Assembly (NCBI GenBank): GCA_025617375.2
Contig: JAMYGW020000001.1
Location: forward strand, 1,736,001-1,800,000
Direction of reading: 5' to 3'
DNA: 64,000 bases
Source of the DNA: Acarospora socialis
Lineage: Eukaryota; Ascomycota; Lecanoromycetes; Acarosporales; Acarosporaceae
The position numbers and the translations under genes are program-made. The notes under the pieces are model-generated. The model searched no databases and was not told where the DNA came from. It saw nothing but the letters and a program-made list of their open reading frames with translations. Positions 1 to 64,000 of this stretch are shown here, piece by piece (within the stretch, counting starts at the first letter, position 1; the number at the start of each line of letters is the position of its first letter).

Positions 1-1703
1 GGCAGGCAGAGTAGCGGAATACCTGTTCCCAGATAACTAGCCAATGAAGATGCGCAATCCGGTTGACAGCGAAGGGTTATACCGTCGATGTGACCATAGC
101 TGATGAAGCCATAACTGCCAACACATGAAGTGTTTACCGAGAAGGGCATCTGAACAAGAACAAGAAGACAACGCCAAAGCTGCCACATTACGGCCGTAGA
201 CCTGGCTTGTATCCAATAAGGGCTTGTGGTGTGAGAGATGCTGATGGTCACCAGGATACCGCTAGTAGTGAAATATCACACGAAATACCGCACCAGAAGC
301 CATGATCCTCCAGAATATCTCCGTAACCATGGTTCCGGCAACAAAGAACGGGGGAAGGCGAAGAATACACTCCGCCCTCAAAGCGAATGGTTTTGCACTG
401 CCTGAAAGCAAAGAAGGATAGATATATGGTATTGAACCTACATCTAATGCAACGCGTCGGGCAAGAGAGAAGATACACTGCGTCAGACTCAGGACTAGGC
501 TCAAGGAAGGACTAAGCGAGATCTGTAGAGTAGTTAGTTCGGATTCGCGGGGCAGCGAAGAGAATCTAGAGACCCTCAGCGCGAACAAGGAGTCCTGATT
601 TGAGCGACGCCAAACGTATCGAGAGCATCACCAAAGACATTGGCAATGACGACAGTCCCACAGGCTCCGGCGAAGAGGACGACGGCCAAAACCTATACGG
701 CAACGAAGCCAAATTGCTAGGAATCAACAAGGTAGACTTCTCTCGTCTCGCAACGGAGAGTCAGATATAGAACCATTCGTCAACCGGGAGAGCCCTTAGG
801 ACAAAGTAGGCCTTAGGACAGAGTGTGACTGACGATGAATCCTTGAACAGCCATGGGGATGCGGTCATGATAGACTGACTTTTCAATACGAACCACCGTG
901 ACATAGTCATTGCAAGCAGCTCCAAGCCAAATACCACTAAACAGCATAAGATAACAATGAAACAGAGGTGCTTTAGCCTTCTCCTACATCTGCCTGCCAC
1001 ACCTTTCGACGGTATCTGCAGGTGGATACGGAAGAAATGATGGTTTCGTAGCGGCGTGCTTAAAGGCAGTGAATAATGTAAATGGATGATGGCGACCCAA
1101 CTTGACCGTCACAGGGACAGCCATGAACAGGTTCGTATCGCTGCTGGTGTTCTGTCTTCTGTGGCTGGTGTGCTCAATAGCAATGGTAAAGTTAAAGCAC
1201 TATGTCCTTCCTAAGTGCAACAGGATACAAACGATGACCTGAAAACGTTTGCAATTACAGTCCTCTCCTTGAAGTATCGAATGTCATGGAACAAGGAAAG
1301 CCAGCTTGTCGCCCGATCGAGGTTAAGGGGCTATGTATCACGTGCTTTAGTGCGAGGATACAAGAGGGGAGCCGGCATACACATGTGTACGGATATTCTT
1401 GCTGAGAATGATCGGTGCTTCGTATTCCGACATCGATTCGTCCCCGACGGATGGATAAAGAAGTCAAAGACCTCACAGGTACGGGACAACTATTGGACGT
1501 GCTCCCAAAGCCTTAACCAAGCTCTAATACAAGCCCCTTTTCCCCTTGAACCATAACATGCTCCCATAATTTCCCGCAGTTCGAAAGAGCCCAGCGGTCC
1601 AAAGACAGAACAACCACCCCCAGTAACCCAGATCAAAGATGTTGATGCCAATAGATACCCGACCAACCACCACGCCCCTGCACACCAAGACCCTCAATCA
1701 AGT
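1..1703. other. Left edge, no supported gene
   Basis: No complete gene is visible. One short plus-strand stretch at about 590-772 has coding-like composition (acidic, Gly/Asp/Asn-rich, ending in a stop) and could be the last exon of a gene, because an acceptor-like CAG precedes it at about 580. No upstream exon joins to it and I recognise no family. A second short frame at 1122-1238 starts with ATG and encodes a hydrophobic N-terminus, but it is under 40 residues. Everything else looks like intergenic DNA. Confidence 0.3.
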
Positions 1704-3804
1704 TCAAGTACCGGTACTCCTCCCTGCCTCATCCTCGGCTGCAGCCTCAGCCAGACTCGCCACGACTCTTCGGCCTGAAGCCCTCCCCGCGCTGCCGTCG
1801 AAGACGAAGGGCCCGGCATCGTTCCTCGGCGTCATCGGACCTTCCGGCCCTGGCGGTTCGCCGGGTGTAGGCGTTGCAACGCGCAGTGTGTTTGAGGGCT
1901 CGCTCTGTCGGGTGTTGTCGCCTTCATGCGATATGCTGGGGCTACTGGGACCTCGTGGTGAAGGCGGTGTTCGGTCAGTGGGTCTTGTGGCTTTGATGCC
2001 GCGCTGGAGCATGGAGGTACCTGACACGTTTCGCCGGGAGAGGAGGCTCGATGAAGAATCAAGTTCGGCGGTAGTAGGTTGCTCAAGCGTCTCAAGAGAT
2101 GCAGTATTGCCTCCGGTAGGTAACTCGGCTTCACCACCACTAGGGTCTGCGTTCCGTTGCACCGGCAAACCATCTGCAGGCTGCGCAACTTCGATCCCGG
2201 TAGGTGTTCCGATAGGAACGTGCTCAATGTTGGGCTTGGGATTTCCAGCTCCGGTGGAATCAGGGCTGTCATGCGCCTCATCGTCTGATTGCTCTTGGTA
2301 GTCATACGGATCATCGACATCGGCTTCGAGGTCGGCAACAGCACGGCAGTTGGGACAGAGGAATTGCGGCCATGTTCTGTGGTCGTTTAGTATGGGTCGG
2401 ATACATTTATAATGCCACACGTGCGAGCAGGGCGCGACAAACAGCGATTGGCAAGGCTAGATATAAGTCAGTGGTCTGTCTTTCAACTAGGGACACAATC
2501 CGAACATACCGCTACCGACATTAAGCATATTGAGCACTCGGAGGTATGTGTCGACGCAGCATCTGAATCTTTGCTAGGAGCCAGTTTTGCTAAATTCCTC
2601 AAACGCTTGTGCGTGTTCATACTACAAGATGGTTAGCATCATCTCACGGCACAATTCGTATGAGGTAATGTCCGAAGACGTACTTGAAGCTGTTGAGGCC
2701 TTTCTGCCACGCACGGTTGCACTCGACTCTTATCTTCACACATCGGAATATCATCTCCTCACCTCCTCTGAAGTCGATCCCAAGCTGAACGACATCTCCA
2801 TCATTAACGGGGTAGGGTCTCGATTCAACATTGGGCTGGCTTAGCCGTATGTGGTTGAGAAAAGTCCCCGACGAACTCTTCACATCTTTGACGTACCACT
2901 GTCCATTGGAACACCAGAATTCACAGTGTTTCCGGCTAACTACCTTCGATTTGAAGCCGACCAGAGCTGCTGAAGGCGTATTCGGCGCAGGGGTAGGGTT
3001 CGTATCTCGCTCTGAATAACGCCCAACCTTGATCACTGAACTGCTATCAGGCAGTGTCCTAGAGATAGGAGGGAATGCCAGGGATGGTCGGGCAGAGCGA
3101 GGATCCTGATGCGGGATAAAACGGATTGTTGGTAGTTGTGGATTTGCTGAAGATGAAGTTTGGCCATTGGTGTCTTTCGATGGAGTACTACCATGATTTG
3201 CTGCTGGTTCTCCTTCGGCGGTACTTAATAATCTGCCAAAATTAAGGGCCTCTGTTCTGAAGGTTGGGCTTGGGAGCATTGACGCAAGGCGCGATCTTGA
3301 TGGGGTACTGTCGGATCTGTGTCTTGTCATGGCAGCCACGATGTTTGCGTTATCGACAGGTGAGGTTACGTGGTCGTCGGCTGGAACGGACGATGTAGCT
3401 GCAGCGGGACGTATAGACTGTGCTTGTAGAGCTACGCTTGACAGCCCACTGGATCCACCAACGGTTGGCAACCAGCCGCTTGCCGTCTGGATTTCGGTTT
3501 TATTACTCGTAGCCTCCTCGGTAGTAGCAGCTTGCACAGCTTGCTGTTCTTGCGTGTTCTCAGCCGATCCGTTCACACTGCCGTGGTCGGAGGAAGTTTG
3601 GGCAGAGGAGCTGGTCGACCTCTGTAAGCTAAGTCGATGTGACGGGCTATTCGGATGTTGAGAGGAGTGCGATGTAAGGTGGTTGTGAGTATAGCTTCGC
3701 AGATAGCTTAGTCCTCGCAATCTTCCTGTCCGAGAAGTGGTCGGTGATGTCGGAGAACTGGGCACAGGAAAAGTTGACGGAGCTGTTGTAGGCTGTGAGA
3801 ACAT
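1704..3804 (-). CDS. dma1: FHA-RING E3 ubiquitin ligase, Dma1/Chf family
   Basis: Predicted ubiquitin ligase that binds phosphothreonine partners; in yeasts the family controls septins, spindle position and mitotic exit. Exons: 3804-2684, 2621-2510 and 2456-1704, giving 661 residues in frame. ATG 3804 is the first Met; the frame extends upstream only with non-ATG codons. The N-terminus (1-255) is Ser/Thr/Pro-rich. The FHA domain (about 257-362) shows the expected GRYSER, SRKHCEF and SSGTFLN blocks. The RING follows the second and third splices: ECSICL, then APCSHVWHYKCIRP, then LCPNCR, a complete C3H2C3 set. The order FHA then RING and the linker THKRLRNLA fit Dma1. The C-terminal 200 residues are disordered and Pro/Ser-rich. 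It diverges from the MPP alpha gene. Family assignment is firm; cell-cycle role is inferred from yeast. Confidence 0.93.
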
Positions 3805-4476
3805 TGGTTTGTAGAATAAAGCTCTCACGCAATGATTGATCGCGTGAGGTGTAAGAGGACGTCGTCAAACAGTACGCTGCTTGGGCCTGTGGGAAATGGA
3901 CCTGGTCGCCGTACGGGCTGTGACAAGGATTCAGAGACGAGGAATGTGGGGCGAAACGTAGGAGACGAGAGTCTGCCTTGTGTACGTACGAATCGGCGTT
4001 TCGGACTAATTGAGGACTTGGGAAGTAGTGACCTCAGTGGCCGCCCTCTGAAAGTCCTTCTGTTGTGTAACGTTGAACCGCTCTCTAGCTGATACTGGAT
4101 CCCGCCTTGGGAGTTGTAAGCTGAAGGATCATCGGTACAAGTTTGAACTCACTTCGGCTAGGAGCAATACTATGAGTGGTGCTCAACTGATCTCCATGCA
4201 TTGAAGGATCTTTGAGGCAGTAAGTGTGACAGCCCGTATCATTGACTCCCCTTCCCACATCGATGAAAAGGAATGGTAAGGTCAGTGCGATCCAACGGAG
4301 TAACCCATCGGTACGCTCCGAACTCTGGTAGGTCTAGATCACTTTGGAGTCCGGTGATGCTTAGTCACCATCCAGACCTGAAGCTACCCGGCGCAAACTG
4401 TTCCGATGTCCTTTGAATGCATCTAGAGATCCAAGAACTGTCTCGCACAGTATATTCTAGGGCTGAGATAGTTAAA
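3805..4476. promoter_or_regulatory. Divergent promoter, dma1 / MPP alpha
   Basis: A 672-bp non-coding stretch separates the start codons of the FHA-RING gene (-) and the MPP alpha gene (+), so it must hold both promoters and both 5' leaders. I see no long open frame with family features and no clear TATA box. Confidence 0.6.
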
Positions 4477-6371
4477 ATGATCAGTCCGATGTCAAAGCGC
4501 GGTCTTGCTCGAACGTTCCCGATAGTAAAGGCATCTGCGTCTGTCTTGCCACGCCACTCCTCGAGAAATCTAGCTACGGTTGTCGAGGCTGTCGAGAAGG
4601 TAATAGTTCTAGCTCTTCTGCGTGTATATACAGAATTCCATGACTGACACCGACGGCTCAGGATCCTGCAGAACTTGATCAAATCACAACCCTCCCTAAT
4701 GGTGTTCGTGTGGCGACAGAAGCCCTCCCAGGCCCTTTCTCTGGGATCGGAGTCTACGTTGATGCTGGGTCAAGATACGAGAACGAGAGTCTCCGAGGTG
4801 TCAGCCATATCATCGATCGTTTGGCCTTCAAGGTAAGCTCAGATGGTCGTTGGAACCCTTCTTGGATTCTGGGTTAACACTTCCATATGCAGTCCACAAC
4901 GACACGGACTGCCGACCAGATGCTGGAGTCCCTCGAAGCCCTTGGTGGCAACATACAATGCGCTTCCTCTCGAGAGTCTATAATGTACCAAGCCGCAAGT
5001 TTTAACTCGTCTGTCCCTACCACAATAGGGCTTCTTGCAGAGACCATACGCCACCCCTTGATCACGGAAGATGAAGTCCAGCAGCAACTCGAGACTGCAG
5101 ACTACGAGATCGGGGAGATATGGTCGAAAGCTGAGTTAATCCTGCCGGAATTGGTACATATGGCTGCCTACAAGGAGAACACACTGGGGAACCCCCTGTT
5201 ATGTCCGAAAGAGAGGTTAAGCGAAATCGACAAGAGTGTGGTGGAGAGTTACAGGAACACCTTTTTCAAGCCTGAAAGAATGGTCGTGGCGTTTGCTGGT
5301 GTGAAGCACGACGAGGCCCTTAAGCTTACAGAGCGATACTTTGGGGATATGCGGAAACAGCAAGGGCCATCACTCTCCGACCAGGGCTCGAATTTCAGCG
5401 CCACGAACAGCGACTCGTCGTCAATATACTCATCATCATCAACATCGTCACCGTCATCGTCATACTCGTCACCAGCCAGCTCACCATCCTCCTCGCCATC
5501 TCAACCGTCTAAACTCCTCTCGAAGATACCCTTCCTCAAGAACATATCAACCTCAGCACCCCACCACGCCTCCGTCTCCTCTTTCAACCCGTCTCCGCTA
5601 CAGCCCCCATCTCCGCTTGACCTCACCGCACCATCCCACTACACAGGCGGTTTCGTCGCCCTCCCACCCCTCCCGATACCCCCGAATCCCGCCCTCCCCC
5701 GCCTCTCACACATCCACCTCGCCTTCGAAGCGCTCCCTATCTCCTCGCCAGACATCTACGCCCTCGCCACTCTCCAAACCCTTCTCGGCGGCGGCGGCTC
5801 CTTCAGCGCCGGCGGGCCCGGCAAAGGCATGTACTCGCGCCTGTACACCAACGTCCTGAACCAGCACGGCTGGGTCGAATCCTGCATGGCCTTCAACCAC
5901 TCCTACACCGACTCAGGCCTCTTCGGCATCAGCGCCAGCTGCAGCCCCGCGCGCATCGCGCAGATGCTCGAAGTCATGTGCCGCGAGCTGCAGGCCCTCA
6001 CGCTCGACACCGGCTTCTCCGCCCTGCAGACGGCGGAAGTCAACCGCGCCAAGAACCAGCTACGCTCCTCCCTGCTCATGAACCTCGAGAGCCGGATGGT
6101 GGAGCTCGAGGACCTGGGGAGGCAGGTGCAGGTGCATGGGCGGAAGGTTGGCGTCAAGGAGATGTGTAGGCTCATCGACGCCTTGACGGTGCAGGATCTG
6201 CGGCGCGTTGCGAGACAGGTCGTTGGTGGGCTGGTGCAGAATCCGGGGAAGGGGAGCGGGGCGCCGACGGTGGTGTTGCAGGAGGGCGAGGAGGAGGGCG
6301 TCAAGAGGAGGGAGATCCAGTGGGCGGAGATTCAGCAAAGAATTGCAAGGTGGAAGCTTGGAAGGCGGTAA
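4477..6371 (+). CDS. mas2: Mitochondrial processing peptidase alpha subunit
   Basis: Non-catalytic, presequence-binding subunit of the matrix protease that removes targeting peptides from imported proteins. Exons: 4477-4599, 4662-4832 and 4893-6371, giving 590 residues. ATG 4477 opens a basic, Ser/Arg-rich presequence; the processed part starts near the second exon (LPNGVRVATE). The M16 zinc motif is degenerate, HIIDRLAF instead of HxxEH, as expected for alpha rather than beta. The Gly-rich substrate loop is present (LLGGGGSFSAGGPGKG, about 396-411). Between the N- and C-terminal halves (about residues 260-345) lies a long Ser/Pro-rich insertion that is low complexity in DNA and protein. The family is usually about 480-580 residues, and the insertion explains the extra length. 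Identification is firm. Confidence 0.95.
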
Positions 6372-6995
6372 GGTTTGGAAAATGTATCATATTGTGAGGT
6401 CGTGTTTCGATAGGTTATATTTGGGGCCGAGACAAAGGGCTTATATAGAGGGCTCGGAAGCGCGCTTTGAGCGGGGTCCGTTGCTGTGGGCATAGTGCAG
6501 TGGATCTTGTGCAGTATGACAATCTCCTTTACATGTCGGACTACACTTTTCACATATCCTATTAAACCTTTCTCGGAAAATGCAGGTCAATATAGACTTC
6601 ACGTCATCCTATATGGCAATATTCAAACCAACAACTGAGCGACACCCTCAAAACCTCAAGCGTAATACTTGGGTCGGAGGTATTAGTCTGGGTTCGAATA
6701 GCAACTGAGAGGTATGCTAAGAAATGTATTCTTGGAGGTGGGGATATGGAGACTTGTAGAGTGCATCACACCTCGACAAGTGTTGGCAAACAAGCAACAA
6801 CGTGGTGTCTTGTTCGCGAAGTGTACTATGTATTTATCGGATTTTATTCTCAACTCATTAGGTACTCGTACTCGTACACTGCACGTCCACTAATTCGATC
6901 GCACCGCACCACGGCATCAGAGCTACTTCCTACTGCAGGAAGGGCACACTCGGTATGGTAGTGATGAATATCGCACTGTACTCGAACTGTCGGAA
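6372..6995. other. Convergent intergenic region
   Basis: A 624-bp stretch between the 3' ends of the MPP alpha gene (+) and the Ayg1-like gene (-). It should hold both 3' UTRs and polyadenylation sites. I see no further gene. Confidence 0.5.
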
Positions 6996-8550
6996 TCAGT
7001 TTGCCATGACGCTCTCTAGCCAGGGATAAACGCTTGCGTTGGAAGCAGGGTAGCCCATGTGTAGTAGGTTAGGGAAGAATCTGTAGGAGTTGATTTTGAG
7101 TCAGTTTGTTTCGATATCAACGCGTGTAGCTCCTTTCTTGAAGAAGGCAAACAGGGAGAGGTGTAAGAGATGGACACACCTTGCTTCTTTGGGACTGCCA
7201 TAGTTGAAGAGTAGCAGTGAGTCCTCAATCGGCATCAGACCATCATGTGTCCCCTAACAATTAGTCAGTCAGCTAATATGGCCAAAGGTGGAATGGGGAG
7301 GCGTCAGCGTACGTTGATCAGCAAAAGCCGAGTGCTGTCTTTATTCACAATCCCAGTCTCCACAAGCGAAAAGGTTTTCTGCGACTTCTCTTTGAACTCT
7401 TGCACGCTGTCATAGCCGAATTTCTGGGCCAATGCGGGATTGAGACTGCCAACGATAGACGCAGTCAGTCATCAAGCTCTTAGCGCTGGCGTATATTCGT
7501 CTGTAAATTCCAGTGTATAGCGCACTTACTCGAAAGGATACTCGTGGTCATCTGCCCTCTCCAACCATTGTCGATCGAAAAAGTAATGAATTCCTGCTCC
7601 CTGCGCCACAGATCCTCTCAATTTGTCCTTATGCGTATGTGCAATCCTCACCGCGTAGTACCCACCGGTACTTAGACCCCAAGCCACCACGTTGCTCATG
7701 TCGAAGATCCCCTTCTTGGCCATCCACTTGAATATACTATCCCACAATCGGTCTGGACTTTTAGGATCTTTCGGGTCAGCCGGGCAGTCGGCAGTTCCCG
7801 GAATCTCGGCGATAACGCAGCCCCATCCCCTTTTCACAAACTCGTAGCTCCGTTGCGTGTTGTCGGGACGGTAACCGTCTAGACCGGTGATCAGAAGGAC
7901 GGTGGGGACTCGCTTCTCGGGGCTAGCGGTGGAAGGAACACGGATGTACACCGGGATAGATGGCCCATCGGCTCCGGAGGCGGCCACGTGCGGGATTGAT
8001 TCTTCGTAAACGGGATCAGCCCACCCACGGACGGCTTTGAGATATGCCGCCTTTTGCGCCTCGAACGCTTTCCACTTCACGGCGGAATTCATGATGGGGA
8101 AGCGTGAGATGCGGTATAAACAGGCGACACGAAGGTAGAGCGAAGAAGCCAGAGCAGGGTTTTCAGCCTCACAGGAGGCGGCTTGGTCGAGAAGTTCCGT
8201 GCATTTGGGAAAAAAGGCTTCAGTGTAGGCATCGCCATAAGCGTCGTTGATATTGTTCTGTATGGAAGTCACTACGGGATGTCTGCAGTAGAATCGTCTG
8301 AGACAGAACAAGTGCGCACCTTTATGAGATAGTTGAAGACTGGCTCGAAATCTTCAATACTGCCGTCGTGAAAAGGATAGAGGCCTTTCAAACACTGTCA
8401 AGGCGCGGTCAGCAATCCCCGATTGCAGATTTCGAGGGCGACGATGAATACAGGAAATCGCCATTTCGTCTCCCATAAAGCTTTGATAGATTCGTGATGC
8501 TTGCTTCTGATCGCAAAGGCTTCACCAAGTATCCAGTTTTTCTCCAGCAT
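6996..8550 (-). CDS. ayg1: Ayg1-type polyketide-shortening alpha/beta hydrolase
   Basis: Hydrolase that removes the acyl tail from a hepta- or hexaketide naphthopyrone to yield 1,3,6,8-tetrahydroxynaphthalene, the entry compound of DHN melanin. Six exons: 8550-8452, 8394-8320, 8257-7530, 7445-7313, 7253-7180 and 7080-6996; all splice in phase to 397 residues, close to the roughly 406 of known Ayg1. ATG 8550 gives [12 protein letters not shown], then [11 protein letters not shown], the usual Ayg1 N-terminus. The nucleophile elbow is WGLSTGG (Ser254). By family spacing, Asp349 (in GTHDGLMP) and His377 (in NLLHMGYP) complete the triad. [10 protein letters not shown] and [12 protein letters not shown] are family blocks. 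It diverges from scytalone dehydratase over a 640-bp promoter, which supports a role in pigment synthesis. The substrate chain length cannot be told from sequence. Confidence 0.92.
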
Positions 8551-9190
8551 AATGATCGTCGAGGCTGGCTGCAGTGAGATGATAGGGTCAGAGAAGTTGC
8601 TTGATCGTCCTCAGGCCAAACTTGGTGAACATTTATTTTCAAAAGGGCGTGCTCGACAGGTTTATGCATTGTTAGTAACTCCACAGATCGTCCCCAAGAT
8701 TACAATGATTCCAACCTTTCGGACCAGATTTTGGTGTGGTGGTTTGTGGGATGCAACAGTGCAGACTCGATGTCCGCTACGGACTCCGAATTTAACCTTA
8801 GTAGAGGTAAGCTGCAGCTGCATGCGTTACACAACAAATGTAAAATCAATGATTATTGACGGACTCCGCTGAGCACAAAATGCTGCGTTCTTGACTAAAT
8901 GTATATCGAAAACCAGGAGGTACATTGCTGCACAGGCTATAACGTCGAGTACGCACAAGCGTCCGTCAGGACCGGAGAATACGAAGCGGCGTCAGAACTC
9001 ATGCAATGGGAGGATTTGCGAATTGCGGACAACGGAGAGGCTTGAAGGCCTTCTCGTAATGATCATCTATAAATTCTGTAAGCTGGCCGTCTCTGCTAAG
9101 GAAACTCAAAAATCGATTCCACATTGCCGTACCACGTTTAAGACCGCCTTCATTACACAACAACCCTTGTGACGTCAAAGGCAGCCCATC
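8551..9190. promoter_or_regulatory. Shared promoter of the ayg1 / scytalone dehydratase pair
   Basis: A 640-bp stretch between two divergent start codons of enzymes from one pathway, so co-regulation from a common promoter is likely. Several short open frames occur but none has family features. I could not single out an operator sequence by eye. Confidence 0.6.
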
Positions 9191-10113
9191 ATGTCTTTCT
9201 CAGCGAAGAAGCCAGCTGTGACTTTTGAGGGTACATCACCAGGACCAGGCTACCTGTACCGCAATGTTCTTTGAACTGATCGTGCGCAGAGTATCTCGAA
9301 CTCACAGCGGTGATGTTCAACTGGGGCGATAGCTACGATGCCAAAGTGAGTATCACCGCATAAAGAGCACGACTTCCAGCGACAATGCGCAACTCAGTCT
9401 AATCTCTGAGCCCGTACCGACTCGTGTGATGGGCCTAAATGGCTGAGCTGGGGCCTCCATATATAGGATTGGAAAAGACTTCGCAGCATTATCGCACCCA
9501 CTCTCCTGGTATGTGTTTCACATGCTCTTCCCTTTGGTTGCAACCATAAGTCATTGAATCAAATGTGCCACTCGGCGCCGAGCATCCACTTGCCAAACCA
9601 TCTTCAGCCACAGGCCGCTGCTGATACCAAAGTCAGGTCGACTACCGACTCGTGATGGACGAACGATGGATCTGGGAGGCGATGTCGGCCGAAGACTTTG
9701 TCAATATGATCAGCGACGATGGGTTTCTCGGCGACCCTTGTGTCAAGACGCAGCATCTCCTTGGAGCGACCGAGTGGGAGCGCGTTTCCGACACCGAAGT
9801 GATCGGGCATCACCAACTTCGAGCGGCCCACAACCGCTTCACCGGCCCGGACATGCAGCGCGTTGACCGACGAGGTCACGGACATGCCACCAACGAGCAC
9901 TTCTATAAGAAGGTTGACGGTGTCTGGAAGTTCGCCGGATTACGCCCAACCGTGCGTTGGAACGAGTACGACTTTGAAAAAATATTCAAGGGCATCTCGT
10001 TTGATAATGTGGCCAAGGCGGCAACGGCAAAGCCCATGAACGAACATTCGATCTCTTCGGTTGCTTCAGCGGTGGATGGTGGTGTCAACGGTGCTGGCGT
10101 TCCTGTCCCATAA
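9191..10113 (+). CDS. scd1: Scytalone dehydratase
   Basis: Dehydrates scytalone to 1,3,8-trihydroxynaphthalene and vermelone to 1,8-dihydroxynaphthalene in DHN-melanin synthesis. Four exons: 9191-9230, 9290-9345, 9467-9508 and 9637-10113, giving 204 residues, slightly longer than the well-studied enzyme because of a C-terminal tail. The spliced sequence shows the family blocks in order: FEEYLELTAVMFNW, SYDAKDWKRLRSIIAPTL, VDYRLVMDERWIWEAM, GDPCVKTQH, VIGHHQLR, GHGHATNEHFYKKVDGVWKF and GLRPTVRWNEYDF. The active-site Ser-x-Asn of the reference enzyme appears here as Thr-x-Asn (HATN), a conservative change. Four exons with very short 5' exons explain why only the last is obvious as an open frame. 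It pairs with ayg1 and precedes a Zn2Cys6 regulator. Identification is firm. Confidence 0.95.
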
Positions 10114-10950
10114 ACGGCGAGCAGTGGGCTTTCGTGATGTCACGCCAAGATTGTGTGAAGTTAATAGTTATATATAATTTCTAGTCAGAAATAGCAAACA
10201 TCTTCATACTCATCACACCGCGTCTGCAAAGAGCCAAAATGAACAGATCATCACACTGATACTCATGCCAATGATTGCGGTACCTACCTTAAGCTTTGAG
10301 AGTCTTGAGACAGCTGGGCATAATTAATATTAATCATAAGAGATATAAGCTCGCCTCGCTTCCTCTTGCCTACCTAGGTAGTGAGCATCAGGCAGTGGCT
10401 TCTTTCTTATGTAATCGACGCCAATCTCCAAGACAGTCACAGACTCACAGTAGTTCTATTCATGGATATCTTAAGTTTGGATGAGGCTGGGTGTCAATTA
10501 CGACGCCATGTGGAACAGTTTTCATGTCAGCATCATCTTCGTCCTGATCAGGTTTAGTTAGGCTTTAGATACGGACATCGAGGAAAGGTTACATGTACTC
10601 GAGTACTTCGTCCCGTACACACCATAACGACAGCGTGTGTGTTTCCATTCATGATAAGATACTATACATGTTGCCTTCACATGTACAGCTAGGTGCAAAG
10701 CATCTTGTTCCATTTTCCTCGCGTCACCTCTTACCTGTTACTTCTATACCATGGGTCTACCCTGTGTACACCTATGATCAGTATAAGACGTTGAGTTGTA
10801 CCTGTCAGCTTACTCAATTGCACGAAACCAAGATTCCCATGGGTCGGTGAGGCTACACCTGACAACAGTCAAGAGCGAAGTACTGGAGGCATGATACCGC
10901 AATCGAAGAACAGGCCCCGTGGGAACCTCTCTGCTGCCGACTGATCAGTC
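10114..10950. other. Intergenic region before the cluster regulator
   Basis: An 837-bp stretch holding the scytalone dehydratase 3' UTR and the promoter of the Zn2Cys6 regulator. Small open frames at 10296 and 10593 have no coding character. Nothing else is visible. Confidence 0.5.
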
Positions 10951-13900
10951 ATGGACAACGGTGCTCGCATGGCCATAGCTTGCAGCAGTTGCGCTAAAGC
11001 CAAGGCGAAATGTGATAAAAAGGTCAGCCCTGACGGTCAATTGACCGTATGCCCCGGCAAATTCTCCCTCTCCATGCCACGGCTTCTGGTAGACCTGGCT
11101 GTGTGGTTCTGACTGTTTCAGCAATGAGTCTGAGTGCACTCGAGATGCCAGTGCTACGCAGAAACCTTGTCTCTCTTGCGGTGCTGATACCATCACCAGT
11201 TCCCTTGTACGAGATGCGCCAGCAAGCATACACCTTGCCAATCAAGATCAGCTCGTCGTTCCTTCAACGTGGCCTCGCGCAGGGCGAATCCCATGCCTGA
11301 CGCATCTGGAATTGCTTCAACTGTTTCTTGCGCGAGTCGTATTTCCAAGACCACGGTGGAGGCAGGATCTTCCGTGGTTCCACGTGTTAAGGACAAGGAC
11401 CGTCAGCTGCAGTGGACTGCATATCCTACATCCCCGAGTCTATCAAGCTATTCTTCTCCTTCCGACAAGCGCCGTGATTTGGCAAAAAGCTCTCACCTGC
11501 GCGTCAATCTGGCCAGCCAGACAGATGGACTCAACTACGGTCAAGACACTGAGCAGGAACTTGTGCACCGTGGCTTGTCTGAATCTCCTCTGCATTTTGA
11601 TGCCTCTCTTACGCCTGTAATGCATCCTATGTCCGAATTTAACGCCTTTATGCAAGTGCACGGAGGCGATTACTCCAATGAATGTGACGATCAGTTTCTC
11701 TTATTAGGGGGCATGCACAATCCTCTGGATTTCGACATGTCAATTCTAACGGAGATGATGTCCCCTGACAGCACGAGATATGAGATGGCCGAACCTTCTG
11801 TTATCGAAACAATGCCAACGACGAGCGAGGAAGCGAGAACATTACCACGAGTCTCAGTCTCGACGACGTCGAATTACTCCTCGAGGAATGGATCCACATC
11901 TAGCATGTCCTTACCAGACTCTCCACAGACGTCGCACAAAAGGCTCTCTACCTCAACTTGTCAGCGGTCCTTTCAAGAGCATGAAGCAGTAACTGCAGCG
12001 CAAGAGGGTTGGCCGTGCTTTCGGTGCAACCCACCAATACCAACCATCTCTTGTCCCAAAACGGCCAAGTTATACCTTGAAGGGCTGGAGCAAACGCTCA
12101 GGGACCAGGATACTTGGAGTTCGTGGGATACGCGGCCAGACCTTGACCGTGCAACCGGCGACGAAGTCGTGACAGAGTGTTTTGTTGGATGCACTAGGGA
12201 CAAACTACTTGCGATTACTCAAAGCTTCCTCCACAAGGCTCTGGAAATCCACCGCGCCAGGCCGGTGGGTTCACCCGAAAACCTCAGTATCTCGGACCTC
12301 GATTGCGCACAGTTTATCATCCTCCCACCTCCTGAGGTACTGGAATATTTTCTCCGTGCCTACGTCTGCCGCTTCGAACCGTACTATGGCTTCGTTTCGG
12401 GTGGGATACTCAAGCCAAATGAGATCATGCAGCTCAGCAACGGCAAAGCCTCCAGCTTGTTATTACTCCTAATGGTCGCGCAAGGTGCAATGGCCACCTC
12501 TACCGTTGAGGCTCGCTATCTCACCAGCGGATTGACCGAAGCCTGTCGAATTTCGTTGTTTGATATTATTGAAAAGGACATTGTCCTATCCTCGGACCCG
12601 ATTGTGCTTCGGTGTGCGTTACTTTTTACGACATTGGCTGCTTGGAGTGGGGACAAATGGCATATGGATGTAGGATGACTCGAGTACTTCTCATTTGAGA
12701 AAGAGTTCACGCTGACGTTTCTAGATCGCAATGGGTCAACGAGGAATATACATGGCGGTCAGCCTTTTCCTCGACCGCATCCGCTTCTTTGAAACTAATG
12801 TGACGATAGATGCTTACCCACGCCGGCATGCTAGAGTCTCGACAGTTCAAAGTCTCCTTACCCGAAGCACAGTTGGATGTGGGTGCGGCTTGGACAGCGT
12901 GGAAGGAACATGAGAGTAGGAGCAGGTAAACTACCCTCCTCAGAGACGATATCGTCAAGGAAGCTCACAGGACTTTCGTGCAGACTAGTCTACTCCTGGG
13001 TTACGAACGATCAAGAACTGAGCTTGTTCCATGACGTCGCGCCGATGCTGTCAGTCACAAACCTTGACGCCGCAATGCCAGACACAGAGTTCTTGTGGCA
13101 AGCCAAATCCGCGCATGACTGGTACCGGTCGTATCAACAGGTGCATGGAATGTCGCCCAGACAGCCACCTTCTCTCCGAGATCTTTTCAGGCGTTTCATT
13201 GATGGAGAACTCTTGAACGATTACGTTGAGCTGTCTCCCATCCAACTCCGTCTACTCCTCCATCCCTTACAGTCTCTGGTCTGCCATCTGCGTCAGTTTC
13301 TTAGCTGCTTCTCTGAGGGAGGCAACTACTGCAAAGCGTCCCAAGCCGTTACCAAGTCTGCGACGCGGGCTCGACTCGAAGAGATCCAGTGCCTGCTGCA
13401 ACAATGGTACGCCCTCTTCCGGCGAAGCATCCAGGACAGCGTCAATCCCTGTTCCGCCGCCAAGGCCAATATCATCATGTACCACCTTATTTGCCTCAAT
13501 ACCATGATTAGCTTCCCCGAAATCGAACGGCTGGCACGCTGCGAAGTCACCCAGTCTCCCTTGTCGCAGTCTTGGTGGCGGTTGCACAGTGGTGACGAGG
13601 TCGCAGAGGTACTTTTGCACTGCGGCCAGATCCTTCGAGTCATTCGCTCAATGCCGGAGCGTGTCAGGCCGCCATGGTGGGCTGCAGCGGTGTATCGGGT
13701 AGCATTGATCTTCTGGGCGAATAGCATGGCAAATATGGAAATGCAGCTTCTAACCAGCAATTTGGCAGCGACAGAGGGTGGTCAAACCTTCGCCATTGAC
13801 GACCTTCCTCCCGAGCATCCATATATCGTGCGTTACTTGAAACATCGAGAGGGCTTGCCGATGTTCTCCAAGCCTGACGGCTCGATGGTCTCGTTGGAGT

Positions 13901-14016
13901 TGCCAGAGAACGTTCTGAGGCACTGCATCAACGTCATAGAAGAAGACTCGACAATGAGGTTCACCGCTGGCATTCAAAGCAAGCTTGTTAGGTTGGTTGA
14001 GCGGTGGAAGACTTGA
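10951..14016 (+). CDS. Zn2Cys6 transcription factor in the pigment neighbourhood
   Basis: Fungal zinc-cluster regulator of 907 residues. Exons: 10951-11022, 11200-12669, 12725-12757, 12810-12925 and 12984-14016, all in phase. The binuclear cluster is built across the first splice: CSSCAKAKAKCDKK from exon 1 and FPCTRCASKHTPC from exon 2, together six Cys with normal spacing. A 177-nt intron lies inside the cluster. A basic stretch (RSARRS) follows, then a disordered Ser/Thr region, then the fungal regulator body from about residue 300 with typical hydrophobic helices (for example EVLEYFLRAYVCRFEPYY). It follows scytalone dehydratase on the same strand, so it is a good candidate for the local melanin regulator. 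It has no C2H2 fingers before the cluster, unlike the known Cmr1/Pig1 melanin regulators, so it is probably not their direct ortholog. The pathway role is inference from position. Confidence 0.85.
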
Positions 14017-15084
14017 GCAGAGATGATCGAGTATCTGTGGAGGGAGGTCAACTCTAGCACACGCGGTCCTTTGCATTTAGCAGAAGCGATGGTGCTTTTT
14101 TCCTTACTTTTCCGCATCATCTCTGGTGGGCGTTTCGGAATGCTGCGCCGAATGGAGGCTCGAAAGGTTCTGCCATTGACTCGATGACTTCTGAGCGAGT
14201 TAGGGAAAGGCGCTTTGACGAAATGACGAGTTGGGCGGACATGAGTGGAGAAGCCACCAGTATCACCAGGGAGTAATAGGAAAGCTGTGGCCCATGGGAG
14301 AAAAACATAAGGATGGGAATTTACATAAGGGGGGGACTTGTTTGATTTCAGTCTACTATAGAACCTCATAGACGGGTTATGATCGAGCGCGCGATTACTC
14401 TAAAGATCGTTTTTGTTTGTTGTACTGAAAGTTCGTTTCCCCTACGTTGAATGTGAACGAAACGTGCAGTCTCTTTGTTGTAGATGTCTGCTGGCAGCTC
14501 GCAAATCCGCAGGGCAGCAAATGTAGGCTTAGGGAGACACGATTCAGAAAACCGAATCTGCGGCTTAGGGCCCGCTTTCCGTGGACATACAACGGTCAAG
14601 CTTCGCTGGCTCTGATGGTTAGAAATAAGTGATCCTGGACTTGATACGGATGGTAGACTCTGCCCTGCCTTAGCTCCGTTTACGATGAGCTCAGCTTCAC
14701 AACAGCATAACATTGAGAGTTAGGTCTTGGAAAGAGGCAGCAGAGATAGAGTATTTGGTGGCCTACTATATACGAACACAAAACAGAAGAAAGCTTCGTG
14801 AAAGGGCATGGCGAGACCGGTGCCCAGCCTAAGAGAAGCCTCCCCCCCGAACAATTCCCAGAGCACAACTCCCCCACCACAACCCAGAGCTCCTCCTAAT
14901 TCAAGTCTGCCCACAAGACAGTCAGCGCCAAGACAAGTTACCGGTTCCACAACCTTGAAAGCTTCGCCGAATGTCAGTAAAAAGCTCTAGGCCATAAACG
15001 AATGCGTTTCCTCAGGTTGACAAGGGCCAGCGAAGGTAATCACTTCCAACCTGGAATTATAGCGGTTACCTAGCCCGCCCACGA

Positions 15085-15620
15085 GCAAGGCAACCCGGCT
15101 AGTATCCCACCCGTCGCGGCAGGGATGGCGGCCGAGATATCGTCGCCGAAAAGGACCATGAGGTTGCGAAAGTCATGGTGAGGTCGCTAGTGTCATTCTC
15201 ATGTTGTAGACCCAACCGGTGATGGCTCCACAGCGGCCGCGGAAGTTGTTAAGATAGCCGGCTCCGTATCCGTCCTTGTTGGGGTCCCCGTGGCGATGTT
15301 ATCGGTGAAGGCGTGGGTCCCGAGTCCGAGCTTGTAGCTACAGGTGCCGTCGAAGCTGCGTTCGAGAGAGCTGCCTGTTGCGGTAGGGTCGACGGCGGTG
15401 AGGCTGCCTGTCGGACAGGTTGCGAGGAGGAGGATGGAGGCCGGAAGGGTGGTTAGAGAGTGGAACGTGGTCGAGGAATTGGAGTGATGGATGATCCGAT
15501 GGACGGATGAAAGCTTTTCGGATAGCGACTGGGAAAGGTCGGTATAGGTAAGGTTCTAGTATTGAAGACTTGAGTTGAGATGCTGATGTTCTGTCAATCG
15601 TGTAAAGGAGCCGTCTTCTT
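15085..15620 (-). pseudogene. Remnant of a small secreted-protein-like gene
   Basis: The minus strand holds a hydrophobic signal-peptide-like segment (LPASILLLATCPTG), then a Thr/Ser-rich part with Cys, and further down a block GDPNKDGYGAGYLNNFRGRC that looks like conserved secreted-protein sequence. The pieces lie in different frames and no single open frame or in-phase splice links them, so I read this as a decayed gene. I do not recognise the family and give no function. Confidence 0.3.
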
Positions 15621-16511
15621 ATACCTTTTAAGCCACCACAGCATCGATCTGCTGAAGCGCCTCCTTCAATTCCTTCCCCACGTCCCAGCATTTTCAGCTT
15701 TATCAGCTTAACCTGCTTGATCAGCATAATGCCATGACCACGTCAACCCATAACTTGGACCAAAGGTAACGCTGCGCTGTGCTTGCTGACCTTTAAAAGA
15801 TACACTGACAGAAGACACTCGCTCTTGGTTGGAATAACACCGATGATGAGGTTATAGCTCCATCTCTCTTTCGGGACTCTGCATTGTTTTAACATGCGGG
15901 GCCTCGTGTGCTATTGTCATCCTCATGCTCCTATGTCTCTTTGACGGCTTCCTTTACTTAGTCAGTGTTGTACAACAGCGGTAATGCATCAAAGCAGGAC
16001 CCAGATCCTGACAGCTCGGGTGGGTGATATCTGGAAAAGGGCCGTGGCTAACTGTAGGAGGATATGAACTTCGGAGCCACAAACAGCTCATTCCAAAGAA
16101 GCTGGCAGAACGTTGAACACAGCATACTCTTAGAAAAACAAAGTTGATACACTGAATAATACGGGAGGACAGAGACATTGTCTGGGAAACATAGCTGGAT
16201 GTGGACAATTGATATAATTCAATGCTCCACATAAGCATACCTCAGGCAAAGGGCAGAGAAGTCGAAGGAGCGAGATGGACTTGGAACGCGAAAGAGGGCT
16301 AAAGCGAGGTAGCCCTGGAGGCAGAGCAGAACTTGAAGAGTAACAGCAGCGATTAGGTAAGCAACGAGTCATGCCCGAAACCGCTTAGGTTAGCAGTAGG
16401 CGACAGCAGGCTAACTTAAACCTTCTCTTCGGGGTTCGCTGGCCCTCGCTTTCTTCATCGGACTTCAACTCGTCAACATTTCAATACTACTCTGTATGAA
16501 TGCAACTATCC

Positions 16512-16830
16512 TCAACTCATACCCATCATCCTTCCGGGTCGACGTTCGACCTCGACCTGCATAGACCACCGAAGTGGCTTGGAGTCATGTCTACTATTAC
16601 ATCCCACAGGCTCCTCGAACTGACCGCCAGCGCCGAGACGGAGTTCGGCTTGAACGTTCAGCCAAGGATATGATGTATCACCGTATATCCACTTTGCTTT
16701 GAACGCCGCGCCGTGCCGCACTGGGATCTCATTCCGCTGAAGGCTGAAGTGGAATACGAATATGCGTCTACTATTCATGGTGGATGAACTCCGCTGGGGC
16801 CACAAGGCTGAACCCCGAGTTCCTGCGTTT
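16512..16830 (-). other. Weak coding-like open frame
   Basis: A minus-strand frame from an ATG near 16776 encodes about 88 residues with coding-like composition (for example KAKWIYGDTSYPWLNVQAEL). A second frame just upstream (near 16917) also has coding character but ends in a stop, and I found no clean intron joining them. No family is recognised. It could be a small unknown gene or a remnant. Confidence 0.2.
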
Positions 16831-17135
16831 TCAGCCCCCGACCAGAGAAAGCTCATCGTCAGGCAGTGCAGCGAACGAAACAATCCGTTCTCCGTGCTCT
16901 TCGTCCTTCAGTAACCGCATGCTTTTCGTCGATGTCGAAGATGATGTCCGGTCTCCTTGCTCCTATATGCCGCTATATGAATCTCGTAGCTGAGCATTCT
17001 ACAAGTGCCAGCAGAGATTGATATTCCACTCGCAAATCCCTTTCTGAATTCTTTAAAGTTTCCTTCTTCTCTATATCATAATCTTCTCTCCTATTCAGAA
17101 AACACAAACTACCTCACCACCCCTTCCAACCCACC

Positions 17136-17933
17136 ATGTCTAAACAATCCACCATCCGCCTCGACGGCAAGGTCGCCCTCATAACCGGCTCCGGCCGCGG
17201 CCTCGGCGCCGGCATGGCCCTCGAGCTCGGCAAACGGGGCGCGTCCGTCGTCGTCAACTACGCCAACAGCGCCTCGGCCGCGAACGAAGTCGTGTCCGCG
17301 ATCCAAGCGGCCGGCAGCAAAGCCGTCGCAATCCAAGCCGACGTCTCCAAAGTGCCCGAGATCACCTCCCTCTTCAACCAGGCCCTCGCGCACTTCGGCC
17401 GCCTTGACATCGTCGTCTCCAATTCCGGCCGCGAGATCTTCCGCGCCGAGGAGGACGTCACGGAGGCCGACTTCGATGCCGTCTTCGGCCTCAACACGCG
17501 CGCCCAGTTCTTCGTCGCCCAGCACGCCCTCCGCCACGTCGCGCGCGGGGGGCGCATCATACTCATGTCCTCCGTCGCTGCATCCATCTCCAATATGCCG
17601 AATCACGCCGTCTACGGCGGCTCCAAGGCCGCGGTCGAGGCCTTCACGCGTGGGTTCGCGGCGGACGCCGGACCAAAGGGCATCACCGTCAATGCGATTG
17701 CGCCCGGCGGGATCAAGACGGATATGTTTGCCGCCAACGCGTGGCATTATGTGCCTGGGGCCGACCAATCGTGGTCCGAGGAGGCGATCGAGAGGGGAGT
17801 GGCGAACTTCGGACCGTTGAAGAGGTTGGGGCTGCCGATTGATGTGGCGCGCGTGGTGGCTTTCCTTGCGAGTGATGAGAGCGAGTGGATTAATGGGCAG
17901 GTGTTGTTGCTCAGTGGAGGGGCTATTTCTTAG
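17136..17933 (+). CDS. SDR of the hydroxynaphthalene-reductase type
   Basis: NADPH-dependent short-chain dehydrogenase of 265 residues from one exon; ATG 17136 follows a CT-rich leader. The cofactor motif is TGSGRGLG (17-24), the central motif is SNSG (95-98), and the catalytic set is Ser146, Tyr160 and Lys164 (AVYGGSK). SNSG in place of the common NNAG, plus VNVNAIAPGGIKTDM-like sequence after the active site and the end LLSGGAIS, place it with tetra-/trihydroxynaphthalene and versicolorin reductases. In melanin synthesis these reduce 1,3,6,8-THN to scytalone and 1,3,8-THN to vermelone. It lies 3.1 kb from the regulator and could be the cluster reductase. Its GC content is higher than that of its surroundings. 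The exact substrate is uncertain; the subfamily includes other polyketide reductases. Confidence 0.82.
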   Translation: MSKQSTIRLDGKVALITGSGRGLGAGMALELGKRGASVVVNYANSASAANEVVSAIQAAGSKAVAIQADVSKVPEITSLFNQALAHFGRLDIVVSNSGREIFRAEEDVTEADFDAVFGLNTRAQFFVAQHALRHVARGGRIILMSSVAASISNMPNHAVYGGSKAAVEAFTRGFAADAGPKGITVNAIAPGGIKTDMFAANAWHYVPGADQSWSEEAIERGVANFGPLKRLGLPIDVARVVAFLASDESEWINGQVLLLSGGAIS

Positions 17934-19497
17934 GTGGTAGAAATGCTGTCAGGGGTGTGTAAGAGCGGGCGGAGGGGGAGCGGACAAGGATGCGAAGGGA
18001 GGCGTGACGGTGGGGAAAGTCTTCAGAGACGGGTGTGCTATGTTAGGTAGATGAGCTCTCTAGAATTAGAAGTCTCAAATCCATGGTCCAACCCTGGTCT
18101 GCAACCTGCTCGATGAGCCAAGAACACTCTACTACTCAACCATGACTACCGATATATATAGTGTGTAACTCTACAGCCCAACGCAGGCAGAATACAGTAG
18201 ATACAGTCATGTCACCAAATGACACTCACTCATACGCGACCTCCATCCTTGAATCAACCAGCTACATATGGCATATGAAACCTGGAGTATATGTCAACAA
18301 CCACACAGAAAAGAACCCACCATGATCTGACGAAGAATTCTCCCGGCCTGACACGTGGGCAATTTGAGTACTCAAAGGAGGGAAAGAGCAGTACTTGCGT
18401 GCAGGTTAGTGGGAAGTATACGATGTAGGATGTATCTCGTAATGTAGCGGCATGGGTCGGAGAAGTGGTGCTTGCATTTGGACGCTCCCTTGCATGGTGA
18501 CGAACACATCGCTGACTGGAGTGGAGCGGAACAGCGCGGCTCCATGTTTCGAGGTAGGCCACGAACGTCCTCTGACGGAGAAACGAGCACGCCCGGATAA
18601 GTAAGAAAGGCTGGCCTTGAGTCTGAGAAGTAGCAGCAATGAATCCATAACTGCAATCTTCGTTATGAATGTAGTGCTTGCCATCCTTTCCTTGAGACGT
18701 TCCGGACAGAAGTGGAGGTGAGTTTGGTAAGCTTTGCTTTGTCGGATTGGAGTGATCTTAGATGAGCATACTGTTAATGGCTGGTGCGGCGCGGAGGGTA
18801 AAGGAGATGGGAGCATCTGTTAATGTTCCGGCCTGATAGTGTCAAGGTGCTGATGAGCGAGTCGATATGGATGGGGCCTGGAAGGTGGAGGACGATGTCT
18901 CGACGTGTAAAGATGATAGACGAGAGAAGGCTCTGTCTGAATGCTTGTACTGCTTATCTGCGGGGTGTGTACATGGGCGGAGGGGCTCGATGCCCGCCAA
19001 GGATGTAATCCGCTCTCTGTTGCCGTTGGTCTCCTTCTCGTCCACGTTCGGGGTGTATTTTTGAGTCATGGTCAGGTTCGTTGTTGGCTATTTGTGTAAG
19101 CTCCAGACCCGACTCCTCCCGCTCTCAGCCAAGGGATGTTTTTTTTGGAAGGTTCTCGTGGCGGCAGATGTTTCGCTGTTCTTAACAGCTTTAGTGGTGA
19201 GTACATCAACGCAGAAAAATTCGGGCCAAACCCAGATCGACTGAGCCCAGGAGGGCTTTTTGACAGTAAATGAGTCAGGCCAGTACTTAACGGTAGAGTA
19301 GCATCGGTGTCCACGGGTTCGGAAACTTCCTTCAAGTGACAGTCGGGAGAGCCGGTACTTAGCCTAGATGGAAGGTCTCTGTCATCAGGGCTTATGCTCT
19401 TGCGTTTTGATTATACCATTAGCGGTATCATAATAAATCATCGATCTCTTAGTGGTTATACCCGAGCTCCGTTATGGTCTTCGTCCTTTCCGTCGTC
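17934..19497. other. Intergenic region
   Basis: About 1.56 kb between the SDR (+) and the arginase-like gene (-), both ending into it. Small frames on both strands (for example minus 18406-18690) lack family features. I see no gene, RNA or repeat here. Confidence 0.45.
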
Positions 19498-20450
19498 TCA
19501 GTCGCCTATAGAAGATTTGACCTCAGGCGGGGTTGGAGTCGTATCGACATGATTTGGTAGCAGTCGATGGTCAGGGAGACGCCCAACGTTGAGTATTTGG
19601 GAGATCAAGCCGGCGATGGCTCGTACACCAGCATCGGCAATCCGATCTCCGCCTTCCAGGGTCGGATCGAACGAGGCGACTGTGAGAGCCAAGGGGCGGA
19701 CCTTCCTTGACAGAACATAAAGACAATTGTGCAGGTCAGCCTCTTGAAGGCCGCCCGGCGCGGCGTACTTATTCGCTTTGCCGATTGAGGTATCCAAGCA
19801 ATCCAGGTCGATATGCACCACCGCTTCAGTAAAATCTATTCCGCCCATTGCTTCGCCGAGCTCGAAAGGGAAGTTTGCCATCCACAAATCGCCCCCATAG
19901 ACGACCCTGGCTTCACATTCCTCCAGCTTCCGACATTGACGCTCTGAAAGATCTCGAACCCCACAGTAGACGAACCGATGGAGTGGCAGAGCCTCGTGGC
20001 CAGGGATTGTCTTCATCAACGCTCGCCAACTCTGACCAGCGAGCATGGAAACCCCCATGCCATCGAAATACCCGCTGACGGTTTCATCAGGCGTATCCAG
20101 GTCGGCGTGGGCGTCAAACCACACAACGCCAAAGTTCTTCGGCTTGAGAGCCGCGGCCACACCGACGATAGCATTGAAGTTCCCAGCCAACACGACCGGG
20201 AAGTGTCCGGCGCGAATATCCTGATCGACGTAATGGGCGATCCCTCGGATGATTGCGAAGCTGCGACCTATATCACCTTCGCGATCTTGCGAGACATCGG
20301 CCACCAGCTGCACGTGACGACTGCACCGACAGCCTCCAGTCTCTCCTTCAAGCCTCGCAGGAGTAAAACATGCGGTCCTTTACCGACTCGATGATCTTCG
20401 ATTCCGGCGTGATACGGCGCAAGGATAAGATGTACGGTGCCACGGTCCAT
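19498..20450 (-). pseudogene. Arginase/agmatinase-family protein with an apparent frameshift
   Basis: Ureohydrolase-fold protein. ATG 20450 starts a frame with LILAPYHAGIEDHRVGKGP, the normal N-terminus of this subfamily; the rest (from about 20313) continues in another frame with QDREGDIGRSF and WFDAHADLDTP. The two meet near 20305-20318 and would join if one base were added; the gap is far too short for an intron. Metal-binding blocks are WFDAHADLDT and HIDLDCLDTS. The usual first metal site GGDH is replaced by AGNFN, which I believe also occurs in uncharacterised arginase-like proteins, so arginase activity should not be assumed. Without the shift the protein would be about 317 residues, a normal length. 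The rest of the gene shows no decay, so either the mutation is recent or the base is missing from the assembly. Confidence 0.72.
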
Positions 20451-20817
20451 TCTGTATTTCTGTAAGTGGATCTCCTTTGATATAGCGCAAGGTACATGAA
20501 CAACGTGAAGAATTTGTTTGGTGCTATATCAATGCGTAGATATAAATTATATCCTATATACAACTGACAGCAGCGAGTAACCCAAAGGACAGATTATCAC
20601 TCAGTAAACAGGTGGTAGTCTGAAAGTCAACTGTCAATGTCGTTGTGACTCTCGGAACTAGCCGCGCCGAAGAATCCCAAAGTCAAGAAGTTCAACAGCA
20701 ACAGCTCCAGCCCCCCAGAAAACGTACTCGACCGTCATAACCTCCAAGCCCATCGACCACTCTTCCCGCTTTATTTACAAGATATAGTTCACCTTCCACC
20801 AACCTCATCCAACCAAA
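20451..20817. promoter_or_regulatory. Divergent promoter, arginase-like gene / TOM22
   Basis: A 367-bp stretch between two divergent start codons. No other feature is visible. Confidence 0.5.
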
Positions 20818-21448
20818 ATGGTCAAGCTCGAAGAAGTCGAAGACGACCACTTCGCCCAAGAGCAACCGGGCCCGAAGCTCGAAAACGACGACGACTTCTA
20901 CACCGACACCGGTACCCACCCCTTCCATTCCCTCCCCACCCCCTTCCTCCCCTCTCAACCAAACTAACCCACCCCGCTCTCCCGCAACACAGACTCCGAA
21001 ATCTCCTCCGACGACGACCCGCTCAGCACGCCTTTGGACGAGACCCTAACGGACCGGATCTTCGCCCTACGCGACATCCTGCCGCCCGCGCAACGACGGT
21101 ACCTGGCGTCGACGCTGTCGACGGCGACGGCGTGGGCCAAGAGCGGGCTGCTGCTGGGCGGCAAGACGTTGTGGGTCGTGAGCACGAGCGCGCTGCTGCT
21201 CGGGGTGCCGTGGGCGCTGGCGTGGAGCGAGGAGCAGCAGATGATGGAGATGGAGAAGGAGATGAAGATGCAGCAGAGTGCGAATGAGGTGAGTTTTTTT
21301 GGGGGGGTTTCTGGGGGGAGTGTTTGGGGGAGTGGAGGTGGGTACAGGGGGGGAAATGGGATGATGGGGCTAATGTGGGGATGGGTAGTTGTTGACGCCC
21401 GGTGCGACGAGTCAGTTGGGAGGCCAGCAGGGACGGCCGGCGTTGTAG
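20818..21448 (+). CDS. tom22: Mitochondrial import receptor subunit Tom22
   Basis: Central receptor and organiser of the TOM complex in the mitochondrial outer membrane. Exons: 20818-20911, 20993-21288 and 21389-21448, giving 149 residues. ATG 20818 starts MVKLEEVEDDHF. The cytosolic N-terminal half is strongly acidic (EVEDDHF, NDDDDFYTDT, SSDDDP), as needed to bind basic presequences. A conserved helix (RIFALRDILPP) and one membrane span follow (ALLLGVPWALAW, around residues 100-118), with a short intermembrane-space tail rich in Met, Glu and Gln. The 20-codon last exon (LLTPGATSQLGGQQGRPAL) matches the usual end of fungal Tom22. Identification is firm. Confidence 0.95.
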
Positions 21449-22487
21449 GGCGACGGTGGCGGCGGGATTGCGGAGGAGAGGCGGGTCGAGGGTTCTTGTA
21501 CAGAGGTTTACTGCGTCTCGGGCATGGTTGTTCGGTGGTTGTAATATTAGCTTCTCGTCTCTCATATACTGTTGTACGACTTGGTTCCATGTTGTCGATG
21601 TGCGCACATACTGTTATGTCGATATTTTGATATCCCATGAAGAGGGCCCGCGATTTCTGAGAGAAGGGAATGGACGCAAGGCTCTGGATTGGATCTCGAC
21701 ATGGGTATGGTTGCTGCGCTCCTGTAGATTACAAGTGTATCCCGACTCTAGGATTACCTGCGAACCTGCAGTATACGAGTTGATCCCTCCCGGTTCGGCG
21801 ACCAGTTCCTGATCCTTCATTTAGTGGAAGTTCGGGCACATAGAGTTAAACAGTCTTGTATGTCCTGTCTACGTTGCGATAGTGACGAGCTATACTCCAT
21901 CATCAGGCAGATACGGACCGGATGTTGGATTACTGGATGTTTCTAATACAGAGTCTACCTAGGTAATTGGCGCATCCTAAGCTAGGTACCTCGTGCGCAG
22001 AGAACTCGCTGTATGATATCATGAAATGCCTGGAGAGTCATCTGGAAGGTGAGTAGCTAACCAGTTGAGATCCTTCGCGCTAGATGCCAAGACCCTGAAT
22101 CCAGGCAGTACTTGTGTGAATGCCCAGAAACTCATCCGATGCTGTAACAGAATAGTCCAAACCCCCAACTGGATAGGTGTCGCCAACCAGTTGGGACTCT
22201 CCAAGCCAGTTTCAGGAATCCGAACCCAAGCAGTGTTGCTCCTCAGAGACCCAAGACTGATCACCGTAGTGGAGCGCACAGGGGTAAGCAGACTGTGCCT
22301 GGCCAAGTGTCGAAGTTTGGGATTGAATGGAACATGTGAGCGAGATATCATCGATCGCCAACTAAGGATTGTTAACAGAACTGTGAGAGATACCAGCCGA
22401 TCGAATCTTGGTTTTGGTATCGGGGTCAGCAGCCACGCACTATGCCCCGTTGGAGCGGATCCATCATTTGGCATGATACCGCGTTGG
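21449..22487. other. Intergenic region
   Basis: About 1.04 kb holding the 3' ends of TOM22 (+) and the DUF4211 gene (-). A pair of overlapping long frames at about 22019-22505 (one on each strand) has no family features and unusual composition, and I do not treat either as a gene. Confidence 0.4.
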
Positions 22488-25206
22488 CTAGAACACATCA
22501 CATAAGCTGGAATTCTTTGAAAACGTCTTTAGCTTCAAACTGACCTTCGCCTCGCGGGCAGCTTCCAGATTATGCCTGAAGTCGCGGTAGAGCGCTTTGA
22601 TCTCACCCTTCTGCTCCATAGTATCCACTACTTCATTGGCATAATCCCGTTTCTTGCGGATACTCCACTTTTCTCTTTCCAGAATCTTCTCAGCCGTCGT
22701 GTAACCTTCGTTCTGGAGCCAGTCCAAGACCCATTGGTTCAGATGATAGCGCCAGTGACTGAGCGCGTGAGCAGTTTCCGCGTTAGCTTTGCAGAACCTA
22801 GGTAGTTTGCCATGAGAAGCTGCGTTTCCGATAGTCTCGATAAGTGCTAAGCGCAGACATACCTTCCAACAAAGTACTCGACGTCGATGCTTGGGATGAC
22901 GTTGCCTCTACTGTCATAACTTTGAGTATCATCCCCAGCCTCCTCGTCTTCCTCCTCATCGGAGATATCCTCGAGCGAGTCGTAGTGGTATGCCTTACCC
23001 CCAAACGTGATTTTGTACTTTGCTGGATGACCGCTTCTGTTGCAGGCATCGCATTTGTGATCGAATAGAGTTGGGATTTCCACATCGTAAAAGACGGGAC
23101 GTGCCCTAAGTGCTCTCGAGAAGTTTGCCCCCCAGGCTGCTGACATGAATCTGGAGGACGAATAGCCTTTCACTTCGTCATCGAGCTTGAAGAAGGCCGT
23201 CCGATATATGGGATCATTTCGGTTGAACGCGGGATTCATCTTCTTCTGCACCATCCACTCGACAGCGTCCTTGAAGTGTTCGATAGCTCTTTTGTGGGCA
23301 TGGCGTGTGAACTCCAGCGGTGCCGCTTCCAGTGCAAAGGGCGCTCCAAGTGCATGGTCATCCTCCACAACAAAGTCCTCATCGTACTGGTCCGCATCTG
23401 CACGTAATGACTGGCGGACCGTTTCGATACCTGATTCCCCAACCTCATCGAATTCGTCATCCTCATCCGCTACCGATAAAGCTTCTTCTGCGGTTTCGCT
23501 GTCGTAGAGCGCACGCTTGGGCAACGCGGCCTGGTCGGAATCTGAAGCGAGATCATCAATCTTCTCACCGGCGCGACGACGTCTGAGTATTTCGAGCTGT
23601 CGCTGCTTTTCGTTTTTCATGGATGAAGCAACCCTGACGCGAGTGCGAGCCGTTTTGACACCTACGGGTGTTAAAGGCTATCTTGGTATACACTTTGGCA
23701 ACTGTGACTTACTGGAGCTACGGAGGTCTTCCAAGTCCTCATCAATATCTTCTTGCTCTTGTTGGCTGCTACTCTTCAAGGGGGTCAAGGGAACAGTAGG
23801 TGGCTCAATCGATTCATTGCCGGTCCCGGATACCAAATGACGGACTCGCGCACGCCTTCTGATAGGCGATGGCTGTATATCATCCTCGCTGTCTTCATCA
23901 GCGTCTTGTAGAATGTTCTTGATGCGTTGTCTCGACGTGATACTTCTGCGTCTCCTCTTCGCTGGTGAGCTCAGAACTACCTCATCATCGCTTTCATCCT
24001 CGTCAAGAGACTCGAGTTCCGTCGTGTCTCGCACTGGATCTGGCCTGGCACGAGCCATAGATCGAGTTTGACGTGTACTAGACGAGATCGCTGCTTCATC
24101 TCTGACGGAGGTTCCTGTGCGTGGTGTTGACTTGTGCTTCGAATTTGCTTGCCCCATGTTTGAGCTCACTGTTGAGACGGAGTATGAGCCACAGGACGGC
24201 ATTCGACATTCTTGGGAAGTGAAGTGTGAATTGTTATGATAGTTTAAGAGTCTACACTTACGTTGATGATCCGGGCTAGCATATGGATTGCTGGACGGTC
24301 CTTTCACTTCCGTTTGAGTATTTGTTTTTAGTGGACTTTCAGAGCCAGAATTTCCATCAGAATCATCACTACTTATGGCTATCGGTATTTTCTTTAAACG
24401 TCTTCGTGTGACCGTAGCAGACTTTATATCGTCTTCACCGGATTGAGTACTAAGATGATCTAGCTCGATAGGCGACGAGACAACGGGCCTGTGACTGCGG
24501 CGAACTTCAGCTTGTGGAGAAGAACTGGCGCCTGCAGGAACCATGCTCAGGTCAATCTGGCTTTGCTTGAGCTTTGCCTTGTGCTTCGGTTTGACTCTCT
24601 CGGGAACTTGTGCATTCATGTTTTTTACTTGTGTACTTGACTTCGGTGTGCTTGGTCCATCATGATGCTTCGGCTCACCGCTTGCATGAACTCTGCGACT
24701 GAACACGTTGGGAATCACATGTCTGCGGGGCCCGCTGTCGCTGGCAGTATCCGAATCGGTGGAAGTGCCTTACAGAGACTTTAGTGAGATTGTGATTCTG
24801 AGAAATACGATGATGACGCTAAAATGCGCTCACACAAGACTGTACCTCTGCTTGAACCAACCACATACGCCTGTGAGGACCCTCTTGGTGATGGCAGCAA
24901 GCTCAGGGTATCCTTAACCGCCTTTGGCTGCGTGCTCGGAGTCGTGATGACCACCGCGACATTTAAGCTTCTTGGAGGTGTGACCAATTCCTCAGCTGCG
25001 AAAGCTGACCCGATAGATGCCCCATCGGAATCCTTATCGAGCCGTCGTCTCTTGGAGGGCGTCGTTGAACCATCATACTGGGCTGTGACGCGGATATTGT
25101 TTGGATCGGTGTATCTCACAGCTGCTGCTGGGGATGAGGAGGATAATGGGCTGAAGACGAGGCGTGTCTGACGTTTCTTCGTCGAGTTTCTAGTAGTTGA
25201 GGGCAT
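22488..25206 (-). CDS. DUF4211-domain nuclear protein
   Basis: Uncharacterised fungal protein of 810 residues. Five exons: 25206-24846, 24768-24262, 24168-23713, 23661-22863 and 22797-22488, all in phase. ATG 25206 starts MPSTTRNSTKKRQTR. The first 450 residues are disordered and charged, with several basic clusters that look like nuclear signals (SKRRRLDKD, PAKRRRRS, PIRRRARVRH) alternating with acidic runs (DEDESDDE). The conserved part starts near KNEKQRQLEILRRRRAGEK and runs through the DUF4211 domain, which includes a possible zinc pair (HKCDACNRSGHPAKY) and WGANFSRAL. The C-terminal helix (ANAETAHALSHWRYHLNQW) is reached by the last splice. The composition suggests a chromatin-associated role, but this is inference. 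The domain call is firm; the function is unknown. Confidence 0.88.
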
Positions 25207-26984
25207 ACTGAAGTCGAGCAATCATGCTAACGTAGTCTTGATTAGGGCATAAGGTACTTAGGTAAAGTAAGCCTGGAGGTGCCACGGAACACGTCCCCCA
25301 TTGCGGGGCAAGGCAAGTCACCGTAACACGTTCTCACGTGAGTGACAAGTAACATTACAGTACCGGTCGGTAAGTGTTTATCCCAGGATGTAGACATTTA
25401 CTCATTTCCCCCCACCCAGGAGGGATAAACACTTACCGACTAGTACTGTACATTGCGCACTCGGGTAAACTAGGTACCAGGTACAGTGGCTGCCAGCATA
25501 CCTAAGGTGCTCCGTACGTTCAAGGTTCGATCTGTAAATTACGAAGACAGGTATTTGAACTTCGGGTATCAAGTCCGTGTTTGCCAGCCCCCTGAGCGGT
25601 TACTTGTCTCCGTACTCATACTTCTACTCGTACACAGTACTTGGGTAATTGAAAGAAGCTTCCAAGAATGGGTACGGGAGCGCTCGGTAAGGTAGGCGAT
25701 TCCATTATTGCTAGGTACAGATACCTCCAAGCAGGGTAAGGTGATTACGTTGGCAAACCACAAAGCATGAGAAGTTGGGAACTCTTTTCCCCCTTAATCT
25801 CCACTCAATCTTACTTGCTACCCTCAAGTGGCAGTGCAATCAGGTGGCATCAACTCCGTACCTTAGCTTGAGATGCTGTGAACTTACTCGCTTACCCGGT
25901 GGTTACTGATACTCCCGACTACTTATCATCGTCACCTTCTGCTTTAAATTCCGACTGGATCGCTACAATTCTCAGCTGATACGGAGGGAAGAAAGTATGT
26001 GTTTCAAGCAGTAAGGTGTTTGGGGCAGACGACACATCTTAAGCCCAAAAGCCCGGAAAGAAAGGAGTTACTGAGGTGTCAGTTATTATTAGGTTGGACT
26101 TTCATGATGAAGGGTTGATTGCCATTGATTTATAAACGTAGATGATCTCTTCCAACAAACAAGTTAGGCGCGGCTAAAAGATCGACTCGGTAGCACGGCT
26201 GCCGGGCTGGACCTTTCGTATACACATACGAAGTAGATAGTAGTAAGGTAGGAGGAGCACAGCATAAAATATGTAATAATAACGCCTGGAAGCGTGTCAT
26301 CAGCCTCCTCGTCATGATTATTTCATTAATCTTGGGTCGATCGAGATTGGTGTCCAACCAATGAAGTTACCGCCAATTGATCAATTTCTTTACTCCGTAC
26401 ACAGGATAGTAACGTCCAACGGGGGCGTGCTACCTTCTGAAGCACTCGTAACGTCGACAGCGTTGAGTGAAGACGAGCACATACCTACACATACGTACCA
26501 GTGGAACATTAATACCCAGAAACTGAAGGCAACGACTGACAAATCTCTCTCCTTTTACCTTACAGTAGCTTTCTCACTAAATTGAAGCAGCGAGGAGGAG
26601 ACTGTTGTGACGTCACTTCCCCATCGGGCAAGCTCGAGCCAAGCGCAAGCCTAACTAAAGTTCGAACCAGACCAGGAAACAGCAACCGGGAGAGAGAAGT
26701 GGAAGAAACAGGACCAAACTCAAGCGAGACGCTCCCTCTCATCTTCTTTTCCGCGCGCCCCCCCCCCAAAATTCAAATCTCCTCTCTTCCTCTCCTCTTC
26801 TTCTCTTCTTCCACAACCACACATCAACCCATAACATCAACTCTTCATCCATTCCATCCACATCGCGCATTCTGACACCAGACATCTTCGTCGCGGTCAG
26901 ATTCTCATTCACATCATCAACCTTCTTTCGAGTATTTCTTCATTACACCTCTTTTAATCACTTGGTCATCTCCCAGCCAACAAC
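25207..26984. other. Intergenic region with promoter of the DUF5923/DUF4449 gene
   Basis: About 1.78 kb with no gene on either strand. It contains the inverted repeat at 25356-25450 and many copies of short TAGGTACC-like words. From about 26750 to 26984 the plus strand is C/T-rich, as expected for the promoter and 5' leader of the next gene. Confidence 0.5.
25356..25450. repeat. 29-bp inverted repeat with 37-bp spacer
   Basis: The left arm (25356-25384) and right arm (25422-25450) are reverse complements over 29 bp with two adjacent mismatches. The inner 19 bp (GTCGGTAAGTGTTTATCCC and its complement) are perfect. The spacer is 37 bp. The structure could form a hairpin or be the palindromic ends of a small non-autonomous DNA element; I see no coding capacity and no clear target-site duplication. 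Confidence 0.8.
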
Positions 26985-29900
26985 ATGACGTCCAAGGCGG
27001 TCAACCGACCAACCAACGTGAAGCAAAGGGATGCCGACATCAATCAGAAGCTTCAACTTTACGGCATCTTCACCGGTGAGTTTGATTATCAACATCAACG
27101 CGATCCTAGTCGTGTTCTTGTTGTGTCGCGACTGCTCTCGATGTGAGGTTCGAGACTGACATCATCACTCGGTAGCTTTCTCAAACGGCAAAGTCCCATC
27201 GGTAAGTCGCTCGTGCAACGTATCAATCCTGCCTGCGATACTGATGGATACGGTCTGCAGAACAAGCAAATCGATGTGGCACTCAATAGCTTCCTCGCGT
27301 CGAGGGCTTTGTCGTCCCCCTCTGCGAAGCTCTCACCCGAGGGCCGGAAATTAGTTGCCGATTTCCGTGATGTGGTCGAGCAAGCCAAGTACATGCTTCT
27401 CACCAAGAACGCGGGCAACTTGCTGCAAGACTTCATCTGGCAGACGGAGCAGATGTCTGGTGCCGGTGCTCAGCTTCCCGGCGCCCCCATCGACAAGAAT
27501 ACCGCGAGACAGCACGGCAACCAGGCGTTGGATGGTTTGAGAACTCTCGGGACTCTTGTCCTCTCCAACGGTCAATTCCGGAAACTCTGTAAGTAGAGCA
27601 GGTGTTATGTTGATCCTACGCATGCTGACTTGGCATAGTGAGTGATGCTACTGTTCTTCTTCGTGACATCGCTGGCGATGCTGCCCAAAACGCAGCCAAC
27701 CGTGTGAACCCATCCAAGGATGAGCTCTCACAGATTGATCGCCCGGCCGATGACAACACCTGGCATGACGTTCCCTCTCGGGGCGATCTGAAGAGTCAGA
27801 TGAGAGGCCAAGTTGACAAGCAGAAGCCATTCTCGCGCTCTGAAATGAGGGACGCTGTCGGTGACGCAAGCCAAAACGCGAGTGGCTCTCGTGACCCCGG
27901 CCATGCTGCCGATATGGCGGGACATGACCAGCGGTACGGCACTGACCATGGTGTCGACGCTCAGTCTGGTGCTCGAGCGGGCATGCAGAATTTGCAAGAT
28001 CGTGCCTCTCAAAACATGCCGGAGGAGACCAAAGACCGAGCTCGTCAGACTGCCGGTCAGACTAAGGGTTACCTTCAGGACAAGTTTCCAGAAGAGCGTC
28101 GTCAGCAGACCATTCACCGTCTGAAGAAGATGGTCGTCGAAATCCAAGGCCACCAGGACTGTGAGTCATTCAGTAATCATGTTGTGGCAATTGACTGACG
28201 GACAACAGACCAGCAGGCGATTGAGACTCTGTTGAATCTTGCCGAGAACTATGCCGGCCACGCTCAAAACATGACCCAGCAAGCAACGGGCACCGTTAGA
28301 GGTGCACATAGTGACACTGCATTGACACAGGCAGAGAATGACCTTCGGGTATGTTTATGAGTTTGACTCTAAAATTGAAGTTGTGCTGACACTCGTCAAG
28401 ACTTTGCTTGAACGCTTCGCCAACCACACATCAGCCGATGATCTGATGGAGGCGATTAACGACGTCTACCGCGACGCCGACAGAGATCCCGAGCTCAAAT
28501 CATGGTTCCAACACATGAACCGATATGTCCGCAAGTGTCTCAAAGAGCAAGGCTACATCATGACCGATGGCGCGACCCAAGAATGGAATCAGCTCAGCGA
28601 CCGTGGTCAATTCCTTCTTCGCGATCGGTACCGGGACCATACGAACCGCATCATCGATGAGGCGAAATTCTTCGGCGAACAGTTCGACAAGGACCCGATG
28701 AACAAGCGCTTCGCTAACTCGATGCAAAAGCTCTTCAACGAACTCGGCAATGATGAGAATGGAAAGCCTACTTTCAAGCCACACTTGATCAAGGATCTCA
28801 CCGACGTCATCTTGCCGGGTCTCTTCGAGAGTATCCGATATGTGCCCATTCCCAGGATCGAGTACTCTGATCCCATGATGGATGCCGTTGTTGAGAATCT
28901 CGTCATCGAGAGCGACAACCTTATGCCAAATGTCTTCGAGTTCGGTAGTGACAACTACTACCGATGGGGCCGCAAGACAATCTCCAGCAAACTCAAGAAT
29001 AAGGTGATGGTCTCAGTATCCGGTGTTCAGATGGACCTCAAAGGTAAGGACACATGAATGCACCCACAAAGCATGCAGCTAACTCGATCGTAGATGTCAG
29101 CTACTACATCAAGAAGAAGCAAGGCTTCCCATCCATCACTGACACGGGTCTTATGGACATCTTCATGGGTGGAACCGGCTTCAGCTTCAAGATCGCAATG
29201 GAGACTGCCGATAAGAGCGACAGACAACATTTCTTCAAGATTGACAAGGTCACTGTTGATGTCAAGAACCTGAACATCAAGTTGAAGAAATCGAAATTCA
29301 AGCTGTTGTTTGGCCTCTTCAAGCCGCTCTTGTTTGGTGTCATTCGTCCTGCGGTAGCCAAGCTTCTTGAGAAGCAGATCAAGGATTATGTCCACCAGGC
29401 CGATGGTTACGCATACGAGATTTACCGTGAAGCTGAACGTGCCAGCAAGGAAGCGAAGAACAACCCCGAGCAGGCGCAAAACATCTACCAACGCTACGTC
29501 AACGCCGCTCAGAAGAAGGCGATGCAAGGCAAACAGAAGACGCAAGAGGCCGCTGCGGACAAGAAGGTCAATGTTGCTTTGACCCAGCACGACTCGATCT
29601 TCCCCAACGTCAAACTTCCAGGCGGCATCTCTACCAAGGCCACCGAGTACAAGGACCTCGCCCGAAAAGGAGACAAATGGGAGTCGCCTATTTTTGGCAT
29701 CGGCTCCGCTCGGGAGACAAGCGACCTTCCCAAGCCTACGCCGATCTCTCGAAAGCCGCACCACGCCGCGTCCGGCGGGGTACGAGGAAACCAGAACATC
29801 GACTCAGGTCACTCCAACACCGGCATCGGCTCCGCTACCAGCACTGGATACGATCAAGGATACGGCCAGAACACTGGTGCTGGTTACGGCCAACAAACCG

Positions 29901-30106
29901 GCGCAGGATACGGTCAGCCCACTGGTGCAGGTTATGGCCAGACCAACGGATCTGCTGGCTTCAGCAACCAAGTCAATCAGGCATTTGGAAACGAAGGTCA
30001 AGACTTGTCTCTCAAGAACAATACCGGTGTCAATGGTCCTGTCCCCGTCACAACCGGCGGCACTCTTCTTGGTCCAAACAACCCTGTCCTCAGCGGTATC
30101 GCTTAG
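26985..30106 (+). CDS. DUF5923/DUF4449 protein, TULIP-like lipid-binding
   Basis: Large fungal protein of 920 residues, probably lipid-binding. Seven exons: 26985-27075, 27176-27201 (26 nt), 27261-27588, 27639-28160, 28209-28348, 28401-29043 and 29094-30106, all in phase. The N-terminal half is helical and polar, with repeated D/Q/N-rich helices around residues 150-330 (for example DAVGDASQNASG). The central part (ELKSWFQHMNRYVRKCL, then YVPIPRIEYSDPMMDAVVEN) is the conserved DUF5923/DUF4449 core; VPIPRIEYSD is typical of fungal BPI/TULIP-like proteins. The C-terminal tail after residue 800 has four near-repeats of GAGYGQ-T (nt 29862-29950). No signal peptide or membrane span is seen, so a cytosolic or peripheral membrane role is likely. 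Family call good, function unknown. Confidence 0.87.
29862..29952 (+). repeat. Gly-Tyr-Gly-Gln tandem repeat in the coding region
   Basis: About four copies of a roughly 24-bp unit encoding G-A-G-Y-G-Q plus two variable residues, in the disordered tail of the DUF5923/DUF4449 protein. The copies differ at third positions, so the repeat is old or under selection. Confidence 0.75.
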
Positions 30107-32123
30107 AGATCTGCCGATTCTGTGTTATCCTGGCTGTCGTTCTGGAAAGTCTGTCTGCTTTGTGTTTGATGATACCATTACCGCGTACGTTCATACCCAT
30201 GATGGATAATAGGTAATGGAATGGTGGAAGAGGGGTGAGACGGGATGATGGCCATTGGAGAGGTTTCTTTTGTTTGTCTCTTTTATGTTTTTCCTGCAGT
30301 TTTCGATGATATGTCTAAGTATCGATGCTACCCTCACTGACGATCTCTGTGCCAAGCTCAGATCATAAGTGTTGGTTGTCATCTTTTATGGGCCTCAGTC
30401 AGCTCGGATTGCCCTTCGTCTTTAGACTTTGGCATCCGGTTGGCTAGATCCTGACTGACACATTGTCTTTGATACCCACGGGTTCGCTGGACATTGGTCT
30501 TGATGTGTCCTTTCTATCTTGTACGTTCGAAGCCTTGCTGTCTGTGCAGGCTTGGTAGAAGATTGGAACGTCGTTTCTCTAAAAGTAATTAAGTTGCACC
30601 GAAAACAAGACTTCTCTCCATATGTGATATACTGTCCATGTGATCTCAACACCTTCTCCGCATGGTCATCGCCGTTGAAAGACACTACGATCATGAACCA
30701 ACAGTCCGACCTGCGTCACAGCAAACATCCCTCGCACAACGACAGTTACCCCACCTCCTGGCCTTCCCAGAAAGGAAAGCAACTAATCTGGGTTACATGA
30801 CGGTGGCGTTGCGATCTAGGTACCAGGCCTTGATTGACGCCTCGCAGCTAATAGCAACCAAGGCCACTGCTCCATACCCGGACAAGACCTGTTCAGCCAT
30901 CAACACCTTTCAGCTATCAAAAGCTTCCCACAACTATTCCCAATGCCTCAAGCCTGCTTCCAGCCCAGTATATACCTCATCGCCCCCTTGCCCCCTTGCC
31001 CCCTTGCCCTAGTCAGTCCACGCCCAGCTCGAGCATTCAGGTCCCAATCACACAACCACAATAAGAACGATATCAAATCCCCAAGCTTCTCTTCGAACCC
31101 CCTTTCCCCATCGTTCCCAACTCTCCCGCCCTCCATTTTTCCACGAACCTTGGTCATGGATATTTTCCCGTAAGCAACATTCGCCAACGACGTTGGCGAG
31201 ATGTAGGAGGGCTTGGGTGGAGAGGAGAGGAGAGGACCGGACTCGTAGCGAACTTCTCGGACGCGCTCTCTTGGCGGTCAGGACGGAGGGGTACGTGTTT
31301 TCGATAGGGGTGTGAGAAAAGACTGTAGCGTATGGGTGGGGTTATGGGGGACAGGGTGAGGCAGGGTAAGTAGGGTAAGACGGGGGTTAGGGTTGAAGGC
31401 CACCATACTGTAATTAGACGTACTGGGCTGGCTGTGGAGAAGGAGGGAGGGAAGGAAGGGAAGGGAAGGGGATGGCATGTGTAGTCCTCTCTCGGGTTGA
31501 TGTTGGTATTGATTTTGATGGCGATGGTTGAGGCAGAGGGCGTGATTTACAATACACTACCGGTTTGTTTTCCGTGGTGTACGTACGGGGGATGGGAGAT
31601 GCAATCACTTTTCTCTCGTTTACCCACACGCTCCTTGAGGTGTATATAGATACATGCTTATACCGTATTGGTGCCGGCCTCTTTATCATTCTCTGGTTGT
31701 AGAGCAGAGAGTGGGTGAACATTGGTCTGTCTTTCCTCTTTCTCTTCTACTATGTTCATGGAGCTCGTTCTCGTATGTTGGTGTGGTCTTTCGTATTTGG
31801 GAGGAGAATCGCTATCGGGTAGAATACCGAGCCAAGAGATGCAGATGAGAGACAGAGGACGAGACGAAATCCTGAGTGAGAAGATTGGATCGAGAGGTGA
31901 GGAGAAGCGTTCTGCATGTATCGTACTAGAGGTGATGGGGATCCGGACATAATAATGGGCGCATTAGATCTCACTACGCCCTCGCTTTCTTCTGGTAATT
32001 GTTGATGACTGTTTATTGGGCCTGCAGCATTTATGCCCCTCCACCTCCCACCCGGCCACTCCCCTCCTTTCACTCTTATTTGCATGTCCGACGAACTCGA
32101 CACAACGCCCCCACCTCATTATA
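30107..32123. other. Intergenic region
   Basis: About 2.0 kb between the DUF5923/DUF4449 gene (+) and MDM10 (-), both ending into it. It has strong strand asymmetry in places: C-rich near 30940-31140, G-rich near 31300-31480 with several GGGAA repeats. It holds the short tandem repeat at 30983-31006. I see no gene. Confidence 0.45.
30983..31006. repeat. Short tandem repeat, 3 x CCCCCTTG
   Basis: Three exact copies of the 8-bp unit CCCCCTTG in non-coding DNA, followed by a partial fourth copy. Confidence 0.9.
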
Positions 32124-33546
32124 TCAAGACGAATACATCAACTCGACGCCCACGCCTCTAAACATTTTGTCCCTTCCCCGCAAATCGACGCTCGCGCCAC
32201 AACTGTACAACAGCTCCTTGACCCGCCCCTCCCACAGCACACCGATATTCCAGTCCTGATCGACGCGCGCTTTAAGCACGCCGGTCACATCTTCGTCCCC
32301 GTCACCTTTATTCACCTCTCCCTCTCCACTATGCCCATACCCCTCCCACTCCCTTCCCCCACCCCTCAGCTTGCGATACACCCACCCCAACTCCCCTTCC
32401 TCCTCCCACCCTTTCCTCCTCCTCTTCCTCCTCCGCCAAAGTTCCATCCCAACCACCAACTCACTCTCATACGAATAAACATTAAAGTCAAACCGCGAGC
32501 AGAGCGTCAGCCCCCGCGCCGCTTTCACGGCATACGTCGACGACAGGTTGCCCATGAGCGGGTTCAGCGTCAGCGTCATGGTGTAGGGAAAGCCAGCGTG
32601 CTGCGGCAGCGTCGCGAAGCGGATTCCCGTGCTGACGCCGCCGGATTGGTTCAGCAGGCCGTAGTAGAGCTCGAGGCCGGCGGAGAAGCGGCCGTTGTTG
32701 GCATTTGGAGGCTGTTGTAGTGTCGTGGGGGGAGATGGGGCGGGGAGATGTGAGGGGTGGGAAGCGGGTGGCGACGAGGAAGAGGAGGCTGAAGGAGACG
32801 GAGGAGAAGAGAGACGGGGATCGGGCCCGAAATTGTAGAGACCCCGGACGCCAAAGAGGGCGCTGTCGGTGCTGTAGAGGTACTCGGTGCTGTACTTGCC
32901 GACGTCGTGCTGGAAGAGGGCGAGGATGGTGCCGCCGCTCTTGAGGCGCGAGTCGCTGACGCAGGAGAGCTTGAGCTGTTGGGTCGGCGAGAGGCGGCGG
33001 AGGTAGAGGGCTTCGAGGGTGGATTGGGGGAGGTAGAGGCGGCCGTAGAGAAGGGCATCTGGTTGCGGAGGTTAGTCTGATATCCTCTCGTGTGCAGGGC
33101 ACTGGTGGCTGGGTGGAGGGCAACCTTTCTGGTCGGAGTTCAACTGATGCCGACTATGCGATGGCCAGTGGGGCCGGCGCAGCTCTTGCAGTTGTCTGTA
33201 GCCTTCGATCACATGATGTAGTTCGATATCGTTGCTTCGTGACTTGGCTTTGAGAGGTAGGGATGAGTAGAGGTAGGATAAGGAACCGTCGACGGCGCCG
33301 ATGCTGCCCAGGGTGTAGGATGTTGCGAAGTTGGGCGAGGAGAGGGAGGAGACGTTGAGACGGAGGCCGCGCGGGGTGTCGAAGTCAAGGAGAGCTGCAG
33401 AAACCAAAATTGTCAGCGTTATCTTTGCGACCGGTGTCAAAAAACGTACCACGAGCGGTAGCTGTCAGGGAGCCGTAGGAATTATCTCGATTCCAGTGGG
33501 ATGCTTCGTAGAAGGCGTTCTGCACGTACTCCATAAACCCCAACAT
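32124..33546 (-). CDS. mdm10: Mitochondrial distribution and morphology protein 10
   Basis: Outer-membrane beta-barrel shared by ERMES (ER-mitochondria tether) and the SAM complex (barrel assembly). Exons: 33546-33450, 33394-33125 and 33058-32124, giving 433 residues, a normal length. ATG 33546 gives [20 protein letters not shown], the invariant Mdm10 start; the preceding TTGCAG suggests a spliced 5' leader. Conserved blocks follow: [37 protein letters not shown] and, near the end, [20 protein letters not shown] Ser/Pro-rich loop (around residues 210-250) and a basic loop (RRRKRRRK, around 345) lie between barrel strands, as in other filamentous fungi. Identification is firm. Confidence 0.95.
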
Positions 33547-33860
33547 CCTGCAAGCACACAATGAACACAACCATCAATTCACTCCTGATAGAAGTCAATA
33601 CATCATTGAATTATCATATCAATGATTTTCGCAATCATCAGACATAACGACGACGAGCACAACAACTCCAGAGCGCATCCCACCCAAACAAGCCTAGCCT
33701 CGGCAGCGGTAGCGGAAAATCTCCTACCGAGCCCTTACTCGAACTATTATTTTCCAGCCCTACATCCAGTACTCATACAACACCTTACACCACCCTCCAA
33801 ACCCACAACCACACCCACTCCCAACCACCCAATCAATCAAAGTTATCAGAATCCCTCAAA
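33547..33860. promoter_or_regulatory. Divergent promoter, MDM10 / MRT4
   Basis: A 314-bp stretch between divergent start codons; it includes a probable 5'-leader intron end just upstream of MDM10. Nothing else is visible. Confidence 0.5.
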
Positions 33861-34732
33861 ATGCCACGCTCCAAGCGCGCCAAAGTCGTACACCTCTCGA
33901 AGACGGAGAAAAAGGGCAAAGAGCACACGATCAAGCTGTTCGGCGCGATCCGCGAGAGCGTTGACAAGTACCAGCACTGCTTCGTCTTCGCCGTCGAGAA
34001 CATGCGCAACACCTACCTCAAAGACGTGCGGACGGAGTTTAGCGACAGCAGGTGTCTGCCCTTCTCCCCTTCCTCCCTGTCGTCTTTCCTCCTTCTTGCA
34101 CTTTCCACCCATCCCACCATGTGCCGACGTACGCCAGCAGCGTGCGAGACGGACAGACAGACAGCCCAAGCAATCGGTAGCTAACCGCTCTCGGGCGAAA
34201 ACGTAGGCTCTTCTTCGGCAAAACCAAACTCATGGCCAAAGCCCTCGGCGCCTCCCCCGCCGACGAACACGCCCCGCACCTCTCCCTCCTCTCGCAGCAC
34301 CTGGCCGGCAACGTCGGCCTCCTCTTCACCTCGCGCCCGCCGGCCGCCATCCTCGAGTATTTCGCCACCTACGCCCCGCTCGACTACGCGCGGGCGGGGA
34401 CCGTTGCGTCGCGGTCGTTTACAATCCCGGCGGGCACGGTGTATTCGCGGGGTGGGGAGATTCCCGCCGAGGAGGACGTGCCGCTGGCGCATAGTTTGGA
34501 GGTCAATGTGAGGCGGCTGGGGATGCCGACGAGGTTGGTGAAGGGGAGGGTGGAGTTGGAGGGGGAGTATACGGTTTGTAGGGAGGGGGAGGTGTTGAGT
34601 AGTGCGCAGACGGCGCTGCTGAAGACGTTTGGGGTCGTGATGGCGGAGTTTAGGGTCGAGGTAAAGGCGTATTGGAGTGCGGCTACGCAGGAGGTTACGG
34701 AGGTGGGGGCGATGGATGTTGTGGGGTCGTGA
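33861..34732 (+). CDS. mrt4: Ribosome assembly factor Mrt4
   Basis: P0-like factor that occupies the stalk base of the 60S pre-ribosome in the nucleus and is exchanged for P0 late in assembly. Two exons: 33861-34051 and 34207-34732, giving 238 residues. ATG 33861 gives [19 protein letters not shown], the typical Mrt4 start; the splice rebuilds [16 protein letters not shown], the rRNA-binding segment shared with P0. [17 protein letters not shown] and [18 protein letters not shown] are the insertion-domain blocks. It lacks the acidic P-protein tail, which separates it from P0. Identification is firm. Confidence 0.95.
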
Positions 34733-35306
34733 TGGGATGGCATGTTGTGTGGGAAGGGTTTAAGATCTCAGTGTGGGTTGGCACTCTATTGTACATCGTA
34801 ACGACGCCATGACGGTAGAAGAAAATGGGAGGCTAGGCGCTCTGCTTTGCTCTTGCTTGCTCTTACCACAATGAAATCACTAATACAAAGTCCAAAGTTC
34901 AATACTGTACAAACAGTAGATCATGAGAGTCAGATGTCCACAAGGTGGACGCTCTTACCTGATCTTACCTGAAAGTAAGGTCACGCAAAGCCTGTGTCTC
35001 GTCGCATACTCACCTAAAGAAAGGAAGACAAAAGGTACAAAATTTAGAAGAGCCTCAATACTGTGCAAACCATACCCGTCCCTGAAAGTTGTGTGATGCC
35101 TGTGTCTGAACCCTACCGATGGAGGCGGCGCCTATCCGATGGTGGAGGTCAGATGTTCCGGTTGTAGTCTTACCCCGAGTGCAAGAGATGATCCTGTACG
35201 TTTTGGTGCATGTAGAAAGTCGCTGCTTACCCCTGACGACAGAGAGTAGGAAATGCTGGAGCGGAGCGTCGGGAAACCCACCACACCCCGATGCAGGGTC
35301 TCAAAC
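34733..35306. other. Convergent intergenic region
   Basis: 574 bp between MRT4 (+) and the U1-70K gene (-), both ending here. No gene is visible. Confidence 0.5.
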
Positions 35307-36855
35307 CTAGTACCTTCGTTGTTTGCGTGGGTCTTCCGAGTACCCGTCGCCGTCATGATACCGTTTCCTACTCCCGTAATCATCTTCCCGACCACGGCTG
35401 CTGTATCCTCGGTCGCGATCTCGGTCGCGGTCGCCATACCCGCCGCCGTCCCTGGATCTTACCGGCTCACGGTTACTACCGGTGATGCCTCCTGAGCGGC
35501 TATCACCGCCACGATCTCCATAGGCTCTACTACTACCACCTCGGTAGGACGATCTGTCGTCATGTGAGCTAGGACGTCTTGGATCGCCATACCCACCACC
35601 ATTTGGTCCGTCGGGAGGTGCCGAGCCGTTTATGGGCGAGCCACCGTACGAACCGCCACCATACCCACCAGAACCGATACCGCTGCCACGACTACCACCT
35701 GGGCCGGAAGGAGCGTTTGGAGGTGGTGCAGGGCCACCACCAAAGCCGTTGGGTCGTCCGCCAAAGCCGCCTCCACCTTGATAGCCAATGCCTCCGCGGC
35801 CACCGAAACCTCCTCTGTCGCCGCGGAAGCCGCCTCTGAAGCCGCCACGTGGGCCGCCGAAGCCACCACGGAAGCCTCCGCCTTGAAATCCGCCGGGTCC
35901 TGCTGGCGCACTGAATCCACCCGGTCCGGCTGGTCTAGGCGGTATTGCCTTGGTATACCCACGCCCGCCGAGTCCGCCACCGTAGCGACGAGGCCTCCAT
36001 CCTTTGACAGTGCGGCCGCGCTCAACGTCGACTAGGACACGGCGGTCTTTGATTCTGATCCCATCGGTCTCTTTGTAGGCAGCTATAGAAGAGGGGCAAG
36101 AGCTCTCGTGTCAGTCAAGCAATTGTGAGATATACCTTACCATCGAGTGAGATAGCAGAGAAGCATAAGACAACTGAGAGCGCGAGAAGACAAGCAGAAG
36201 TGAGCGAGGAATTGAGGACGCAGTACCCTTCATATCCTTCTCTCGTTCGTACACAATAAACGCATATCCTCTGTGTGACTTTTTCTTCTTCTTCGACTTC
36301 TCTCCACCATCCCCGTGGGTATCCGTAACGATTCGTATCTACAAGTGATCCACGTCAGCAGCAATCTCAAGCCCCATTGTATGACCGTACAGACCCTTTC
36401 AATCGGTCCAAACCGACCAAACTCCCTCTCCAGGTCCGCCTCTTTCGCATCATAGCTCAGCCTGGCCACGAAAAGCGTCTTGAACGCATCCCCTCGAACC
36501 TGCGCGTCGTTCGCCGGATTATCTGCACCTCACGTCAGCCAGACACTCCCCATACTCGTAACACAACCACCAGCGTGAAAGACATACACTCCGCAAAACC
36601 TTCCGTGACCAATTTCTGCTGCCTCTCCTTTTTCTCCATCTTCAGCCGATCCTTCCGCTGCAGCCAGCTTTCTGTCGGGTGATACTCGACATCTTCGTTG
36701 ATGCCTTCTTCTTTGACCCGGGAGAGGAACTGGGCGACGCCGCTGATGTTGTTGGTCTTGCGGTCTTCGGGCGCATGGTCGCTGGGTGGCATGTAGCGGA
36801 GCGCAGGTCGGGGTGCGAAGAGGGCGAGGAGGTTGGGGGGGAGCTTGTCCGTCAT
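35307..36855 (-). CDS. snp1: U1 small nuclear ribonucleoprotein 70 kDa
   Basis: Core U1 snRNP protein; binds stem-loop I of U1 snRNA and helps define 5' splice sites. Four exons: 36855-36588, 36522-36395, 36338-36227 and 36082-35307, giving 427 residues. The N-terminus ([17 protein letters not shown]) and the segment before the RRM are the conserved U1-70K region. The RRM is split by introns: RNP2 is TLFVARL and RNP1 is RGYAFIVY. A basic insertion (KSKKKKSH) sits just before RNP1. After the [18 protein letters not shown] is the classic U1-70K signature. The rest is a Gly/Arg/Tyr-rich tail with many GGF, GGR and RDRDR units. No tRNA-like or other feature overlaps. Identification is firm. Confidence 0.95.
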
Positions 36856-37090
36856 TTTGTTGGTGTAACAGTAACGAGTTGAGGAGAGATTTTCTTGAAT
36901 GGCCTAGGTAGATATAAGGTCACCCTGAAGGGTGGTGATAGTAAATATGTGGGTTCGTGGAAATCTTAGTCGACGCTGGTTCGCGTCAGGAGCTCGCCAA
37001 GAGTGAGCGTCACGTGATATCGAGATCTTCGCTAGCACACATATGGTAGATGAACTTCATCGCAACGAGCCTGAAAGCACCACAAGACTC

Positions 37091-37657
37091 ATGCCAGTTC
37101 AAGGCATAAGGGCGATTGCCTCGAGCCGAGTGAGTCTCACATCCCGTCTCGTCTTCAATCGCCAGTTCTTTACTAAACCCACAACCTAGAATGGCGTCGG
37201 CGCATTCATCCTCCAATGCAAGCGTCTCGACTTCCACTACTGCGACTGGGCCGGCAGCTCTCGAGGCATGAAGTACGTCCTCCCTCTCCCCTTCCCAGCA
37301 CTCCCACCCCCTCCTCAAAACAAACTCACCATCCCACCACTAACCCCCCCTCCTTCCCCCAACAGCTCCTTCCTCACCCACACCCTCCCACGCTTCGCCG
37401 CGTCCAACCCACAAATCGAAATCACCGTCTCGCCGCGCCCGCACCGGCACCCGGTCATCAAGGGCACGTACATCAACGGCCGCGAGAAGGCCGTGTGCGT
37501 GCGCAATCTGGAGAAGGAGCAGATCTTGCGGAAGGCAGAGTTGTTGAGAGATGCGAATGGCGAGAAGTTGAGGCGGGTGACGAAGCCGGTCAGGAGTGGG
37601 AATGAGAGCGTGAGGGGGGTTTGGAGCCCCTATCATGGGGTTGTGCAGCGGATTTGA
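37091..37657 (+). CDS. mrpl51: Mitochondrial ribosomal protein mL43
   Basis: Protein of the large mitochondrial ribosomal subunit (mL43; MRPL51 in yeast), with a thioredoxin-like L51/S25 fold. Three exons: 37091-37129 (39 nt), 37190-37272 and 37366-37657, giving 137 residues, the normal length. ATG 37091 starts MPVQGIRAIASSR, and the splice gives NGVGAFILQCKRLDFHYCDW, the conserved core; the second splice restores GGMNSFL-like sequence (SSRGMNSFLTHTLP). A separate in-frame ATG inside the second exon lies in a wrong frame and should not be used. It lies 235 bp from the U1-70K start and is divergent from it. Identification is firm. Confidence 0.94.
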
Positions 37658-37945
37658 AAGGAGAGGAGATGAGATGAGATCGGTTTCGGGGGACGGGGGT
37701 GGTGTGGGTGGCGTTTTGATGGGTGGGAGGGTTGTAAATATGAGAGTCTGGTTTGTGTGCTGGTGAAGCGTTGGTATACTACTACGGTTGCATCCGCTGT
37801 TCATCGCGAAACATTGTGATGTGTTCTTTCCAATGCTATCAGGTCTTAAAGGCATCCAGTTCTACGTCTTCGATCCTCCGCCGTACAATTGCCAGACCAT
37901 CGCTGACCTTCACAACCTCGACCCTCCAGCGTCTCCGGATCCGAG

Positions 37946-39212
<1,267 letters not shown>

Positions 39213-39887
39213 GGTTGCGGTAGAAGCAATTGATGTCCGGGGGTGGTAATTGTGGCGTAGTTGGGCTGTCTGTTGGTAGAGAGCTTGGAGGGATGATCGT
39301 TTATTGGGTTTGGTGGGACTTCGTTATGTATGGTGGGGCTATCGATACCCAGGCTTCAGGATGTCAGTCTATATCCTCTGATGGGACAGATATCATTGGG
39401 TTCGGGAAGACAGTTGTCCTCCGACAGGGCAGTTCTATGCTACGGATAGTATATGCTCTTACGGTTGTCTTATCTTGGACGGCGTCGAGAGTGGTCGAAT
39501 TGAATTGGCAAGGTATAAGTCTGATAGGGTAGCTACATGCAAGGCGTGTGCAGCACGATGAAGTGTCACACAATGACTTGCCAGACTGGCTTGTGCCAAC
39601 AAAACGCTGTTATAATAGTAGTTTTGACATTTGGTTATATATGAGGGGACTCTGCTCTTCGGTCAGGCCGTGGTATCATACAACATTGTTACGGAGGAGA
39701 TGCGTTTATTGCACTTAAAAGACAGATCTAAATCCACGAAGATTAACGCGGAGACCTCCAACAGAATATGTGATAAGACATCATGCTCAGTGCAGAATAA
39801 ACTTGTCAAAACATTCCCGTCCAGTGTATCAGCGGGCATAATATGACAAGAAATGATACAACATCATAACAGCGCAGCTTCCCGCAG
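39213..39887. other. Intergenic region
   Basis: 675 bp upstream of TPI and downstream of the disordered-protein gene, both on the minus strand. It should contain the TPI promoter. No gene is visible. Confidence 0.5.
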
Positions 39888-41945
39888 TCACAAGGAAGGG
39901 TAACCATAGCGGTCCATTCGCGGATAACCGAGACCTGAGGCCCTCCGCATCCTGCCAATGTACTCTCTTCTCTTCATTTCTTGCTCGTATTCCCTCTCCT
40001 CCATGTCTTGCTGGTACAGTCGATCACTCATGCGTTCGCGGCCGCTATCCGCAAATGGCTCGGGGGCGAACGGCATGGCCGGAACTCTTCGAACCGGAAT
40101 ATAATCGACCCCACGCGCCTCGCGGATGGAGGGCATGGGCTCGTCGATGGGGAACCTGGAACCCACCATGTTTCGACGCTCCTCGTTCGGACCGTACTGG
40201 TAGGTCAGCGACCGTGGAAGACCCGTACGAGGGGTCTCCGTGAAGTCCGGATAGTCGTTGTATTCATCGGAACGGTAGTTTAGTGGCCGTGAGGGACGCG
40301 AACGTGATACCTCGGGTCCGTATGCTATTGACTGCCGGCGGAGTGCTAAGGGACGAGGGCTATGGCTATCTTCCGGATAGATTTCATACGCATCGCGATG
40401 ATGACGAGATCCTCGATTGCGGTCAGGATCGGAGTACGTCTTCCGATGATGTTCTCGAACCACTGGCCGACGCCGATCCTCGTCTTCGGAGTGGCGGCGA
40501 TGATGCTTATGCAAACTACCACGGCGAGGACTATCTCGCTTGCGCCGTGAGTCGCTGGCAAGGCTCGAATCCGGAGTGATAACCGACGCGTCGTCATCGT
40601 CGGATGAGAATTCGCTGTCGTAGGATTCATCATCGTCACTCTGATCGAGCCAATCCTCCACACCTTTGTGGGATTTCTGGTTGACGACCTTGGGCAACGA
40701 TGGCTTTCTCTCGGGCTTGTGTGGTTTTGATGCTTGTTGTTGTTGTTGTTGATGATGATGATGATGAGTCGGTGGTTGTTGGTGGGGCGGCTGCATCTGA
40801 GGACCTCGTGATGGTGCAAATCCGGGATGGTCAGGCACGACAACGACTTCAGGATGACCTGGTCGCATCTGGGCACCATTCGGTGATTTCGAGGCCTGTT
40901 GTTGATGATGATGCGGTTGTTGTGGTTGCTGCTGCATCATGTGCTGGAAATGTTGGGCAAAGGCATGTCCCATCTGCGGCGCCGGACGTGAAGGGGGTCG
41001 ATCAGGCATGACAACAATGTCAGGATGAGCCTGCATCTGAGGACCTTTTGGCGGTGCAAATCCGGGATGTTCTGGCACGACCACCACTTCAGGGTGGCCT
41101 GGTCGAACCTGAGCACCATTTGCAGGCTTAAGTCCAGGGTGCTGACCTTGATGTTGGGGGAAGAAGGGTGGCGGACCGAATGGCCCGCCCGCAACGCCTT
41201 TGGATCCCGCCGGAGCACCCATTCCAGGTTGCATAAGGATGGGACCTTGTTCTGCGTGGCCCTTTGGTTTGGGCTGTTCCTTGTGGTTACTGGTCTTGGG
41301 TGCATCAAGGTCGATGATCTTTCCGGCCCCACCCTTAACACCTCCCTGGCCGGAGGTTGTCGTGACGGTTGGACGAAGCTTCCTCGACAGGATGACCTGC
41401 ATACTGCTCGTTTCAATACCCCGCCTTCCGACATTGTTTGTCTCCAGTTTGACAGCAGCGACATTCCATTCGAATCTCGGGTCTTTCTCCTCTCGTTGTT
41501 TCTCCTCGACCAGCCGATCAACATGATCCCGCTTCGACTTGCCGAGCTCGGTCAACTGATCCACTATGTCCTTCCTCCTCTTCTGTCCCTTGACTTGGTC
41601 GAGAAGGGCCCGCTGACCGACCGCGAGCGGGACCCTCTGGGCCTTGACCCACGTCGGCTTCTGGCCGAACATCTCGGGCTCAGCTTTGCGAAAGGTGAAG
41701 CCTTCGTATGTCACCGGTGGACGTCCGTTGAGAGGGGGGAGACTGTCAAGCTTCTTGTCGTTGTTGGTAGGCTTGGCACTGTTCGCAGGGTTGAGGTTCG
41801 GGTTGTGATTCGACTGGAAAGCGGGATTTGGCATCACGTTCATCTTCGCGAAATCATTGTGCAGCTGGATGATCTCTGGAGCCGGGCCAGCATGTGGAGC
41901 ACCAGGAAAGACGGGCGGCGGCGGTGGAATTGGAGGTCGGTCCAT
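39888..41945 (-). CDS. Disordered Pro/Gln/His-rich protein with internal repeats
   Basis: Single-exon frame of 685 residues from ATG 41945; family not recognised. The N-terminus is Pro-rich (MDRPPIPPPPPVFPGAP). Residues about 75-180 are the only part that looks folded: PVTYEGFTFRKAEPEMFGQ, then a Lys/Arg/Glu-rich helix (DQVKGQKRRKDIVDQL) and DPRFEWNVAAVKLET. The middle has two near-identical 30-residue units containing GHPEVVVVPEHPGFAP and a third diverged copy, plus His/Gln tracts. The last 250 residues are Arg/Ser/Asp-rich (SDDDESYDSEFSSDDDD, then RDSPRRGS) and end in tyrosine-rich helices. No signal peptide or membrane span. Codon use and length support a real gene. It may be an RNA- or scaffold-associated protein, but that is a guess. 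Confidence 0.8.
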   Translation of the reverse strand: MDRPPIPPPPPVFPGAPHAGPAPEIIQLHNDFAKMNVMPNPAFQSNHNPNLNPANSAKPTNNDKKLDSLPPLNGRPPVTYEGFTFRKAEPEMFGQKPTWVKAQRVPLAVGQRALLDQVKGQKRRKDIVDQLTELGKSKRDHVDRLVEEKQREEKDPRFEWNVAAVKLETNNVGRRGIETSSMQVILSRKLRPTVTTTSGQGGVKGGAGKIIDLDAPKTSNHKEQPKPKGHAEQGPILMQPGMGAPAGSKGVAGGPFGPPPFFPQHQGQHPGLKPANGAQVRPGHPEVVVVPEHPGFAPPKGPQMQAHPDIVVMPDRPPSRPAPQMGHAFAQHFQHMMQQQPQQPHHHQQQASKSPNGAQMRPGHPEVVVVPDHPGFAPSRGPQMQPPHQQPPTHHHHHQQQQQQASKPHKPERKPSLPKVVNQKSHKGVEDWLDQSDDDESYDSEFSSDDDDASVITPDSSLASDSRRKRDSPRRGSLHKHHRRHSEDEDRRRPVVREHHRKTYSDPDRNRGSRHHRDAYEIYPEDSHSPRPLALRRQSIAYGPEVSRSRPSRPLNYRSDEYNDYPDFTETPRTGLPRSLTYQYGPNEERRNMVGSRFPIDEPMPSIREARGVDYIPVRRVPAMPFAPEPFADSGRERMSDRLYQQDMEEREYEQEMKRREYIGRMRRASGLGYPRMDRYGYPSL
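40732..40767 (-). repeat. Trinucleotide tract encoding poly-His/poly-Gln
   Basis: A plus-strand run of TTG units followed by ATG/GAT units, read on the minus strand as five His then six Gln inside the disordered protein. It is a likely length-variable site. Confidence 0.85.
40790..41125 (-). repeat. Direct repeats of about 90 bp inside the coding region
   Basis: The segments at about 40791-40880 and 41032-41122 are close copies (roughly 85 percent by eye) and encode the GHPEVVVVP-x-HPGFAP unit. A shorter, more diverged copy lies between them (about 40985-41040). Confidence 0.75.
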
Positions 41946-44900
41946 GGCGCCGGCAATGTTCTTTACTCGAAGACGATAGATGAGAAGAGGGAAAGGCGAT
42001 CGGTGAAGCAGGATGGCTAATCAGCGAACGGGCAGGCAACAAACTGGGATGAGTCAAATGAAGGGCGACGTTGGTCTCTTAAGGCAGATGTGCTTTGGCA
42101 GTGCAAGCGCCCGAAGGTAAGGTAAGATACCTGAGTCGAGACGGAGTGTGCTGCGCAAACATTCAGGGGATGATTCCTTCACGAAGTGAGAATGAGGCTG
42201 GGGGCCAGAGTTAGATATAAGCAGCTCAAGGAAGAGGGAGGATCCATTCAAGAGAAGTAGGTGTCAGGTAAGGTAAAGCAAGGTATTCGTAAAGGCAGGG
42301 TACTAATAAGGTGAGTCTTCTGCTCTTCTGCTCTTCTGCCTTGTCCTAGCTCCCTTTTGCTCAGGTGGGGGTGGAGTGTTGGTTTGGTTGCCTTGGCTGG
42401 CTTGCCTGGGGTTCGGTTACCAGCATCTTTCAGCCTGGCTGTGCCCTGCTATGGTGCATGTTCGATTGATTGTGGATGCCACCTTTTGATGTGTGCCATG
42501 TTGCTTGCACGCACCTGACTTTGATGTCAAGACTAAAGAGCTTATCCAAACAAAGCTATCGCACGATCATGATGTTTTGGTTGCACCATCATTTGCACTA
42601 CTACATAGAGGTAGTTAGACACGGTCTCCCGCTTTGGCGAATCGTGGAGCCGTGTTCTAGCGCGTTCATCATACAGAAGAGCGGTGAACGGTCGATAAGG
42701 TAACGGATAACGGTAGTTACAGATAACCTGTACCTTAGAGAATTGCATCGCTTTGCTTGCTTGCTTCCTTCTCTGCAGCTTGTGCATCTTGTGAATTCCA
42801 TTCTGGAGCTTCGTCGGTGACTCTTTACGCCCGTACGTACTAACTTGCATACGGTACCTAGCTAACGTCATGTAAACCTAAGATGAATTGTAACCTTACC
42901 TAGAGTACTCGAATGGTAAGGTACCTTAGTGAGGCAATGCATTAAGGTAGTCAGTCCATAAGCACCTGTCAACTCCGCCACACATCGAGATAGGTAAGGT
43001 AGAGCACATCTGTCTATCCAAATAGGAAACAAAGCGTCTCCATTGGTCGCACATATCTACCTCTTCTACACCTACTGTATGCGCGGGAGATCAAGGGCGA
43101 TAGGGCAATGAGGATCGATAAGGTCTCTCCAGTTACGATTACAGCATGCAGGTATGGTCGACATGAATGCACACAACTGATCGTAGTCGGTTGCCGCTAC
43201 AGTCCCATGACACGGGCAGTGGAATTTGCTGTACGAGTACGCGTTTGCTGTACATGCAACTGAGAAGAGAAGCTCAACTTCCACTTCGGTCTTTTGTGTC
43301 ACTCTAACAGAGTGTACCTAGGTAGTCCAATTTTAGAGCATAGAGCAGACCACGTATCAGACTCGAATTGCCCGGGTCAAATCCAATCGCGAGTCGCATC
43401 GTTCTACCTCGGAATATTCGTCATCCACCAACAGCAAACCAAAACGAGTTCGCACCACCAAATTGAACCGAACTGGAGAACTCGAATGTGAATTGCTAAC
43501 CCGGGCAATCAGGGCGTCCGCGGCCGTATTCATGCACCTTTCAAGGGTTCTCCACAACCGCTGTCAACCAGTCATCATCTATTTTCGGCGTAGACCAATT
43601 GTTCGAATCCTGCCTCTGGCACACAAATTAGGCGGCTCCCCCAAGGCTGTACAGTACCACCGCCACCTAGGCTGTACACAACCGGGCGAAGCATCTGCCA
43701 GCCTACTCGTAGCTTTGTCACACCATACATTATCGCGAGGCTTGTCAGACCAAACGCCCGGTTAGAACGCCGACCTCTTGCGCGGCGCTGCAAGGGACGG
43801 CTACATCACTGGAGAAAAGTTGGGCGCGCGCTTTCCCATCTTCCCATGCGGTATCTTACCGTGACCTGATTCGATCTTCGATGGTGAGGGTTACAACACG
43901 CCCGAGTGACGCCCTGGCCCGCGAGACGTTTGGCAAGTCTCACCATCGCCAAGGCCGGTCACCAATTCGGTACTTTCCATGTGAGCTCGGAGACCTTTTG
44001 CGACTCGGGCCAGCTAACGCCTCTTAAACGGCCCCCCTGCCGAAACACGCCAACATGGGAACCCTCCGAGCTTACACAACCCATCCCACCTCCTTGGTCG
44101 TCATTTAATAATTAATGGAGACAGCTGAAAACGAAGGACACAGAACTTGGCTAAAAGGCGCCAAGGGAAGCTCTCCTCAGCTGCTGTTTCATTCTGCGGC
44201 AGGCTAACGTGGGGGCCCTCTCACAAACCGGGCAACGCCACAGCCTCGTACTTGTCGCTCTGGCGTGACAAGACGGCATCACTGTAAGGTAGGCGATGAA
44301 GTGGCGAATTAGTTAGAGCCGCAATGCTAGAAATAGAAATGGAAGGATTTCCACCGATACCATTTGAAACAACACTGCAACAGTATCAGCCGTGAATACT
44401 CTCGAAACCGGGCCATTACTTTAAAGCTTTCTTATTATACCGATGATGCTAGCTGACGAAGAGTCCGGTTAGGATTATGTTCCTTATTTTCTTCATCATC
44501 TTGTCCCTCTGTAGTATCATGTGCAATGGCATTGCCGGAAATCCAATCCCTTGTAGCATATCATACAGCTCGAAAAACGACTTTCAGGAAATTCTCTTGG
44601 TAGATTCTGAAGGATAGCAATGCCATGTTGAAGCTGGATTTACAAAGCGATACTGTGCACCTTGACGGCACTGTGACAGAATGTACAGATCGAGGTACTC
44701 TTTCTCCCTGTTAGTACTGTAAAGTGTGAGGTCCGTACCGTAGGTATGATAGTCGAGTTGAACGTATGGCTTGAATTGGCAGCAGTCTGATACATGCCTC
44801 ACTTATCCATTACAAACACATGCCTGCTCTCTCCCTCCCCACACTCCCAGCCGAGAAATTTCCCACCACTGACAATCCCCTTCACAACGCGCTCCGTCCA

Positions 44901-45330
44901 CGAAAAGGACCCTGTTCCCGTCCTCTCGGGCCGGACAGGCTGTGCGACCTTACTCCTCTCCTCCCTCTCCTCTCTTCTCCTTTCGGCGCTCGACTCCGCA
45001 TCCGCTTCGGCTTCCGATCAAACAAGAAGAAGTCCGCATCTTGTCGGAAAGGCGCGTGGTGCCGCGCGTGATGGATTCTGTCTGCTGTGGCGACTTGTGA
45101 GGTCTCTGAATGAAGAAGGGTACAGATCGCTAGTGGAAGATAGGGAGGAAGATGTTGGAGATGGAGATGGGTTGCTATTGATCCTCTTCGTTGCTCGAGC
45201 TGTCCACAGCCTAGCATTGTTAGCTGGGTGCTCACTCATTCGTATTCTTTGTTCGGTGGCAAGGTAGAGGAGGGCTATCGTATGATGACGTCGCGTGGAA
45301 TTATCATGTGGGCACCGTTGTGGTGAGGGA
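41946..45330. other. Long intergenic stretch
   Basis: About 3.4 kb with no supported gene. The first 400 bp should be the promoter of the disordered-protein gene. Short words such as AAGGTACCTTA and CCTAGGTA recur (for example near 42880-42960 and 43315). A T-arm-like word at about 43603 lacks a pairing stem, so no tRNA is called. A plus-strand frame at 44820-45267 starts after no clear signal and looks random. Confidence 0.4.
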
Positions 45331-48300
45331 GCATCTTGGAGACTTCGACAGCCCTCTCCTCAAAGTTTGGTCTATTAATTGTAGCTAAGTTGCAGAGTCT
45401 TCTTGCCCCGTGCTTAGATTTTCTGCTTTCCGGTTTTGCTGTTGGTTCTCGGGTGAGGTATTCGGAGACGTTTGGCGAACCCTTTGCACTTCGTCGAGCT
45501 TCTTTCTCTCGTCCACAGTACTTCATTCAGCCGTTCTGTCTGTGAAGGTGTCGTTTACAACGACGTATGTCAATGCTCGTTTTCAGAATCCTGAAGAGCA
45601 AGCCAGGCGTTAAGGAGCCACAGAGCGAAGTGCCTGTTGATCGCGATGAGGTGGCGGATTCCTTCACTGGTGTATCTGCCCGAAAATGAGAGGACAAAAG
45701 GAATTTTCTGTCTTTGTTTTTATTCCCGATTGACGGGACATGGGTGTATATAAGTATGTCTTGTCATCTCCCGCGGATGAGCGACTAATCTCTCGAAGCC
45801 GTGGCGTTCCTGTCCCATGGAAGACAAAAGCCCTCCTTCACACAAATGGTGTCTTGGAAGATCTCCACGGCTTAGTGCGGCTGCGTCTGTAGCGCTTGAA
45901 TGGAGGGTTGTTTGCGCCATCGAAGATGAATAGTGCTCTTTCGACTCGGGCAAGGAAGATGTTAGAACTTGGGTGTGATTGTGTTTTGGAGCTCGCCCGG
46001 TCTATCCTAGTGCAAGTATATCTCGTCCTGCCCCATGCGATGTCTGGCTGCAGCGGGGTTCGTCCTTTAGCAAGCTATGACTCAACTGTCTTACCGTCGA
46101 CAGAGAGGCGGCTCCGAATCTTAGTCCTCCACACCAGGACATACTTCCGGAAAATCTCTACAGATTGCGCTTCCGATTAGAGCACTGAGAACTGTCGAAT
46201 CTCGAGTCGACGTTCGTTTTGCGGTTTTCTCGGTCTGTTTCAAATTAGGTAGACCGCCCTCCCTTTCTCCTCCATCTTACGAAGTCCAGGCTTCGAAAGC
46301 GATGATGTTGGTTAAGGCCACCGAAAGGCAGCGGCGAATCTTCGCCTCGCTTCTTCTTGTATGCCAAATGCAATGCCGTGCTGTTTGGAAGCTCGCGGTT
46401 GACAAGTCGACAAAATGCTTGGAATTACTATTCTTCTCGCTGTTCTGTTTTCTGCTTGACGTGATCAACATACGTCCTTTACACGTCCTGGTTGCCGAGA
46501 AGTCTTGAGATCTCGTAGCATGTATGGCGTCGAAGTGGTGACCGCTAAATATAAGGGCATATTGCCCTCGCGTTCACTCACTTCACCTGAGGATGAGGTC
46601 AATGACTGGATTTCCCAGGTCTCCTCTCTTTTTCAGAAGAACACTGTTTGGAAGGAGGCAGACATAAGCATGTTCACCCTCGAGTACATAGGCGCTTTCT
46701 CTGCTAAGTCTCCTCTGACCATCTTGTTTTATCAATATGCGCTGCAATACACTCTTTGGAGCTCAAGTACCGCTTCAGAATTGGGCACCAGAGGAAGCCG
46801 GTAGCAGTGCAACCACCAACTTCTTGTTCTCGTGGCCTGTTGTTTTCGATGCAGTCCTTTGTCGCTTCTTTGTGTTGGCTTTCTGCAAGGTGATCGTCCT
46901 TGCACGCTTCTGTCAAACAGAGTTTATACTGTATACCAGTGGTCACATCATCGATCTTTCGGTCTACACACCCGAAGCGACGAAGCCAGCAAGCCTTCCG
47001 ACGCAGCGCTGACTGTCGGCTTAAAAATGTCATCGGACGGCCAAAGAAGAAATTCCCTGCCGCTTTATCGTTTCGACTTCGCTCTGACTTTCTGCGAGGG
47101 CCCCGAAGAGGTCAAGAGGTTGAACAGCTGCCACTCTTCGAGAGGGTGACGGATTGCGGATCTTGTAAGGCAAGCTAATGTGGGCTTGACTTGTTACGAT
47201 GTGGGACATGGTTGGGTGTGAAGATTGAGACTTCACGCCTTGTTCTTCTTTGCCACGGTATTGAGTAGCATTCGCCAAGTTGGTATCGTCGAGGGCATAT
47301 TTGCCCTGTACCCACAGATCTCGGGTTTGCCTTCATCTCTCGCTGAAGACTAACTGTGTAGAAGATTCGAAAAGGATGTCTGAGCGTAATGATAACTCAG
47401 CATCCCCCGCGCCCATGCTTCCTCCGCCGACTTTGAAAGCTACTGTCTTTTGCTCGCATAAAGACAGGGTAATGACTCATCAATAATCTCCTCGCCGGTC
47501 TCTGCACCGTCTAACTTCCGCCGTCTCTTCGCTTTGTCTTCTTTCCTACCTTTGCCTTCTTTTATCCGACAGCGCTGACTTACTTGGCCAGGTCAGTCCG
47601 CTTTTCCTTGCTTCTTCGGTCTAACTCTCCCGCTTTTTCGCCCTTCTTCGGAAGGCCGGATCTCAGTTGGTCCCTTTCTTTGAGCTTTTTAACAATGCTC
47701 ATTTACACAAGCTTGATTGCTTCGTCATACATTCTAGGCCTTAGCCTTTCTTTTCGGTTTTCTTCTTCTTCTTCGGTCTTATTGCTGGTAGCTGCCGCAG
47801 TGAACACCTTAGGAAGAAAGTGGAACACTCGTAACAAGCCATTCAAGTGGAGCTGGCATTCTGATTCCCTGTTCATCCGAAATGGGTTTTGGTGTACTAA
47901 ATTATCATTGATAATCAGATTCTCACATTGATGTCCAACCAAAATTCGCTTCTCTGTCCTTCTTATCTTTGGCGGACTCTTGCATTTGATTTGTCTTGGT
48001 ATCCTCAATATCTTATCGCTGTTGACTGTGTCATTCCTTTTGATTCGGACAAGGACCTGTTGCTGTTCTTTCAGTTTCGCGATTTCGACACCTTGAGTGT
48101 CGAACTGACGATGGGCTAGAGATTTGACAGCAATCTATGACTGCAGGCTCGATCTCCGGCGCTCAGAACTTTGTCTCTCCGTCACTCTCGTCTCGGCGAT
48201 TCTTCATGTCCTCCTCTGCTTCAAGGGACTGACTTTGCTGGGCAGTCTGTGCCCAAAGTTCCATATCTCTTCCACGCTCTGCTCGCGGCGTGGTATGGCG

Positions 48301-49084
48301 CAGAGGTTTTCCTCGTGGTATCAGCTATTTATCATGGAGATAATCGAGCGTCAGTATACTTAAGGCGGCATTGAGTTTCCTGCGTTCCTTGAGAAAATTC
48401 CGGTTGCGTTTGATACTTTCAATGAGACCTCTTAGTCGGTTCGAGAAACTCGCTGATGCGCAATGTAACAAACATGATGCAGAGAAGCTTCCGTCTTCTT
48501 CGGCTTGATGAACAGCGGCACGCCTAAATGTGCGATCACTCCGAGTCCTAGTAAGGCTCGCTCGTTTGGTCAGTTTGATAGTGACTGTATGTTTTGTTGA
48601 GCGAAACACAGCAATGTCCTCGCCTTTATAGCGGTACAGCTGAGATGGTAGTGATCGCCGATCAACTATTTCTGGATCCTTGCACTTTCATCATCCCGTA
48701 TTGCGAAGTGAACTCAAGATCAAGGTTTTTCAGGCGTATAGTAGATGACACTGAGCAAGGCTCCGTTTCCTCTGCCCTTCCCATCAACGTCTTGTAGTTG
48801 GTGGACCGGTTGCAGGTGGCTTCGAGAGTTATCTTTCTTCTTTATACTCCATCACCCACACGACGATCTTGTCGTCAAAATGCCAGATCAATGGCCCCGG
48901 AATGGCATAGTCGCGGAGTTCGTTTTCCGGAATGTAATGTCCGATTCGTTCCGCCAAAGCCATCAGCATATTCTGCCGGATATACTTACCTGCTTGCACG
49001 GCAGTCCATCGATCGTGGTGGTGAGTACATCGATGGCGATTGGTTCAGTGCTAGTGGGTTCCTTTGAATAGAGCTGTATAGCTC
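45331..49084. other. Gene-poor block with decayed coding-like stretches
   Basis: No intact gene is found. Several minus-strand stretches have coding character but are interrupted: a Lys/Arg-rich helix at about 48350-48450 (SIKRNRNFLKERRKL), a Glu/Lys-rich stretch at about 47590-47800 (TEEEEENRKERLRPR, then IVKKLKERDQLRSG in the same frame past a stop), and the piece at 46704-47033 listed next. I read this as old gene debris on one strand. Confidence 0.35.
46704..47033 (-). pseudogene. Possible HNH-nuclease-like remnant
   Basis: A 109-codon minus-strand frame contains FLWCPILKRYLSSKECIAAHI. Fungal HNH-type proteins carry a W-C-P-x(n)-AAHI block of this shape, after which the family normally continues with VP and more His/Asn. 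Here the frame ends soon after. The frame opens at a non-ATG codon. The resemblance is to one block only, so this is a weak call. Confidence 0.25.
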
Positions 49085-49324
49085 TCAAATCGCCAGTTGC
49101 TTTGCCACATCTGGTTTAGCTTCTGCCTCCTTCACACTCTGCTGGTGTGACATCCAGTCTCTTGCTCTGTTGACAACACCCTTGAGGGTGTCTTTTTTTA
49201 ACTCTATCAAAGCGTTTGCCACGCAGTCGACTCGCCGTACGTAGCTGATAGTGGGCATGACGGCCCTCCCGCCCTCGTTGGGGGCTCTCCGGGGTGTGTG
49301 GCCCCAACGCTCCATATCTTCCAC
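49085..49324 (-). other. Coding-like open frame of unknown family
   Basis: A minus-strand frame with an amphipathic polar C-terminal part (LIELKKDTLKGVVNRARDW). It lies just downstream of the small membrane-protein-like frame at 49346-49606 and may belong to the same decayed gene. No family is recognised. Confidence 0.2.
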
Positions 49325-49345
49325 ACTAACTCTTCGTCTTGGTTA

Positions 49346-49606
49346 TCAAACGTCCTCTGCTGATTTGAAGAGGCCTCCATACTGACCACAGGCTGCGAGA
49401 TCGACAAGCTCAGCGAAGAAAAGCACAAGCAATATAAGAAACAGGAGTACCGTTTTCACTGGAAACAGTCTCTCCATCAAGCGCACGAACGTAACCAGAA
49501 ACGGTGCGGGCGGTGTCGGAGGAGTATGTGGAGTGAGGGGAGGATAATTGCCCCTGAGGGGCTCCAGTTCCGGATTTGTGGGTCGAGTATGAGTGGACAT
49601 CGTCAT
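49346..49606 (-). CDS. Small single-span membrane protein, hypothetical
   Basis: Frame of 86 residues from ATG 49606. The N-terminal half is Pro/Thr-rich (PLTPHTPPTPPAPF), followed by one strong hydrophobic span (TVLLFLILLVLFFAELV) and a short tail. It looks like a tail-anchored or single-pass protein. It lies in the decayed block, so it may be the last exon of a broken gene. No family is recognised. Confidence 0.3.
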   Translation of the reverse strand: MTMSTHTRPTNPELEPLRGNYPPLTPHTPPTPPAPFLVTFVRLMERLFPVKTVLLFLILLVLFFAELVDLAACGQYGGLFKSAEDV

Positions 49607-49858
49607 GATGCTGATGGCGCTGGAAATGGTCTGCTGGAATTGAGGTTCTCCAGGATGGATCACAAGCTGAAACGACCGCCAGCATCGAAGAAGGCTGACG
49701 CGATATAAGGAACAGCATTAATGAGATCAACAGATGGGATGCTTCGGAGTGCCGATAAGATGGTCATATCGGCGTGGCGGGCTCCCTAACCAGAAGACGG
49801 AAGGATGTTGATAGTTAATAGACGGGCGAGTCATCCACATTCGCTTGGACCTTCAGGG

Positions 49859-50120
49859 AGGTCTTCCGCAGGGATCTTACTCTCCGTCCCACCCAGCAGC
49901 CGGAGAAGGTCAATTTTGAGGTTTCCGTGCGGTACAGCTCAAGGTATTCCATCCTACGGGAGTTGGAGAACTCGAGCCTCCAGAGCTGCCTGTCAAGGGG
50001 GTCTTCGCAGATCTTACTTTCTGTCCCACCCAGCAGCCGAGAAGGTCAGGTTTGAGCTTTCCGTGCGGCAACCCTCGAGGAGGCCCCTAGTGCGGGACGT
50101 GGAGGACTTGAGCTTCCAGG
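49859..50120. repeat. Two tandem copies of a roughly 125-bp unit
   Basis: The segments 49859-49990 and 49998-50120 align over most of their length (about 75-80 percent by eye), sharing CCCACCCAGCAGCCG and TTTCCGTGCGG. On the minus strand each unit begins with the coiled-coil end AALEA followed by VLHVP or VLQLP, so the repeat is a duplicated piece of a formerly coding segment. Confidence 0.7.
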
Positions 50121-50250
50121 GCAGCCCACAGAGCTTTAAGCTCTGCAGTACACTCTTTCTGCAAGAGGTTGATCTCTTTCTTGAAGCTAGTAAGGGAGGG
50201 CACCCAGGGTATACCGAGGCGGAGGAGAAAAAGGAGCTTTTCAATACGCA
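50085..50250 (-). pseudogene. Coiled-coil module, copy A
   Basis: Minus-strand frame reading WVPSLTSFKKEINLLQKECT and on to ELKALWAALEAQVLHVP. It shares the plan W-x-P, then a Glu/Leu-rich helix, then AALEA with copies at about 51240 and 51560. The frame ends in a stop shortly after AALEA. It is probably an internal part of a decayed gene family. Confidence 0.35.
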
Positions 50251-51100
50251 CGGATAACCGGGCGAGCTTCGGCTTGTTGGGCGGTGTCTATCATGCAGTT
50301 CTTCAGAGCCTCAACGGCTATCTCCATGGTAGGTATGATGGAGTACTCCAGACTCATAACGAGTTTTCATTGAAGGCAGTGTCCCTTGCGTGTACTCCTT
50401 GTTGGCGCCTTGTGATTTCTCAGGACTCTGGAGGCCCCTTAAGGGAAGAGGGCCCTCCTCAATAACGGTTGACGATTAGCCATGGTCGGATGAATTCTTT
50501 TGTGATCAGGTTTATCTTTGAAGAGCTGAAGCACATCTTTATTACTGAATCAGATCTGCCAACATGCGAGCGAGGTGTTGGGCACTCCATTGGACTGCTC
50601 GAAACTGCCCTGTCGCCCAACAGAGTGTAACACACATATGAGCTTGAAAAGGTCCAGAACGGCCGTAAATGTTGACGCGAGCTGGTTCAAGGGGAAGCAG
50701 CTGCCGACGTTAGTCTGTTTGGGTAACCTAGCGACAAACTCATCTCCGATCCTTGATGTGCCTTCAACTCATACTGCTAAGCGATCAACAAGTGCCGCCG
50801 CTTTGGCACGTTTCTGCATGAAGTCTTCTTTCCACGTCGAGTGTTTGGAACATCTGGCCGACGGAAGTGTAGCGGTTCCCAAGGGGTCTGCCGAGAATGC
50901 AATCGATGAAGCTTTGTGTCCTTCTGGCTGTGGCTTTACCAATATGACAACTCGCATAGAGTATTGGTCAAGTCGTTCCTGCTTGTCATGGTACTGTGAT
51001 GCTAAATTCGGGTTTCCGAGGTCCAGTATTCCTTTCGTGCCTCTTTATCGTCCGGTGCACTGGCACCACACCACCATGACTTCCTTTCCGTTTCATCACG
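50243..51100 (-). pseudogene. Decayed gene of unknown family, one frame
   Basis: One minus-strand frame of about 285 codons has clear coding character through its length, interrupted by roughly half a dozen stops. Readable parts include LASQYHDKQERLDQYSMRVV, a Cys-containing part (MVVWCQC) near the start, SRIGDEFVARLPKQTN, KDVLQLFKDKPDHKRIHPTM and, near the end, EYSIIPTMEIAVEALKNCMI. Open stretches between stops stay in the same frame, so point mutation rather than large rearrangement seems to have broken it. No family is recognised. A plus-strand frame over the same bases (50575-51168) is a shadow. Confidence 0.45.
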
Positions 51101-51164
51101 TCACGCTCCCTCAGTATCCGGAGAACTCTCTGTCTTCAGGCACTCCTTGTGATCTGTTGAAGGG

Positions 51165-51295
51165 CTGATGAGTTTCGAGCCTCCAAAGCAGCCCGCACAG
51201 CCCTAAGCTCGGCAGCGATATCTGCCGACAAGCGGTTGCGCTCTTCTAATACTTCTTGTAAAAGGTGGTTGTCCGGGGGCCACTGGGGCGGAACT
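51165..51295 (-). pseudogene. Coiled-coil module, copy C
   Basis: Minus-strand frame with QWPPDNHLLQEVLEERNRLS and then AELRAVRAALEAR. It has the same order (W-P, long Leu/Glu helix, AALEA) as copies A and B. It lies directly upstream, on the minus strand, of the decayed gene at 50243-51100. Confidence 0.35.
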
Positions 51296-51489
51296 GGCGG
51301 TTACTGTGCGAGCATGTACCTTTCCATGAAGGCGGTAAGAATACCGCCGAGCCAGCTACCCAAAACACCCATCCTTCCCCAGGATCCGTCATGTTTTTTT
51401 CGTGTGCATGCGTTGTGAGAGATGCTTTTGAAAAGAGTAGAAGAAGATGAAAATGACAGGATTCTGGAGCTTCAATATATCAAGACGAC

Positions 51490-51640
51490 ATTGTCGTGGA
51501 TAAGAGCTGGTATCCTCCATTCCTTCCATGCTGAGAGGGAGGTCAATACACTCTCTGAGCAAGCCCTTGTTCTCTTCCATTAACGCTTGTAAGGGCGGCC
51601 ACCAGAGCAACACTGATGAGGAAGAGGTAGTGGAATCCCC
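51490..51640 (-). pseudogene. Coiled-coil module, copy B
   Basis: Minus-strand frame with LLWWPPLQALMEENKGLLRE. It aligns with copies A and C around W-x-P and the LLxE helix but diverges after that. An overlapping frame has a hydrophobic span (FHYLFLISVALVAALTS). Function unknown. Confidence 0.3.
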
Positions 51641-52014
51641 AGAGAACGATGGAAATAAACGGGGCCCGTCCCGGGAACTCTTAGGTGTTGCGCATGTAGC
51701 TGGCGGGAGCGCTCCCTTCGGGTGATCTCTGCCACTTCCGACATGACCGGTGCAAGTCGCTGAAAGTCCTCTCGAACGATAATTGACCAGTGTTGCAACA
51801 GGGAAGAGGGTAAGTCTCATGAAGAGAGAAGGAGGTCCTCCCGTGTATGAATGGAATGTCTGCTTTCTTCAGTGCTTTTATGGCAAAGTAGTCACCCAGA
51901 TGAAGTTTTCCAACTCCGTCTCAGGCGTGATCCTCGACCTCGTTATTGGAAGTTTGCACTAGCGGTGTCCGTTCTTCAAATGTAGCCTGCCGCATCAACG
52001 TAATGGTTCTATTT

Positions 52015-52430
52015 TCATACATTCGACGGCATTGTCCATGGTGCGAACGCCTTTTTCTTTGCCGCAGCGGCCCTTGTCTTGCTGGGGCGGCCTCCTCCCG
52101 GTCGGCGATATCCCGCCGGTGCTTCTCCCAGGAGAGCTAGACAACTAGGGCGACCCCCAGCGCCACCCAGTCCTGAGGCGTTGCCGTAGCGGCTGGAGGG
52201 CACGGTTTGGCAATTTGGGGGATTCGGGCCAATGTCGACGGGCAGTGAGATCTGGATTGTCCTATTGGAATGACTTAGTAGCTTATGCAGCAGTGCCTCT
52301 ATATTGCGTGCTCGGAGAGCTTCTTGTTTCATCTGCCTCTGGGAGAGGTCTTTCCCCGCTATCAATCCTGATAGGCCTTGGGGCTTCTCGGTGGTGGCCT
52401 TTGGACGTGATAGGAATACACCCTACGTCC
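52015..52430 (-). CDS. Basic C-terminal exon, hypothetical
   Basis: An open minus-strand stretch that can be read from an acceptor-like GTAG near 52428 to a stop at 52015. It shows a helical part (QMKQEALRARNIEALLHKLL), a middle rich in Asn/Pro/Gly, and a basic end with GGGRPSKTRAAAAKKK, which resembles an AT-hook (G-R-P core). The only in-frame ATG is at 52332. No upstream exon is clear. It could be a real nuclear protein's last exon or part of the decayed block. Family not recognised. Confidence 0.35.
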
Positions 52431-53447
52431 GCGATGTGGGTGCGTCTAGACGCCGGGAGGTAGGATGGAGTCGATGATGGGAGGACGTTTCTGTTCATTG
52501 AAGATTAATTAGGTCCTTAAGACGACGACAAGTATGTTGGGAGTGCTCCATACCTTCCGAGGTTACTGCGACTACCGCAACCCCATAGGTTCTGCTGCAG
52601 ACGGGATGGGCGTGGAGGCTCCCTGCCAGCGTCAAAAGTCAAAGTCCAATTGGACGTAGTGATTAGGAACGAGGGTTTCATGCACATGCGTTGTGGAGAA
52701 TTGCAGGAGACCTCCCTTGCGTTGCAAGCTTCCGTATGGGAGGGTTCCAACCACAGGTTCGAGCTGTTTGCCCACACTCATCGCCACCACAGCCGATGTC
52801 CAAGTCTACCGAGACACGCTTCGAGGTTGCAGTAAAGCCCGGCGGTGTTGAGAATCTTGGACCGCTGCTAATGCGTGATACGGTGAGTATGTTAGTATTT
52901 CGAGCATAGACGAGAATGAGATTATGATGGGAAGAGACCCGGATGTGATGGCGATGAGAATGATGGGACGATGGTTAGTTATGTCAGAGATTGATGGGAA
53001 ACAGTTGGCGCTGTTGTATGATGAATAATGTATGGATGATGGAATGGTGCTTTGCCGGGTATTGTTTTTGTTATGAAATTTGTAGGTGGGAGACGCTGGT
53101 TTAAGTAGAGTTCAGTCAGCTGTAGAAGGATGCGTCCTTCTCGAGCGAAAGAAAACAAGACGAGATAGGAATGGTAAGTAGTATTGGTAGTATACATGAA
53201 ATCTGCATGCCGACCGCACTAGTCCTTCGCAGCCAAGGCAGCTGCATTCCGACTTCCTTTGATAGTATCAATCGAACATCCGGAAAGAAAGTACGACAAC
53301 GGAGATAAAACAGACTGTGAGATAAGTCTCCCGTAGCCAGAACGTTCTCCCACTGATCATGCTATGGTGCCCGCCATCAAATATGAGGGTAATCAGTAAG
53401 GCACCATATATGGAGACAGCCTATGATAACAAGGTAGTCTCATCCAA
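52431..53447. other. Intergenic region before the F-box gene end
   Basis: About 1.0 kb. A plus-strand stretch around 52690-52880 has some coding character (TETRFEVAVKPGGVENLGPL) but no start, family or splice partner. The rest, from 52910, is A/T- and G-rich non-coding DNA. Confidence 0.35.
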
Positions 53448-54341
53448 CTAATCTTCACAGGACTCTCCGCTAGCATTAAAGATCCCTTCTCGATCCGGTA
53501 GGCCGAGGAGCTGCCCCAACCGTGCAAGGGAAAGAATCACTTGCGCATAGGAAAGATCCAACCGCGCCTGGAACAGATCCAACCGCTGCAAAACGGTCTG
53601 GTAATTGCTCACGTCCTGGTCATCAACTTCCCACGGGAGTGGGTCGAGCGCTCCTTGCCATCTACAGGCTTTCACCGCGGAGATAGAGTCCCTGCCCAGT
53701 GGGATATTTGCAAAAACGGTACAGATCCGGTCTTCAGAAGGTTTTACCCGGTCAACCACATCAAACAAATCAAAACGATGGCTTTCTTTGCAAGCACTGC
53801 ACAGCAGCCAGACCGGGGAAAGACCGCAGCGTTCGAGCTCCATAGCTAAGACAAATCTCTTCTTCCGTTGGAATTTTTCGACGCCACATACCCTTATTTC
53901 AGGAGGCAGCAGTTTCTCTATTGAGTCGAATGAAGTTGACGAATGGTGATAGGTGCAAGCACCGCACACCAGACGCTTCTCTGGCAGTCGGCCATCACGT
54001 TCCATCATGCAGGCGAGGGCCAAGGACTCCCTCGGTAATACTCGATCGCTCAGGGCGGTCTTCAGTGTGAATTTGGAGCAGGCGTTGTGGTACATGTAGC
54101 GGCATGTTTGGCGAAATGAAAGAATTCCGTTGGGTCGAAGATATCTCATAACATGGTTAAGAATTTCCGGCGGTAAACTTAGGATCTGTCCACGTAGCAC
54201 AGAGACTTGCCAACTGGGATCAGAGGGGTAGTGACTGTCGCAGGAAGGTACTGACTTGAAGATCGTTTCGTTCTGAGTGCAGCCTTTCTGTTGATCTTCG
54301 ACAATGCCAAGTTGATGCATGGTCAGAGAACTGGCAAGCAT
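53448..54341 (-). CDS. F-box protein
   Basis: Likely substrate adaptor of an SCF ubiquitin ligase. A single open frame of 297 residues from ATG 54341; in-frame codons run further upstream but only to a non-ATG start, and the next Met (MHQLGIVED, residue 8) is an alternative. The F-box lies at about residues 55-95: LSLPPEILNHVMRYL, then RPNGILSFRQTCRYMYHNA. After it come two Cys pairs of similar shape (VCGACTYHH and LCSACKESH), each followed by a region ending in a RICTVF- or RVCGVE-like block, which suggests a duplicated zinc-binding unit. The C-terminus is a helical pair (LDLSYAQVILSLARLGQLLG). Filamentous fungi carry many such F-box proteins. The substrate is unknown. Confidence 0.8.
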   Translation of the reverse strand: MLASSLTMHQLGIVEDQQKGCTQNETIFKSVPSCDSHYPSDPSWQVSVLRGQILSLPPEILNHVMRYLRPNGILSFRQTCRYMYHNACSKFTLKTALSDRVLPRESLALACMMERDGRLPEKRLVCGACTYHHSSTSFDSIEKLLPPEIRVCGVEKFQRKKRFVLAMELERCGLSPVWLLCSACKESHRFDLFDVVDRVKPSEDRICTVFANIPLGRDSISAVKACRWQGALDPLPWEVDDQDVSNYQTVLQRLDLFQARLDLSYAQVILSLARLGQLLGLPDREGIFNASGESCED

Positions 54342-56082
54342 TAGAACCAGGAAGATGTCCAATGTAAAGACCTCACGCAGACATTATAGTGGATCGGCTG
54401 GATGTAGTACAGCAGATGCCGTTCGATTCCTGACCAGCAACCGCCCCAAGAAGTAGTAGTAGCGAAACCATGTTGCTGACTAACCCAGCCCTATGCAACT
54501 AAGCCTAATGCGATTCAAGAGGGAGGGGGTTCGACTCAATTCTTCGGGTTGAAGTAGCATTTACAGTACTTCAGCTAACGAAAAGAGCTGCAGCGGCTCA
54601 GGTGGCATCAGTCGCGAATTTTAGTTTGAAGCCACGTTGAAACGAATGTTTGTTGGACTGGTTGTCTTTGATAGCAGAATCCGTTGCGAATGCTGTTACA
54701 AGGAAGTGAAATACAAACCTCCGAAGATAAGACGACCTCTCGCAAGCTCACTACTACATAACTGGCGCCATTTGAACGTACCCGGATTGGTTAAGATCTA
54801 TTGTTTCTGCTGCTGACGACGCCTGTGGACGAAGGAAACAGTCAGCGATTGGATTCTCGTACGGATCCGTACCTTGTGCAGCAAGGTATGTACGTTCCTG
54901 TCTATAAGTTTCATAAAGGAGTTGAGTTGGGAATCCTCTGGCTAGGAATCCCTCGATGTACGGGGGAGTTCGCCTGGCAAGGCTGCGTAGAAATCAGCCC
55001 CCAGTATTCTCTCATATCGAAGGCAGATGATGCAGTGCGATCAGTGAAATCGATAGGCCCGATGAAGTATCGCTTATAGGAGTGACGTATGTTTAATGTA
55101 GAAACAGTCCCTACGAGTACGAGCTATTCGTATATGCACACTTATACCATTGGTTTTTGGATCCTCTTTGCAAGCAATATCTTGTGCGACACGAAGTCAG
55201 ACTTGCACTGTTTTGAATGCTGTTTATCCTGCAGCTTCTTTCAATATCCAGCATTTTACCCTAATGGTGAGGTACTCCGCCAATGAGCTATCTAACTTTG
55301 CTATGCTCTATTATTTCGAATTTATGATATGTTCTGAAGATCGTGGAAATAACTGGTCAGACTTCTTGTACATTGTGCTTTGCTTGCAGCTGCCAGGTGA
55401 AACGCTTGTCGATACAGTCTCATGTTTGACAATGCCACATTTTAGAGACTGTCAACAATCTGTACATGTAAGCGCTGCATATTGTACCAGGCTGAGAGTT
55501 CACTGCTGTACTTCAACGCACCCGCATCTTTACTGAAGGTTCACCATTCACCTAACAGGAAGTACTACTTTCTTCAATGCTTGCATAGGGATATGGGTAG
55601 ACTTCTCCAGGCGAGTTGGAGGCGTGTTTAGGGGTTTCGGACCCCACGTCCGCCTTGGAAGGCGAGGAGTCTTTATGTATAGCTAGGCTTGTTTGTTTCC
55701 CTAGATTATTACATTTCCCTCCATGCTTGTCACATCCTTACCCCTTCGTGGTGACATGTGAGACGCTTACGCTGCCTCAGCAAGTGTTTCTACACGCCTT
55801 CTAACCATAATGAGGTGATAGAAGCGAAACATGGAACATTGAAACGCTGCATGCTGTTGCCTAGGGCTAAGCTCCGAGGAAAGGTGTTCCCCCGACTGTC
55901 AAGTATAAGAAGTCGTTATGAGCCATAGGATGGTGTGAAGAGCATGCGAATTGTTCTTTGTCTTTCACTCTCCTCTATTCAATTGGCATTTTCGCCGTTC
56001 AATATCAGCACAAGTCTTGGAAACCGCTCCCACGGCCACGTACAACCCAGTATTCGTGGTTTTGCCCATTGACAAGCGGACG
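54342..56082. other. Intergenic region
   Basis: About 1.74 kb between the F-box gene (-) and the membrane-protein gene (+), diverging from here. Frames at 54801-55079 and 55150-55536 do not start at ATG in a good context and show no family features. It should hold both promoters. Confidence 0.45.
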
Positions 56083-58313
56083 ATGCAGTAAGTCTGGAGT
56101 CACCTAATGTTTGAAGTAACCTTCTCAAATCAAATCCATCAGGTCCGCGCGAAAGCCAGAAGAACGCAAACCACTCCCCCGATTACCACGCGGCTGGTCT
56201 CGACTATGCCACGAAACAAGCCTGTTCCTTAGGGGCATTGGCCTAGGCATTGTTCCCACCATCCTTCGAGGCTTTTTCAGAAAAGACTTCTCGGAACCTC
56301 AAAAGGTCGTAGTACATCAAAGTCGGGTGATTGCCCTCTTCCGCGCCTTGATCCACGTCATTCCTCTGGCAGTTGCTTTAATGGAAATTATCCTAAACTG
56401 GAAAGGGCACTATATTGGTAACACTTTCGACAAACAGAGCTACTATCAATTTGCTGCAAAAGCGCATGAGATTACCTTACAAGCATCTCTTGTCTCGATT
56501 GCGCTGTCTTATATCCGGTTTCAACTTGCCTTTGGCAATGGACTGCCATTTGGGGCTTTTCTCAGTGGACTACAGGTCACTCAAATCAGCTACTTGTGGT
56601 CTACCGAACTCTGGTCGTCCTTATTTGTCTCATCGAAAACGTTCCAATTAAGAAGCAAACTTGCCTTGCTGGCCATGGTCCTCATTTGTGGCCTCATTGC
56701 TGCTACTGCCGGACCGTCTAGTGCAGTCTTACTTATCCCTCGACAAACAAGCTGGTATTCCGAGTCAACTTACTTCTACATCAATGGCACATTTCAGGAC
56801 GTCTGGCCAGATCGCGTTGATGCAAAGAAGATTCCTAAGGATTGTGCTGTCGTAGGTTCTTCCAATCGTATCAACCCTGTTTGTCCTGCAGCAGATTGGG
56901 ACGGTCTAGTCAAAGGTCTCTTCGGTTTCACCTCAGAAAATCAGTTGGATCTCGAAGGCCATTGGGATGTTATCAGCTCATGGAATCTGCCAAACCCGGA
57001 TTCCTCAAGCAAGATGGCCTCCATGGGTCGTTGTACAAACAGTGCGAAATATCAGTATTGTGGATCCTGTCCACAAGTAGCACTCTCGAAGGGGGCAATG
57101 GCCGATGCAATGGCCTATACTGCGAGCACAGTGGCTGCAAATACCACATTCATCGACATATATACTGACCTTGATAAAGCATTTCAGTCATACACTATCT
57201 CAACTTGTGTGTCTGACAGCTTTCAAGAGAATGAAGGTCATAAACAACTTCAATTTGCTCGCATCAAAGAGACAGGACTCCAAGATACACAGGATCAGAC
57301 ACTTGTTGCTGTTCCCAATCTGCCCAATGTTCTGACGGCTCCCGGTAATGTGTCCGAATATCGCCTTCAGTGGGTAAGTTTACCTCAGGATCAATTCAGC
57401 AACGCCGCGATTGGAGCAGTTCTTCTACATCCTCGTGTACCTGAGTCTCAATCGCAAAATATCACAACATGCACTCTCGGTGCAGGCTGGGGTACCTCCT
57501 CAATTGTCGGGGATGCACAAGCAGGGTTTACGTTTTTCTCCAGAATTACTGGTGTACCAAGTTACTTCGACACTGCCCAAGTCACCACAAGTGGTCAGCT
57601 TATTAGTGTTCCAGATTTTGCGAATATCTCAGGCTATGCCTATCCTCAACGACGCATCAAGATCTCAGAGGATTGGGCGCAGTTTCTGAACCCCACATTC
57701 ATAAGACCAGATGGATCCAATACGACGATGATACATCACTATATGTCAGCATTTTCGTATCCTCCTCGAGTGATTGACATCTCCAAGATCATGAGTGTCA
57801 TTCTTACAGCAGGGCTTTCCTTAGTCGGTAATGAACTTTTCTGGCAGGGTATGATATTCGCAAGACACCGAGATGTATCAGTTCTAACAGTATCTAGCAA
57901 TTCCTAACAGTACCGCTCCTTGCGAAGGCTGTCTTGTGTTCGAAGTTATCAACTCCATGCAGGGATGGGCATACACCATCGATGGAACCTTCACCATACT
58001 AGCTATCGTTGTGATGTTCGCCTATTGCGTTCTAGCGTTCGGACATACAATCTATCTTGGGATATCCGGTGTGTCCAGCGACGCTTGGAACTCGACGGCC
58101 GAAGTCGTGGCACTCGCGATGAACTCCTCGCCGACTGCGTATCTGCACAACACCTGCGCTGGAATCATTGGCATCAATACCTATAAGACCCCGGTCCAGA
58201 TCCTGGTCAGAGGCGATGACGATCAAACGGAGCATTTGGAACTAGTGTTTGGGGATAAGGAGATGGGCGACCCTGGGGCGTCGAAATTGACGAAGAACAA
58301 GGAGTATGGATAA
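56083..58313 (+). CDS. Polytopic membrane protein with large glycosylated domain
   Basis: Uncharacterised fungal membrane protein of about 698 residues. Exons: 56083-56087 (ATG plus two bases), 56143-57848 and 57928-58313; all in phase. The 5-nt first exon is inferred from a matching GTAAGT donor and is the least certain part. The N-terminal cytosolic segment is basic (RKPEERKPLPRLPRGW). Three hydrophobic spans follow (around VIPLAVALMEIIL, LVSIALSYIRFQLAF, LLAMVLICGLIAA), then a 330-residue domain with several Cys and N-glycosylation sequons (NGT, NTT, NVS, NIT), then two more spans (IMSVILTAGLSLVG and FTILAIVVMFAYCVLAFGH) and a short tail. The second acceptor (57926-57927) was chosen because nearer AG sites break the frame. 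It has no recognised family domain. Confidence 0.72.
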
Positions 58314-59223
58314 GTACAGACCAAAGGCTACACGACTTCGGTGCAGGTACATCCCGCGCCCTGAGAAGGCATTCCTGCTCTGGCAGACAGGTTGCGATGG
58401 CGGTCTCTCACTCGAACAGGCTTCAGTAGGATGCGGACGGTGCAGGTGTTTGAGCCGATATGGGGAAGACGGAACAGTGTGTCGCGATTGCCTTTGTCGT
58501 TCATGCAATGTTTGGATGTTATATACTGTCTCTACTGTGTTTGGATGTTGTTTTCAAAGTGCTTGGTTTCGCTGGCTGGTCTACGAAGGCACCACTCGCA
58601 CGAGTTTGCTCCTTGGTCGTTGTACTGTAGAGTTCTGTAGTAAGCAGAGCTCGGGCTGCCTTACATCTCTCAGACACACTTCAACTTGAACAAGTTCAGC
58701 GAACATAACCAAGGAGAACTTCCTGATGGTCTGCGATGTGATCAAGAAGACGGATCCAATGGCTCTTGGGTAGTTGTAGCCCCAGTCCATTGCAAAATAA
58801 CGCACCTTCGTCTCGGAATAGCCTTTCGTGTGCTGAAGGGATGTGATCGCGTACTAATTAGTCTTACCATAGCAAGATGCTAGTAAAGCGATTAATAGTC
58901 GATGCGATACATTACTACTGATTGGTGATATAGACGAGTAGTAAAGATGTAGATTTGTAAAGGGGGAGAAAACCTAATAGGTCAGCCTTATCTCCGTATG
59001 ACGTATGACAAAGCCTCTAACCAATCGGAGCAAAGTGTCAAAGAGACCAGGTACTGCGAGGCTCTACCTAAGTGAAGTCTACCATTGTCTCATCTAGTAA
59101 GCTTACCTCACTATCACGGTTTCTCCGTCGACAGACGAAACCTCAAAGCTGTATGTTTCCCAGTAGCTAAAGACACGGCATCACCAGTCTGGCGACGCCA
59201 GGCTCACGACCTGGGGCCCTTCC
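58314..59223. other. Intergenic region
   Basis: About 0.9 kb, 3' end of the membrane-protein gene and promoter of the next regulator. No gene is visible. Confidence 0.45.
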
Positions 59224-61090
59224 ATGGAAATCGACGGTCATCCAAAGGCGTACGAGTGCAGTCAGTGCTACAAATCATATTCGAGAGGCAGGTCTTCATG
59301 GTTTTCGTGACTGGTTTTCTGCACATTACCTCTTCCCTTTTTATCCTACCTGTACGCATTTCTTCTTGCAGGAATATTCATTAACAAGTCATCAACAGAG
59401 GATCTACTCCTTCGCCATCAACATCGTTGTCAGTCGAATAGGGTTCACTCCAAGCGCAAGGCATGCAATGCTTGCATCCGAGCGAAAGCAAAGTGCTGTT
59501 GCACACAACCTACTTGCTCTCGCTGCTCAAACGCGGTACTGTATGCAAGTATTTTAAGACGGGTGCTGAGAGTAGCGGAAGACAAGCCCCAGGGGTTTCG
59601 GTGGAGTCAAATACGCACGATACTACTTTCTTGGCCTTCAACAACATGAGCAACGCCTCACCAGATACACTGGAGTTTGTTACTGGTGACATTCCGTTGT
59701 GGAACTTTCAGTGGGGCTCGCCAGGCAGTCAATGGCCAGCTAATGTAGCGGACTTCTCTGGTCAGAGTAGCGAAGCAATACTCTCAACAATGAGAAACTC
59801 CATGGACAGTTCTTCTGGCGCACTGCCTAACAGCCATATGAACGGAACTCTTCAACCTAGCGATCCACCATGGCAGATAGAGGCTTTGACTCCGGGTACA
59901 ACAAATGCAGTCCTGCAGTCACAAGAGCACTTTAAGGATACTGCAGAGACAAGTCACGCGCAGCTATCAAGGAATCTTCCCGTGGCCCGCGACTCTTCTC
60001 AGGAGATCCCACGGACCATGGTGCCAAGTAATGCTTCAGGCCAGGAAGCCGTCTTTTCGAAGCTGCTATCCGTCGTGCGCAATTATCCATATCTCCTCGC
60101 CTGTGAAGACTACCAGTCACCACTTATGCATCGTGAGCATTACATTAGCATTGCTGATATCACCAAAATGCCAAAGTCATCCATGGCGATCTGTTGTGCT
60201 TCAGGCCTGAGAGCCAAAAGCGACACATCATTCCTCCGACGCGCGATAATATCCGAGAAGCATCGCCTTGTTGAAGAATTTGTATGTTGAGAACGTTGCC
60301 TTTGTAAGATCTTATGCTGATACTGCTCTCTAAAAGCACAAACATAACTGTCTCGACCAGTGGGATGCTTTGCACGCTATGTTGCTGTATGAGACTATGG
60401 AACTCCATGAGTCTCAAAACGACAAAGAACAGTGGAAATCGGGTTCGCGAATCAAGGGCTTACATTGGCCACTCCTCTTGAAGGTAAGGTTCCCAACATT
60501 ATCTGTCATACTCCGGGGTGCTGTGGGCGGCATTTGTTTTTGAGTTTACTGCCAAATTATGACTTATCGCCCGTCTCATTCATTGTTCATCTTATACTGA
60601 TTCCCCTTAGATGACAAGACACTTCTGGAAGTCACATCCAGAAGCACAAGACACATCACTATTCACACCCCCCTTGATCAATGAGTCGTCCAACGGGGCA
60701 GCTCCGAGTGCATGGTCTACCTGGACCGTCTCCGAGACCGCAAGACGGACCGTGTTTTTCATCAATCTGGCCAATTTTCTCGCAAGTCACGATCCATATA
60801 CCGGAGAACAATCTCTTTACTACGAGCCGCTCGATGATGATATGATACTTCACATGTCGTTGCCGTCCTCTACGGCGACATGGGACGCGCACACCGAAAA
60901 GGAATGGTCCGAGGCAATGCATCGGTCCGAATCGAACGGAGATATTGGAAGAGGGGAGAGCCTCAAGACGCTGTTCTTGAAGTACACGAAAGACCACTTG
61001 CAGACGACGTTTAGTAGCCAATGCGGTCTTGGTGATTCGGAGGAGCTCAAGCGCTTAGTTGTCTCGTGCGCTCTCTTGCAGTTCACTTGA
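59224..61090 (+). pseudogene. C2H2 plus Zn2Cys6 transcription factor with broken frame
   Basis: Regulator with two DNA-binding units. ATG 59224 opens MEIDGHPKAYECSQCYKSYS, the first half of a C2H2 finger; after an intron (donor at 59292) the rest appears as LLLRHQHRC near 59410, then the zinc cluster CNACIRAKAKCCCTQPTCSRC at 59464. The body from about 59540 (KRGTVCKYFKTG onward) is open to 60281, then exons 60337-60483 and 60611-61090 splice cleanly to the stop. Two frame problems are seen: no available acceptor matches the phase of the first exon, and the cluster's last Cys is one base out of frame with the preceding Cys (near 59526). The body is otherwise intact, with ordinary fungal regulator helices. 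This domain pair is the plan of Cmr1/Pig1-like regulators, but the body does not identify it further. Confidence 0.65.
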
Positions 61091-61546
61091 TGCTAATAGG
61101 TTAATTCCTTCTGCTTCTGAACGGTGCCTAAGTCATTGGGGATTGGATGTCGCTCCTTTATCAAAGTTGCGGCTGGTCCGATGTTTATCCGCCTACCTCT
61201 ATGCCTGAGACGCAAAGATCTAGAACTTATCCACTGCTTTAGATCCCGCAACCAGGCGGGAAGCATCTAATGACACTACTTACTGTTTGCGCCATGATAT
61301 CGATGGCTTTCCGGATCACGAAACTGAAGTAATCCGCTCGAGCAAAGACATAGAGGAACAGCATTTTCCCTCGATCCTTTTTACAAACAGCATCAGGTTA
61401 GTGCTTCCAGCGCACCACGAACAGTTACGCCAAGTTTGCCACGGGCATCAAGCTCCTTTTCGTAATACAGTCTACCAGTTGAATCCGCTCATAGTCAGAA
61501 TAGTCACTTTCATTTTCGCTCTAGTTTACATCTACCAATCGTCCGA
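61091..61546. other. Convergent intergenic region
   Basis: 456 bp between the regulator (+) and the 2OG oxygenase (-), both ending here. No other feature is visible. Confidence 0.45.
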
Positions 61547-62842
61547 TCAAGCAGCCCCAACGATGTTCTCCTTCTTGGTGCTGTGTCCCGCTACGTGGAG
61601 TTGCTTGACTCTGGCTTTGACATGCTCACCAGCAACAACGGGCGGGAAGCGCGCCGGCTGCTCTTCGGAACAGCAGGCATCCAACGGCTGGACCACCAAA
61701 TCGGCGTTGAATTGGCCGAAGTAGGCGATGGAATACCGACCGGGGATCTCCCGACCCGCCGAAGGAGGCTCGATGACTCGATGCATGGTTGACGGGAGGC
61801 CACCATTGAAAAATCTGGATAGCAAGTCACCGACTAAAAAGAGACCCTCTCGCGTTAGTGTGTCTTCGGCTCTTCGTTTGCTGCCGGGCTTTGGTTCCCC
61901 CTTACCGTTTACAATGGCGCAGTCGTCCCGACGAGCAATGTGTTGATACTGCCCGTCGCGGCCCATGACCTGAAGTCCCTCACCGGCATCATTGAAGAGC
62001 AGAGTCAGACAGCCATAATCCGTATGCGCCCCGGCGCGAACACGCCTCTGGAAAGAATCGATGGAGGTAGGAGGGTAGTGCAAACACGCGATGAAGTGAT
62101 TCTTTTCCGTGACAAAGGCATCAAAGGCATCGGACTCGAGTCCCACGGCCTCGGCCAGAACGCTCAACAATTCCCGAACGACGCCATGGCACGAGTCGAA
62201 GAAAGCGGCCAGCTCCCTCCGCATCGTCTGCGAGTCGGCATCAAGAAGCCACTGATTCGGCTTCTCCTCGTCGTCGTCGCGGTACATGCCAAAGAACTCT
62301 TTGAGGTCAGAGGTGTCTGGATTGGCGGCCAGTTTGAGCGGGCAGCTCCATCCCTGGCTCGGGCCCCTTCCCTTGTCCATCTTTCCGAGGATCTTCATCT
62401 TCTCGGATTCGGGCTTGGAGAAGAAGGTGCGGGAGATGGAGAAAAGCTTGTTGATGCCATCCTGAGTGATGTTAGGCTTTTTCAGATAGACGAACCTGTT
62501 CCTTGGCCGTCAGTCTATATGTCTATCGAAAATGAGATTGGTTGTAGAGTTTCGTTGTAATCTTTTTCCGTTACTTTGAAGATATAGCCGGCTGTCACTT
62601 CAACATTCCCGACTCGACAGGCAATGAAAAATTCCTCCCTTAACAATACCAGTGGGATGTAAGGGTAGAGGATATCGAAACAAAGGAATAAAAGTGTACC
62701 CGATATTGCGCAATGCTTCGTAGAACTTGCGTCTCTCTGCATTTCGCGCAGCAGCCAGGTCAGAGTCCTTCGAGCTCAAGAGGGGATAGTCGATAACGAG
62801 GAGTTCGGCTGGCACCGCCGCCTCATCTGGAGTACTACCCAT
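61547..62842 (-). CDS. 2-oxoglutarate/Fe(II)-dependent oxygenase
   Basis: Oxygenase of the isopenicillin N synthase-like family, 339 residues, the usual size. Three exons: 62842-62700, 62495-61906 and 61833-61547; in phase. The first intron is 204 nt, long for this window. The N-terminal domain reads VIDYPLLSS and FYEALRNIGFVYLKKPNI. Iron ligands are His205 and Asp207 (AGAHTDYGCL) and His262 (LPSTMHRV); the 2-oxoglutarate motif RxS is Arg277-x-Ser279 (GRYSIAYF). The second splice is needed to form AIVNVGDLLSRF; read without it, about 20 extra polar residues would be inserted. It diverges from the acyl-CoA ligase gene over a 754-bp promoter and ends against the regulator, which suggests a small-molecule pathway. 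Substrate unknown. Confidence 0.9.
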
Positions 62843-63596
62843 TATGTAAACAACAACGACAACAATAACAAACCGTAGGTAGCGAGGATCGTTAAAAGAG
62901 AAAAGCGAGTTTGGACCGAGAGCGGAGAAGAATATATGACACTCTTCACACCGATTGCATTGCTTACTTACTTGTATCACGTTTTATAAGACGAAAAACG
63001 AAAACAATATAAAAAGACAGTATTAGGTGCAGCCAAGGCCCAAAACGGTTCCTTGGCGGTAATCCGGTCAGCGCCTTCTCCGGTGACAGACGGAGAGAAC
63101 GGGCCGACCGTCAGCCCTAGTCTTGTCAGGGCTTGCCTAATCTCGGACATTCGTTGAGGTATGACGCTGCTTCACTGGAACACGATTACTTTGGAATTGG
63201 CCACATGTTCCAAATCCATGGAGATGTACTGTATCTCCCACGCGATTCATGGACAGGTGTCGCTTCAACGCGCGTATTACAGCTACGCGACTGCCAATCC
63301 ACGAGCCGTTCTGGAAGACGGGAGTCCTTCGGCGGAGGCCGAATCGGAGCAAGCTCGTATTTCGGAGTTGGCACGGAGGTGGGGGCAGAAAACGTCGTTG
63401 TGAGGCGTTGCGGCACGGTCAGGCTGGACATCGCCTTATGGGATGCGAAGCCCTAGGCCTAGCTTATTTGGGAAACTTGGTTTTGTGGATGGGGCTCCAT
63501 TTATATGCCGGCGGTTGGAGTGGTATATCCCTGGGACTTCTGAGTCGGCAGGAATGCAAAAAGACGTGCGAAAAGTTGCACAAAAGTTTGAACGCC
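62843..63596. promoter_or_regulatory. Divergent promoter, 2OG oxygenase / acyl-CoA ligase
   Basis: A 754-bp stretch between two divergent start codons of probable pathway enzymes. Short frames on both strands (for example 63133-63456) have no family features. It is the place to look for binding sites of a cluster regulator. Confidence 0.5.
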
Positions 63597-64000
63597 ATGA
63601 TCTTTCAATCGAAGCTACCAAGCCCTGCACGTCCTACTTTGGACGTTTGCAGTTACATCTTCGAGTCGCGCAGGAACTACCCTCCTGATAGAGTTCTCTA
63701 CAAGATGGACTGCAATAGTGAAACACTCACCTTGGCACAACTAGAGCAGAGAAGTCGAAAGTTGGCATGGACTTTGGTCAACCGCTTCGGGATCAAGCGT
63801 GGAGATACCGTGGCTATCCTGGCCCGAGATTCGGTAAGATTGTTGGAGAATCTTCGTACCGAGCGTTTACTGACCCCGCCAGCTGCTCTATCCAATTGTA
63901 TATTTGGCCATACTTGCCGCGGGAGCGACCGTGGAACTGATTCCGGTGCAGAAGGAATTGACCACCAACGATGTCATTGCTCGAATGAAGCAGGCAGAGA
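63597..64000 (+). CDS. AMP-forming acyl-CoA ligase, 4-coumarate ligase-like (partial)
   Basis: Start of an adenylate-forming enzyme, cut by the window end after about 118 residues. Exons: 63597-63833 and 63883-64000 and beyond. ATG 63597 gives MIFQSKLPSPARPTLDVCSY, then IFESRRNYPPDRV, the usual start of fungal 4CL-like ligases; a nearby ATG at about 63705 would remove this conserved part. LAQLEQRSRKLAWTLVNRFG, KRGDTVAILARDS and LYPIVYLAILAAGATVELI are the first conserved helices and strands of the AMP-binding fold. The ATP-binding loop and catalytic Lys lie outside the window. It may activate an aryl or fatty acid for the same pathway as the neighbouring oxygenase. Confidence 0.88.
   Translation, partial: MIFQSKLPSPARPTLDVCSYIFESRRNYPPDRVLYKMDCNSETLTLAQLEQRSRKLAWTLVNRFGIKRGDTVAILARDSVRLLENLRTERLLTPPAALSNCIFGHTCRGSDRGTDSGAEGIDHQRCHCSNEAGR

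Follow-up and report, generated by a model that had tools for sequence, protein, structure and literature searches.

A probable tailoring module of a split DHN-melanin pathway in Acarospora socialis, with its candidate polyketide synthase elsewhere on the same contig

Can a group of melanin genes that lacks a polyketide synthase (PKS) still belong to a complete pathway? The question is raised by a 64,000-nucleotide stretch of Acarospora socialis contig C1 (the window; JAMYGW020000001.1, positions 1,736,001 to 1,800,000). A first-pass annotation had described there an Ayg1-type hydrolase, a scytalone dehydratase, a hydroxynaphthalene-reductase-like SDR and a Zn2Cys6 regulator, as a cluster that was split or partly lost. 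In the DHN-melanin pathway, T4HN is converted to scytalone, scytalone to T3HN, T3HN to vermelone and vermelone to 1,8-DHN. We consider it quite likely that the window carries tailoring genes of a DHN-melanin pathway that is split between two loci, and that the starter PKS lies at the second of these, on the same contig (locus A).

The spliced models of the four genes all had complete frames (Table 1) and agreed almost to the base with the coordinates proposed earlier. The introns of the hydrolase, dehydratase and regulator models were of the GT-AG type. For the dehydratase two models (199 and 204 aa) were obtained, and the longer was used since it lines up with the M. oryzae enzyme at the N-terminus. 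When we scanned three minus-strand ORFs between the regulator and the reductase (15199-15555, 15338-15742 and 16512-16907, within 14017-17135), no Pfam match was seen at E 0.01. An NCBIfam search with five proteins yielded no family more specific.

Table 1. Features of the melanin gene group, in window positions
Feature	Position	Strand	Structure or basis
Ayg1-family polyketide-shortening hydrolase, 397 aa, 6 exons	6996..8550	-	exons 8550-8452, 8394-8320, 8257-7530, 7445-7313, 7253-7180, 7080-6996
Divergent intergenic region, 640 bp, ayg1 to scytalone dehydratase start codons	8551..9190	.	gene models
Scytalone dehydratase, 204 aa, 4 exons	9191..10113	+	exons 9191-9230, 9290-9345, 9467-9508, 9637-10113
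Zn2Cys6 regulator, 907 aa, 5 exons	10951..14016	+	exons 10951-11022, 11200-12669, 12725-12757, 12810-12925, 12984-14016
Hydroxynaphthalene reductase (SDR), nearest T4HN reductase, 265 aa, intronless	17136..17933	+	best solved chain 1ja9

The DHN-melanin-type identities of the three enzymes were borne out by their similarity to solved enzymes and by domain matches. The first-pass annotation had also raised the concern that the hydrolase and SDR might fall outside the expected clades; when they were ranked against solved structures, the hydrolase was nearest to Ayg1 and the SDR to T4HN reductase. The best solved chain for the hydrolase was 8qd1, the Ayg1 of A. fumigatus (E 3e-150, 216 of 392 aligned residues identical). 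The similarity was full-length and the triad was retained, S254, D349 and H377 aligning with S257, D352 and H380 of 8qd1. The last exon of the dehydratase matched Pfam PF02982 (E 1.7e-55), and the protein matched 1std at E 1e-61, with 86 of 157 residues identical. We take the active site of 1std to be Y30, D31, Y50, H85, H110, S129 and N131; six of these seven residues were kept in the alignment, with A130 in place of S129. At the positions that we assume to line the pocket (53, 75, 151 and 158), one was kept and three differed from 1std. The SDR was closest to 1ja9, a 1,3,6,8-tetrahydroxynaphthalene reductase (E 1e-100, 339 bits; 279 bits for 1ybv), and when aligned with it kept all three residues of what we take to be the S-Y-K catalytic motif, as expected of a hydroxynaphthalene reductase.

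The hydrolase and dehydratase queries each had a single match in the 31.1 Mb genome, and the two matches adjoin, so their adjacency is not due to chance. These genes had been proposed to diverge from one promoter. The divergent pair was confirmed, with 640 bp between the start codons; the shared promoter would be a reading of that geometry.

We further evaluated which substrate the hydrolase might accept, using the crystal structures of Afyg1p and Wdyg1p (PDB 8qd1 and 8qd7), which share its family and triad. The roles of the pocket residues were taken from the excerpts of PMC11165489 available to us. The naphthalene-binding residues N191, R194 and Y380 corresponded to N194, R197 and Y383 of Afyg1p. 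At three of the four acyl-pocket positions, by contrast, the window enzyme was like Wdyg1p (T255, L302 and L306, for T257, L304 and L308), while the fourth, M352, was unlike either. The YWA1-type acetoacetyl pocket with its Trp309 anchor was not present: W309 is replaced by L306, Y287 by F284 and A258 by T255. Overall identity was nearer to the YWA1 enzyme Afyg1p (55%, versus 43% for Wdyg1p). The pocket residues favour the hexaketide AT4HN over the heptaketide YWA1, and the hydrolase is predicted to remove an acetyl group from AT4HN rather than an acetoacetyl group from YWA1. As a natural hybrid of two crystallised chain-shortening hydrolases, the enzyme would be useful for examining acetyl versus acetoacetyl specificity.

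We then looked for the PKS. All 39 ketosynthase matches of the genome fell outside the window, in agreement with the first-pass annotation, and the group is not a contiguous DHN-melanin cluster with its PKS inside. The genome search that it had recommended did find a melanin-type candidate: a non-reducing PKS at C1:1421999-1428643, which places it on the contig of the window genes and about 305-320 kb to their left. Its domains were SAT-KS-AT-PT-ACP-ACP-TE, as expected of a group II melanin PKS, the SAT being seen from a C-terminal piece. The ketosynthase match had two in-frame stops, but these were removed by a 48-base GT-AG intron and the gene can be read open from its start codon with GT-AG introns, which speaks against a broken PKS; 180 open two-intron versions exist, and the 5' exons are not fixed among them. 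This PKS is probably of the melanin type, as judged from its neighbours and domains; the PKS tree covered sequences of this genome. A PKS together with a CMR1-type regulator and a reductase is the core described for Alternaria and Cladosporium in the excerpts seen of PMC9239091 and PMC6312243. The loci compared in the latter are also described as carrying a prefoldin gene; no prefoldin match was found in three unspliced ORFs downstream of the locus A PKS.

Further non-reducing PKSs were present, with seven PT matches over the cut-off. The PKS nearest to the window genes (C1:1670-1675k, about 68 kb from ayg1) was rejected as a partner, having a metallo-beta-lactamase gene nearby, presumably the mark of anthraquinone-type PKSs, and no TE in the 20 kb examined. 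The PKS at C2:1918k was rejected as well, with no TE within the 10 kb examined.

Both remaining genes of the locus A core turned out to be paralogues of window genes, a relation that the first-pass annotation did not contain. The locus A reductase (C1:1431990-1431108), 2.5 kb from the PKS, was identical to the window SDR at 196 of 265 residues (74%). Among seven SDR matches genome-wide (E 1e-10 or better), only these two were intact and also exceeded 50% identity to the query. The pair is under purifying selection (dS 1.53, dN 0.18, dN/dS about 0.12). A third, 3HNR-like reductase elsewhere in the genome was broken; it lies about 46 kb from a PKS at C6:1781.8-1788k.

The regulator query likewise found two family members, one per locus. 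The locus A regulator (C1:1435061) had the full CMR1-type architecture, with two C2H2 stretches, a Zn_clus at 75-107 and a Fungal_trans domain; its fingers are interrupted by introns and were missed by a pattern scan, but were shown by the spliced model and Pfam. In Alternaria Cmr1 homologues, the zinc cluster spans 73-116 and follows fingers at 2-24 and 30-52 (PMC10789848, in excerpt). In the window regulator one Zn_clus domain was seen, and no C2H2 fingers were found in it or upstream of 10951. The two proteins were 42.5% identical and had four intron positions in common. By sequence and introns, the window regulator is a finger-less paralogue of the CMR1-type regulator, and resembles a natural C2H2-less CMR1. 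In the deletion work cited in the excerpt of PMC5415576, melanin was lost when the zinc cluster of Cmr1 was removed, and only reduced when the fingers were. The same excerpt describes CMR1-family ex-dual regulators of Aspergillus nidulans, which, like the window regulator, kept the zinc cluster and lost the fingers. Finger remnants are reported in those, whereas none were seen here upstream of 10951, and the window regulator sits in a melanin module. Words of 7-10 letters common to several of six promoter stretches from both loci were no commoner than in 60 shuffles, and a promoter word shared between the loci was therefore rejected. FHA genes lie beside both loci, but tblastx showed no real similarity of the flanks and we take this as coincidence.

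Of the two earlier proposals, the split has stood; partial loss is not shown, as the PKS, a reductase and a CMR1-type regulator lie about 305-320 kb off and the window frames are complete. The picture favours a split pathway over a lost one, the reductase and regulator being duplicated. In the route that we envisage, the locus A PKS would make and release a naphthalene polyketide, which the window hydrolase would trim to T4HN, most likely by acetyl removal from AT4HN. The reductases of both loci may then act twice, first on T4HN to yield scytalone and afterwards on T3HN to yield vermelone, and the single scytalone dehydratase would carry out the two dehydrations that lead to 1,8-DHN. Control of the two loci is probably shared out between the window regulator and its CMR1-type paralogue. 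The earlier view, that a longer precursor follows from the presence of an Ayg1-type enzyme, probably holds but need not: in Alternaria a direct T4HN route is suggested beside an Ayg-dependent one (PMC9239091, in excerpt), and T4HN was what CfPKS1 made, albeit in Aspergillus oryzae, a host that has an Ayg1 homologue of its own (PMC6312243, in excerpt).

A different pairing seems unlikely. The window module could be the remnant of a second cluster of the Botrytis pks13 type, served by another PKS such as C1:2063.9-2070.8k or C6:1781.8-1788k, with the locus A PKS releasing T4HN directly and using its own reductase and CMR1. In the excerpts seen, B. cinerea pks12 goes with the dual-domain smr1, and pks13 with scd1, brn2 and the zinc-cluster genes ztf1/ztf2 (PMC8637145), while the PKS13 product is named as the substrate of BcYGH1 (PMC5733056). 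Locus A resembles the former and the window the latter, and the PKS at C1:2065k, 50.9% identical to locus A over KS-PT, shows matches to SAT, KS, PT, two ACPs and TE as well as an AT stretch. However, in genome-wide searches neither alternative PKS adjoined a dehydratase, a CMR1-family regulator or an intact close reductase, the broken reductase being about 46 kb from the C6 PKS. With one scytalone dehydratase found in the genome, a two-cluster system would still have to share it.

It is more improbable again that the product is another AT4HN-derived pigment (a naphthalenone or a cristazarin-like naphthazarin) or a deoxygenated anthraquinone. Reductase and/or dehydratase paralogues are put to use again in clusters of this sort, as described for naphthalenone and cladofulvin clusters (PMC9239057, in excerpt); for cristazarin, the assigned PKS is a sister of the AT4HN/melanin group (PMC10289310, in excerpt), and terminal oxidases are absent from the window (the genome has 11 Cu-oxidase matches, in six places, none of them on C1). 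Yet the scanned window ORFs (among them 15 of the 20 of at least 220 aa right of 18000, in a scan that short exons could escape) included no O-methyltransferase, FAD oxidoreductase, NmrA-like or aldo-keto reductase. Next to the dehydratase lies the Ayg1-family gene, whose characterised counterparts in other fungi yield T4HN, and the PKS locus has a CMR1-type regulator; both fit melanin. That the module is a dying remnant without function is very improbable: no PKS is near and the 3HNR-like gene is broken, but the four frames are complete, the introns of the spliced genes are GT-AG, most catalytic residues are kept and the reductase pair is under purifying selection.

As to how a split DHN-melanin pathway might have arisen, we offer a tentative scenario, which is possible but by no means favoured. 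Complementary loss would have left two paralogous melanin loci serving a single pathway over about 305-320 kb, one having kept the PKS and dual regulator, and the other the hydrolase, dehydratase and finger-less regulator. The duplicated T4HN reductase would have taken the T3HN step from the broken 3HNR gene, and the hydrolase would be an Ayg1-clade enzyme re-tuned to AT4HN. With the reductase and regulator present twice and the hydrolase and dehydratase once, the locus is a testable case of a pigment cluster coming apart yet possibly still working.

Split melanin clusters are already known in Botrytis, Alternaria and Cladosporium, and the layout here is an uncommon variant of a well-known pathway; in the literature searched, as far as the excerpts go, no description of a PKS-less ayg1/dehydratase/regulator/reductase group was found. 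The systems below are likewise cited from excerpts. Botrytis cinerea too has a pair of melanin loci: in the first a dual C2H2/Zn2Cys6 regulator stands with a PKS, and in the second a dehydratase and a reductase stand with zinc-cluster regulators (PMC8637145). Here, in contrast, an Ayg1 gene but no PKS accompanies the dehydratase, and the locus of the PKS and dual regulator has a reductase as well. Botrytis ygh1 is described as not clustered in PMC9239091 and as grouped with pks12-smr1 in PMC5733056. In the Aspergillus fumigatus pksP/ayg1/arp1/arp2/abr1/abr2 cluster, ayg1, the dehydratase and the reductase are linked, as here (PMC9239091), whereas our group lacks the PKS and oxidases; the bidirectional pair there is ARP1/ARP2 (PMC9239057), and here ayg1/dehydratase. 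Alternaria pksA-cmrA-brm2 and Cladosporium fulvum CfPKS1-CfRDT1-CfTSF1 match locus A in PKS, CMR1-type regulator and reductase. Their other genes lie elsewhere, scattered in Alternaria (PMC9239091) and on different scaffolds in C. fulvum (PMC6312243), while here the hydrolase, dehydratase, reductase and second regulator form one group. In the lichen-forming Cladonia, the clusters of the melanin-group PKSs PKS13 and PKS15 are both said to hold a scytalone dehydratase and a T4HN reductase (PMC10289310). PKS, dehydratase and reductase are together in Cladonia, whereas the single dehydratase found here lies about 305-320 kb from the PKS.

The window corresponds to C1:1736001-1800000. We observed that the four genes proposed as a melanin module in the first-pass annotation all have complete frames and span 6996-17933; the module is real. 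The hydrolase and the scytalone dehydratase are divergent, with 640 bp separating their starts. Nothing unusual flanks the module: to its left lies an M16 peptidase gene, to its right an arginase-family gene and a Tom22 gene. Copy number was estimated over the genome (31.1 Mb, 38 contigs) by exon-by-exon searches limited to the best candidates. A single match each was obtained for the Ayg1 query and for the scytalone dehydratase family. The SDR query had seven at E 1e-10 or better. Besides the window gene, these were a 74% match, a 52% match containing an internal stop, and four matches at 30-39%. The regulator query (approximately the second exon) returned itself and C1:1435563.

The annotation had also called the cluster split or partly lost, and split was right. 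None of the 39 ketosynthase matches in the genome falls in the window, and a PKS core lies on the same contig at a distant site, locus A. The genome has 18 product-template matches (seven above cut-off), the strongest of which, at C1:1426067, is inside the locus A PKS gene. In this PKS, Pfam detected KS, AT, TE and two ACP domains as well as SAT, the last from its C-terminal piece, and NCBIfam added the PT. Its KS match contains two in-frame stops, both taken out by a 48-base GT-AG intron; the gene could be read open from its start codon, with the first exons not fixed. The start codons of the PKS and the hydrolase are ~322 kb apart, and the end of the locus A regulator (~C1:1438.4k) is ~305 kb from the hydrolase (C1:1742996). 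Locus A has the same three genes (PKS, CMR1-type regulator, reductase) as the Alternaria and Cladosporium melanin core, as outlined in PMC9239091 and PMC6312243. The biochemistry of the pathway is already known, and the gene arrangement is a new variant. New beyond the first-pass annotation are the PKS core at a distance, the two pairs of paralogues, a CMR1 paralogue apparently without fingers, the hybrid pocket and an apparently broken 3HNR-like gene.

Genes of the window module, of locus A and of the third reductase (plain numbers, window positions; C1 and C6, contigs; L026, a stretch at locus A)
Feature	Position	Strand	Description
Ayg1-family hydrolase, window		minus	six exons, 397 aa; A. 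fumigatus Ayg1 aligned across almost full length
Scytalone dehydratase, window		plus	four exons, 204 aa; alternative 199 aa model likewise open
Zn2Cys6 regulator, window	10951-14016		907 residues; downstream of scytalone dehydratase
Window regulator introns	11023-11199, 12670-12724, 12758-12809, 12926-12983		
SDR, window	~3.1 kb past regulator		265 residues, intronless; best solved relative T4HN reductase 1ja9
PKS, locus A	start codon C1:1421999, frame up to 1428643		
Reductase (74% match), locus A	C1:1431990-1431108	minus	one intron; comes after PKS
Regulator, locus A	start C1:1435061		971 residues; two C2H2 fingers, zinc cluster, Fungal_trans; divergent from reductase
Locus A regulator introns	1435480-1435553, 1437021-1437066, 1437099-1437157, 1437265-1437327		
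Third hydroxynaphthalene-reductase-like gene	C6:1735059-1735892	minus	~four frame changes
FHA-domain gene, window	1707-3864		RING and FHA; left of cluster
FHA-domain gene, locus A	L026 937-4692		kinase and FHA

The two loci share a pair of reductases, identical at 196/265 residues (dS 1.53, dN 0.18), and a pair of regulators with 42.5% identity over 934 columns and four intron positions in common; synonymous divergence has reached saturation in the last exon of the regulators. Close to its 3' end the locus A reductase is interrupted by an intron (C1:1431146-1431215) that is absent from the window copy. As gene order and orientation are not the same at the two loci, the duplication was not a simple copied block. 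FHA-domain genes flank both loci; these flanks showed no real similarity and were taken as coincidence. The window regulator starts just ahead of the zinc cluster, and no C2H2 finger was found upstream of this start. It appears to be without fingers, unlike its locus A paralogue, and resembles the A. nidulans paralogues of dual regulators that have lost theirs, as described in PMC5415576.

By score, both intact reductases were nearer to the T4HN reductase 1ja9 than to the T3HN reductase 1ybv (339 vs 279 bits for the window copy; 356 vs 246 bits for the locus A copy, its query unspliced and without the last ~13 residues). We read the third gene, on C6, as broken by ~four frame changes that leave no room for introns; the break may be an assembly error. 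Its active-site piece was closest to 1ybv (71 vs 53 bits for 1ja9) and its N-terminal piece to 1ja9 (94 vs 76 bits), so that a single piece supports the 3HNR label. If label and break are right, both reductions would fall to T4HN-type reductases, the double role ascribed to Colletotrichum THR1 in PMC5982140.

The hydrolase pocket was mapped on Afyg1p (YWA1) and Wdyg1p (AT4HN), using the assignments in the crystal paper PMC11165489; a constant offset of 17 brought 28/28 checked residue letters into agreement (18 Afyg1p, 10 Wdyg1p). The window hydrolase retains the triad, the GLDG turn, and N194, R197 and Y383 of Afyg1p. It carries T, L and L as in Wdyg1p (T257, L304, L308), where Afyg1p has A258, I305 and W309; F284 is aligned to Afyg1p Y287, and M352 is unlike both V355 and F353. 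These aligned residues predict that the enzyme would favour AT4HN, the acetyl substrate.

An unrooted tree was built from sequences of this genome, without outside references. The locus A PKS clustered in it with C1:2065k, C6:617k and C2:1918k (support 0.80 over KS-PT, 0.58 over KS alone), a grouping that does not single out the AT4HN producer. The PKS nearest to the window (C1:1671k, listed at C1:1668060-1675435) is an NR-PKS in which no TE was found; a metallo-beta-lactamase gene is near, and the two resemble an anthraquinone-type pair. The NR-PKSs at C1:2063931-2070769 and C6:1781821-1787999 have two ACPs and a TE each, and a Zn2Cys6/Fungal_trans regulator lies downstream of the latter. Promoter words of 7 to 10 letters, compared in six stretches across both loci, were shared no more than in 60 shuffles, giving no sequence support for common control. 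Eleven Cu-oxidase matches were spread over six places in the genome, all of them on contigs other than C1. A multicopper-oxidase match at C6:610218-610616 lies ~6-7 kb from the NR-PKS at C6:617k, and the two are possibly a separate pigment cluster.
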